Source: Acidobacteriota bacterium (GTDB taxonomy: Bacteria > Acidobacteriota > Polarisedimenticolia > J045). Taken from it: a stretch of 41,593 bases of DNA. Below the pieces are notes generated by a model. The model saw nothing but the letters and a program-made list of their open reading frames with translations. It made no database searches and was not told the DNA's origin. Below are positions 1 through 41,593 of this stretch, one piece after another. Position numbers and translations under genes: made by a program. Location: assembly GCA_024763475.1 (NCBI GenBank), contig JANTFM010000003.1, forward strand, positions 1 through 41,593, read 5' to 3'. How positions within the stretch are numbered: position 1 is the stretch's first letter; each line of letters opens with the position of its first letter.

Positions 1-2722
1 CATGGCTGATCCCCTGCTCAGCTCCACCCCTCCCAGGTTGATTTGACCCTCTCCCCGGCCCTCTCCCAGGTTGATGAGACTCTCTCCCAGGTTGATGAGC
101 TTCCCCTGCAAGAGGCACCGCCTGCGGAGCGTCTTTCGGGTCGGCAGACGAGAGGGGAGGAGGCGCCAGGCTGGCGGCCCGGATCACATGGGGGGGCTCC
201 GGATCCTCCCAGCCCACAACATCTTCCTCCCAGCTGCGCCAGCAGGCGGACTGGCGAAGAATGGAGAGCAGGCTTCCCGCGGCCCGCTTCCCGGAAGCCG
301 GGAAAGGGAGGATCAGGCGCTCCGCCGCGCGGGTCAGCGCGACGTAGAGCAGCCGCGCCTTCTCCGCCTGCTCCAGTTCCTTCTCGCGCGCAAGCAGCGT
401 TTCGTAACCCGGGCTCTCCAGGAAGCGAGCGAAGCGAATCTCCAGCTGCTCGCTCTCGCGATCGTGGAGGGTCACGCTGTGCCGGGAGCGGGGCTGGTGA
501 TTCACGTCAAAGAGCCCCACAATTCTCCATTCAAGGCCCTTGGCAGCGTGGATCGTCAGGAGCGTCACCCGCTCCTCGTCTTCGGCTTCGGGGCTCTCGG
601 CCTCCCGTGACAGCTCGCGCTCGGTCTTGTCCCTCAGCCAGCCGGCGAAGTCGGAGAGCCCGTAGCCGCCTCGCGCCCAGTGGTCCCGCGCCTGGTCAAG
701 CAGCTTGCGCACGTTCGCGCTCGCGCGATCCCCATGGGGCAAGCCCTCGAGGAGCAGCAGGAACTTCGTCTCATCGAGGATCTGCTCCACGAGCGCCGGC
801 GGGGCATCCTCGACCGAGCAGCGCTTCCATCGCGCGAGGGCCGTCAGCGCATCGCGCACGGCCCCTTCGCCGACATCGGGCGACGCGGACCCCAGATAGT
901 CCGCGACCAGGAAGGACCCGCCCGTCGCGCGATGCCGGGCGAGGATCTGGTCTGATATCGCGAAGAGGCGGGTCCGCAAGGCGGCGACCGCGAGCCGCTC
1001 ATCCCAGGGATCCGCCGTCGCGGCGACGACCGCTGCAATCTCACTGATCTCGGTCCGCCGGAAGAAGCGCTGGGATTTCTCTTGCCGGAAGGGGATCTTC
1101 TCCTCGTCAAAGGCCTCCTCGACAAAGTGGGCACGACTCGCCACCGCGAAGAGCACCGCGATCTCCGACCATCGAACACCTTCCAGATCGTGAGCCGCAC
1201 GAATCTCCAACGCGAGGACCCGCGCCTCCTGCCTGGCGGCGGCCTCCGCGCGAAGGTTCTCCTCGCCACCAATCGGCGCCAGGATCAGCGAGGGACCGCC
1301 ACTCTCGGCCTTGCCTGGCGCGGCCAGCAGGGTCTGCCATGCAGCCTGCCCCGCAGGATAGAGGGCCGGATCGAAGATCTCGGCAAAGAGCCTGTCGATA
1401 AGCCCCAGCATTCGGGGCGTGGAGCGGAAATTGACCGAGATGCGCTCAAGACATCCCTCCGCGTCGAGCGTTCCCACGTCTTCCTGGTAGGTCTGCACAT
1501 CGGCGTGGCGAAAGCGGTAGATCGATTGCTTGGGGTCACCTACGAGGAAGATCAGCGGACCTTCCTCTTCCGCGCGCAGCAGGCGCACGATTCGCGCCTG
1601 GATCGGGTCCGTGTCCTGGTACTCGTCGACCAGTAAGACCTTGAAGCGGCGACAAAGCGCGCGGCGCACCTCCCCCTTCGTCCGCAGGAGGCGCTCCGCG
1701 AGATAGAGCAGATCGCTCTGGGAGATCAAACTCCGCTCGAGACGCTGCTCGAGCGCCCAGGTCCGGAATCGGGCCATCGCGGCCAGCACCCTCCGGACCC
1801 GTGCCGCGAAGTGCTCCCGAATTCGGGCCGAGATCTCCTCGTCCCGGAAGACACGCAAGTCCTCACGGATCGCGGCGAGCGCTCCGCTTGCGTAGTTGCC
1901 CTTCTGCCCTTGTCTGAGTGTGATGTGAGGCAGGGAGAGAGTCTTCCCGCGGTGGAGATCGAGGAGCCAGCGCAGGCGGGCCTCGGGCGAAAGCGTCTCG
2001 AGGCGGACCAGTTCGTCTCGCAGGAGGATGAAGCTTTCCTCTAGCCGGTCTGACCCCTCGCCGACCCGGGACCCTTCGATGCGAGCAACAAGCGCCTGCA
2101 CTCCGTCGAAGAGATAGCGCCAGACGGCTTCGGCGCCCGGAGCCTCCGGAGCTTGGGCGGGCAGCCGGAGCGTCATCAGCTCCTGAACCTTCCGCGCAAG
2201 ATCCTCTAGACTCCCGAGCGCCGCGCCCCAGCCGAGCACATCGACAAACGGGGCCGCCAGGGCATCATCCTCCAACTGCACCGCGAACCACTCGGCGAAG
2301 AGCGCCACCGCCAGCTCGCGCCCTTCGGCATCTTCCGCCACGCGATAACCCGGTGCGAGACCCGCCAGAAGCGGGTACTCCGAGAGAATCGAGCCGCAGA
2401 ATGAGTGAATCGTCGAGATCTGGGCGAGTGGCAGGAGGCGCCGGGCCTCGGCCATACGTTCTGCTTCCTCGCCCTCGAGCCGGCCGATACGTTCCGAGAG
2501 CCCCCGCCGAATTCGCGCCCGAAGCTCGGCGGCCGCCTTTCGCGTGAAGGTGATCGCCGCCACCTCGCTCATGGAGTAGACACCCTGCTCGAGGCCGACA
2601 AGGATGCGCTCGACGAGCAGGGTGGTCTTGCCGGTCCCTGCACCCGCCTCGACCGCCAGGGAGAGTCCCTGTTCCTCCGCCGCACGGTCCCGCGCCGGCT
2701 GATCCTGGGGGAGGCTGCTCAA
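1..2722 (-). CDS. addA: AddA-type UvrD/RecB-family helicase-nuclease subunit (3' end outside window)
   Basis: ATP-dependent helicase subunit of the AddAB double-strand-break resection complex. It is absent from the ORF track because no stop is reached, but the frame stays open from a TTG at 2722 to base 1 (about 907 residues). Superfamily 1A motifs occur in order: Walker A EAGAGTGKTT near residue 25, motif Ia AITFTRKAA, motif II LVDEYQDTDP near 362, motif III FLVGDPKQSIYRFR near 393, NFRSTPRM, motif V TIHAAKGLEW near 720, and motif VI LLYVALTRAAERL near 790. The TTG overlaps the addB stop (TTGA), which implies translational coupling; no other start fits before Walker A. The C-terminal PD-(D/E)XK nuclease domain expected in AddA lies beyond the window, so full length cannot be judged. 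The last visible stretch is low-complexity and carries an in-frame short repeat (HQPGRES...HQPGR...NQPGR). RecB is the alternative name, but the adjacent AddB favours AddA. Confidence 0.9.
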   Translation of the reverse strand, partial: MSSLPQDQPARDRAAEEQGLSLAVEAGAGTGKTTLLVERILVGLEQGVYSMSEVAAITFTRKAAAELRARIRRGLSERIGRLEGEEAERMAEARRLLPLAQISTIHSFCGSILSEYPLLAGLAPGYRVAEDAEGRELAVALFAEWFAVQLEDDALAAPFVDVLGWGAALGSLEDLARKVQELMTLRLPAQAPEAPGAEAVWRYLFDGVQALVARIEGSRVGEGSDRLEESFILLRDELVRLETLSPEARLRWLLDLHRGKTLSLPHITLRQGQKGNYASGALAAIREDLRVFRDEEISARIREHFAARVRRVLAAMARFRTWALEQRLERSLISQSDLLYLAERLLRTKGEVRRALCRRFKVLLVDEYQDTDPIQARIVRLLRAEEEGPLIFLVGDPKQSIYRFRHADVQTYQEDVGTLDAEGCLERISVNFRSTPRMLGLIDRLFAEIFDPALYPAGQAAWQTLLAAPGKAESGGPSLILAPIGGEENLRAEAAARQEARVLALEIRAAHDLEGVRWSEIAVLFAVASRAHFVEEAFDEEKIPFRQEKSQRFFRRTEISEIAAVVAATADPWDERLAVAALRTRLFAISDQILARHRATGGSFLVADYLGSASPDVGEGAVRDALTALARWKRCSVEDAPPALVEQILDETKFLLLLEGLPHGDRASANVRKLLDQARDHWARGGYGLSDFAGWLRDKTERELSREAESPEAEDEERVTLLTIHAAKGLEWRIVGLFDVNHQPRSRHSVTLHDRESEQLEIRFARFLESPGYETLLAREKELEQAEKARLLYVALTRAAERLILPFPASGKRAAGSLLSILRQSACWRSWEEDVVGWEDPEPPHVIRAASLAPPPLSSADPKDAPQAVPLAGEAHQPGRESHQPGRGPGRGSNQPGRGGAEQGISH
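31..97 (-). repeat. Three copies of the CCCAGGTTGAT repeat inside the addA frame
   Basis: TCCCAGGTTGAT occurs at 31, 63-65 and 85, the last two in the longer form CTCTCCCAGGTTGATGAG. Read on the coding strand they encode HQPGRES/HQPGRG/NQPGRG. The core is the one repeated at 31335-31490. Confidence 0.75.
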
Positions 2723-5700
2723 GGGTGCTGCTCCACGAGCGCGGTATGGCGGCGGTAGCGCGGATCTTCGCTCTTGCGCTCCTCGATCCACGCCTGGTGC
2801 GGGCCGCAGACCACGCGGTAGTCACACGAGCTGCACTCGGCCCCGCCGTTGGGGAGCGGGAGGAACTCACCCCGCACAGCGAAATCCCGGAGTCCGCTGA
2901 CGAGTTCGCCGAGTTCCTCCCGACGAGAGAGGAGGTAGGGCCGATCGACCACGAACTCCCCTTTCCGGGGAGACGCTTTGAGGGAGACGACCCGGAACTG
3001 CTCGACGCCCTGCGCGTCGCGCTCCGCAGCCGGCAGGCGTTCCTCGAGCAGCCTCGCATAGAGAGGGACCTGCAGGGAGCGGCCCCCCTGGTAGAGTTCG
3101 CCCTTCTCGGGCCTCGGGTATTTCTCGTTCTTCGACCACTTGTAATCCACGACGCGATGCCCGCCGGCAGCATCCCGGTCGACGCGGTCGGGGCGTCCCC
3201 TGACCTGCAAGGAGCTGCCGGAGATCGTGAGTTCCCCGTCGAGCGGAACTTCCATTTGTGCCACCCGCAAGCCTTCCGTTCGCATGCGCTGCACTTCGAC
3301 GAGCACGTAGCGCTCCAGGCAGCTGCGGATCCGCATCGACTCGGCATTCCACAGGGCTCTCGAGCCGAGCGCTCCCTGGGCGATCACCTCTCGGATCCTC
3401 AACGCGACCCAGCGCGGAATGCGTTCGAGCAGCTCGGAGTCCTTCTCCGCCGCAGGGGGCAAGCCATCCTCGAAGGTACGGAAGAGATCCTCGAGGACCC
3501 GATGCGCGACCGCCCCCACGTCTCTCGGCTGGGGCGGCGTGATCGCCGCCGCGTCCTCCCAAACCCGCAACCCGAGCAGATGACGCAGGAAGAAGCGAAA
3601 GGGGCAGCGCGCAAGTTCTTCGAGTCCGGTGACCGAGAAGGCATCACTCGCCGCCAGCCCCCTCCCAACGAGACCGCAGTATTCGTTGTACTCCCTCTCG
3701 CGCAGGCGCAAGCGGTCGGCCCGCCGGCTTCTCGCCAGATCCGTGTAACTTGCAAGATGAGCGGAGAGTTCCGCATCGTCCTCGCGCACCGCGGCGATGT
3801 CGTATTCTTCGACTCGAAGCAGGGCTCGGCCGGCGTCCGTCTCGCTCAAGCCAGGAGGGGCAGAGGAGATCCGCTCCACGGCGGGAGACGCCGCGGGATT
3901 CTCCGGGTCGAGCACCTCGCCGGAACGCTCTTCGATCAGCCGGGCGAGCGGATCCACGGGCTGCCGCGTCTGGCCCTTCACGTCGTCGAGACGTGGCCAG
4001 CTGAGGACCACGCTCGACTGGCCAGCGGCCAGGCCGAGAGAGAAGAGAAGATCTCGCTCACGGAAACGGTCTCCAGCCCGTTTCAACAGACAGCCATAGC
4101 GTTTGACGAGCCGTTCCCGCGCGATGTCTCCCAGGATCGGATCGGGGTGCCCGGGAGGCGCAAAGTTGTCGTGGGAAAGCCCGGTGAGCCACACGGCGTC
4201 GAGTCTCAGGCCCCGGGCATGGTTCCAATCCAGGAGCAGCACGCCCTCGCCCCCCCGGCGCCCCTCGAGACCGCGCCCCTCGTCTCCCTCGCCGACACGG
4301 CTCTGCACCTCGAGCAAGCGCTCCAGCCACAACTCAAGTGCCAGATCGCTTCGGGGAGCAATCCCCAGCTTGTCCCACCCGCTCAACAAGCGCGCGGCGT
4401 CCCTGGCAGCTTCGAACAGCGCGCCACCCGCCGCATGCTCGAGACCGAGCTGGCAGGTCATGCCGATCAGGTCGTGGGAGATCTCGGACCAAGCTCCCTT
4501 TCGCTTTCCTTTGTGCTCCAGCGCCCTGCGGAAGGCGCCGAGCGCGTCGAAGAGCGCCGCGGCCATCTCCGCCACCCGCCCGACCTCAACCGAGCGAACG
4601 CTTCGCGAGCTCGGCGCAGGCCGGCCCTCCCCTTGTTTCGCCTCCCAGGCCTCCTCCCGCGCGAGTCCCTTCCTGAGCCGTCGCAGCAGGGCCTCCCACA
4701 CGGTCGGATCGACTCCGCCGCAGCCCGCAAGGCGCAGGATGCGGTCCACCGCCGAGGGCGACAGGGCCGGATCATCCTCCGCCTCGAGCCGTGCCCGCAG
4801 GACCGCGCTCACCTCTCCGCGACCCCCCTCACCGGCCGCCAGCGCGATCACCGCGCGGAGGGCCCGCCCGTAAGGCCGCTCGAGAAGCCGCCGGGGCGAG
4901 CGGCCGCAGACCGGAATACCCGCCCTCTCGAACTCCTCACGCAGGAGGCTCTCCTGCCGAGCAGCACGGGACATCAAGACCGCCATTCTGCCGAACTGGC
5001 CCCCTTGTCTGGCAGCCCCCAGCAGGTCTCGTGCGATCTCCCGTGCCTCGGCTCGATCTCCCGGACAGCCGAGAATCCTGATGTCACCAGCGGGCAACCC
5101 ATAGGCCGCGCCGACCGCATCGCGACCTCCCGTAAGTTCCGTCTCACGCAGCGAGAACCCTCGGCTCTCGGCCCAGACGAGGAGTTCCTCGAGGAGTTCA
5201 CAGGACGGACTGTCGGGCGGTGCTGCCGGGCAGAGCCATGTCACCTCATTGTGACGGCCAATCTCGGCAAGGAGTTCACGCTGGAGCCCGGTGAGGTCGT
5301 AGATCCCGTAGACCAGCACTTCCTTTGCGCCACCGGGGAGCGGGGCACCCTGCGCCGCCCGGTAGAGCGTGGCATCATCCGCAAGACCGTGGCGCGTGAG
5401 ATGGGCGTCATAGCGCCTGAAGATCCGGGCCAGATGCTCAAAACGGAAGCGTTCCTCGCCCCTGAGCTCACCGAGAATCTCCTTCGCCGGAAGATCCTCG
5501 AGGCCGCTCTCCCGCAGATCCCGAATCGCCCGCGCCATGGCGACGGCAACCGGAAGCTTCAGCGCAAGGTCCCCGTAGGGGCCCGCATCCTCCGCGAGGA
5601 GATCGGCCGCGATCACTCGGTCCGCGTGGGGCGGCATGATCCATGCGTCGAGCCTCGGCGAGGCCATCTGCCGCGCCAGATCGGGCAGCGTCACCATGTG

Positions 5701-5883
5701 GAGACCCACCGCGCCGGGGCTCCCCTCCGCGACTCTCTGTAGGAGATTCCGCCCCACGGCCGCCGACGCGGTGACGACCACCCGTGGTATCCCCGCTCCC
5801 CCCTCAATCCAGCCTCGGAGCAGGTTCCGGCCCATATCGGGCAGCAACCCCGGGGGAACGGTCAGGAGTGTTACGGACGACAT
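2719..5883 (-). CDS. addB: AddB-like helicase-nuclease subunit with PD-(D/E)XK nuclease and Fe-S cysteines
   Basis: 1054-residue partner of AddA, acting in double-strand-break end processing. The C-terminal nuclease domain shows CPFRFFLRHLL, GAVAHRVLEDLFRTF, GRPDRVDRD followed by HRVVDYKWSKN (the D...(D/E)xK catalytic core), then C-x2-C-x5-C in ECSSCDYRVVCGP. Together with the Cys of CPFRFF these give the four-cysteine Fe-S pattern known from AddB nucleases. A UvrD-like C-terminal helicase remnant (DWNHARGLRLDAVWLTG) sits mid-protein. The N-terminus begins TLLTVPPGLLPD and has no GxxxxGK(T/S) Walker A, unlike the Bacillus AddB N-terminus. The start overlaps the upstream Nudix-MBL stop by 13 bases and the stop overlaps the addA start, so all three are probably co-transcribed. 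The 1005-codon open frame on the opposite strand is a composition artefact. Confidence 0.9.
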   Translation of the reverse strand: MSSVTLLTVPPGLLPDMGRNLLRGWIEGGAGIPRVVVTASAAVGRNLLQRVAEGSPGAVGLHMVTLPDLARQMASPRLDAWIMPPHADRVIAADLLAEDAGPYGDLALKLPVAVAMARAIRDLRESGLEDLPAKEILGELRGEERFRFEHLARIFRRYDAHLTRHGLADDATLYRAAQGAPLPGGAKEVLVYGIYDLTGLQRELLAEIGRHNEVTWLCPAAPPDSPSCELLEELLVWAESRGFSLRETELTGGRDAVGAAYGLPAGDIRILGCPGDRAEAREIARDLLGAARQGGQFGRMAVLMSRAARQESLLREEFERAGIPVCGRSPRRLLERPYGRALRAVIALAAGEGGRGEVSAVLRARLEAEDDPALSPSAVDRILRLAGCGGVDPTVWEALLRRLRKGLAREEAWEAKQGEGRPAPSSRSVRSVEVGRVAEMAAALFDALGAFRRALEHKGKRKGAWSEISHDLIGMTCQLGLEHAAGGALFEAARDAARLLSGWDKLGIAPRSDLALELWLERLLEVQSRVGEGDEGRGLEGRRGGEGVLLLDWNHARGLRLDAVWLTGLSHDNFAPPGHPDPILGDIARERLVKRYGCLLKRAGDRFRERDLLFSLGLAAGQSSVVLSWPRLDDVKGQTRQPVDPLARLIEERSGEVLDPENPAASPAVERISSAPPGLSETDAGRALLRVEEYDIAAVREDDAELSAHLASYTDLARSRRADRLRLREREYNEYCGLVGRGLAASDAFSVTGLEELARCPFRFFLRHLLGLRVWEDAAAITPPQPRDVGAVAHRVLEDLFRTFEDGLPPAAEKDSELLERIPRWVALRIREVIAQGALGSRALWNAESMRIRSCLERYVLVEVQRMRTEGLRVAQMEVPLDGELTISGSSLQVRGRPDRVDRDAAGGHRVVDYKWSKNEKYPRPEKGELYQGGRSLQVPLYARLLEERLPAAERDAQGVEQFRVVSLKASPRKGEFVVDRPYLLSRREELGELVSGLRDFAVRGEFLPLPNGGAECSSCDYRVVCGPHQAWIEERKSEDPRYRRHTALVEQHP

Positions 5884-7265
5884 ACCCAGTGGCCTTCGGC
5901 AACGCGGGCCGCGAGAGCCCGGCGCTCGAGTTCGAGGAGGATCGACAGGGTCTGAGTCTCAATCAGCGGTTCCGGTGCGCGGGGCGTATCCGCGTAGGCC
6001 GCCGACGCAATCGCCGCGACAGGCTGCGGAAGCTCGCTCAGCAGGTCGAGCACCTGGCGCTCACGCGTCCTCCGGTGCCGGAGCATCCGTGCCGCCGCGC
6101 TTCCGGGCAGCGGCGGGCCGTGGGCGGGAAAGAGCAGGCGGAAAGCCCCTTCATCGACCCGGCGCAGCGAGGCGAGATAGGCCTCCATGGATCCCTCTTC
6201 GGAATCGATCACGATCGTCGAGAACGCGCTGAGGAGATCTCCTACGAGCAGGCCAGCACGCTCGAGAATCCTCAGCGCGAGGTGGCCCGGCGCATGGCCC
6301 GGCGTGTGCCAGACTTCGAGGGTCATACCGTCGAGGTCGAGCTGTTCTCCCTCCCCAATCTCCCGAGAATCCAGGCCATTGAGCCCCGGCGTTCGCGAGA
6401 GCGTCTCGGCATGGGCCAGCACCGGAAGCGAGAGCCGGGACGCCAGCAACTCGACACCCGCCACATGATCGTCGTGATGGTGCGTGAGGAAGATCGCCTC
6501 CGGGCGCTGCCCGTCCTCCTGTCGCCGCCTGATGACCGCAAGGAGGCGTTCGATCTCGCGGGGCTCGGGAGTCCCGGGATCCACGATCAAGTAGCGCGTC
6601 CCCCCGGGCATCCAGACGTTGGTATGGCTCGCCGGCGGCAGGGTCCGCGAGGCGAGCGGCAGCATCCAGACCCCAGGGATGAACTCGATCCGGTGGCAAG
6701 CCTCCTGCTGCAGGTTGGCCGCACCCAGCCTCCTGGCGAGTTCCTCGAGCGGCTCTCCTTCCGCCGCGGCCAGAACGCGCAGCTGTGGAGGGAGAATCGG
6801 CGGCACGTCGATCTCGCCTCGCTCCCATCGTTCCAGCAGCTCTGCGGGCCGCACGAAGCGCAGGACCTCGATCTCCTGCGGCTGCGGTGCTTCCGCGGGC
6901 GCCTCGCACCCGGGGGGAGCCCATGCGACGAGAAACTCGGTGTAGAAACGCAACGGGAAGAAGGGCGGCGTGACGAGGAAGCCGGCTGGCAGCCATTGAG
7001 CTACAGGAACAACGATCCCGGTCTCCTCCGCCAGTTCCCTCGCAACGCAACGACCATAGGCCCCGGGCATCTCCGGCGCATCCTGAGCCTCGAGCGAACC
7101 GCCCAGGCAGGCCCAGTGGCCCGGCAGAAAGCGCGAGCGTCGTGAACGCTGACCGACGAGGAGTTCCCAGCGGCCCACCGCGTCTTTGCGAAAGAGCATC
7201 CCAACGCCGCTCTTCCGTGGCTCCGGAGGCTCTGCGGGGGCTATAGCTAGCGGCCGCTCACTCAT
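5871..7265 (-). CDS. Nudix hydrolase / metallo-beta-lactamase fold fusion protein
   Basis: 464 residues with two hydrolase domains. Residues about 18-200 are Nudix: GGSLEAQD followed after an insertion by RELAEETGI. This is the split Nudix box seen in NUDT19-like proteins rather than the compact GX5EX7REUXEEXGU. Residues about 215-450 are a metallo-beta-lactamase fold with a complete metal-ligand set: THHHDDH, the His of TPGHAPGH, the Asp of LLVGDLLS, and PAHGPP. The domain resembles LACTB2-like hydrolases. The substrate is unknown; a nucleotide- or CoA-ester-type diphosphate for Nudix and a thioester or phosphodiester for the MBL domain are family-level possibilities only. Start ATG at 7265 has GAGGAG ten bases upstream. 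The gene lies between hppD (64-base gap) and addB (13-base overlap) in a same-strand run. Confidence 0.85.
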   Translation of the reverse strand: MSERPLAIAPAEPPEPRKSGVGMLFRKDAVGRWELLVGQRSRRSRFLPGHWACLGGSLEAQDAPEMPGAYGRCVARELAEETGIVVPVAQWLPAGFLVTPPFFPLRFYTEFLVAWAPPGCEAPAEAPQPQEIEVLRFVRPAELLERWERGEIDVPPILPPQLRVLAAAEGEPLEELARRLGAANLQQEACHRIEFIPGVWMLPLASRTLPPASHTNVWMPGGTRYLIVDPGTPEPREIERLLAVIRRRQEDGQRPEAIFLTHHHDDHVAGVELLASRLSLPVLAHAETLSRTPGLNGLDSREIGEGEQLDLDGMTLEVWHTPGHAPGHLALRILERAGLLVGDLLSAFSTIVIDSEEGSMEAYLASLRRVDEGAFRLLFPAHGPPLPGSAAARMLRHRRTRERQVLDLLSELPQPVAAIASAAYADTPRAPEPLIETQTLSILLELERRALAARVAEGHWVCRP

Positions 7266-7329
7266 CTGGAACTCGCTCCTCGTCAGTGCGAAGAAAATCC
7301 GATGTCCATCAGTTCATGAGGACTTCCGG

Positions 7330-8361
7330 CTAGAGTACGCCACGCTTCTCCTGGTCGCGTTCAATCGAACGGAAAAGCGCTCCAAAGTTGCCTTCGCCGA
7401 AGGAATAGTTGTTCTTGCGCTGGATCAACTCGATGAAGATCGGCCCGATCACGTTCCGGGTGAAAATCTGCAGCAAGTAGCCGAGCTCGTTGCCATCGAC
7501 GAGAACCTTGTGGCTCTTGATACGGGCGCGATCCTCCGTAACGTTAGGAACGCGCGTGAAAACCTCTTCGTAGTACTCGTCATCGATGTCGAGAGTCTCG
7601 ATTCCTGAACCCTCCAGCTGGTCCAGGCTGGCGAGGAGGTCGTGGCTGAGAAAGGCGAGGTGCTGGACGCCGGGCCCCTTGTACTCGCGCAGATACTCGC
7701 TGATCTGCGACGCCTCCTCGGTCCCTTCGTTGATGGGAATGCAGAAGGACCCGTCGGGAGAACGCAGGGCGTAGGACGTCAATCCGGTCTTGACCCCCTT
7801 GATGTCGAAGTAGCGCACCTCGGTGAATCCGAACACGCCTTTGTAGAAATCGGCCCACTCCTGCATGGTGCCCTTCTCGACGTTGTTGGTCAGGTGGTCG
7901 ATGACGATGAAGCCCTTGTCCGCGACGAGGCTCGGATCCGGATGCTCGACGAACTCATCCATGTAATGCGTACCCTGGGCATCGATGAAGTAAATCAGCG
8001 AGTCACCGATGCCGTAGATCGCGGGCGCGTTGCCGAAGGGGTTCGAACCTTCATAGGCGCGCGCACCTCGCTCGACGGCTGTCTTCAAGGCCAGCTCGGC
8101 ATCACGGACCTGCCACCCCATCGAACAGAGGGATGGCCCATGCAGCTTGCCGAACTCCGCCGCGAAGCCCTTCGCGTCGCGATTGACGAGGAAGTGGATG
8201 GAATTCTGCTGATAGGAGTCGATCGGCCGGCTCTTGTGCTGCATCACGCGGGAAAAGCCGAACGCCGTGAACAAGGCGTCAAACTGCTCCGTGTCGGGAC
8301 CAGTGAACTCTGCGAACTCGATGCCCAGCAGGCCCACGGGATTCATTGGATTCGTGCTCAT
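7330..8361 (-). CDS. hppD: 4-hydroxyphenylpyruvate dioxygenase
   Basis: Converts 4-hydroxyphenylpyruvate to homogentisate, the second step of tyrosine degradation, using a non-haem Fe(II) centre. The 343-residue length is typical. Two vicinal-oxygen-chelate repeats are present, and all three iron ligands are visible in the C-terminal half: His in VIDHLTNNV, His in GVQHLAFLS, and Glu in IFIELIQRKN. The C-terminal FGEGNFGALFRSIERDQEKRG is the classic bacterial HppD ending. The start ATG is 17 bases after the hmgA stop, so the two sequential enzymes are transcribed together. Maleylacetoacetate isomerase and fumarylacetoacetase, which complete the pathway, are not in this window. Confidence 0.97.
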   Translation of the reverse strand: MSTNPMNPVGLLGIEFAEFTGPDTEQFDALFTAFGFSRVMQHKSRPIDSYQQNSIHFLVNRDAKGFAAEFGKLHGPSLCSMGWQVRDAELALKTAVERGARAYEGSNPFGNAPAIYGIGDSLIYFIDAQGTHYMDEFVEHPDPSLVADKGFIVIDHLTNNVEKGTMQEWADFYKGVFGFTEVRYFDIKGVKTGLTSYALRSPDGSFCIPINEGTEEASQISEYLREYKGPGVQHLAFLSHDLLASLDQLEGSGIETLDIDDEYYEEVFTRVPNVTEDRARIKSHKVLVDGNELGYLLQIFTRNVIGPIFIELIQRKNNYSFGEGNFGALFRSIERDQEKRGVL

Positions 8362-8378
8362 CCTCTACCTCGCTTTCC

Positions 8379-9479
8379 TCACTTGGTTTGCCAACTCTTC
8401 CAGTAGTCCTTCCACTCCGCGTCCGTGAACTCAGCACTCATCTGCAGCGGGAAGCGCGTATCGATCATCACGGCCTTCTCGTTGGTGCGCTCTTTCCCGC
8501 GGGCGGCCTTGATCGCTCCCTCCTGGGGCCCATGGTGAATCCCCTGGGGATGGAAGGTGATCATGCCAGGCTTGATGCCCTCGCGGGAGAAGAACTCGCC
8601 ATCGTGATAGAAGAGCACCTCGTCGTAGTCGATATTCGAATGATAGAAAGGCACCTTCAACGCGCCAGGATCCCCGGTCTCGAGGGGACGCGGCAGGAAG
8701 CTACAGATCACCACGTTGTGCGTGATGAACGTGATATGGGCTGTCGGCGGCAGGTGGTAGCGCTCGCTGTGAACCGGGCGAATGTCTCGAACATTCAGCT
8801 GCCACACGGTCAGGTCTCCCTTCCAGCCGACGGTGTTGATCGGGTTGAAGGGATAGAAGACCGAGGTGAGCGCGCCAAGACGCTTGATCTTGAGTTCCCA
8901 CTCGTCCCGCTCCTCGGCAACCGGGTCCTCCTCAGGAGTCGGCACCTTGATCATCGCCGGATCGAAGAGCGCATGCTGGCCAAGCGGACCCCGGTCGGGA
9001 ATCGCGATCTCTCCGCTGGTCTCGATAACCAGGAGCTGCGTCTCGCTCTCAGGGAACAGGCGATAGACGGTCCCCCGGGGGATGACGAGATAGTCTCCCT
9101 GCTCGTAGCTCAGCGGACCGTAGTCCGTCTCGATGCGCCCGGTGCCCGCATGAACAAAGAGGGTCTCATCCCCATCCGCGTTGCGGAAGTGATAGGGCAT
9201 CGCCGACCCGATCTTCGAGCTGCTGATGATGCAATCGTTGTTGTGAAGCAGGGGGACGCGCCCTTCGAGATAGTCGCCTCCCGCTTCGGCGAGCTTCATT
9301 GCATCTATCGCGTGGGGCTTGAGCTCGCCCTCAATGCGGCTCCAGCCAACGGGAGCCTGCCTGCGATAGAGATGGGCGTAGCGCCCGAAGAAACCCTTGC
9401 GTCCGACTTCCTCCTCCACGGTTCCCTCGGGAATATCGACGTGGGCCTGGCGGGTGATTCGGCCTCGCGTGAACAGCAT
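8379..9479 (-). CDS. hmgA: Homogentisate 1,2-dioxygenase (short form)
   Basis: Opens the homogentisate ring to maleylacetoacetate with Fe(II), directly downstream of HppD in the pathway. The ORF track starts at 9617, but ATG 9479 has AAGGAG eight bases upstream and begins at the conserved MLFTRGRITRQAHVDIPEGT, so I set the start there (366 residues). This is shorter than the roughly 430-450-residue E. coli/human-type enzyme, as in a known compact bacterial group. Cupin-fold metal region: VHSERYHLPPTAH, then the Glu in DYDEVLFYHDGEFF and the His residues of TFHPQGIHHGPQ. It is first in the minus-strand run, divergent from the outer-membrane barrel gene, with candidate promoters for both in the 170-base gap. 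Confidence 0.95.
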   Translation of the reverse strand: MLFTRGRITRQAHVDIPEGTVEEEVGRKGFFGRYAHLYRRQAPVGWSRIEGELKPHAIDAMKLAEAGGDYLEGRVPLLHNNDCIISSSKIGSAMPYHFRNADGDETLFVHAGTGRIETDYGPLSYEQGDYLVIPRGTVYRLFPESETQLLVIETSGEIAIPDRGPLGQHALFDPAMIKVPTPEEDPVAEERDEWELKIKRLGALTSVFYPFNPINTVGWKGDLTVWQLNVRDIRPVHSERYHLPPTAHITFITHNVVICSFLPRPLETGDPGALKVPFYHSNIDYDEVLFYHDGEFFSREGIKPGMITFHPQGIHHGPQEGAIKAARGKERTNEKAVMIDTRFPLQMSAEFTDAEWKDYWKSWQTK

Positions 9480-9524
9480 CGTCCCTCTCCTTACTAGTAC
9501 GTATCGACCGGTTAGCAATGCACG

Positions 9525-9553
9525 AGAATACGTCGGCATGCTCCGGCGAGCAA
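9525..9553 (-). promoter_or_regulatory. Candidate sigma70-type promoter of hmgA-hppD
   Basis: On the minus strand TTGCTC and TATTCT are separated by exactly 17 bases, placing a start near 9518 and a leader of about 40 bases before the hmgA ATG. This is a sequence match only. Confidence 0.4.
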
Positions 9554-9566
9554 AACTCCTCAAAGC

Positions 9567-9595
9567 TTGCCCAAATTCGCGCGCGAAACTACCTT
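9567..9595 (+). promoter_or_regulatory. Candidate promoter of the outer-membrane barrel gene
   Basis: TTGCCC and TACCTT are separated by 17 bases, giving a leader of about 50 bases before the ATG at 9650. It lies back-to-back with the hmgA promoter candidate. The match to consensus is modest. Confidence 0.3.
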
Positions 9596-9649
9596 GCTCT
9601 TTGCTTCGTTTCGCCAAGGATAGCGGATCGGTCCGCTCATGGAGGAGAT

Positions 9650-10351
9650 ATGCGTAAGACTACGATAACACTCGCTGTATTGCTGTTTGCTTTCGTCTCG
9701 CCAGCCCTCGCGCTCGGCCCGGTCGATGTGGAGGTCGGCGCAGCCTACTGGCTGAGCGACACGAGCCTCGACTTTGCCGGAGAAAGCCTCAGTGCGGACT
9801 CTGCTGACATGAATCTCTGGGGTCAGATCTGGGTGACGAAGTGGGGAGCCAAGGCGGCGATCTACAAGACCGATCTCGATCACAAGGAGTTTGACGGCAG
9901 TTTCCAGATTGACTACACGAGCCTGGATCTGCGCTACAAGGTCCTCGAACTCACGGACAACAACTTCATCGCGGTGGGTGTCGGCTATCAGAAGGTCGAG
10001 TTTGATTCAGTAGACGCAAGCAGTCTCGACACGACGGGCTGGCGCGTGAGCACGGAAGCCCACATCGGCCTCGGGCGCATGATCAACTTCTACGGAGATG
10101 GCGCCTACTACTTCGGGCTGGACGACATCTCGCAAGAGGGGGACACCCTCGCCCGGGATCCCTCCGGCTGGGAACTCGAAGTGGGCGTCTCGTTCAAACC
10201 GGCCCCCTTCCTGAACATCCGCGCCGGGTATCGCAAGAGTTCACTCGATATGGACATCCTTGACGGCGGCCCGCGAAAAGACATGCCTTCTACGTATGGT
10301 TACTCCATCGATTCCGATGGGTTCATCCTCGGCGTGAGTGCCAACTTCTGA
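9650..10351 (+). CDS. Small outer-membrane beta-barrel protein
   Basis: 233 residues, counted from the ATG at 9650, which follows GGAGGAG at 9641-9647; the longer ORF-track start at 9518 has no support. Residues 1-21 form a signal peptide (MRKTTITLAVLLFAFVSPALA). The remainder alternates amphipathic strands with turns (VDVEVGAAYWLSD, TSLDLRYKVLEL, FIAVGVGYQKVEF, WELEVGVSFKPAP, FLNIRAGYRKSSL) and ends in VSANF. A terminal Phe is the usual outer-membrane barrel insertion signal. Size and strand number suggest an eight-stranded OmpA/OmpW-like barrel; no catalytic motif is visible. A strong hairpin terminator follows at 10378. Confidence 0.75.
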   Translation: MRKTTITLAVLLFAFVSPALALGPVDVEVGAAYWLSDTSLDFAGESLSADSADMNLWGQIWVTKWGAKAAIYKTDLDHKEFDGSFQIDYTSLDLRYKVLELTDNNFIAVGVGYQKVEFDSVDASSLDTTGWRVSTEAHIGLGRMINFYGDGAYYFGLDDISQEGDTLARDPSGWELEVGVSFKPAPFLNIRAGYRKSSLDMDILDGGPRKDMPSTYGYSIDSDGFILGVSANF

Positions 10352-10377
10352 GCTGAGCTGCTCTTGAAGCAGGAACG

Positions 10378-10412
10378 CGGGGCACGGAGCCAATCCGTGC
10401 CCCGATGCTTTT
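10378..10412 (+). terminator. Rho-independent terminator after the barrel gene
   Basis: A perfect 10-bp stem CGGGGCACGG / CCGTGCCCCG encloses a 7-base loop and is followed by ATGCTTTT. It sits between two convergent genes. Confidence 0.8.
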
Positions 10413-10422
10413 GCCCTACGGA

Positions 10423-11664
10423 TCAGGCCGGGATCTCACCCTTGCGCGCCGCCTCGGCGGCCTTGGCGATGATCGCGGCCACATCGTCCATCTCGTCCGG
10501 GCCGGCGAGGAGCACGTCCTGCTTGATCCAGAGAGTCGACGCGCAGAGCTCCTCGCATACCGGCAGGTCGTAGGAAGCGTATGGACGCGGCCAGACGTCG
10601 TTCCAGCAACCACCCTGGCCCGTGGCGCGCTGGCCGAACCACTCCCAGAAACCCTGCTTGTAGAGCGGCACGGTGTACCCGGGATGACCGGGAAGCCCTT
10701 CCGCCTGCACGGCGGCCGCGAAGCGTTTGCTGTCCGTCGAGATCAGCTGGCGGTCCAGGCGCACCATGTAGATATGGCACGCGTGGGAGCTAACCCGTTC
10801 GTCTCGATCCGGGGTCAGGATCCCGGGAATCCCCTGTAGCTTCTCATCGAGGGCGGCAAGGGCCGCCTGGCGCGTTTTCTGCTGGACGACAAAGCGATCC
10901 ATCGAGGAGACCAGCATCGCGGCCTGCAACTCGCTCAAGCGGTAGTTCAAACCGGGAAGGACGTGTTCGTACCACTCGCCGCCGAGCTTTCGGCCGCAGT
11001 TGTGGTAGGACCACGCTCGCTGGTAGACCGCATCGTCGTTGGTCAGGAGCAGGCCACCTTCTCCCGCTGCGAAGTTCTTGCTCGACTGGCAGGAGAAGAT
11101 CCCGGCATCGCCCAGGGCTCCAACCGGCCTCCCGTTCCAGGCCGCCATCCATGCCTGCGCCGCGTCTTCGACAACCACGAGGGAGTGCTTCTTCGCGATC
11201 TCCAGGATGCGATCCATGTTCGCAGGACGCCCGCCGATGTGGACCGGATAGATCGCCTTCGTTCGCGGCGTGATCGCGTCCTCGATCAATTCCGGGTCGA
11301 TATTGTGTGTGCCGGGCTCGACATCGACAAAGACCGGCACCGCGCCGAGGGCCAACGCGGCCATCGATGTCGCCATGAAGGTATAGGGGGTAGTGATGAC
11401 CTCGTCGCCAGCCTCGACACCCACGGCAACGAGTGCGATCTGCAGGGCGATCGTACCGTTGCAGCAGGCCACCCCGTACTTGGCCTGGTGCCGTTCGGCC
11501 CAAAGCCTCTCGATTTCGGGCACCCGGCTCCCCCCCACGCCCCACTTACCGGAACGGATCGCGGCCACGACAGCCTGCTCATTGGTCTCGTCCCAGACGG
11601 GCCAGCTCGGCCATCCCTTGCTTCGAACAGGTGTTCCACCTGACATCGCCAGCTTCTCGCTCAT
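10423..11664 (-). CDS. DegT/DnrJ/EryC1/StrS-family PLP aminotransferase
   Basis: 413-residue type I fold PLP enzyme; the family transaminates keto-sugars (nucleotide sugars, aminocyclitols) or related substrates. Visible features are CCNGTIALQIAL (phosphate-binding region), VVEDAAQAW (Asp contacting the PLP nitrogen) and SCQSSKNFAAGEGG with the Schiff-base lysine, plus NYRLSELQAAM typical of the family. ATG 11664 is preferred over the TTG at 11667 because GGAGG lies seven bases upstream. It stands alone, with no glycosyltransferase or sugar-nucleotide gene nearby, so the substrate cannot be guessed. Confidence 0.9.
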   Translation of the reverse strand: MSEKLAMSGGTPVRSKGWPSWPVWDETNEQAVVAAIRSGKWGVGGSRVPEIERLWAERHQAKYGVACCNGTIALQIALVAVGVEAGDEVITTPYTFMATSMAALALGAVPVFVDVEPGTHNIDPELIEDAITPRTKAIYPVHIGGRPANMDRILEIAKKHSLVVVEDAAQAWMAAWNGRPVGALGDAGIFSCQSSKNFAAGEGGLLLTNDDAVYQRAWSYHNCGRKLGGEWYEHVLPGLNYRLSELQAAMLVSSMDRFVVQQKTRQAALAALDEKLQGIPGILTPDRDERVSSHACHIYMVRLDRQLISTDSKRFAAAVQAEGLPGHPGYTVPLYKQGFWEWFGQRATGQGGCWNDVWPRPYASYDLPVCEELCASTLWIKQDVLLAGPDEMDDVAAIIAKAAEAARKGEIPA

Positions 11665-11882
11665 CAATCGCCTCCGGGTTTAATCAAGGTAGGGCTCGCT
11701 GTCCGGCGCACCGCCTGAAGCCTCCGGCCACCGGACTGCCGCATGATGATCGCTTTGGGTAGCCAGAGCAAACCGCTCCGCCCGCTTCGAATCGCGCTTG
11801 ACCCGGGGGCCTGCCTCTGTTGTGATCACTGTCTTTGCGCGTGGGGGTTCATCTGGCGTTTTTGCCAAGGAAGGGAGTGCTC

Positions 11883-12647
11883 ATGGGATCGATCGGATCC
11901 TCGAACGAACGCAAAGTGGCCGCGACCTGCCTGGTGGCTTTTGCCTTCTTGATCTTCGGCATGGTCCTGCTCGAGATGATCATGATCGCCTCCCTTGGAG
12001 GCCGTCCCTTCACCCTCGAAGCAGACTTCGCTCAGAAGGCCGACCTCTCCTTCATCATGCCGTACTTCCTGGCCTATCTCGTGATAGGTGGACTTGGCCT
12101 GGTCGGCATCGTGGGGCTGGCAAACGTCTACGGCTCCTCGAGCAACCGGAAGATGGGCGCCGAAATCGTCAAACTCGCAGCCCTCGGCTACTTCGCAATC
12201 AACTACTGGCTCTGGAGCGCGATGTGGCTCGTCCAGCACAAGATCGCGCGGTTGGCCGAAGTTCCCACGAACCCTCCCGAGTGGGTCCTCCGCGCGTTCA
12301 ACGCCTCGGACGCCTTCTGGTCCCTCGCGGGATGGGGCGGACTCGGTCCCTCGATCGTCATGTTCCTCGGGCTGGCGTGGCTGCTCGCACGAGGCGCCCG
12401 GCTCCTGCCCAAAGCTGCCGCCATCGCCTTTCTGGTGCTGGGGGTGACGCAGATCCTGCTGCTCGTCTACGTCGGCCTCTACGGCTTCGGCGTCCAGAAT
12501 ACGACCGGGGGCTACGCCCAGTTCTTCGACATGATCATGACCCTCGGCCGCATCGTGGCCTTCATGCTGGCTGGTGCGGCCCTCTATACGGAGAAAGGCA
12601 TCTTCGCCCGCAGCGACAGGCATCGAACACGGGTCGGACACGGCTGA
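11883..12647 (+). CDS. Polytopic membrane protein of unknown function (six TM helices)
   Basis: 254 residues from ATG 11883, which follows GGAAGGGA; the ORF-track start at 11835 lacks a ribosome site. Six hydrophobic segments are evident: CLVAFAFLIFGMVLLEM, FLAYLVIGGLGLVGIVGL, LAALGYFAINYWLWSAM, GPSIVMFLGLAWLLA, AAIAFLVLGVTQILLLVYV and LGRIVAFMLAGAALY. I recognise no family signature; a DUF4386-like or other integral membrane family is possible. It precedes, by 30 bases, another unknown gene on the same strand. Confidence 0.7.
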   Translation: MGSIGSSNERKVAATCLVAFAFLIFGMVLLEMIMIASLGGRPFTLEADFAQKADLSFIMPYFLAYLVIGGLGLVGIVGLANVYGSSSNRKMGAEIVKLAALGYFAINYWLWSAMWLVQHKIARLAEVPTNPPEWVLRAFNASDAFWSLAGWGGLGPSIVMFLGLAWLLARGARLLPKAAAIAFLVLGVTQILLLVYVGLYGFGVQNTTGGYAQFFDMIMTLGRIVAFMLAGAALYTEKGIFARSDRHRTRVGHG

Positions 12648-12677
12648 TCTCCCGGCTCACGGGTTTAGAATGCTGTC

Positions 12678-13820
12678 ATGGAAGCGGACAGGCGAGTACG
12701 CGAGGCTCTTCGCGCGCTGATTGATCGCGCCCTCGACCGGGTGCAGGGGCATCCTGCGGGCCACCTGTTGTCGGGCGAAAGAGAACGGCTCGAGATCGCG
12801 CTCGACCTGCCACTGAACCTCCGCGAGGAAGAGCTCGACAAGGCCACCCACGAGGTCGACAAGAAGCTGAACGACGCCGTCCACGGGCTGCTCACCCACC
12901 GGGCCATCTTCCGCCCCGGGCGCGTGCTGTGCCTCAGGTGCCGCAGCAGCGAGTGCGAGCACGCTGTGCCCCGGGGGGCCAAGACCGTCTTCGGGGGGTA
13001 TTCCCAGTCGGGAGTGCCGCGTTTCGTGGACTACGGCGAGTATCTCCTCAAGGCCCAGGATCCGCGGGTCGGCGAACTCTTTGGGGCGGCGGACCGCCTC
13101 GTCACTCGGGTCGTCGGGGGCGAAGAAGTGATGGAACGACTGCTCCCCTCGATCAGGAAGGACATGGACGGTTACCAGATCCACGGGCAAGTTGTCGCCG
13201 GTTGGTTCCGCGCTCCCGACCGAAGCGGGCGCAGCCGCGCGATGGCGCTTTCCTTCCAGATCATCTCCTCCCAGCCAAAGCGACGGAAGCGGAGCTATGG
13301 CCTCAACGTACTCGGCGTGGGCCCCGGAGGGGAAGGCCTCGAACAGCTCCACGAGCGCCTGCGCCCGGTGCCCTGGTCAAGCCCCGTGCGCTGGGCTCAG
13401 TCGGCCCTGCGGACGATGAACAACGCCGCACCGCGGCGTCTCGAGGGCCTTCTCAGTGGCCTGGCTCGCCGCCTCGAAAGGAACGTCCGGAGCAGCAGCC
13501 GACGAACCACCCACGCCGAGATCCACCACGAAGACGGCGCGCGACCCACGCGGATGGCCCTGATGGACCTGGCACGAGCGGGTGATGCGGACCTGCTCGT
13601 CGACCGGAGGCACAACACCCGGATCGTTCTCGGCCAACGGGGACGCTGCCATGTCTTCAGCCCCGAGGGCAAGTTGGTGACCTCGGTTCGCTATCCGCAG
13701 GGATCTATCGACCGAAAACGCAGATCGGGAACCTGGAGAGTCCCCGAGGAACACGAGCTCTCCTCGCTGCGGGCCCTTGCGTCCCGGGCCTCTCCGGACA
13801 ATGCGGACGACATCGAATAA
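12678..13820 (+). CDS. Conserved-looking hypothetical protein with C-x2-C-x4-C-x-H cluster
   Basis: 380 residues, soluble and highly charged, with no signal peptide. The only recognisable motif is CLRCRSSECEHAVP at about residues 84-97. This C-x2-C-x4-C-x-H arrangement would suit a zinc site resembling a SWIM-type knuckle, though the spacing is not the SWIM consensus CxC...CxH. The N-terminal 80 residues are predicted helical (REALRALIDRALDRV, EELDKATHEVDKKLNDAV). The C-terminal part has short beta-rich stretches (NTRIVLGQRGRCHVFSPEG). No family recognised. It probably shares a transcript with the preceding membrane protein and perhaps the PAS-GGDEF-PilZ gene 112 bases downstream. The ribosome site is weak. 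Confidence 0.65.
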   Translation: MEADRRVREALRALIDRALDRVQGHPAGHLLSGERERLEIALDLPLNLREEELDKATHEVDKKLNDAVHGLLTHRAIFRPGRVLCLRCRSSECEHAVPRGAKTVFGGYSQSGVPRFVDYGEYLLKAQDPRVGELFGAADRLVTRVVGGEEVMERLLPSIRKDMDGYQIHGQVVAGWFRAPDRSGRSRAMALSFQIISSQPKRRKRSYGLNVLGVGPGGEGLEQLHERLRPVPWSSPVRWAQSALRTMNNAAPRRLEGLLSGLARRLERNVRSSSRRTTHAEIHHEDGARPTRMALMDLARAGDADLLVDRRHNTRIVLGQRGRCHVFSPEGKLVTSVRYPQGSIDRKRRSGTWRVPEEHELSSLRALASRASPDNADDIE

Positions 13821-13932
13821 ATAACTACCCTTTCTAGACCTCAGGATCCAAATTGTCCTCAGGCAGGTGGCGATAGCGACAGCGATCTGGACGACGCGTC
13901 GGCCGCCACCTCCCATCGGATGGGAGCGCGTG

Positions 13933-15243
13933 ATGAGCTGGAAGAGCAATGACGACAAACAGAAAGCAAACCCGAGGACCGCGGGCCGGTCCAATTCCGC
14001 GCTGGGCACGATTCCCCTGGCCCCGCTCGAGGATGCCGCGGCAAACCAGTCTCTGGCGCCTGGCTTCGGCTCAGGGGGCAGCTTCATCATGGACAACCTG
14101 GGGCATATCCTCGCCTTCGACCGGGCGATGGAGAAGCTCACCGGCTGGGTCGCCTTCGAAGTCGTCGGCCAGCACAAGGACATGGGAGTCTACGAACGGC
14201 CTGACGACAGCGGACTCCGCCGTTTCCAGGCCCGCCCGCTCTTCGAGGGGACTCTGCCCTGCGTCGAGCGTAGCTCCACCACCCGTTTGAACCTCAACCG
14301 TAAGGACGGCGCACAGCTGGAAGCCGAGGTCGTCATCGCACCGCTAGGCGGTCAAGGCACACGCTACTCCGTCGAGATCAGACGGGTCGTCGCACGCATC
14401 GGAGCGCCAGTACGACCGGCAGAAAAGGAAGAGCTCGACGCGCTGACCCGGCTCCCGACCGCCGCCGCCTTCCGAGACCAGTTGCGCGAGACCTTCGGTG
14501 CCGTCCAGCGAACGGGCCACACGCTCGCGTCGCTCTTCGTGCACATCGATCATTTCGAGAAAACGCAAAGCCGCGTCGGAGAGGAACAGGTCGCAGACAT
14601 CGTTCAGCGCCTGGCCGGCATCCTGCGGGCAACGCTACGCTCCACGGACTACATCGCCCGTCTGGGTGAGGATCGCTTCGGCATCCTGCTCACCGGGGCC
14701 GGCCGTGGTGATGCCCGCCATGTCGGGGGCCGGATTCGCCAGACGATCGAGAAGTTCGCGTTCACGCGTCCGGGCGGAGCCGGAGAGCTTCGCGTCACGG
14801 TGAGCATCGGTGTGGCCTGCTATCCCGCCGATGGCGAGACCCCCTCAGAGTTGATTCGCCGTGCGGAAGAGGCCCTCGAAGAAGCGCACCGCCTCGGCCG
14901 AAACCGCGTGTGGTGCTACGTGCGTCGACCCCGGATCCATGTCGACTTCCCCGTCTACTTCGATGGACCCGCAGGCCACCTCCTGGGCAAGACCAAGGAT
15001 CTGTCGAATTCCGGGATCTTCGTCGAGACACACGAGATGCTGCCGGAAGGGATGCGCCTCGGGCTCTCCTTCCGCCTCCCCGAGTCCACATCGAAGATCC
15101 GCGTGATGGGTCGTGTTGCGCGGCAGGTATCCCCCGATCCTGGCCAAGTTGGAGCAACTCCCGGACTCGGCATCGAGTTCGAGCGCTACAACCCCGAGGA
15201 CCGGCGCCGCATCGAAGCCTTCATCCACAAGAGCCGCACCTAG
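13933..15243 (+). CDS. PAS / degenerate GGDEF / PilZ protein, probable c-di-GMP receptor
   Basis: 436 residues from ATG 13933 (GGGAG seven bases upstream; the track start at 13867 is less likely). Domains: PAS-like at about 45-140 (FIMDNLGHILAFDRAMEKLTG), GGDEF at about 165-325, PilZ at about 330-436. The active-site loop reads GEDRF (about 245-249) instead of GG(D/E)EF, so diguanylate cyclase activity is doubtful. The inhibitory-site RxxD (RSTD, 236-239) is retained at the canonical five-residue distance. The PilZ part has DLSNSG at about 356, matching (D/N)xSxxG, and an arginine-rich entry RRPR in place of a clean RxxxR. The sum suggests a c-di-GMP-binding signal protein rather than a synthase. 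Its last 23 bases overlap the convergent YkgJ-type gene. Confidence 0.85.
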   Translation: MSWKSNDDKQKANPRTAGRSNSALGTIPLAPLEDAAANQSLAPGFGSGGSFIMDNLGHILAFDRAMEKLTGWVAFEVVGQHKDMGVYERPDDSGLRRFQARPLFEGTLPCVERSSTTRLNLNRKDGAQLEAEVVIAPLGGQGTRYSVEIRRVVARIGAPVRPAEKEELDALTRLPTAAAFRDQLRETFGAVQRTGHTLASLFVHIDHFEKTQSRVGEEQVADIVQRLAGILRATLRSTDYIARLGEDRFGILLTGAGRGDARHVGGRIRQTIEKFAFTRPGGAGELRVTVSIGVACYPADGETPSELIRRAEEALEEAHRLGRNRVWCYVRRPRIHVDFPVYFDGPAGHLLGKTKDLSNSGIFVETHEMLPEGMRLGLSFRLPESTSKIRVMGRVARQVSPDPGQVGATPGLGIEFERYNPEDRRRIEAFIHKSRT

Positions 15244-15730
15244 CAGCGCTCCTGCGTCGCTTCCAGCCACGCTTCGCGGCAGCGGAGCGGCGACGGTGTT
15301 CACGCTCCTTCTCCACTAGGAAGGTCTCCGCGTAGGCCGCGATCTGCTCCGGCGTCCGGAATTCCAGGTCGTGGTTTCCATCGCGCGCGAAGTAATCGCA
15401 GAGCGGGTCCTCCGCGTGCTCGAGATTCTCGCGAAGACCATACTCACGGCAGATCGTCGGCCGCTCATCGTAGATCTGGCAAACGTTGTTCGGCCCGAGA
15501 TAGCGGCACGGATGATCCACCTGGAGAAACCAGTCGTCATCCTCGACCCAGATCCAGGTCTTGCCGTGCAGGAGGTACCAGCGCAGATCCTCGAAGTCCT
15601 CCGCATCCTTGGGAGCATCGATCTCCAGCGCAAAATACTGGCAGCAGAGAGCATCACAATCGTGACAGGGCGGCCCTCCCAACAGCTCCGGTACGACAGG
15701 AAGTGCCTGGCCACGCCGAATGAGGCTCAT
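15221..15730 (-). CDS. YkgJ-type cysteine-cluster (zinc/iron-chelating) protein
   Basis: 169 residues from ATG 15730, which overlaps the upstream stop as ATGA; the ORF-track start at 15784 is upstream of the natural coupling point. The family motif is present: C-x2-C-x3-CC (CHDCDALCC), then HPCRYLGPNNVCQIYDERPTICREYG and a later Cys in DPLCDYF. These cysteines are thought to bind Zn or an Fe-S cluster; the family's function is not established. The C-terminus is strongly basic (KRGWKRRRSAA). It is translationally coupled to the amidohydrolase, without an obvious functional link. The 3' end overlaps the plus-strand PilZ gene by 23 bases. Confidence 0.85.
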   Translation of the reverse strand: MSLIRRGQALPVVPELLGGPPCHDCDALCCQYFALEIDAPKDAEDFEDLRWYLLHGKTWIWVEDDDWFLQVDHPCRYLGPNNVCQIYDERPTICREYGLRENLEHAEDPLCDYFARDGNHDLEFRTPEQIAAYAETFLVEKEREHRRRSAAAKRGWKRRRSAARCGSCG

Positions 15731-17439
15731 CTCGATTCCTTGAGTCGGGTACGCGTCTCGTCGCGACCGGGAAGGTAGACCCACGAGGAAATGACTGTCG
15801 CGCTGATCTTGGCATCGAGGATCCTGCTTGGCGGCCCCTCGAGGATGTCGCGGTCGAAGACGGTGAAGTCCGCGTAGCGGCCGGCCGAAATCGTGCCGAG
15901 GCGGTCGCTTGAGGAGACGGCCTCGGCGGCTCCCAGCGTGAACGCTCGCAAGGCTTCCTGGATCGATAGGCGCTGCTCCGGCAGCCAGCCCCCGGGAGGA
16001 TAGCCCTCCGCGTCCTGTCGCGTCACGGCCGCATAGAGGCCGAGGCGCGGATCGATATCCTCCACCGGGAAGTCCGAGCCAAAGGCGAGCAGCGCTCCTG
16101 AATCGAGCATGCTGCGCCAGGCATAGGCGCCGGCCAGCCGTTTCTCCCCGAGCCGAAGCTGGGCCCAGGGCATGTCCGAGCTCGCATGAGTCGGCTGCAT
16201 GGAAGCAACGACGCCAAGCGCAGCCGGACGCGGCAGATCGTCTGGATGCAGGATCTGGGCATGTTCGAGACGCAACGCCGGGCCCTGAGCGGTCGTCCCT
16301 CCGAGGCTCTCCCAGGCGTCGAGGACGGCGCGGTTCGCCGCATCGCCGATCGCGTGCACAGCCGGCTGCAGTCCGGCCCGCGAGGAACGCTCGATCTCAC
16401 GAAGCAGTTCCTCGGGCTCAGTGACCCAGAGGCCCACGCTCGCCGCGTCGTCACTGTAGGGCTCGATCAGCCGCGCGCCCCGGCTGCCCAAAGCCCCATC
16501 CGCGTAGAGTTTGACGCCGACGAGATGGAGACGGCCCTCGTGCTGTGGGCCCGTCTCGAGCAGTTCCCGGTAGAGCGCGGAGTCCGCGCTCGCATACGCA
16601 AAAACACTCAACGGGAAGCGTCCCTGGGCCGCGAGCCTCTTCATCGCCTGCCAGGTGATCGTGTCGACTCCCATGTCGTGGACCCCGGTCAGTCCCACGG
16701 CAACCAGGTCTGACGCCGCATCGGCAAGAGCTCGCTCGACATCCTCAACGCCGGGCTCCGGGATCTGTGAGAACACGAGGTCCATCGCCTGGTCCACCAG
16801 GATCCCGGTGGCCCGGCCCGAGCGGTCGCGATGAATGCTTCCACCCGGTGGGTCCGGAGTCTCATCATTGATGCCCGCCGCGTCGAGAGCCGCTCGATTG
16901 ACCCAGAGGGCATGCCCGTCGATCCGACGCATCGCCGCCGGCCGCTCGGGGAGCAGCTGATCGAGGCGATCGGCATCCGGCCACGCGGCATCCGGCCAGT
17001 CGTTCTGATCCCAGCCCCGCCCCTGGACCCAGCGTTCCTCCTGGTGCTCCTCGGCGAAGTGCTTTATCCGCTCCAGGGTCTCCTCGAGGCTCACCGCGGC
17101 GACGAGGTTCACCTGCCCCAGGGTCATGCCATATCCCCGGATATGGGCGTGGGCGTCCACAAGACCGGGAACAGCCAGTTCGCCCGGCAGGACCTCGGCG
17201 GAAGCTCCCTTGGCGATCCACTGCGGGATCTCACGCTTGGACAACAACCGAACAACCCGCGGCCCCGAGACGAGAACCGCATCAGCCCAAGGCTGCGCCG
17301 GGTCGCCGGTCCAGAATCGCGGCCCCGTGAAGATCTTCCCGGGGCCGCCGGATTCCGACACCTCCGCACGACATCCGAGCAGGACCGCAGCAAGAGCAAG
17401 ACAGGGACATAGGACACATGCCAGCAACAGCATTCTCAT
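15727..17439 (-). CDS. YtcJ-like amidohydrolase lipoprotein
   Basis: 570 residues from ATG 17439 (GAGG nine bases upstream). This start gives a lipoprotein signal MRMLLLACVLCPCLALAAVLLGC with lipobox LLGC, whereas the track start adds about 87 non-conserved residues. Amidohydrolase-3 landmarks: VDAHAHIRGYG (HxH), GVKLYADGALGSRGARL (family lysine/aspartate), AVHAIGDAANRAVLDAW, LRLEHAQILHPDDL and FGSDFPVEDIDPRLGL (terminal metal Asp). Together they form the binuclear metal site of the imidazolonepropionase/dihydroorotase superfamily. The C-terminal composite domain is present (LGTISAGRYADFTVFDRD). The family hydrolyses amides or cyclic amides; the substrate is unknown. It is likely anchored in the envelope by its lipid. 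Confidence 0.9.
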   Translation of the reverse strand: MRMLLLACVLCPCLALAAVLLGCRAEVSESGGPGKIFTGPRFWTGDPAQPWADAVLVSGPRVVRLLSKREIPQWIAKGASAEVLPGELAVPGLVDAHAHIRGYGMTLGQVNLVAAVSLEETLERIKHFAEEHQEERWVQGRGWDQNDWPDAAWPDADRLDQLLPERPAAMRRIDGHALWVNRAALDAAGINDETPDPPGGSIHRDRSGRATGILVDQAMDLVFSQIPEPGVEDVERALADAASDLVAVGLTGVHDMGVDTITWQAMKRLAAQGRFPLSVFAYASADSALYRELLETGPQHEGRLHLVGVKLYADGALGSRGARLIEPYSDDAASVGLWVTEPEELLREIERSSRAGLQPAVHAIGDAANRAVLDAWESLGGTTAQGPALRLEHAQILHPDDLPRPAALGVVASMQPTHASSDMPWAQLRLGEKRLAGAYAWRSMLDSGALLAFGSDFPVEDIDPRLGLYAAVTRQDAEGYPPGGWLPEQRLSIQEALRAFTLGAAEAVSSSDRLGTISAGRYADFTVFDRDILEGPPSRILDAKISATVISSWVYLPGRDETRTRLKESR

Positions 17440-17861
17440 GGGAATCGCCTCAAGGGAAAGACCGGACCCGAATCCTTCGTGAACCCATCGCCTTTGGCCG
17501 CACACGTGCATCCAGGCCGGAACTGTTCGGCGATTTTGACCTTCAACGTGCTCTAAGGGACGCCTTCGGGCAAAACCGCCAAGCAACACGGAGCTGACGG
17601 CACCTGCACGCCCTCGCTTCGGAGCTTCATGAAAGGTCCGGGGTGCCAGGACGAGCGCATTGTAGGCCGCAACCGCGACGGGCGAAACGAGACGCCCCAC
17701 AGAGGGAGCCCCGGCGGGCCAGGCTCTCTCGACGCTCCGACTCGCAACATTACTCGGACACTTTGTCTCACTTGCACCAAAAGAGGACTGAAAAAGGCCT
17801 TCATTTTTGCAAATTGACTGGAAAATAATGCCGATTATGCGAAATTCTCTTCCCGGCCGGG
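17440..17861. other. Intergenic region without a supported gene
   Basis: About 420 bases between the amidohydrolase and the glnA promoter. Short open frames here (62-83 codons) have no ribosome sites or recognisable content. The right-hand part becomes A/T-rich from about 17780 and holds a second, weaker promoter-like pair (TTGACT at 17814 and TATGCG 16 bases later). Confidence 0.5.
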
Positions 17862-17890
17862 TTGACAGAGAGTCCCGCTGAGCCTAAATA
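17862..17890 (+). promoter_or_regulatory. Strong sigma70-type promoter of glnA
   Basis: Perfect -35 TTGACA, 17-base spacer, -10 TAAATA; start expected near 17897, leader about 65 bases. No sigma54 GG-N10-GC element was seen, which fits a GSI-alpha enzyme not run by the NtrC/adenylylation circuit. Confidence 0.7.
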
Positions 17891-17961
17891 TCCGCAGACC
17901 AATCCACCCACGATCAGCTTCATTCTCTTTTGCATAGCCACGACCGTACGAGGAGATCGCG

Positions 17962-19293
17962 ATGGCCAAGACCGAGGCCGAAACCAGAGCCATTTTGAGA
18001 GATGAGAGAGTCCGTTTCCTGCGCCTTGTCTTCACCGACATTCACGGCGTGATCAAGAATGTCGAGGTGCCGGATAGCCAGTTCGACAAAGCCCTCGCCG
18101 GAGAAATCATGTTCGATGGTTCCTCGATCGAGGGATTCGTGCGGATCCAGGAGTCGGACATGCTGCTGCAACCGGACTTCTCGTCCCTGCGCATCTTCCC
18201 GGCCGACGAGAGCGACCCGAACCGGCGGGCCCTGCTGATCTGCGACGTCGCGTTGCCTGATGGCGCTCCCTTCCCTGGGGATCCTCGCAACGTGCTGCGT
18301 CGGGCCGTTGACCGGGCAGCCTCGCTGGGCCTCAGCGCGATGTTCGGCCCGGAAGCGGAATTCTTCCTCTTCCACCGCAAGAACGGCTTCGCAACGACCG
18401 AGACCCACGACCAGGGCGCCTATTTCGATCTTTCTCCTGTCGACCGGGGGGAGGGTGCTCGCCGGGAGATCGTCAACGTCCTCGAGCGAATGAACTTCGA
18501 AGTGGAGGCCGCTCATCATGAGGTCGCCCCCGGACAGCACGAGATCGACTTCAAGTACGGCGACGCGCTGAGAACTGCAGACAACCTGATGGTCTTCAAA
18601 CACGTCGTGCGCAAGGTTGCGCTGCGTCATGACCTCCATGCGACCTTCATGCCCAAACCACTCTTCGGCCAGAACGGTTCGGGCATGCACGTTCACCAGT
18701 CCTTGTTCCTGGCAGATGGCAAGAACGCCTTCGCCGACCCGCAGGGCGAGTGGGGCATGTCCGAGATGGCGATCCACTACATCGGAGGCATCCTGGCCCA
18801 CGCCAAGGGCTACACCGCGGTGACCAACCCCACGGTCAACTCCTACAAGCGGCTCGTGCCGGGCTACGAAGCACCCACCAACATCACCTGGTCCGAGAAG
18901 AATCGCTCGCCCCTCGCCCGCGTTCCCGCGCGGCGCGGCACAGGGACCCGCGTCGAGGTCCGCATGCCGGACCCCTCCTGCAACCCCTACCTGGCGTTTG
19001 CGGTGATGCTCCAATCCGGCTTGGACGGAATGGAAAACACGATCCATCCCGGCCCTCCCGTCGCCAAGGACATCTTCAAGATGAGCGACCGGGAGAAACG
19101 CCGCCTGAAGATCGACTCGCTTCCCGGAAACCTCTATGAAGCCGTCCGAGCGCTGCAGAAGGACAAAGTGGTCCTCGATGCCCTGGGCGATCACACGGCG
19201 AATCACCTCATCGCCGCCAAGCTTCAGGACTGGCACGAGTACACGGCAGCCGTCCACCCGTGGGAGGTCGACCGCTACCTGCAGATGTACTGA
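17962..19293 (+). CDS. glnA: Glutamine synthetase, GSI-alpha type
   Basis: Condenses glutamate and ammonia to glutamine with ATP; cytoplasmic dodecamer. The 443-residue length matches the Bacillus/Thermotoga-type GSI-alpha (GSI-beta is about 470). Signatures: FTDIHGVIKNVEVP, FDGSSIEGFVRIQESDM with the Arg linked to feedback inhibition in Bacillus, GPEAEFFLF (metal Glu), HEVAPGQHEIDFKY, KPLFGQNGSGMHVHQS (ATP/Glu site), NPTVNSYKRLVPGYEAP and RVEVRMPDPSCNPYLAFA. The adenylylation segment NLYDLPP of GSI-beta is absent; the corresponding region reads LPGNLYEAVRAL. It is monocistronic by layout, with its own promoter and a UUCG terminator. Confidence 0.97.
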   Translation: MAKTEAETRAILRDERVRFLRLVFTDIHGVIKNVEVPDSQFDKALAGEIMFDGSSIEGFVRIQESDMLLQPDFSSLRIFPADESDPNRRALLICDVALPDGAPFPGDPRNVLRRAVDRAASLGLSAMFGPEAEFFLFHRKNGFATTETHDQGAYFDLSPVDRGEGARREIVNVLERMNFEVEAAHHEVAPGQHEIDFKYGDALRTADNLMVFKHVVRKVALRHDLHATFMPKPLFGQNGSGMHVHQSLFLADGKNAFADPQGEWGMSEMAIHYIGGILAHAKGYTAVTNPTVNSYKRLVPGYEAPTNITWSEKNRSPLARVPARRGTGTRVEVRMPDPSCNPYLAFAVMLQSGLDGMENTIHPGPPVAKDIFKMSDREKRRLKIDSLPGNLYEAVRALQKDKVVLDALGDHTANHLIAAKLQDWHEYTAAVHPWEVDRYLQMY

Positions 19294-19355
19294 TTCGTTA
19301 GCCGGCCACCCACGGCTGGGAGGCCGGCTGCTACCTGCAGTTGTGCGGGTTCGTT
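19255..19355 (+). repeat. Imperfect tandem duplication of the glnA 3' end (56-base period)
   Basis: Bases from about 19255 (last coding codons, stop and TTCGTT) recur from about 19311 in non-coding DNA. Shared blocks include TGGGAGG, GCTACCTGCAG and TTCGTT at a constant 56-base offset. The second copy has lost the stop and cannot be coding. Confidence 0.65.
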
Positions 19356-19373
19356 TGTCTCGACGGAAACGTG

Positions 19374-19400
19374 ACGGGCGGGCTTCGGCTCGCCCGTTTT
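19374..19400 (+). terminator. Rho-independent terminator of glnA
   Basis: ACGGGCGGGC-TTCG-GCTCGCCCG followed by TTTT: a 9-bp GC stem (one G-T wobble) closed by a UUCG tetraloop, 80 bases after the stop. Confidence 0.8.
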
Positions 19401-19409
19401 CCGTGCACC

Positions 19410-19540
19410 GTGGAGCGAAGACTGTTGCACTCCGGGTTTTTGTAGGAACAGTTGTCCACAAAATGCCGTATTTGTTTAGTTTAGTCCTCTGAGAAGGACC
19501 ATCCCACCGGATCGACAGGGTGCAACCTTCTTCGCTCCAC
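19410..19540. repeat. Long inverted repeat, 21-bp arms
   Basis: The arm at 19410-19430 (GTGGAGCGAAGA...GTTGCAC) is matched in inverted orientation at 19520-19540 with 19 of 21 bases identical. The arms enclose 89 A/T-rich bases that include a small GTCCT/AGGAC hairpin. No transposase is present. The region 19294-19759 otherwise holds only the duplication, the terminator and a candidate promoter. Confidence 0.6.
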
Positions 19541-19594
19541 CGGGATTTTCTCGACATACGGCGTTTGGCTCATGGGGCTACAACATCTGGCCTA

Positions 19595-19623
19595 TTGAAT
19601 TCCTACTCTATTGCTCGTATTTT
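19595..19623 (+). promoter_or_regulatory. Candidate promoter of the multiheme cytochrome gene
   Basis: TTGAAT, 17-base spacer, TATTTT in an A/T-rich patch; it predicts a leader of about 130 bases before the ATG at 19760. Confidence 0.4.
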
Positions 19624-19759
19624 CCCCTCAGCACAGGACCACCCCGCAGAATCTTTCTCTGCTCGTCTTTCTCCTTCGCAATGGTTGTTGGGTCTTGAGG
19701 GCTTCGCCTGAGCCACTCGAGGGTCGTTTTCTGAGCACTATTGGGAAGGGAGTCGTCAG

Positions 19760-22075
19760 ATGTTGAAAATGAAGGGTCTCGTCGTTACCTCCGTCTGCGC
19801 CGTGGTGTGTGGGCTGTCGTTATTCGTTGCCTGGGGAGCGGGGGGCTGGACTCTGATCGGCTGGAATGACCTCGGCATGCACTGCATGGATGCCGACTAC
19901 AGCGTCTTCTCGATTCTCCCGCCCTACAACACGATTCATGCACAGCTCCTGAACGAGGAGGGCGTGCTCATCACGGATCCGGACGCCCTTGGAATCAGCA
20001 TCAGCTTCGAGGCGACCGCAGACCCCTCCTCTTCCATCAACGCGAGCAGCGTGGGAAAAACCAACTTCTGGGATCACTCCGGCGACCTCTTCGGCGCCTC
20101 TCCCGCGCCCGATCACGGCCTCAAGGACGCGAGCATGCCGGGTCCGGCGAATACTCCGCAGCCGATGGTCTTCGACGCCACCCACGGCTGGTTCACAGCG
20201 GAGGCCATCCCGATCACTCCTTATGACGACAGCTTCCGCAAGAACTACTATCCCTTGATGCGCCTCGTCGCTCGCAATGCAGCCAACCAGGTTCTTGCGA
20301 GCACAGACATCGTCCTCCCCGTGTCCGATGAGATGGACTGCAGCGCCTGCCACGGCTCGGGCACCGAAGTGGCCGCCCGGCCGGACCAGGGATGGATCAA
20401 CTCTCCCAGTCCCGTTCGAGACTATCGACTCAACATCCTGCGTCTTCATGACGATCGGCATCTAGGCGACCCAAGCTACGCCGATGCGCTTGCCCAGGCC
20501 GGCCACGACCCGGAAGGACTTTACGTGACGGTAACCCAACGCGGGCGCGCCGTGCTGTGTGCGAGTTGCCACGCCTCCAACGCTCTCCCCGGCTATGGCG
20601 TCGACGGCATCCCACCCTTCACCCAGGCCCTTCACTCGCTGCATGCCAACGTCAACGACCCGACCAACGGCATGCGACTCGACGATACGAGCAATCGCTC
20701 GGCGTGCTACCGCTGCCATCCCGGCTCGACGACTCGCTGCCTCCGCGGAGCCATGGGTGCCGCGGTGAGACAGGATGGGTCACTCGACATGCAGTGCCAG
20801 AGCTGCCACGGAAACATGAGCCAGGTTGGCGCCACGACGCGCTCAGGCTGGTTCGACGAACCAAAGTGCCAGTCCTGCCACACGGGGGACGCGCAGAGTA
20901 ACAACGGGCAGATTCGCTACTCCGACGTCTTCGAATCCATGGGCGTTCCCCGGCAGGCCGTCAACCCGCGCTTCGCCACCAATCCGGATACCCCGGAGCC
21001 CGGCCTGTCCCTCTACCGCTTCTCCAAGGGGCACGGCGCGCTCCATTGCGAGGCCTGTCACGGATCCACCCACGCGATCTTCCCCTCCTCCCATGGCAAC
21101 GACAATATCCAGAACGAGGTCTTGCAGGGGCACGGCGGCACGCTCGTTGAGTGCACGGCGTGTCACGCCAGTGATCCCGACACCTGGACCGGGGGGCCGC
21201 ATGGAATGCATCCGGTCGGCCAGGTCTGGGTCGATCGGCACCCAGACGCGGTCGAGGCTGGCGGTGCGGCGCAGTGCCAAGCCTGCCACGGCATGGACTT
21301 TCGTGCGACGGTTCTCTCGGAATCCAAGGCGAATCGGATGTTGAGCACGCGCTATGGTACGAAGAACTTCTGGAACGGCTTCCGGATCAGCTGCTACTCG
21401 TGTCATAACGGCCCGAACAACGAGGACCCCAATCCGAATCACCCTGCCCTTGCTCAGAACGCTCTCTCGGCAACGGCTTTCGAAACTCCGGTGGATATCC
21501 CGCTCGCAGCCTCGGACAACGACGGCGACTCACTCGTCCTGCGCGTCGTCGACCAGCCGGGACATGGCCGCGTCGCCCTCGCCGGGACCCTGGCGACCTA
21601 CTACCCGGATCGCGGATTCGCCGGAGACGACAGCTTCAGCTGGGCAGCCTGGGATGGGGACACGGACTCGAATCTGGCCTCCGTATCGCTCTCGGTAAGC
21701 GGCCCGCTCGCGCCCTCCCCGGTCCCCGGCGGTGTCGGTGTAAGCGGGAGCCAGGTCCAGCTCTCCAAGCTCCCCGTAGACTCGCTGCGAGTGAACTGGG
21801 ACGTAAGCAGCTGTCCTTCTCCCGGGTATCACCTGGTGTGGTATGACCTGTGGTCGATTGGCGCGTATACCATCGACACCGTGGATTGCGTGCTCGGCAC
21901 CCTTGGCGACCAGGTCGTCGTTCCTCCGGGAGGCTCCGTCGCGGCGATCGTCGTTTCGAATGATGGCGCGAGCGTCGAAGGCTCCCACGGCCTCGATAGC
22001 GCCGCCACCGAGCGGCCCTCGGCTGCGGAAAGCTGCGGGATGCTCGAAAAGAATGCGGACGGCACCTGTCCTTGA
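19760..22075 (+). CDS. Exported nine-heme c-type cytochrome with cadherin-like and Cys-Pro C-terminal modules
   Basis: 771 residues, start supported by AAGGGAG seven bases upstream. A signal peptide (residues 1-27) is followed by an N-terminal domain beginning GWTLIGWNDLGMHCMDADYS, also known from other multiheme proteins. Nine CxxCH haem sites lie between about residues 193 and 549: CSACH, CASCH, CYRCH, CQSCH twice, CEACH, CTACH, CQACH, CYSCH. Residues about 570-655 form a cadherin/Ig-like domain (SDNDGDSLVLRVVDQPGHG, DDSFSWAAWDGDTDS). The final 100 residues end SHGLDSAATERPS...GTCP, a module shared with other exported proteins in this window. The role is inferred as periplasmic or outer-surface electron transfer; no partner oxidoreductase lies alongside. 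It is monocistronic by layout. Confidence 0.85.
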   Translation: MLKMKGLVVTSVCAVVCGLSLFVAWGAGGWTLIGWNDLGMHCMDADYSVFSILPPYNTIHAQLLNEEGVLITDPDALGISISFEATADPSSSINASSVGKTNFWDHSGDLFGASPAPDHGLKDASMPGPANTPQPMVFDATHGWFTAEAIPITPYDDSFRKNYYPLMRLVARNAANQVLASTDIVLPVSDEMDCSACHGSGTEVAARPDQGWINSPSPVRDYRLNILRLHDDRHLGDPSYADALAQAGHDPEGLYVTVTQRGRAVLCASCHASNALPGYGVDGIPPFTQALHSLHANVNDPTNGMRLDDTSNRSACYRCHPGSTTRCLRGAMGAAVRQDGSLDMQCQSCHGNMSQVGATTRSGWFDEPKCQSCHTGDAQSNNGQIRYSDVFESMGVPRQAVNPRFATNPDTPEPGLSLYRFSKGHGALHCEACHGSTHAIFPSSHGNDNIQNEVLQGHGGTLVECTACHASDPDTWTGGPHGMHPVGQVWVDRHPDAVEAGGAAQCQACHGMDFRATVLSESKANRMLSTRYGTKNFWNGFRISCYSCHNGPNNEDPNPNHPALAQNALSATAFETPVDIPLAASDNDGDSLVLRVVDQPGHGRVALAGTLATYYPDRGFAGDDSFSWAAWDGDTDSNLASVSLSVSGPLAPSPVPGGVGVSGSQVQLSKLPVDSLRVNWDVSSCPSPGYHLVWYDLWSIGAYTIDTVDCVLGTLGDQVVVPPGGSVAAIVVSNDGASVEGSHGLDSAATERPSAAESCGMLEKNADGTCP

Positions 22076-22194
22076 GTGCATCGCCCTGTGATGTACCCTC
22101 TGTGTAGGGTTCGCATCGGAGGATCTCCCCGGTCCTGAGATTCGCGACCGGGGAGTCACCCCGAAGCAAGCGATCCCTAGAGGAGATGTCACAA

Positions 22195-22581
22195 ATGGGT
22201 GCTTCGGACGAGACGACAAGCGGTATCCGCGTTCAGGTGGAGAGCCGGTATAGACCTGAACGCAGCGCGCCGGGACGGGCGTTCTTCTTCGCTTACCGGA
22301 TTCGCATCTCCAACGTCGGTGAGACACCGGCCCAGCTGGTTGCGCGGCATTGGATCATCACCAACGGAAACGGGCAGGTCGAGCATGTACGCGGCCCAGG
22401 GGTTGTTGGAGAGACGCCGAGACTGACACCCGGGACCGCCTTCGAGTACGAGAGCTTCTGCCCCCTCGCCACGCCGCTCGGTGCCATGCGCGGTCAATTC
22501 CAGATGGTACGGGATGACGGAACGCAGTTCGAAGCCGAGGTCGGAGAGTTCTCGCTCGAAGTCCCGGACTCGATCAACTGA
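22195..22581 (+). CDS. apaG: ApaG protein
   Basis: 128 residues. The fold is an FnIII-like beta sandwich; the family is linked to Co2+/Mg2+ resistance in enteric bacteria, but its biochemistry is unsettled. Conserved blocks: FFFAYRIRISNVGETPAQLVARHWIITNG, VRGPGVVGETPRLTPG, and YESFCPLATPLGAMRGQFQM. The first ATG (22186) abuts GAGGAG and is too close for initiation; ATG 22195 sits nine bases from it and is preferred. It lies 20 bases before speA on the same strand, so it is probably co-transcribed with polyamine synthesis. Confidence 0.93.
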   Translation: MGASDETTSGIRVQVESRYRPERSAPGRAFFFAYRIRISNVGETPAQLVARHWIITNGNGQVEHVRGPGVVGETPRLTPGTAFEYESFCPLATPLGAMRGQFQMVRDDGTQFEAEVGEFSLEVPDSIN

Positions 22582-22601
22582 GTCCGGGAGAGGAGTCTTC
22601 C

Positions 22602-24581
22602 ATGGCTGGAGAGAGCGATCGCACCCCAGGAAGCGGAAGAACGCCTGGCGACGCTGGTCAGACGACAGCCTGGGACTGCAAGAAGGCCTTCGAGCACTAC
22701 CGCATCAAGGATTGGAGTAGCGGATACTTCACGGTCAACGAGAAGGGGCATATGGCCGTGCTGCCTCCCGGAGACGGCCCGGTCCCCGCCGACCTGCACG
22801 AGATCGTGGAAGGCCTGCGTGAACGGGGTATCAACCCTCCGGTTCTTCTGAGGTTCAACCACATCCTCGAGGACCGCCTTCGCTTCCTCCACGAGTGCTT
22901 CGAGCGAGCGATCCATGAAAACAGCTACGCGGGCGACTACATCGCTGTCTATCCCACCAAGGTCAATGAGCAGCGCCAGGTCGTCGAGAGCGTCTTCCAC
23001 ACCAGCGAGGAGTTTCATTTCGGCCTGGAGGTGGGCTCCCTGCCGGAACTGATCGCGGTGATCGCGATGAGTTCCAGCGAGAACGAGCGCCTGATCATTT
23101 GCAACGGCTTCAAGGGTGAGCGTTTCCTGCGCGCCGTGCTGATGGCGGCGCTCCTGGGACGCCGGATCATCGCGGTGATCGACTCCTACGAGGAGCTTGA
23201 CCGGATTCTCCGCCTCGCGGACGAACTCAAGGTGCGCCCGTTGCTCGGCGTTCGGATCAAGCTCTCGAGCCAAGGCACCGGCCGCTGGAGCGAGTCCGCG
23301 GGCAGCAAAGCGAAATTCGGTCTTTTCATCAGTGAACTCCTCGAGATCGTCCACCTCCTGCGCGAACGCGACATGCTCGACTGCTTCCAGTTGATCCATT
23401 GCCACATCGGCAGCCAGATCGAGGATATTCGTGCGATCAAGGCCGCGATCGATGAGTTCTCGCGCCTCTTTGTCGAGCTGTCCCGTCTCGGCGCCAGGCT
23501 GCGCTACGTGGATGTCGGCGGCGGACTCGGTGTCGATTACGATGGCAGCCAGACGGGCGCTGCGCCTTCGATCAACTACACGGCCTTCGAATACGCCTCC
23601 AGCATCGTCTATCGGCTGGCCACAGCGTGCCGGCAATCCAAGCTGCAAGCACCGACGATCATCAGCGAGTCCGGACGGGCGATGGTCGCCCACAAGAGTG
23701 TCCTCGCCTTCGAGGTCATCGGGCGGGCCTCGGTGACGCGCGCGGCTGGTGAGGTTCCCCCTCTCTCCGAGATCGAGAAGGCGTACGAGACGGTCCCCCA
23801 GTCGGTCCGTGATCTCTACGACACGATCGACTTCCTCGACAAGGAACGTGTTGCGGAGAACTTCCATGATGCAACCCACGCCTTCACGTCGGCGCTCGAG
23901 GCGTTCAACCTCGGTTACCTGCCGATCGAGATGCGTGGGCTCGCCGAGAGGCTGTACTGGATCTGCCTTGGGGGGATCAACCGGCTATTGGCCAGCCTGG
24001 ACGAGATTCCCTCAGAGCTTGCCAACCTGTCCGAGGCACTCTCCGAGATCTACTTCGGGAACTTCTCGCTCTTCCAGTCGCTGCCGGACTCGTGGGCCAT
24101 CGGGCAGGTGTACCCGATCGTTCCCTTGCAGAAGCTCGAGACCGAACCGACCGTCCGCGCCATCCTCGCCGATATCACCTGTGATAGCGACGGCAAGATT
24201 GACACCTTCATCGGCGCGGACGGGATCCAACACACTCTCGATCTTCACCCGCTGGATGATGAGACTCCCTACTACCTCGGCGTGTTCCTTGTCGGCGCGT
24301 ACCAGGAAGCACTCGGCGACCTGCACAACCTCTTCGGCGACACCAACGTTGCCCAGATCAAGGTCGAGGCCGACGGCAGCTGGTGGCTGGAAGACATCGT
24401 CGAGGGCGACACCTCCGCGGAAGTCCTGGGCTACGTCCAGTACGATGCCGAGGATCTCTACAATCGGGTCATGCGGGACTGCCAGACATCGATTCGAGCC
24501 GGTCGAATGAGCCCGACTGAAAGCCGCGACCTGCTCTCGTTCTACAAGCAGGAACTCGACGGCTACACCTACCTCGAGTAG
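22602..24581 (+). CDS. speA: Biosynthetic arginine decarboxylase
   Basis: Decarboxylates arginine to agmatine (PLP, alanine-racemase-like fold III). The 659 residues match the E. coli SpeA size. Visible: AVYPTKVNEQRQVVE with the PLP lysine (about residue 127), GLEVGSLPEL, CHIGSQIEDI, VDVGGGLGVDYDGS, SESGRAMVAHKSVL and ITCDSDGKID with the active-site cysteine. A GGAG lies eight bases before the ATG. The start follows apaG by 20 bases, and the agmatinase gene begins 13 bases after the stop. Confidence 0.97.
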   Translation: MAGESDRTPGSGRTPGDAGQTTAWDCKKAFEHYRIKDWSSGYFTVNEKGHMAVLPPGDGPVPADLHEIVEGLRERGINPPVLLRFNHILEDRLRFLHECFERAIHENSYAGDYIAVYPTKVNEQRQVVESVFHTSEEFHFGLEVGSLPELIAVIAMSSSENERLIICNGFKGERFLRAVLMAALLGRRIIAVIDSYEELDRILRLADELKVRPLLGVRIKLSSQGTGRWSESAGSKAKFGLFISELLEIVHLLRERDMLDCFQLIHCHIGSQIEDIRAIKAAIDEFSRLFVELSRLGARLRYVDVGGGLGVDYDGSQTGAAPSINYTAFEYASSIVYRLATACRQSKLQAPTIISESGRAMVAHKSVLAFEVIGRASVTRAAGEVPPLSEIEKAYETVPQSVRDLYDTIDFLDKERVAENFHDATHAFTSALEAFNLGYLPIEMRGLAERLYWICLGGINRLLASLDEIPSELANLSEALSEIYFGNFSLFQSLPDSWAIGQVYPIVPLQKLETEPTVRAILADITCDSDGKIDTFIGADGIQHTLDLHPLDDETPYYLGVFLVGAYQEALGDLHNLFGDTNVAQIKVEADGSWWLEDIVEGDTSAEVLGYVQYDAEDLYNRVMRDCQTSIRAGRMSPTESRDLLSFYKQELDGYTYLE

Positions 24582-24594
24582 CTGGAGGCACGGC

Positions 24595-25452
24595 ATGAAC
24601 CCCGGAGCGTTCCTCGATCTCACGGCGGAGTTCAGCGATCCGCTGCGCTCGAAAGTCGTCATCGTGCCGGTGCCCTATGACGAGACGAGCACCTTCGCCA
24701 AGGGAGCTGACCGGGGCCCGCAGGCCTTGATCGAGGCCTCCGCTGCTCTCGAGGACTACGACATCGAGACCGGCTGGGAGCCCCATGTCGTCGGGATCAC
24801 CACGCGTCCCCCTTTGCGGCACCAGGGAAACCCCGGGGACCTCGCGGATCGCCTGGAAGCGGAGATCGCGGAGATTCTCGCGGAGGACCGGCTGCCCGTC
24901 GTCCTCGGCGGAGACCACTCGGTGAGCATTGGCGCGATGCGGGCTGCCGCAAGTCACGACCCGGGCTTGAGCTTCCTGCAGATCGATGCCCACGCGGACA
25001 CTCGCGAAACCTACGAAGGGTCGCCTTATAACCACGCCTGCGTCATGGCGCGAGCCCGCGAACTGGGCCCGATCTCCCAGGTCGGCATCCGTTCGCTCGA
25101 TCGCTCAGAACTCGACACGCTCGACCCACAGCGCGTCTGGTACGCCCACGAAATCCTGCGGGATCCTCGTCGGGGCTGGATCGACGACGTCATCGCCTCA
25201 CTCTCGAATCCGGTCTACCTGACCATCGATCTCGACGCCTTCGATCCGTCGCTGATTCCCGGTACGGGAACACCGGAGCCGGGCGGGCTCGGCTGGCACG
25301 ACGTCATCCAACTCATCGACGCGCTCGCGAGCGCGAGAGATGTCGTCGCCTTCGACGTGGTCGAACTGTGCCCGATACCCGGACACCGGACCAGCGAGTT
25401 CACCGCGGCCAAGCTCGTGCATCGAACCCTGGCCGCGGTCCTGCAGCCATAG
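24595..25452 (+). CDS. speB: Agmatinase (ureohydrolase family)
   Basis: Hydrolyses agmatine to putrescine and urea with a binuclear Mn site. All ligand motifs are present: VLGGDHSVS, QIDAHADTRE and TIDLDAFDPSLIPGTGTPEPGG. The 285-residue length is typical. GGAGG lies six bases before the ATG. Immediately downstream of speA, it makes apaG-speA-speB a self-contained arginine-to-putrescine operon. Arginase or another ureohydrolase is less likely given the neighbour. Confidence 0.93.
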   Translation: MNPGAFLDLTAEFSDPLRSKVVIVPVPYDETSTFAKGADRGPQALIEASAALEDYDIETGWEPHVVGITTRPPLRHQGNPGDLADRLEAEIAEILAEDRLPVVLGGDHSVSIGAMRAAASHDPGLSFLQIDAHADTRETYEGSPYNHACVMARARELGPISQVGIRSLDRSELDTLDPQRVWYAHEILRDPRRGWIDDVIASLSNPVYLTIDLDAFDPSLIPGTGTPEPGGLGWHDVIQLIDALASARDVVAFDVVELCPIPGHRTSEFTAAKLVHRTLAAVLQP

Positions 25453-25465
25453 GCATCGGAATGCA

Positions 25466-26629
25466 TCACTCGCCATCAGCGGCGGCGGACGAAGAGAGGA
25501 GGATCTCGATCTTGCTCGCGTACCTGCGCTTCAGCGCGTCGGTGGCGGCCACCTTCTTCGCGCGCTCGAGCCAGCGTTCTGCCGCCGGCTCATCCCCCTT
25601 TCTCAGGTAGCAGAGACCCAACAGCAGATAGAAGCGGTCCTCCTGCTTTCGAACACGAATGGCGTACTCGAGATGAGCGATCGCCGCGTCGTAGTCCCCG
25701 GCAACGAACGCCTCGTGGGCTCGCTGGTAGCGATAGTAGGGATTGCGCCTGCGGTGATGCAGCACGCGCTTCCGATACTCGTCCGCCTTGCGCGCATCGC
25801 CAAGGCGCTCGTAGAGGGCTGCCAGGTTGCTCATCGCCACGAAGTCCAGCCTGTCCGCCTTCAACGCCTCCAGGTAGGCGGACTCGGCGAAGAAGAAGAA
25901 GCCATTGCGCGAGTACAAGGTACCGAGGTTGGTCCAAGCGGGAGAAAAAGCCCGATCATGGCGTAGGAGCGCCTCACGGAAGCACGCGAGAGCGGCCGCC
26001 GCATCACCTTCCTGCAGGTGCTGAACGCCGACGTTGTTGTAGTAGTGCGCCAACGCCCGCGCATCGGATATGGCGCGCATGTCATAGCTCGAGCGGAACT
26101 CCGCCATGTTGAAGTCGACGACATGATCGCCCTCCCGGCCGAGATCAACGAGCACGTTCACATGACGGTTCAGGACGAAGACATCCTCCCCGAGAACCCA
26201 GTCCGGCGGAATGTCCACTTCCTGGAAACTCGCGGCGAGATCGAGATAGCGGGCCATCGCCACGAACATCGTGGAGAAGGACAGACAGTTTCCGCGCCGG
26301 GCCTCGAAGGTCTCGGCGGCCGTGCGGGTCTTGTCGTCGTACTCCAAGCCGAAAGACCCCTCGCTGATGATGGCGCGTGCAAGCTGCCGCAACCTGGCTG
26401 TGCTGCTCGCACCACGATCCACGTGAGCCTCGAGGAACGCCTGCATCTTCGGGCTCACGGCAAGCACCATGCTCCCAGCGACGGGCTCAGCTACGGCGCG
26501 GTCCCCACCCAACGGAGCGCCTGCCAGAAGATCCGCGGCCCTGATCCTCGTCGCTCGCGATAACTCCGGCCCACTCGCGCAGCCATGGGCGAGGATCATA
26601 AGAGCGATGAACGAAGCACGAACCCACAT
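25466..26629 (-). CDS. Lipoprotein with transglutaminase-like domain and TPR repeats
   Basis: 387 residues. The signal peptide ends ILAHGC with a lipobox cysteine at 17. Residues about 60-180 are a transglutaminase-like (papain-fold) domain with the triad visible: Cys in RRGNCLSFSTMFVAM (about 115), His in NRHVNVLVDLG (about 155), Asp in HVVDFNM. Residues about 190-375 hold at least four TPR-like helical pairs (ALAHYYNNVGVQHLQEGDAA, PAWTNLGTLYSRNG, VAMSNLAALYERLGDARKA, RFYLLLGLCYLRKGD). The architecture suggests an envelope-attached peptidase or peptide-binding scaffold; the substrate is unknown. It is convergent with speB (13-base gap). Confidence 0.8.
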   Translation of the reverse strand: MWVRASFIALMILAHGCASGPELSRATRIRAADLLAGAPLGGDRAVAEPVAGSMVLAVSPKMQAFLEAHVDRGASSTARLRQLARAIISEGSFGLEYDDKTRTAAETFEARRGNCLSFSTMFVAMARYLDLAASFQEVDIPPDWVLGEDVFVLNRHVNVLVDLGREGDHVVDFNMAEFRSSYDMRAISDARALAHYYNNVGVQHLQEGDAAAALACFREALLRHDRAFSPAWTNLGTLYSRNGFFFFAESAYLEALKADRLDFVAMSNLAALYERLGDARKADEYRKRVLHHRRRNPYYRYQRAHEAFVAGDYDAAIAHLEYAIRVRKQEDRFYLLLGLCYLRKGDEPAAERWLERAKKVAATDALKRRYASKIEILLSSSAAADGE

Positions 26630-27011
26630 GGTCAGAATACCTGGAAGACAGCGGCCGGAGCGGCTGCGCCAGCCCTGACTATCCTACTCCGCATTGTTCA
26701 TGGGCCCTTCGGCCGAAACAATAGTCTGCGCTCTGGCCGCGCCCTTCGGGCCCTCTCGCCCGGACTCGGCGCTGAACACCCTGCCGTGTCCTGGTCAAGT
26801 ACATTTCGCGTGTGAAATCTCGCGTGTTCAGGCCTACGCGCGGGCGATCCAGAGGCATCTACGGCGTTTCGACTCGAAGGTTCATGAACAAACAAAGCGG
26901 GCCAACCGGTTCCAGACGCGACAGGCCAGATCGCGCGAACTGCGGCCACCCTGCTGAACTCGATTCGCGCCTGGGGTGCTGCTCCTGAGAGCATGCGCCT
27001 GGGAGCACCGC
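26630..27011. other. Intergenic region, no supported gene
   Basis: About 380 bases between two minus-strand genes. ORF 26698-27129 overlaps it but has no recognisable content. Small GC hairpins (for example GGCC-CTTC-GGCC near 26704) and an imperfect inverted pair CTCCTGAG...CTCAGGA at about 26985-27017, at the end of the M56 gene, might form a terminator. Confidence 0.4.
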
Positions 27012-28394
27012 TCAGGAAGCAGACTCCTCCTCGCCGCCGCCGCCCTCGCTGTCGAGCCGGAACCTGACCACAACCGTAATCGTTGCATCGACTGGGTCGT
27101 TGTCCTTCGTGGCCGGTCTGTAGCGCCACTGCCTGACGGCGTTCACGGCAGACTCGGAGAAGCCGGGATCCGGCTCCGGGGCGTTGAGCACTGAGATATC
27201 ACCAACCTCGCCCGTGGCTTTGACGACAATTTGCAGGATGACCTTGCCGTTCTGACGCGCTTTGCGGGCCAGTTCCGGATACATGGGAGTGACGCCGTCG
27301 ATGCGGAGCGGTTCGCTAACACCATCGATCCCCGGTATCAGGGGCACCTTCTTGGATTCTCCAGGACTGACGGTCTCCGGCGGCTGGCATGCACTGAGCA
27401 GCACAGAGAACAACACCGCCGCGACAACAGAAGCGAGAAGAAGGCGGGCGCGGGTCGATGACAAGGACGGCTTGGTTTTCATTCTGCTCATCCTCCGGAT
27501 TCTTTGGGGGAGAAGGCGGCGAGACTCCGCCATCGCGACACAGGTTGGAGCCAAGCTGCCAGACTCGACGCGAGACTCGGCCAGTAGCAAGAGCGCGGCA
27601 AGATAGGGCTGTCTTCCGCAGCGGCCGGCGACCTCATCATCGGTCGCAAGTTCTCGTTCTGTTCTCAATCGGTGATTGGCCCACCAGACCAGTGGATGGA
27701 AGAAGTAGAGCACTTGGATAATCCACTGGAGGGCATTGACGTAGTGGTCGAAACGGCGCAGGTGCGTCAACTCATGCACGAGGACCGGCTCGAGTGTCTC
27801 CTCGCTCCAGAGCTTGCTCGTCGAAGCAGGGAGCAGCAGAATCGGCCTGATCACACCGAAGAGCGCCGGTCCTGCAAGCGCCGAGTCCCGAGCCAGCACG
27901 CGGACCTTCGGCGCCCGAGAGAGGCCCAACTCCCCGGATAGCCGTTCCACTTTCCTAGTCAAGTGTGCGCTCGCGCTCTTGCTGGATTGGCTGATTACTT
28001 TCCTCAGGCGGAGGGCACGTCGAAGCGTCACTCCCCCGATGACCAGCACGCCGACAAGCCATATCAACCCGGCACTCCGGGCCGTCATGGCAGAGAGGAT
28101 CGACGAGAATTCCTCGACTCTCGCACCCGCCGCCACACGGGCTGCCTGTTCCTCGATAAGAACATCTCCCGTCTGTAGTGTGGGAAGAAAGCCCAGGGGC
28201 GACAGGAACATGACCGGCAGTGCGAGGCGAGCCAGGACAAGAACCCAGACGAGGTGGCGGAACTGCGGCCGACTCCTACCCAACAGGAGTGAGAGCCCTG
28301 CAGCGATCAGAATCAAGAGACCGGCCTGCGCACTCAGCGAGGCCAGCGAGGACCAGGTGAACCCTTGCCATGGTACGAGGGTGACCCAGTTCAT
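27012..28394 (-). CDS. M56 (BlaR1-like) membrane metallopeptidase fused to a TonB C-terminal domain
   Basis: 460 residues. The N-terminal half has several TM helices (LLILIAAGLSLLLG, LVWVLVLARLALPVMFL, LIWLVGVLVIGGVTL) around a cytoplasmic M56 peptidase with HELTH (about 206-210) in PVLVHELTHLRRFDHYVNAL and the downstream ERELATDDEV. A further TM (LLLASVVAAVLFSVLLSAC, about 318-338) leads to a periplasmic TonB-like domain at about 360-455 (PMYPELARKARQNGKVILQIVV, WRYRPATKDNDPVDATITVVVRF). There is no penicillin-binding sensor domain. The start overlaps the BlaI-type repressor stop by four bases (ATGA). By analogy with BlaR1/MecR1 it should cleave or inactivate the repressor on an envelope signal; the TonB domain may be the sensor or transducer. 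Confidence 0.88.
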   Translation of the reverse strand: MNWVTLVPWQGFTWSSLASLSAQAGLLILIAAGLSLLLGRSRPQFRHLVWVLVLARLALPVMFLSPLGFLPTLQTGDVLIEEQAARVAAGARVEEFSSILSAMTARSAGLIWLVGVLVIGGVTLRRALRLRKVISQSSKSASAHLTRKVERLSGELGLSRAPKVRVLARDSALAGPALFGVIRPILLLPASTSKLWSEETLEPVLVHELTHLRRFDHYVNALQWIIQVLYFFHPLVWWANHRLRTERELATDDEVAGRCGRQPYLAALLLLAESRVESGSLAPTCVAMAESRRLLPQRIRRMSRMKTKPSLSSTRARLLLASVVAAVLFSVLLSACQPPETVSPGESKKVPLIPGIDGVSEPLRIDGVTPMYPELARKARQNGKVILQIVVKATGEVGDISVLNAPEPDPGFSESAVNAVRQWRYRPATKDNDPVDATITVVVRFRLDSEGGGGEEESAS

Positions 28395-28783
28395 GGTGTG
28401 TCCTCCTCACGCGAATCCACCAGCTTTCTAAGCGAAGCGAGGTCCTCCTCCGAGAGGCTTTCTTCCTCTGCCAGGTGAACAAGCAACGGGGAGAAGGTCT
28501 TGTCCAACACGACATCCACGAACTCGCTGATCGCCTCCGAGAGGGCTTCGCGTCGGTTGACGAGTGGAGTGTAGAGACAGAGTGGGCCGAGTTTCTCGAC
28601 CTCGAGGTATCCCTTCGCTGCCATACGGTCGAGCATGGTCTTCACGGTGCGATAGTCCCGCTCCCGCCGTTCGAGGGAGTCGTCGAAGATCTGCCGCGCG
28701 GTGGCTTGGCCCCGCCTCCAGCAAATATTCATCAGTGACCATTCACCCTTGGACAGGCGGCTGCGGGGATCACAATTCGTCAT
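28391..28783 (-). CDS. BlaI/MecI/CopY-family transcriptional repressor
   Basis: 130-residue winged-helix repressor. Typical features: LSKGEWSLMNICWRRGQATARQIFDD, then RDYRTVKTMLDRMAAKGYLEVEK (recognition helix and wing), and a C-terminal dimerisation/cleavage region (ISEFVDVVLDKTFSPLLVHLAEEESLSEEDL). GGAG lies seven bases before the ATG. It is translationally coupled to the M56-TonB gene and sits just downstream of a perfect palindromic operator, so the pair is very likely autoregulated. Target genes beyond this operon may include the divergent DUF5916 barrel. Confidence 0.93.
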   Translation of the reverse strand: MTNCDPRSRLSKGEWSLMNICWRRGQATARQIFDDSLERRERDYRTVKTMLDRMAAKGYLEVEKLGPLCLYTPLVNRREALSEAISEFVDVVLDKTFSPLLVHLAEEESLSEEDLASLRKLVDSREEDTP

Positions 28784-28818
28784 GTTGGCTCTCCGGGGGG
28801 GATACGTTTGTAGAAACC

Positions 28819-28836
28819 GTACTACATATGTAGTAC
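28819..28836. promoter_or_regulatory. BlaI-type operator, perfect 18-bp palindrome
   Basis: GTACTACATATGTAGTAC is a perfect inverted repeat containing CTACA-N2-TGTAG, the established BlaI/MecI half-site arrangement. It lies 36 bases upstream of the repressor ATG. On the minus strand a TTGCAT just upstream could be the -35 element, so binding would occlude the promoter. Confidence 0.85.
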
Positions 28837-29021
28837 CAATGCAAGTGCCACTTCGGCAGCTCGCGCGCGCCCGCTTAAGAGGACGGGCATCCGATTCGAA
28901 GTGAAACGCTGCAAAGAAGCCCGGCTGACTCCCGAGGGAGCTGCGGAGCCATGATAGGATTTCAGCTGTTCCGCGAATCGCGCTGAACGGAAGCGCGCCG
29001 GCTCAGACCCGGAGACCTCCC

Positions 29022-31262
29022 GTGCTATTGCACCACCTCGGCCTTGATCCTCCTGGCTGCGCCAGGGTCCGGAGATGGACTTTCCTCCGACTTTCCGCTT
29101 GGCTGCCGGCACTCTCTCTCTCGCTGCTATGCTCCGCGGCCCCCCCCGCCCATGCTCCGGAACCAAGAGTCGTGGTGGCGGGGACAACCAGCGCACCGGT
29201 CCGGCTCGATGGCGTGCTCGACGAGGCCGATTGGGATCATGCGGGGACCATTCCCGATCTGGTCCAGCAGGACCCCCACCCGGGCGAGTCCACGCCGTAC
29301 AAGACCGAGATCCGCCTGCTGGTCGATGAGGGGAACCTCTATCTCGGCATCAGCTGCCGGGACCCGGACCCTGGCCGCATCGCGGTTCACACGATGGAGC
29401 GGGATGGGAACCTGCGGGGCGATGACACCGTCACCATCGTGCTCGAGACCCTCGGAGACCGGCGGCGCGGCTACCTCTTCAAGGTCAACGCCGCCGGAGC
29501 GCGCCTCGACGGGTTGATCTCCGGCCCGGAGAGCTTCAAGACCGATTGGGACGGCATCTGGGACACGAGGGTCCGGCGCGGCGCCGACGGGTGGAGCGCC
29601 GAGATACGAATCCCAGCCCAGACCCTGCGCTTCACGCCGGGTGCGGACAGCTGGGGCTTCAACGTCGAGCGCTATGTCGCGCGCGAACGGACCACACTGC
29701 GCTGGGCCGGGACAAGCCTGGACGCCCGCTTGATCGACCTCAGGCGTGCGGGACGGCTCCGCGGGTTGCGCGGACTGCGACAAGGGAAGGGGCTTTCTGC
29801 AAGCCCCTACGGCCTCTTCCGCTCGAACCGTGATTTCGAGGAGGCAAGCCGTGCGCACAAGGGAGATGGCGGCTTCGATCTGACCTGGAACCTGAGCTCA
29901 GGGTTGGCTGCGGTCTTGACGGTCAACACGGACTTCGCCGAAACCGAGGTCGACACACGCCAGGTAAACCTGACCCGCTTCCCGCTCTTCTTCCCGGAGA
30001 AACGTGGCTTCTTCCTCGAAGGCTCGAACCTGTTTTCCTTCGGCTCTGGGCTGCATGCCGACTTCATCCCCTTCTTTTCTCGCCGGATCGGCCTCTACGA
30101 CGAGCAGCAGGTCCCGATCGACCTGGGTGTCAAACTGCTCGGTCAGGCTGGACGCTGGGGCATCGCTGTCCTCGACACCAAGACCGGCGACAGCGATACG
30201 ACCCCTGGGACGAACCTCTTCGCCGGCCGTGTGACCTATGACGCGAACGAACACTTGACGCTCGGGACCATGGTCACCAACGGTGATCCCAACGGCGTCG
30301 ATGATAACGCCCTCCTGGGGTTCGACCTCCTCTGGCAGACCCCCACCTTTCGGGGAGACAAGAACCTCTCGATCGGCGCCTGGACCGCCCTCTCCCGGGG
30401 GGACAACCCCGACGGCCAGCGCTCCGGGTGGGGGCTCAAGGTCGACTACCCAAACGATCTTTGGGACGTGTTTCTCGTCCTCAAGGAACTTGGCGAGGGG
30501 CTCGATCCCGCCCTCGGCTTCATTCCACGGCCGGGAACGCGCTGGCTCCAGGGTGGTGGTTCCTACATGCCGCGCCCGAGCGGCGAGTCCTGGAGCTGGG
30601 TGCGACAGTTCTTTTTCGAGTTCTACCTAACCGCCGTCGGGGATCTCGACGGTCATACCGAGTCGTGGAGGGTCTTCACCGCGCCTTTCAATCTCCGCAC
30701 CCAGTCCGGCGAGCATCTCGAAGCGAATGTCGTACCCCAGTTCGAGCGCCTCACGGAACCCTTTGAAATTGCCCCCGGGGTCATCATCCCGCCCGGAGAC
30801 TTCACCTTTACCCGCTACCGCGCAGAGGCCCAGTCCTCCAGGCACCGCCGCTGGCAGGCCGGCGCGACGATCTGGTTCGGAGAGTTCTACAACGGGCGCC
30901 TCGAGCAGTACGAGACCTACCTACGCTACGCGAGCGAGACCGGACAGCTCCAACTCGAAGTGGCGGCAGAGAACGCCTTCGGCCACCTCCCGGCGGGTGA
31001 GTTCATACAACGCCTCTGGCAACTTAAAGCAGTCTATGCGTTTACGCCGCGCCTCCTTCTCTCGAGTTACACCCAGTACGACTCGGAGTCCCGCAACCTG
31101 GGACTAAACACCCGCCTCCGCTGGACGATGCACCCCGGCAACGACCTCTACGTCGTGTGGAACCACGACTGGGAGCGACCCATAGGCAACCCCAGCGACC
31201 CCACCCTCCGCTCCCTCAGCGATCAGGTCGTCCTCAAGCTACGCTGGACCTTCCGCCGCTAG
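29022..31262 (+). CDS. DUF5916 outer-membrane barrel with N-terminal CBM9-like domain
   Basis: 746 residues starting at GTG 29022 (GGAG eight bases upstream). A signal peptide (FLRLSAWLPALSLSLLCSAA) is followed by a CBM9-like domain at about 55-225: VRLDGVLDEADWDHA, TEIRLLVDEGNLYLGISCRDPDP, WSAEIRIPAQTLRF. The DUF5916 region has the hallmark TDFAETEVDTRQVNLTRFPLFFPEKRGFFLEGSNLF. The C-terminal half alternates beta-strands and aromatic turns, ending LKLRWTFRR, as in outer-membrane barrels. Family function is unknown; carbohydrate or glycan handling is suggested only by the CBM9-like fold. It is divergent from the BlaI operon with a 238-base gap. Confidence 0.88.
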   Translation: MLLHHLGLDPPGCARVRRWTFLRLSAWLPALSLSLLCSAAPPAHAPEPRVVVAGTTSAPVRLDGVLDEADWDHAGTIPDLVQQDPHPGESTPYKTEIRLLVDEGNLYLGISCRDPDPGRIAVHTMERDGNLRGDDTVTIVLETLGDRRRGYLFKVNAAGARLDGLISGPESFKTDWDGIWDTRVRRGADGWSAEIRIPAQTLRFTPGADSWGFNVERYVARERTTLRWAGTSLDARLIDLRRAGRLRGLRGLRQGKGLSASPYGLFRSNRDFEEASRAHKGDGGFDLTWNLSSGLAAVLTVNTDFAETEVDTRQVNLTRFPLFFPEKRGFFLEGSNLFSFGSGLHADFIPFFSRRIGLYDEQQVPIDLGVKLLGQAGRWGIAVLDTKTGDSDTTPGTNLFAGRVTYDANEHLTLGTMVTNGDPNGVDDNALLGFDLLWQTPTFRGDKNLSIGAWTALSRGDNPDGQRSGWGLKVDYPNDLWDVFLVLKELGEGLDPALGFIPRPGTRWLQGGGSYMPRPSGESWSWVRQFFFEFYLTAVGDLDGHTESWRVFTAPFNLRTQSGEHLEANVVPQFERLTEPFEIAPGVIIPPGDFTFTRYRAEAQSSRHRRWQAGATIWFGEFYNGRLEQYETYLRYASETGQLQLEVAAENAFGHLPAGEFIQRLWQLKAVYAFTPRLLLSSYTQYDSESRNLGLNTRLRWTMHPGNDLYVVWNHDWERPIGNPSDPTLRSLSDQVVLKLRWTFRR

Positions 31263-31334
31263 ACCCCACGATGCCCCCCCGCTCCCACCGCGCCCTCTCT
31301 CAGCTGACCCTGGTTGTTGGCGAGCAGCTCCGCC

Positions 31335-31490
31335 CTCAACTCACCCAGGTTGATTGCGGGCTCTCAACCCACCCAGGTTGATTTCGAACAGCCTGATGGC
31401 GAGCACCTAGTCTGATTGTGCATGCCTCTCAAGTCACAAGATTTGTTAGTTATTAGCTATTGACTTTCAACTCACCCAGGTTGATTGCAA
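31335..31490 (+). repeat. Three copies of a CAACYCACCCAGGTTGATT repeat
   Basis: Copies at 31335-31357, 31363-31383 and 31465-31487 share TCAACYCACCCAGGTTGATT. Each is a short inverted repeat (TCAAC...GTTGA). The 301-base gap between the DUF5916 gene and the AhpD-like gene (31263-31563) contains these plus an A/T-rich stretch (31438-31465), and nothing else that I can support. Confidence 0.75.
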
Positions 31491-31563
31491 ATGCCCCGGG
31501 TCGATGAAGGCCAGTTACCGGAAAGACGATTCAGGTCAGCCATTTAGCACCACGGCCAGCCGT

Positions 31564-32100
31564 TCAGTCGGGATCGTCTTCCACGCCCAGAGCGTCGGCC
31601 ACGCGGTTGATGTAGTTGAAGTAGGCCGCAACTTGGACGGCAGCGTGAATCTCCACATCTGAGGCACCGGCTGCCTTGAGAACCTCGACATCTGCCTTGC
31701 AGCACGCGGCGGGCGAGAGCGTCATTTTCCTGGCGTAGGCGAGCAAGGCGCGCTGGGTGGGGTCCAGGGCAGGGGCCGGGTCAGCGGAAACGAGCGTCTC
31801 GGTCTTGTGGGGGGGAGCCTCGGCACGGAGGTCCACGAGATGGGCCTCGAGTCAGTAGTAACACTCGTTAAGGCGCGAGACCGTGACCCCGATCAACTCG
31901 CGGAACCAGCGCGGCAGGGGTGAGGACGGATGCATCACCGACGCCTGGTAGAGACCCAGGGAAGCGTAGAGGACATGCGGCTCGGCGGACTGAGCCCGCA
32001 CGATCTCGAAGACCCGTCCACTACGGCGGATGGCCTCGTCGTAGAGTTTGCGAAGCCGCCCCTTGGCCTCGGGGGGGGAGATCGTGTGAATCCAAGTCAT
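31564..32100 (-). CDS. AhpD-like peroxidase-related selenoprotein (TGA = Sec83)
   Basis: 178 residues when the in-frame TGA at 31852-31854 is read as selenocysteine; the ORF track shows it as two fragments in one frame. Start ATG 32100 has AAGGA upstream and gives MTWIHTISPPEA, typical of the carboxymuconolactone-decarboxylase/AhpD 'peroxidase-related' family. The family active site is E-x11-C-x2-C-x3-H. Here Glu68, eleven residues, Cys80, Tyr-Tyr, TGA83, Leu-Glu-Ala, His87 fits exactly with Sec replacing the second Cys. After the TGA, the normal C-terminal half continues (LSPAACCKADVEVLKAAGASDVEIHAAVQVAAYFNYINRVADALG). Function by family: thiol/selenol peroxidase or disulfide-exchange partner. 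It is divergent from a peroxiredoxin with the same feature. The alternative is a pseudogene with one nonsense mutation. Confidence 0.85.
31828..31848 (-). promoter_or_regulatory. Possible bacterial SECIS hairpin of the AhpD-like gene
   Basis: Starting four bases after the TGA: GAGG pairs with CCTC and inner CCA with TGG, leaving a five-base loop TCTCG. An alternative CTCG/CGAG fold exists nearby. Bacterial SECIS elements are poorly conserved, so this is tentative. Confidence 0.3.
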
Positions 32101-32133
32101 CGCTCGTCCTTCTCGCTCCCGGGAAGCAGTCAC

Positions 32134-32157
32134 TTACCAAACGGGCTACAATGGTAA
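32134..32157. promoter_or_regulatory. Inverted repeat in the divergent selenoprotein promoter region
   Basis: TTACCA and TGGTAA are separated by 12 bases between the two divergent genes; a possible operator or hairpin. The remaining intergenic DNA to 32332 shows no clear promoter. Confidence 0.25.
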
Positions 32158-32332
32158 TACAGCGATCGCGGACACCGCAAAGAGGCCAACAGCGCCAAGC
32201 CGCGTACGCTGGGGATCTAGAAGAGGTCCCGGTGTGTCGGAGGAAGGACTCCTGAGAGTTTCCGGCCGACGGTTGTGTGAGCAGTTCTCGCGCGCCTGAC
32301 CTGCGAGCGCGAGGCCCCTGGGAGATGGGAAC

Positions 32333-32896
32333 ATGCGCGGATGGAATCAATGGCTCTGGACAGTAGCGTTGGTGTTTGTGCTCGCGGGAGTCTCCGCCAC
32401 CCTGGCGGCAGAGGGCCGCACGAAGAAAGCGAAGGTTGGCATGAAAGCTCCAGACTTCACCTTGGTAGGGAGTGATGGGAAGACCTACCAACTCTCGGAC
32501 TACCTCGGCAAGCAGGCCGTGGTCATCGCCTGGTTCCCACGGGCGTTCACTGGCGGCTGAACAGCCCAGTGCAAGGCGCTCCGTGAGAGCGGCGAAGCGA
32601 TCCAGGAATTCAATGTGGCGCTGTTCGCAGCCAGCATCGATGCTCCAGAAACCAACCGGAAATTCGCAGAATCCCTGGGCTTGGGTTATCCGATCCTCAG
32701 CGACCCCGACAAGAAGACTGCCAAGGCCTACGGCGTGCTCAAGACCCTAGGCCTCTACGCAGCGCGCCACACCGTGTACATCAGCGCCACAGGCGAGATC
32801 CTGCTGATCGACAAGAATGTCAAGCCGACCACCGCCGGGGCGGACATGATCCGGCAGCTGGAGAAACTCAAGATTCCCCGCAAGACCGAGAAATGA
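32333..32896 (+). CDS. Exported peroxiredoxin-like selenoprotein (TGA = Sec76)
   Basis: 187 residues when the in-frame TGA at 32558-32560 is read as Sec; the ORF track splits it into 75 and 93 codons in the same frame. GGGAGATGGGAAC precedes the ATG. A signal peptide (to about residue 26, ATLAA) is followed by an AhpC/TSA-Bcp-type thioredoxin fold: GMKAPDFTLVGSDGKTYQLSDY, then WFPRAFTGG-U-TAQC. The P-x3-T-x2-C peroxidatic motif has Sec at the catalytic position, and Cys80 four residues later could resolve (U-x3-C). The fold continues with LFAASIDAPETNRKFAESLG, PILSDPDKKTAKAYGV and RHTVYISATGEILLIDKNV. The role is inferred as periplasmic peroxide reduction. It is divergent from the AhpD-like selenoprotein, a plausible redox partner family, although that protein lacks a signal peptide. 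Confidence 0.87.
32577..32591 (+). promoter_or_regulatory. Candidate bacterial SECIS hairpin of the peroxiredoxin gene
   Basis: A perfect 5-bp stem CGCTC / GAGCG with loop CGTGA begins 16 bases after the TGA. Its distance and a G among the first loop bases match the known loose bacterial SECIS pattern. Confidence 0.5.
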
Positions 32897-32897
32897 T

Positions 32898-32956
32898 CCG
32901 GGCTGAATAGGACCGCCACTGCGCTCCCGCAGCTGAAGGGCTCGTGCCTATTCCGG
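32898..32956. terminator. Possible stem-loop between convergent genes
   Basis: GAATAGG at 32905 pairs with CCTATTC at 32947, flanked by CCGG on both sides, with a long internal loop and no T-run. It sits exactly between the peroxiredoxin stop and the convergent exported-protein stop. Confidence 0.3.
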
Positions 32957-32957
32957 T

Positions 32958-34499
32958 CTAAGGGCAGCTGATCACCTCTTGCTCGAGGCAGGGAGCCACC
33001 GAGGCGGAGCGGGGACTTCCGTCGCTGGAAAAACCATAGGAACCCTCCTTCCCGGACGCTTGGGGCACGGCCAGGAAGTACACACTTCCCGCACCAGGTG
33101 TCACCGTATACGCGGTCAGTCCCATCGTGCTGCAGACACTGGGAAGGTGCGAGGCAAAATCTCCTATCGATCCCTCGTAGATGCCGAAGTCCGAGTCCTC
33201 CGCCAAGCACGAAGGGGCCCAGGATAGGTTCAGATCGCCATTCGCGGCCTTGGACACGGACAAGCCCTCCCCAAGACCCCCTACCGGAACACTCCCGGAG
33301 CCTCCCAGCGGTAAGCGATCGGTGTAAACCGCGTTGTGCCCCTTCCAGTACATGAAGGGAATCGCCGGGGCACCGGGAGGAACCTGCCGAATCGTGTTCG
33401 GTTGCCGGTTTTGTGCGTTGTCGAAGGTCAGCTGAACCAGTGGCCCCCAGCTTTCGGTCAACGGATCCCATTTCCGATGCCAGATGTTGGACTGATTTCC
33501 ATCGTTGTTCACGTCCAAGGCGACGAACATCCACACATCGTCTCCTCGATAGGCCAGCGCGCTGCGAAAGTGGAATCCGTCCTGCTCCGGATGGTCCACC
33601 ACGTCGATGTAACGCCACGCCTCCTCGCTCCCCATCACCTTGTAGGCGTGCTTAACGCTTTCTGCCGTGCAGGACCAGACGACATGCAAGGTATTGCTGG
33701 CGGTTACCGTGAAGGCGAACTCGCGGGTCAAGGCACTCGCACCGCACCCCACGGTCTCATCAGAGGAACTCCAGACGAGGCTATCCGTTGGCTTCACGAA
33801 GCCGCTGCCATCCCAGCGGTAGTACTGGATCTTGGCTCCGTCTACCCAAACGACGACAACGGGGCGTCCCTCGTTGTCCAGGCTCGATCCAACGCGCACA
33901 TTTGCATCGGGGAGGTCTTCCACCCAGCCACTCCCGATGAGCATGCCGTCGTGCGAATACCTGAAGAAACGCACGTTGCCAGCGGGGTCGTTCGTGGTGC
34001 GGGTGATGATGAATAGCTCATCCGCCGTTGCCACCACATTTGAGCGCTTGCGCAACCCGACGTCCGTGATGACCTCCTGGGGAAGCCCGATATCCGACGT
34101 GGTTCCGCCAGGGGTACCGATCCGATACCAGTAGACCCTTGTGGCGTCCGGATGAGTGACCCACATATTCGACCCGTATCCCGTCATCGAAGCATGGTAG
34201 TTGAGCCACCCGGCGACTTCTCCCCCGACGCTGCTTTCGAAAACGTTCGCGGCGGTGTCTTCGAAGGCGGTCCAACTCACGCCCGCGTCGGTCGACTTGA
34301 AGAACTGATCGTGATCGTCCGCCACCACGAGCCAGAGCTCATAGGGATTCTCGGGATTGATGTACATTTTCCACCGCGGAACGCCAATGGTCGGATTGAT
34401 GTTCGCCGTATCGATCAGATGGTTCTGCCCCCACGCCGCGGGCAAGAACAAGAGTAAGAGAACACAATTGGTTGCGATTGAACTCAGCCAACGAGTCAC
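32958..34499 (-). CDS. Exported BNR/sialidase-like propeller protein with Cys-Pro C-terminal module
   Basis: 513 residues from GTG 34499, chosen because GGGGAG lies eight bases upstream and a signal peptide follows at once (MTRWLSSIATNCVLLLLFLPAAWG); the track start adds 30 residues without a ribosome site. The body has beta-propeller character with an Asp-box-like FFKSTDAGVSWTAFED near residue 60 and repeated WxxD/YRW strands. No sialidase catalytic arginine triad is apparent, so enzymatic activity is not claimed. The final ~90 residues (LNLSWAPSC...FGIYEGSIG...CST...GSVYFLAVP...EGSYGFSSDG...SCP) match the module of the neighbouring exported proteins and of the cytochrome at 19760. Confidence 0.75.
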   Translation of the reverse strand: MTRWLSSIATNCVLLLLFLPAAWGQNHLIDTANINPTIGVPRWKMYINPENPYELWLVVADDHDQFFKSTDAGVSWTAFEDTAANVFESSVGGEVAGWLNYHASMTGYGSNMWVTHPDATRVYWYRIGTPGGTTSDIGLPQEVITDVGLRKRSNVVATADELFIITRTTNDPAGNVRFFRYSHDGMLIGSGWVEDLPDANVRVGSSLDNEGRPVVVVWVDGAKIQYYRWDGSGFVKPTDSLVWSSSDETVGCGASALTREFAFTVTASNTLHVVWSCTAESVKHAYKVMGSEEAWRYIDVVDHPEQDGFHFRSALAYRGDDVWMFVALDVNNDGNQSNIWHRKWDPLTESWGPLVQLTFDNAQNRQPNTIRQVPPGAPAIPFMYWKGHNAVYTDRLPLGGSGSVPVGGLGEGLSVSKAANGDLNLSWAPSCLAEDSDFGIYEGSIGDFASHLPSVCSTMGLTAYTVTPGAGSVYFLAVPQASGKEGSYGFSSDGSPRSASVAPCLEQEVISCP

Positions 34500-34728
34500 G
34501 ATGATTGCTCCCCTGTCCGTATACATCCCCGGCCTCATAGAATGAAGCGCTGTTGCAGTCCTTACTAACGTAGGCCCAGCGTAAGACATTGCACGTCAAG
34601 AACACGAGTTGCGCGGAACTCGAGCTGTGGAGCCTGGCTGGGAACGCTGGATGGACATCCGGTCTAGCCCGACCGGAATCTCCAGCACCTCACCAGGAGT
34701 CTCCGCCCATCCCTCGTAGCCGGGACGA

Positions 34729-36366
34729 TCAAGGGCAAGCACCCGGAGTGAGCGAGACACTCGGGTGACCGTGAGCGCTCTCTTCACCCTCAGGGCTGAC
34801 GGCCGTGACGAGGTAGAGCAGTGCCTGCTCCGGCAGGGGCAGCGTAGGGTCCCCGCCCAACCAGATAGGCGTTCCGTCCGCCGTCTGGTGGACGCACTGG
34901 AACGCGTCGACTCCCGGCCGCGGAGCACGATAGACGTGGTAGCTAGCCACGGGATGTTCGGTCTCGTAGGAAAGGTCCTCCCAGCTCCAATCCTCTCCCA
35001 GGAGGAAAGGAGCCGCCCCCGGTCCGGAGACCTGGAAGTCGGTAAATAGCGGGAGAATCTTCGAGATGACACCGTCCCGATCGACGATGAAGATCTCGCC
35101 CCTCGCGTCCTTACCGAAGCTCGTGAGATCGAAGGTCAGGGCTCCGCCGGGATCGAGCTGGGCCGTGTGATCCTGGGGATCCGTAGCGACTCCGCCTTCG
35201 AAGACGAACGAGCGGATGAATCCGGCGCAGTAGTCGCCGTAGAGGTAGCGCCCCTGAAGCGACGACATGCGGCAACCGCGATACACATAGCCGCCGGTGA
35301 CCGAACAAGCGAGACCCGCGTGGTCGTATTCCAAGACGGGAAGCAGAAGCGAAGGATCGCCACACTCTGGGGACGTCGAACAGCTCACTCCGGGGGGATC
35401 ACAGGCTGGCGTGCCCCCATCGAAGCAGTGCATGCCCTCCATCTGCCGCCAGCCATAGTTGGCACCTGGCGCGAGATCGCCCGGCGTGACGTTCACCTCT
35501 TCCCAGCAGGACTGGCCGACATCGGCAATGTAAAGATCGCCGGTCAGCGGGTCGATTTCGTTACGCCAGGGGTTGCGAAGGCCATAGGTGTAGATCTCGT
35601 CGCAAGTCCCCCCCGCCCCGTCCGCGAATGGGTTGTCCGACGGCACGCTGTAGTTTCCCGGACCTTCGAAACAGTCCGCGGGGTTTGGTGTCGGCGCCAC
35701 ACCCCGCACATCGATCCTGAGGATCTTGCCCAGCAGCGTCTCAAGCTTCTGGCCGTTGCCGCAGAGACCATGGACATCGCCACCGCCTCCGCCGTCACCG
35801 CTGCTGATGTACAGGTAGCCATCCGCGGCAAAGAAGATCTGCCCGCCATTGTGATTCGTGCTGGGCTGCGAGAAACGCAGCACGCGGCTTTCGCTGAGCG
35901 GATCGGCCACGTCCGGGTCACCTGCAGAGACGTCATAGCGCGCGACGACGCTGAAATGGGGACCCGAGGCGCTGTCACTCTCGGTGTAGTTGACGAAAAA
36001 GCGGCCGGTCGTCTCGTAGTCCGGATCGAAGGCCATGCCGAGCAGACCCTGCTCGTTCCCATGGGTGCTGACCGTGCTGCGAAGATCCAGGAAGAGCTGC
36101 AGGTCCCCTGTGCCGTCTCCACGATGATGGATCCAGACCCGACCGTCTTGGCAGACGATAAAGATTCGTGTCGCATCCCCGGGGACAGCCGTCACGAGCA
36201 GGGGATCGACCAAGAGCGGAGAGTTCGCCACGATGAGGCTCTTTAGACCGGAATGCTCGAGCGCGCTGACTCCTTCGCAGAGCTCTTGCGCGCCACTGTT
36301 CGGAAGTATCATGCTGAGACACAGGACGAGAGACCAAGGAAGATGGCGAGCAACACGCAGAGTCAT
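34729..36366 (-). CDS. PQQ-type glucose/sorbosone dehydrogenase-like exported protein
   Basis: 545 residues from ATG 36366 (GGGAAGGA upstream), giving the signal peptide LPWSLVLCLSMILPNSGA. The six-bladed GSDH propeller is recognised by GNEQGLLGMAFDPDYETTGRFFVNYT, STNHNGGQIFFAADGYLYISSGDGGGGGD, LLGKILRIDVRG, IYTYGLRNPWRNEIDPLTGDLYIADVGQ and ANYGWRQMEG. The family oxidises sugars with PQQ, though many homologues (HHIP-like) are untested. A C-terminal FnIII-like part (VASYHVYRAPR...LLYLVTAVSPEGEESAHG...GACP) resembles the shared Cys-Pro module. Several Cys pairs suggest disulfides, fitting a periplasmic or surface location. A GC hairpin lies inside the last codons (34740-34767). Confidence 0.85.
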   Translation of the reverse strand: MTLRVARHLPWSLVLCLSMILPNSGAQELCEGVSALEHSGLKSLIVANSPLLVDPLLVTAVPGDATRIFIVCQDGRVWIHHRGDGTGDLQLFLDLRSTVSTHGNEQGLLGMAFDPDYETTGRFFVNYTESDSASGPHFSVVARYDVSAGDPDVADPLSESRVLRFSQPSTNHNGGQIFFAADGYLYISSGDGGGGGDVHGLCGNGQKLETLLGKILRIDVRGVAPTPNPADCFEGPGNYSVPSDNPFADGAGGTCDEIYTYGLRNPWRNEIDPLTGDLYIADVGQSCWEEVNVTPGDLAPGANYGWRQMEGMHCFDGGTPACDPPGVSCSTSPECGDPSLLLPVLEYDHAGLACSVTGGYVYRGCRMSSLQGRYLYGDYCAGFIRSFVFEGGVATDPQDHTAQLDPGGALTFDLTSFGKDARGEIFIVDRDGVISKILPLFTDFQVSGPGAAPFLLGEDWSWEDLSYETEHPVASYHVYRAPRPGVDAFQCVHQTADGTPIWLGGDPTLPLPEQALLYLVTAVSPEGEESAHGHPSVSLTPGACP

Positions 36367-36437
36367 GAGAGTCCTTCCCTTTCGCGCCCAACCGAAAGCC
36401 CAGCGCATCTTAACTTACTCGCGCGATATTGTCAGTT

Positions 36438-36458
36438 ATTGTATTAGATGATATCTAA
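36438..36458 (-). promoter_or_regulatory. Candidate promoter and Fur-type operator upstream of the PQQ dehydrogenase
   Basis: TTAGAT-GAT-ATCTAA (36444-36458) is an inverted repeat with 6-base arms. Directly abutting it, on the minus strand, is TACAAT (36443-36438), a good -10 about 70 bases before the dehydrogenase ATG. The site also lies at the position equivalent to the operator in front of the intact Fur-family gene at 39499. Confidence 0.4.
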
Positions 36459-36483
36459 AGGTATCCGTCGTCTAATTCCGACG

Positions 36484-36560
36484 ATACACAACGAGGCAGC
36501 CCCTCTCAAGGAGCGTGGAATCAGCCCGTTCGCGCAACGCGTCGCTATTGCGCAGCAAGT
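36484..36560 (+). pseudogene. Decayed N-terminal fragment of a Fur-family regulator gene
   Basis: The frame reads NEAAPLKERGISPFAQRVAIAQQV, matching [24 protein letters not shown] of the intact regulator at 39499. The start codon aligned to ATG is ACG. Homology stops after the first helix region (about residue 27), so the DNA-binding wing and metal domain are gone. Upstream similarity includes two TCTAA elements at the same 11-base spacing as the intact locus, so promoter and N-terminus were duplicated together. No further gene is supported up to 36781. Confidence 0.75.
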
Positions 36561-36781
36561 CAGGCCTTGCGGCTGGAAGGGGTATGTAGCGGCCCTTCGG
36601 CCCCTAGCTCGGATGTCGAGCGACGCTCGAGCCCGTCAATGTGGCCTGGCTCCAATCGCACCCCTTCCCGGGCACGCAAGCCGCACGAGAGGATCGTAGT
36701 CAAGCAAACGCGAAACACCGAAGTGGTCACGGCGTGGAGCTAACCCCACACCTCCTCCTTGCTGCGCGCGATCGGCAGACT

Positions 36782-38845
36782 CTAGGGGCAGGGACCGATT
36801 CGCTGCGTTACGCAGGCTTCCACAGAGGGTGGCCGTTCCGCGTCGCTGCTCGTGCGGCCGTAGGATCCCTCGGCATCTTCCACGCGGGGAACCACGATAT
36901 AGAAATGCGCGCCGGACGAGGGCGTGATGGTCGCGGAGGTGGCTCCACCGGTGCTGCACTGGATGGGAGTCTTGCCCTCCGGATCATCGAAGGCACCTTC
37001 GTAGATTTCGTAGTCCGTTCCGCCACCGCACGCCGCGGCCCACGCCAAGTCGAGACTCGGGCTATCCTGGTTCTTCGCGACCGTGAGAGGATCGCCCGGC
37101 AATCCCTGGCTCCCGTAAATGCGACCGGCGCCCGCAGCACTGCCGGACAAGATGCCGGACACATAGATGTCGACCGAATCTCCCGGAGAGCCGCTCTCGC
37201 TGCGGTTGTCGGTATAGATCGCCATCAGGTCATCCAACACGATATCGAGACCGCTGTAATCACCGAACTCGAAGACATCATCAATGTGGGCCGACGTTTC
37301 GGCTGTAACTCGTTCCTCAGCGGACCAGGTCTTTCCACCATCCGTCGAGAATGTGTAGTAGACATCCACTCCGCTGCGATCCGCGGTGTTGCGCGTGTTG
37401 TAATAAACAAGGTGAACCGCACCGTCGACCCCCGCCGCAATAGACGGTTGCCAGCGGTCAACCTCGAGGATGTCGTCACTGCGGTGGGGAGTGACGATCG
37501 ACCAGGTCGCTCCCCCATCGTGCGATCGAGCAACCTGGATGCGGGAGTGGTTCGCTTGGGAATCGCTGACAACTGGAGCCGTCGTGTCGGACCAAGCAAG
37601 GTACACACTGTCGGCATCCGGCCCATCGGAGAGATCCGCCGTCGCGGACAGATACACGCTGGCTTCACGAATCTCCTGCGACGGCAAGGGGAACGCGTAG
37701 GCTGCCTCCGTCGCTGCTACAAGAATCGACGGCTCGAAGCTGTTCCCTGCATCTGTCGATTTCCTCAGGCGAATGGAACGGCTCTGGTAGGCCGGCCAGG
37801 CAGCGTAGACAAAACCGTTTCGATCCGTCGTGACGTCACCGGCTACACCAAGCTCCTCGTCTCCTGAGGAGAGGAACCGGCCGTGCCACTCGTTGCCAAA
37901 GTCACGGGACCATGCCAAGAGAACGTCTCCGCCGACATCGTAGATCATGTAGATGCTGTCCCTCTCGGGCGAGTCGGCATGCCTGTCCACGTGCAGGAAA
38001 GGCCGGTTCCCGTTGCTGACGATGCAGCGGCGGGGATTCCCAGGGGTATCATCCTCAAGATCGTTCCAGCTCGCTCCACCATCATCCGATCGGTAGAAGC
38101 AGGCCTCGCAACCAGAGAGACCACAGTTGACGAGAGCGGATCCGTAGGCGAGGACCCCATCCGCAGACCACTCGACCGATGGGTCGCAGCACGTTCCGCC
38201 CAAGGGAAGCTCCGTCTGCGTCCAAGTCTCCCCACCATCGGTCGAGTAGTGCATATGGACTTCGTCGTTTGGACCAATCGATCCTGCGACGACATGGGAC
38301 GGACTCGACGGAGAGATGGCGACAGCCGCTTCAGCTGCGTCTTCCGGCCGCGTCACACGAACGTCTCCCGACGCAAAGTCCGTTCCCTGCTCAGGGGCAG
38401 AAGACGGCACCTCGCCTTCCTTCAGGACAATCCAGTAGCGGTCTCGGGTGCGGGTTGCCCTGCGATAGCTCCGCCCGCTGACCAAGTATCCTCCATACAT
38501 CTTCCGGAAGACATTGAGCGCGTTGAGAGGATAGCGTCGTGGGGAGTCCCGACCGAGTTCTGGCCGCGCGCGGCGCAGCGCGACACGGAAGAAGGCAGGA
38601 AGCGGCTCTCGAATCCCGGCCTCGTCACGGGCCAATGACCCGAGATCCTCTGCGGAAAGCTGGTAATTGCGGTCATCCCAAGGGCCGAGGGTCACCAGGG
38701 CCTCGTAGTCGACGCTACGATCAACGCCCCGTGCGCTGTCAATGGCGACGGTCCGCTCCTCGTCGATGAAGGTCTGCGAGTGCGCTGGCCGTGACGCGCT
38801 GCCTGCAATCAGCAGCGCCACTATCATGAATCCCGTGCGAGACAT
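36782..38845 (-). CDS. Exported sialidase-like (Asp-box) propeller protein with Cys-Pro C-terminal module
   Basis: 687 residues; GGAGGAGG ten bases before the ATG; signal peptide MSRTGFMIVALLIAGSASRPAHS. At least five Asp boxes (S-x-D-x-G-x-(S/T)-(W/F)) are visible: STDGGETW, SDDGGASW, STDAGNSF, SHDGGATW, STDGGKTW, defining a BNR/sialidase-fold propeller. A clear sialidase active site was not identified, so the call is structural. An N-terminal ~150-residue region is unrecognised. The last ~90 residues (LDLAWAAAC...YEIYEGAFD...CST...HFYIVVPRVEDAEGSYGRTSSDAERPPS...GPCP) form the shared module. It is probably surface-exposed or secreted. Confidence 0.8.
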   Translation of the reverse strand: MSRTGFMIVALLIAGSASRPAHSQTFIDEERTVAIDSARGVDRSVDYEALVTLGPWDDRNYQLSAEDLGSLARDEAGIREPLPAFFRVALRRARPELGRDSPRRYPLNALNVFRKMYGGYLVSGRSYRRATRTRDRYWIVLKEGEVPSSAPEQGTDFASGDVRVTRPEDAAEAAVAISPSSPSHVVAGSIGPNDEVHMHYSTDGGETWTQTELPLGGTCCDPSVEWSADGVLAYGSALVNCGLSGCEACFYRSDDGGASWNDLEDDTPGNPRRCIVSNGNRPFLHVDRHADSPERDSIYMIYDVGGDVLLAWSRDFGNEWHGRFLSSGDEELGVAGDVTTDRNGFVYAAWPAYQSRSIRLRKSTDAGNSFEPSILVAATEAAYAFPLPSQEIREASVYLSATADLSDGPDADSVYLAWSDTTAPVVSDSQANHSRIQVARSHDGGATWSIVTPHRSDDILEVDRWQPSIAAGVDGAVHLVYYNTRNTADRSGVDVYYTFSTDGGKTWSAEERVTAETSAHIDDVFEFGDYSGLDIVLDDLMAIYTDNRSESGSPGDSVDIYVSGILSGSAAGAGRIYGSQGLPGDPLTVAKNQDSPSLDLAWAAACGGGTDYEIYEGAFDDPEGKTPIQCSTGGATSATITPSSGAHFYIVVPRVEDAEGSYGRTSSDAERPPSVEACVTQRIGPCP

Positions 38846-39287
38846 GATTTCCGAACCTCCTCCCGGGCCTCCCGAAAGGGAAGCTGATCGACCTTGGCTC
38901 CTATGGTAGGACGCGTGGAGAGACCCGCCTATTAGGGAATGCCTGACTTATGCACGCGGGAAACCTTAGCCCGATGGATGCATGAGGCTCAGAGTCCAAT
39001 CGCCGTCGATAGACGCTCGATGGCTGGCACGTAGCTTCAAACACCTGATCTGTGCCCGAGAAGGGTACCCCGCAGGATGGCAGACGCGAGGACTGGTTAG
39101 AGGACCTACAAGGGTCCGACCAGGGTTCAGATAGGGTGATTGGACCGAGGCGCGCATGCCGATTCTCGGTAGAGGCACTGGGAGATCCTGAGGCCCGTTG
39201 GACGCAGCGATCGTGCCTCCGAAAGGAAAGAACCGCGCGAATCGCTCGAATTGTGGTTCATTGACGTATTGGACGCGGTGTCCGCTC
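38846..39287. other. Intergenic region, no supported gene
   Basis: About 440 bases upstream of the small frameshifted gene. Antisense and short ORFs here lack ribosome sites and family features. A TTGACG near 39262 could belong to a promoter for the small gene but has no good -10 partner. Confidence 0.4.
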
Positions 39288-39301
39288 AAAGGAGCAAGAT
39301 C

Positions 39302-39476
39302 ATGAAAGAGTTCTCGAAAGACCTTCCTTGCCACTCTGCTTGGCGCTCTTGCCGCTGCCGGCTGCCTCGTTCTGCTTGGCGTCGCGGTCGTCACCATCAC
39401 CAGCGCATCCAGAAAGATCGAGGTCGAGGATGGAAGCTGGCGATTCGGTATTGTCCTTGAACTTGACAATGTCTAA
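39302..39476 (+). pseudogene. Small exported protein gene with a one-base frameshift
   Basis: ATG 39302 has AAAGGAG seven bases upstream, but the frame is lost within two codons at ATGAAAGAG. Removing one A from the AAA gives a clean 57-residue frame: MKSSRKTFLATLLGAL, AAAGCLVLLGVAVVTITS, then a hydrophilic tail ending IVLELDNV and TAA. This has a lipobox-like AAGC or a single TM segment. Either the gene is broken, or the run of A is a sequencing error, or slippage occurs. The stop codon overlaps the operator-like repeat of the following Fur-family gene. No family recognised. Confidence 0.5.
39462..39476. promoter_or_regulatory. Candidate operator before the Fur-family regulator
   Basis: CTTGAC-AAT-GTCTAA, a 15-base imperfect inverted repeat 23 bases before the ATG. 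It shares the TTAGAY-N3-RTCTAA pattern with sites at 36444 and 39940. A second TCTAA lies 17 bases further on. Confidence 0.4.
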
Positions 39477-39498
39477 ATTTTACCCTAGTCTAACACCA

Positions 39499-39894
39499 AT
39501 GAAACGCAACGAGGCAGCCCTTCTCAGGGAGCATGGCATCAACCCGTCCGCACAGCGTGTCGCGGTCGCCCAGCACGTGCTACACACCGGAGAGCACCCG
39601 TCGGCCGACGAGGTGTGGAAACGGGTGCGAGAGCGCTTTCCGCAGATCTCGCGTGCAACGGTCTACAACACGCTCAACCTGTTCGTGGACAAGGGCTTGC
39701 TGCGGCGCTTCGTGCTGGTCGAAGGCCGCGTCGTCTTCGATCCGAGGGTCGAGAATCACCACCATTTCCTCGACGAGGAAAGCGGAATGCTCCACGACCT
39801 GCCTTGGGACGCGCTGGAGGTTTCCGGGGTCACTCAACTCAAGGGCTTCGACGTGCGCGAATTCCAGGTGGTCCTGCGGGGAAAGAAAGCTTGA
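39499..39894 (+). CDS. Fur/PerR-family metal-dependent regulator
   Basis: 131 residues from ATG 39499, chosen because family homology begins at [20 protein letters not shown]; the track start at 39328 adds an unrelated leader. The winged helix is clear: [36 protein letters not shown]. The metal domain has [18 protein letters not shown] (His87-89, then acidic ligands) and no CxxC pairs, so the structural zinc site of Fur/PerR is missing, as in Irr-like and some PerR-like members. It sits 92 bases upstream of the catalase gene, which it probably controls as a peroxide- or iron/haem-responsive repressor. A truncated relative lies 3 kb upstream. Confidence 0.9.
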
Positions 39895-39939
39895 AGTCGG
39901 TGCCTGCTGCGGAAGAGGAAGTTTTTTTTGGCCATAAAG

Positions 39940-39954
39940 ATAGACGTTATCTAC
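39940..39954. promoter_or_regulatory. Candidate operator before the catalase gene
   Basis: ATAGAC-GTT-ATCTAC, agreeing in 5 of 6 bases per arm with TTAGAY-N3-RTCTAA, 32 bases before the catalase ATG. It follows a run of eight T at 39922-39929. Confidence 0.4.
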
Positions 39955-39986
39955 TTCTAGATCTTATCCACACAGGAGCAAACGCC

Positions 39987-41444
39987 ATGTCCAAGAAAGC
40001 AAAGTTGACCACGGCCGGAGGTATCCCGGTCCCTGACAACCAGAACAGCCTGACGGCCGGCGAGAGGGGGCCCCTCCTTGCGCAGGACTGGCAGCTCTTC
40101 GAGAAGCACGCGCACTTCAACCGTGAGCGAATCCCCGAACGGGTCGTCCACGCCAAGGGCTCCGCAGCCTACGGAACGCTCACCATCACCGGAGACATCA
40201 CGACGTACAGCAAGGCGAAAATTTTCGCGGAGATCGGCAAGCAAACCGAGTGCTTCCTGCGCTTCTCCACGGTTGCAGGAGAACGGGGGGCCGCCGATGC
40301 GGAGCGGGACGTGCGCGGCTTCGCACTGAAGTTCTACACCGAGGAAGGAAACTGGGACCTTGTCGGCAACAACACTCCCGTCTTTTTCGTGCTCGACCCC
40401 TACAAGTTCCCGGACTTCATCCACACCCAGAAACGGGACCCGAAAACAAACCTGCGCAATCCAACTGCGATGTGGGACTTCTGGTCGCTCTCGCCCGAAA
40501 CTCTCCACCAAGTCACGATCCTGTTTTCGGACCGGGGTCTGCCGCGAAGCTATCGCCACATGAATGGCTACGGCTCCCACACCTTCAGCCTCATCAACGC
40601 CGAAGGCGAACGATCCTGGGTCAAGTTCCATTTCAAGACCGAGCAAGGCATCGAGTGCCTTAGCAACGAGGAGGCCGCGAAACTCGTCGGCGAGGACCGT
40701 GAGAGCCACCAGCGTGATCTCGCCGACGCCATCGAGCGTGGTGACCACCCGCGCTGGACCTTCTACGTGCAGGTGATGCCCGAGGACGATGCCGAGAAGG
40801 TGCCCTACAACCCCTTCGACCTGACGAAGGTCTGGCCTCACGGCGACTACCCGCTGATCGAGGTCGGCACCCTCGAACTCAATCGCAATCCGGAAAACTA
40901 CTTCGCAGAGGTCGAACAGTCGTGCTTCTCTCCCGCGAACGTCGTGCCAGGAATCTCGCACAGCCCCGACAAGATGCTCCAGTTCCGGATCCTCTCCTAC
41001 GGGGATGCCCACAGGCACCGCCTCGGCGTGAACTACGAGTCTCTGCCGGTGAACCGGGCTCGCTGCCCGGTCCATAATTACTATCGCGATGGCGCCATGC
41101 GTTTCGATGATAACGAGGGCGGATCCGTGAACTATGAACCCAACAGCTCAGGAGGCCCGATCGAAGTGCCGGAGGTCAAGGAGCCGCCGCTCGAAGTGCG
41201 CGGCGCGGCGGACCGCTACAATCCGCGTGAGGACAACGACCACTTCTCGCAGGCAGGTGATCTGTTCCGCCTGATGAGCGCCGAAGAACGTCAGCGCCTC
41301 GCCGCAAATATCGCTTCTGCGATGCGAGGCGTTCCCGAGCCCATACAGCAACGGCAGTTGGGTCACTTCTACAAGGCCGATCCCGAGTACGGCCAGGCGG
41401 TAGCCGAAGCCCTTGGGCTACCCGCTGCAGACGTCCGTCATTGA
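39987..41444 (+). CDS. katA: Monofunctional haem catalase (small-subunit, clade 3 type)
   Basis: Dismutates hydrogen peroxide. 485 residues from ATG 39987 (AGGAG eight bases upstream); the ORF-track start at 39615 runs through the regulator gene in another frame. Catalytic His55 ([12 protein letters not shown]), the distal Asn of [11 protein letters not shown], and the proximal haem-ligand Tyr near 337 in [14 protein letters not shown] are present. Its length and the region preceding the Tyr fit small-subunit catalases binding NADPH. It is controlled presumably by the Fur-family gene upstream. The 3' end, including the stop, is the start of a 70-base tandem repeat. Confidence 0.97.
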
Positions 41445-41593
41445 GACCCTGGACGGTGACCGCGGCGTGGATCTTCCGCACCGTGGGCTGCTCCCTACAG
41501 ACGTCCGTCATTGAGACCCTGGACGGTGACCGCGGCGTGGATCTTCCGCACCGTGGGCTGCTCCCTACAGACGTCCGTCATTGAGACCCTGGA
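41428..41593 (+). repeat. 70-base tandem repeat seeded by the katA 3' end
   Basis: The unit beginning CAGACGTCCGTCATTGAG is present at 41428, 41498 and 41568, identical over two full copies plus 26 bases, and reaches the window edge. The first unit contains the last katA codons and TGA. Weaker similarity (GGGCT...C.CT.CAGACG) extends about 18 bases upstream into the coding region. Confidence 0.9.

Follow-up and report, generated by a model that had tools for sequence, protein, structure and literature searches.

Strong support for selenocysteine at the active sites of two neighbouring redox genes in an Acidobacteriota genome

Two head-to-head genes, each with a TGA at its redox residue

We analysed a stretch of 41,593 nucleotides from the genome of an uncultured Acidobacteriota bacterium of the class Polarisedimenticolia (the window; contig JANTFM010000003.1 of assembly GCA_024763475.1), in which an AhpD-like gene and a peroxiredoxin (Prx) gene lie divergently on opposite strands, each with one in-frame TGA (Table 1). 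The AhpD-like frame is likewise opened by a GTG at 32133, and numbered from this codon the TGA is residue 94 in the motif E79-x11-C91-x2-U94-x3-H98, which matches the E-x11-C-x2-[CU]-x3-H pattern of TIGR01926. The read-through translation scored 105 bits against TIGR01926, above the curated cut-off of 81.8, and also matched the CMD domain, and the halves on either side of the TGA fit this one family. Judged by eye only, its N-terminus does not resemble a signal peptide.

The read-through translation of the second gene scored 107 bits against AhpC-TSA, again with both halves in one family; it carries the P-x3-T-x2-[CU] pattern of PF00578, within the motif T73-x2-U76-x3-C80. Its N-terminus is signal-peptide-like, also by eye only. 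The protein lies below every NCBIfam cut-off, including those of the Bcp/PrxQ subfamily (PRK09437, NF006960; 73.5 bits against 140, and the Cp-x4-Cr spacing is absent) and of PrxU (NF040737; 46.7 bits against 270). An earlier note on this DNA had placed the two TGA codons at the redox residues of E-x11-C-x2-U-x3-H and P-x3-T-x2-U, and both the coordinates and the motifs were correct.

Table 1 Features of the divergent gene pair (window coordinates).
Feature	Position	Strand	Details
AhpD-like (CMD, TIGR01926) predicted selenoprotein gene	31564..32100	-	Start ATG 32100, conserved; stop TGA 31564-31566
Candidate bSECIS hairpin, AhpD-like gene	31814..31834	-	GGACCTC-CGTGCC-GAGG(C)TCC; apical loop 24 nt past UGA
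Single in-frame TGA, AhpD-like gene, proposed Sec codon	31852..31854	-	C-Y-Y-U-L-E-A-H; second residue of CxxC pair
Divergent intergenic region between both conserved starts	32101..32332		232 bp; no sigma-70-like site found
Prx (AhpC-TSA, Bcp/PrxQ-like) predicted selenoprotein gene	32333..32896	+	ATG 32333; stop TGA 32894-32896; signal-peptide-like N-terminus
Single in-frame TGA, Prx gene, proposed Sec codon	32558..32560	+	U76, peroxidatic residue; T-G-G-U-T-A-Q-C
bSECIS hairpin, Prx gene	32575..32593	+	Stem CGCTC/GAGCG, apical loop CGTGA 21 nt past UGA

A scan of the whole window for TGA read-through frames gave no further convincing candidate by eye. Elsewhere in the window, the intergenic short repeat CACCCAGGTTGATT occurs at 31342-31486, with three perfect copies downstream of a DUF5916 gene, and at 30-97, with three near-copies at the window start (seven found against 0.2 expected). 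At 39448-41444, some 7 kb away from the two selenoprotein candidates, a Fur-family regulator, possibly PerR-like, adjoins a catalase gene. A short ORF at 36448-36699 begins with a sequence (NEAAPLKERGISPFAQRVAIAQQV) similar to the N-terminal end of the Fur-family protein encoded at 39448, and is possibly a decayed copy of that gene.

Decoding of the in-frame TGA codons

We compared the codon aligned with each TGA among relatives. For the AhpD-like gene, 36 of 39 relatives across the phylum have TGA at this codon, two have Cys and one has Ser; the Ser homologue (L195, CTYSLAHH) indicates that residues other than Sec and Cys can occur there. A scan of GTDB species genomes gave 460 relatives of the Prx gene, and in the comparison set, made of the best 80 of the 460 loci plus class members, the aligned codon of distinct relatives is TGA in 61, Cys in 27 and another residue in none. 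Prx orthologues of the class at E < 1e-45 each contain a single TGA, always at the aligned codon, and all close relatives of both genes repeat the in-frame TGA pattern. The alignment through the TGA proposed in the earlier note thus sets it against Cys in both families, and TAA or TAG, which that note had held would count against its reading, never occurs at either site. On the Prx tree about 11 changes between Sec and Cys are needed, at least three of them forced by well-supported branches. Two gp11 Acidobacteria MAGs (L092 and L134) each carry two Sec-peroxiredoxin genes at most about 850 bp apart.

The host genome (4.05 Mb in 484 contigs, 85% complete) was searched for the Sec machinery, as the earlier note had suggested, and selA, selB, selD and selC were all found in it: a tRNA-Sec with anticodon TCA (67.7 bits), SelB (310 bits), SelA (533 bits) and a Cys-type SelD (362 bits). 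Moreover, selA is present in 39 of the 41 genomes of the host's class. A genome-wide reassignment of TGA, for example to Trp, would also make an in-frame TGA readable. However, TGA is also the terminator of both genes and therefore still means stop in this genome, with no change to the overall code; the residue found in orthologues is Cys and never Trp, and tRNA-Sec and SelB are present. The comparative evidence refutes reassignment, to which we assign a negligible probability.

Two other loci of the host genome, sampled through PF00578 only, have a TGA at a redox site. An AhpC-like second peroxiredoxin (L198, G000:C115:1988-2383) has it at the peroxidatic position (DFTFVUATE) and is probably another selenoprotein. 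A ResA/redoxin-like domain (L208, G000:C70:12148-12507) has it in the motif FGUGGC and is a probable UxxC-type selenoprotein.

The bSECIS-type hairpin is where SelB delivers Sec-tRNA. In the published model it lies 16-37 nt after the UGA with a G among the first two nucleotides of the loop (PMC13188914), and the Prx hairpin agrees with this model. Its loop in the Sec genes is 5 nt long, usually CGTG[AC], and starts at a fixed distance of 22 nt after the TGA. The five inner stem pairs form in 97-100% of the 62 Sec genes against 37-89% of the 27 Cys orthologues, and stems of at least 5 bp occur in 59 of 61 Sec relatives against 3 of 27 Cys orthologues. Compensatory double changes (CG/GC, CG/TA and GC/AT) occur in the stem of the Sec genes, and when partners were slid by 1-3 bases as a control, pairing over the inner seven pairs fell to 31-67%. 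At +6 to +8, wherever the amino acid is kept within the class, its codon does not vary (TCG-CTC-CGT), and the SECIS stretch shows lower codon entropy than other positions (p = 0.005). In four Sec-Prx genes (L092, L103, L114 and L134) a Leu to Phe change at +7 is coupled with Ser to Asn at +10 and the SECIS pair is kept (C-G to T-A), a coupling in which the altered protein sequence may be a consequence of the RNA structure.

The AhpD-like candidate, 7 bp with a bulge and the loop CGTGCC, also fits the bSECIS model. Its comparative case appears weaker and consists mainly of one almost invariant Leu codon (CTC) in the hairpin region and of a hairpin whose position varies among family members, lying nearer the UGA in more distant relatives. 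Taken from the window sequence alone, neither hairpin is significantly stronger than those of synonymous shuffles. Rfam gave no match in the window at the gathering threshold and, near both genes at E up to 10, one chance snoRNA-like match only. We consider the SECIS case convincing by comparative evidence only, strong for Prx and weaker for AhpD.

A single interruption in each otherwise open frame is also what would be seen if both genes were pseudogenes with one nonsense mutation each, or carried sequencing errors. Chance or sequencing error is ruled out, since the TGA recurs at this codon in independent genomes that share 34-73% identity. In dozens of them the catalytic codon is TGA, never TAA or TAG; the frame is undamaged before and after it, the host genome encodes the Sec machinery and the SECIS covaries. 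These comparisons refute both readings, which we regard as wholly improbable. In all, the use of TGA for Sec at the active site of both genes, the selenoprotein pair of the earlier note, is strongly supported by selA/B/C/D, by pairs of Sec and Cys orthologues and by the conserved Prx SECIS.

The head-to-head arrangement

The earlier note went further and proposed a dedicated divergent module for Sec-dependent peroxide detoxification, perhaps serving periplasm and cytoplasm. In a fuller form of this reading, the pair would be co-regulated from a shared control region and would split the labour between the two compartments. The short distance between the starts (232 bp), the redox selenoprotein nature of both genes, and the Fur-family regulator and catalase about 7 kb off would suit such a module. 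However, the scan between the genes found no promoter-like or shared site, and the adjacency is not kept across genomes. Among 396 Acidobacteriota genomes, close relatives of the AhpD-like gene are found in 29, of Prx in 59 and of both in only eight (G000, G035, G078, G111, G212, G225, G266 and G343). Most genomes carry just one of the two. The two genes share a contig only in the window's own genome and lie on different contigs in all seven others. No AhpD gene was found near Prx in any of the best 80 of 460 loci, with flanks of up to 10 kb where contigs permitted; contig ends and the 85% genome completeness bound this test. Neither gene has conserved neighbours, and the genes flanking the pair in the window are absent near the relatives except for one partial BlaR-type match.

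This lack of conservation largely refutes the module, which we consider very unlikely. Its periplasm/cytoplasm element fits the signal-peptide-like N-terminus of Prx and the lack of one in the AhpD-like protein, both judged by eye only. On these genome comparisons we take the adjacency to be a local accident: with high confidence, these are two ordinary, independently inherited selenoprotein genes that stand head to head by chance in the host genome.

Known relatives, proposed chemistry and significance

Resolution in Bcp/PrxQ enzymes needs local unfolding. Bcp-type structures align to our Prx without gaps and have their resolving Cys one residue later, and the U-x3-C spacing, as opposed to the C-x4-C of Bcp/PrxQ relatives of known structure, is a real, mildly unusual difference. 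One tentative and rather doubtful possibility is that Prx represents a secreted, mainly Sec-using subfamily of Acidobacteriota, Planctomycetota and Verrucomicrobiota with a distinct selenium-tied resolving geometry, in which U and C, one helical turn apart, would possibly form the selenenylsulfide without local unfolding.

By analogy with their families, the secreted Prx would reduce peroxide by the U76 selenolate, and the resulting selenenic acid would be resolved by C80 before re-reduction by a thioredoxin-like donor. The cytosolic AhpD-like enzyme would rely on a selenenylsulfide between C91 and U94, with protons relayed by E79 and H98, and would reduce hydroperoxides or a partner protein.

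Selenoproteins of the AhpD-like type (TIGR01926, CxxU) were published in 2005 from the Sargasso Sea (PMC1088965) and are listed in Table 1 of PMC13188914. They belong to the same family and have the same CxxU motif, with Sec for the second catalytic Cys; the protein described here differs only in species and sequence, and no functional difference is visible. Cys enzymes of solved structure (3c1l (Mlr4105), 2pfx and 6k40) match by profile over nearly the whole length and have the same E..CxxC..H core, but with Cys where the AhpD-like protein has Sec. Peroxiredoxin selenoproteins of the PF00578/COG1225 Bcp type (TxxU) have been published since 2005 (PMC1088965, PMC2398784, PMC13188914) and share with our Prx the AhpC-TSA fold family, T-x2-U and Sec at the peroxidatic position; the secreted-type N-terminus sets ours apart. 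A GOS read in which a Prx-like 1 gene adjoins an AhpD-like 2 gene (PMC2398784) likewise places a Sec-Prx type beside a Sec-AhpD type. In contrast to the pair described here, its Prx is of another subfamily (UxxC); the orientation is not given, and our pair is not conserved.

Both enzyme families are thus already known in selenium form, and the two genes are correct and useful for annotation rather than surprising. Standard gene callers will either break both up or overlook them. These Acidobacteriota very probably use Sec in antioxidant-type enzymes, and the Prx family, with about 11 inferred changes and a SECIS almost only in the Sec copies, is a good natural set for the exchange of Sec and Cys.

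Follow-up and report, generated by a model that had tools for sequence, protein, structure and literature searches.

A decayed partial copy of a PerR-type regulator gene retains a predicted operator upstream of a dehydrogenase gene in an Acidobacteriota genome

In the 41,593-nt stretch of Acidobacteriota DNA analysed here (the window), a degenerate copy of the promoter and first 27 codons of a PerR-type regulator gene lies at 36439–36560 on the + strand, while the intact gene is located at 39499–39894. We regard it as very nearly certain that this repeat is a real, decayed partial copy of perR, and both the duplication and the fossil operator are well supported. Judging from sequence comparison, one PerR-type box of the remnant has been preserved and is probably still bound by PerR, and selection on this box is suggested by the data. 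We lean, by a modest degree, toward the whole account in which a decayed perR copy carries a bound box that places the divergent dehydrogenase gene under PerR influence; PerR regulation of the dehydrogenase, taken by itself, is plausible but falls somewhat short of an even chance.

Results

An earlier note made from the sequence had proposed that the promoter and N-terminal codons of the Fur-family gene are repeated over 36425–36560 and 39449–39575. Smith–Waterman alignment bore out the repeat: the best local alignment paired 36451–36560 with 39469–39578 (110 nt, 0 gaps, 75% identity, score 85), while 1000 dinucleotide shuffles gave a mean score of 20.8 (sd 2.5) and a maximum of 39, thus the similarity is clearly distinguishable from shuffled sequence. 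The repeat search outlined a single 122-nt direct-repeat family, 36439–36560 and 39457–39578, with 74% ungapped identity. The proposed span held within these limits, but its extension to approximately 36425/39449 was weak, as it requires a 4-nt indel and is supported by one common TATTGTC. The genome is a MAG that totals 4.05 Mb over 484 contigs, with an estimated completeness of 85%. A BLAST search of it with the live gene gave the remnant at E = 6.8e-15, followed by noise, that is, the remnant is the sole second copy in the 4.05-Mb assembly. The paired TCTAA elements occur as described, at 36454 and 36471 in the remnant and at 39472 and 39489 in the live copy, 17 nt apart in each. The two copies share the reading frame in register over 27 codons rather than the 24 supposed; ACG stands at 36481 where the live gene has ATG at 39499, and identity falls to the background level of about 25% past 36560, in agreement with the proposed loss of the start codon and of the rest of the gene.

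The live gene (39499–39894, + strand) encodes an intact Fur-family regulator of 131 aa without cysteine (PF01475, 69.1 bits, cut-off 23.1) and is one of two intact Fur-family genes in the genome, the other being on contig C318. Its partner gene is a catalase gene (39987–41444, + strand; PF00199, E = 8.6e-193). The best solved match of the regulator is 5NL9, a Leptospira PerR, and among the NCBIfam models it scores highest with PerRB and PerRA, in both cases under the cut-off. The regulatory metal is bound by His37, Asp85, His91, His93, and Asp104 in B. subtilis PerR, and PerR is told apart from Fur by the PerR-type Asn and Asp (PMC8638851). The regulatory-metal ligands His33, Asp81, His87, His89, and Asp100 as well as Asn57 were invariant in the alignment with the live regulator, in which the B. 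subtilis PerR row agrees with PDB chain 2fe3. The structural zinc CxxC motifs are absent, which does not exclude PerR, since the same state is seen in Leptospira PerR (LIMLP_10155, PDB 5NL9, and LIMLP_05620), described as having no structural-metal cysteine motif (PMC8638851). In the relatives, the gene directly 3′ of the regulator is usually peroxiredoxin-like and sometimes a catalase, and in a relative of the same family (G003) it looks, from reading its sequence, like a catalase-peroxidase. The peroxide-defence partners comprise the adjoining catalase and, in the relatives, these genes next to perR as well as rubrerythrin and AhpC-type genes preceded by boxes. Based on the metal ligands, the PerR-type Asn and Asp, the nearest models, and the catalase and peroxiredoxin partners, we infer that the 39499–39894 product is best called a PerR-type peroxide regulator.

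Upstream sequences of perR were collected from 63 relatives belonging to Myxococcota, Acidobacteriota, Planctomycetota, and other groups, and 58 of them share TTAGACTTAGTCTAA, an inverted repeat of the 7-1-7 type that usually covers the −10 of perR; many also have a second, weaker box 17 nt upstream, over the −35. The paired TCTAA elements of the window are the right half-sites of two such PerR-type boxes lying 17 nt apart. A box matrix trained on the 58 relatives only, with no sequence from the window, was run on the 41.6-kb window, and pattern matching was used on the genome as a whole. The retained box of the remnant, TTAGATGATATCTAA (36444–36458), ranked first with 18.2 bits, followed by box 1 of the live perR, CTTGACAATGTCTAA (39462–39476, 17.9 bits), which overlaps the −35, and by a weak box upstream of the catalase gene, ATAGACGTTATCTAC (39940–39954, 7.8 bits). 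Box 2 of the live gene, TTTACCCTAGTCTAA (39479–39493, + strand), which overlaps the −10 and occupies the main-box position of most relatives, scored 7.1 bits, and its decayed counterpart in the remnant, GTATCCGTCGTCTAA (36461–36475, + strand), reached 1.3 bits, with the right half-site TCTAA as its sole survivor. Of the two boxes, it is the upstream one that is strong in the window and in G003, and the remnant shows the same arrangement. Among some 60 related loci, none matched the remnant as well as the perR of the window itself (score 85, against 53 for the runner-up), and this, together with the strong upstream box, fits an origin within this lineage.

Allowing at most one mismatch, the pattern TTAGAYNNNRTCTAA had a single site in the 4.05-Mb genome, the remnant box. 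Exact matches in 48 further genomes lay mainly at perR or the next gene, and elsewhere before two rubrerythrin genes and one coding for an AhpC-type peroxiredoxin, the products of these three having been named by sequence reading. Because the matches sit at such genes, the motif likely marks peroxide-regulon sites. No perR remnant was found beside the off-site exact boxes in four of the genomes (L190, L191, L197, and L201), and a search of open-access papers turned up neither the four common site forms looked for nor the remnant box.

The remnant shows in-frame, significant similarity to an intact gene and has lost the start codon, the −35 (TTGACA to TTAGAT), the second box, and all sequence beyond codon 27, as a decayed gene duplicate is expected to do. 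The two copies differ at 18 coding bases, at 16 of which the relatives mostly side with the live gene. By codon position, the differences between the remnant and the live gene are distributed 1/7/9, which is indistinguishable from the 26:25:50 ratio among the relatives (Fisher p = 0.81), so the case for decay is made by the lost elements and the polarised changes. Neither tblastn nor blastn detected a convincing remnant of the Fur C-terminus or of catalase in 36561–36790, 395 further genomes from the phylum contained no related remnant copy, and no known RNA family was found in 36300–40100.

The divergent gene that might have been captured (34732–36366, − strand) encodes a protein of the glucose/sorbosone-dehydrogenase family (GSDH; PF07995, E = 2.3e-32), for which the TIGR03606 match was under its cut-off. 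Its likely start, picked by sequence reading, is at 36366 after the ribosome-binding-like stretch AAGGGAAGGA, and the remnant box lies 78 nt upstream of it. The dehydrogenase has no obvious role in the peroxide response. On the + strand, the remnant is followed only by the 3′-end of a convergent BNR gene. The earlier note had placed the leftover operator next to a good −10 (TACAAT) of the dehydrogenase gene; the box is indeed retained upstream of this gene, but TACAAT has no recognisable −35. The sole consensus promoter-like pair beside the box is CTGACA-17-TAAGAT (36407–36435, − strand), 8 bp from it, and this candidate is not above chance, as the region contained two such matches where 1.1 were expected. 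The box was absent from all of the 24 loci of related dehydrogenase genes, comparison of the upstream regions of dehydrogenase orthologues by eye gave no usable similarity, and searches for the dehydrogenase on plasmids yielded distant matches only.

Discussion

The stretch at 36439–36560 is best explained as an old copy of the perR 5′-end that has since broken down, with coding part and own promoter both dead. It has retained, or regained, its first PerR box as a nearly perfect 7-1-7 palindrome, to which the intact PerR probably still binds when metallated and unoxidised. With this box 78 nt upstream of where the divergent gene likely starts, the dehydrogenase gene may have come under some PerR, that is, peroxide, influence. 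If CTGACA-17-TAAGAT is its promoter, the box would have its centre near −51 and an effect of PerR in either direction is conceivable, while if TACAAT is used, the box would fill the spacer and PerR would repress. Against this account, a nearer-consensus ancestral box would make the kept score less remarkable, and the absence of a significant dehydrogenase promoter, of the box at all 24 related loci, and of an obvious peroxide role has to be set beside it.

Whether the whole gene or its 5′ part was duplicated is a matter of origin, and either functional reading fits both. It is nearly an even question whether, instead of a whole gene having decayed, only the 5′ part was ever copied, for example by single-crossover integration or by a tandem duplication whose breakpoint fell at codon 27, upon the arrival of the segment with the BNR gene. 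Such an event is suggested by the abrupt end of similarity at 36560 and by the direct repeats flanking the 3-kb segment, truncated on the left and complete on the right, the arrangement expected from single-crossover integration. However, at 25% divergence a deletion that came afterwards would give the same picture, and the copy in a planctomycete genome (L065, see below) has kept a C-terminal piece, thus a fuller copy existed there. Two full copies of the regulator subfamily were found in 1 of 29 related genomes, on separate contigs.

The remnant box differs from live box 1 at 5 bases and has kept its score (18.2 vs. 17.9 bits). If the live box represents the ancestor, five random substitutions would preserve the score with p of about 0.001, which suggests selection; if the ancestral box was nearer to the consensus, p rises up to 0.04 with three substitutions, 0.12 with two, and 0.27–0.35 with one. 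The principal functional alternative, to which we give roughly a one-in-three chance, is that the decayed copy controls nothing, its box having either persisted by chance or being bound to no effect. The loss of the second box, the −35, and the start codon agrees with such an inert remnant, as do the insignificant promoter of the dehydrogenase gene and those ancestral boxes that would keep their score by chance (up to 0.35 with one substitution). The p of about 0.001 obtained with the live box as ancestor speaks against it, and so do the first rank of the remnant box among sites of the genome and the boxes likewise retained in L065. It is improbable that the box acts as a decoy which titrates PerR and tunes autoregulation, with no neighbour controlled: its score is equal to or above that of the live promoter box, but a single extra site on the chromosome would take up only a small share of a typical regulator, and nothing specific supports this role. 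Translation of the open 83-aa frame at 36448–36699 into a short protein is more improbable still, as the frame has no family match and no relative in the 395 other genomes of the phylum, its start would fall within the PerR-type box, and its tail is unrelated sequence. Chance similarity between the remnant and perR was ruled out by the shuffles and the genome-wide BLAST (E about 1e-14), and its probability is negligible.

Scanning for boxes away from perR led to a parallel in L065, a Sedimentisphaerales MAG of Planctomycetota, where 3365–3505 has 76% identity to the promoter and N-terminus of its own perR (E = 9e-25). Like the remnant in the window, this locus (3365–3567) is a partial perR copy that has kept the operator and lies upstream of the intact gene in the same orientation, 2.6 kb from the perR-catalase pair. 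It differs in having an internal deletion, with 28 nt that match the C-terminus of perR coming after the first segment, and in that the start codon, the −35, the −10, and both boxes are in place; the copy has an open frame of 49 aa. It also reads toward antioxidant genes: downstream on the same strand are genes for a likely membrane protein, a rubrerythrin/ferritin-like protein, and a peroxiredoxin. No convincing remnant of this kind was detected in 197 other genomes of its class. We consider L065 an independent parallel, one in which capture of a PerR promoter would be readily understood. The dehydrogenase gene of the window and the antioxidant genes of L065 would be two independent cases of a recurrent route, which we hold as a rather speculative possibility: a regulator gene that controls itself is partly duplicated, the copy decays, and the operator left behind recruits a neighbour. 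The matrix and the pattern of the TTAGACTTAGTCTAA class can serve to look for further remnants of this type and to find PerR regulons among Acidobacteriota, Myxococcota, and Planctomycetota.

The Bacillus subtilis PerR box is a 7-1-7 repeat, TTATAAT-N-ATTATAA. The boxes described here share the 7-1-7 inverted repeat with it, and the metal ligands are conserved in the live regulator, but the half-site is TTAGACT instead of TTATAAT and the live regulator lacks CxxC motifs. It resembles the Leptospira-type PerR (5NL9) in having no cysteine and in the PerR-type His/Asp ligands, Asn57, and Asp100, yet it differs in its length of 131 aa, in scoring under the NCBIfam cut-offs, in its occurrence in other bacteria, in its linkage to catalase, and in the TTAGAC-NNN-GTCTAA-like box. 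Regulatory rewiring by promoter duplication or capture and mobile promoters are known concepts, and if the fossil box is functional, it would represent regulon growth caught in the act, where the dead copy of an autoregulated gene hands its neighbour a ready-made operator. As in those cases, a copied promoter/operator segment has come to adjoin another gene; here, in contrast, the element stems from the autoregulated gene that encodes the regulator itself, some codons of which it has kept, and control of the neighbour is putative.

Copies of perR in other genomes

Among the 29 related genomes searched, two full copies of the perR subfamily of the window were found in only one, G081 (the genome of locus L068), where they lie at C35:3654-4040 and C314:10147-10533 and are 60% and 58% identical to the window perR, respectively. 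A perR copy carrying an internal deletion, with its two-box promoter intact, was detected in a Sedimentisphaerales (Planctomycetota) MAG (L065:3365-3567), where the complete perR and its catalase partner follow 2.6 kb further downstream; a likely membrane-protein gene lies downstream of this copy, followed by rubrerythrin/ferritin-like and peroxiredoxin genes.

Surroundings of perR and other features of the window

The intergenic region between the BNR gene and perR includes a dispersed element (38978-39133) having further copies in the genome, which matches G000:C14:17992-18145 (76% over approximately 155 nt) and contig C111 (90% over 40 nt). A short frame with a hydrophobic stretch (39303-39476, ending ..FLATLLGALAAAGCLVLLGVAVVTITSASRKIEVEDGSWRFGIVLELDNV*) has its stop codon within box 1 of the live perR; it seems to be frameshifted relative to the ATG at 39302, and it may resemble the N-terminus of SppA. 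The products of three successive minus-strand genes (32958-38845) are apparently secreted and resemble one another at their C-terminal ends (..SYGFSSDGSPRSASVAPCLEQEVISCP, ..GEESAHGHPSVSLTPGACP, and ..SYGRTSSDAERPPSVEACVTQRIGPCP). An inverted repeat of approximately 44 nt (86%) is located at 17314-17355. Beyond perR, a tandem repeat of approximately 70 nt (41411-41593), which is either a real array or an assembly artefact, begins within the last codons of the catalase gene and reaches the contig end.

Predicted PerR sites in other genomes

Predicted PerR-type boxes that match the 7-1-7 inverted-repeat pattern exactly precede rubrerythrin genes in L190 and L191 and an AhpC-type peroxiredoxin gene in L197 (each near position 1501). 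These boxes outline the putative regulon that a PerR of the kind found in the window would control among Myxococcota and related MAGs.
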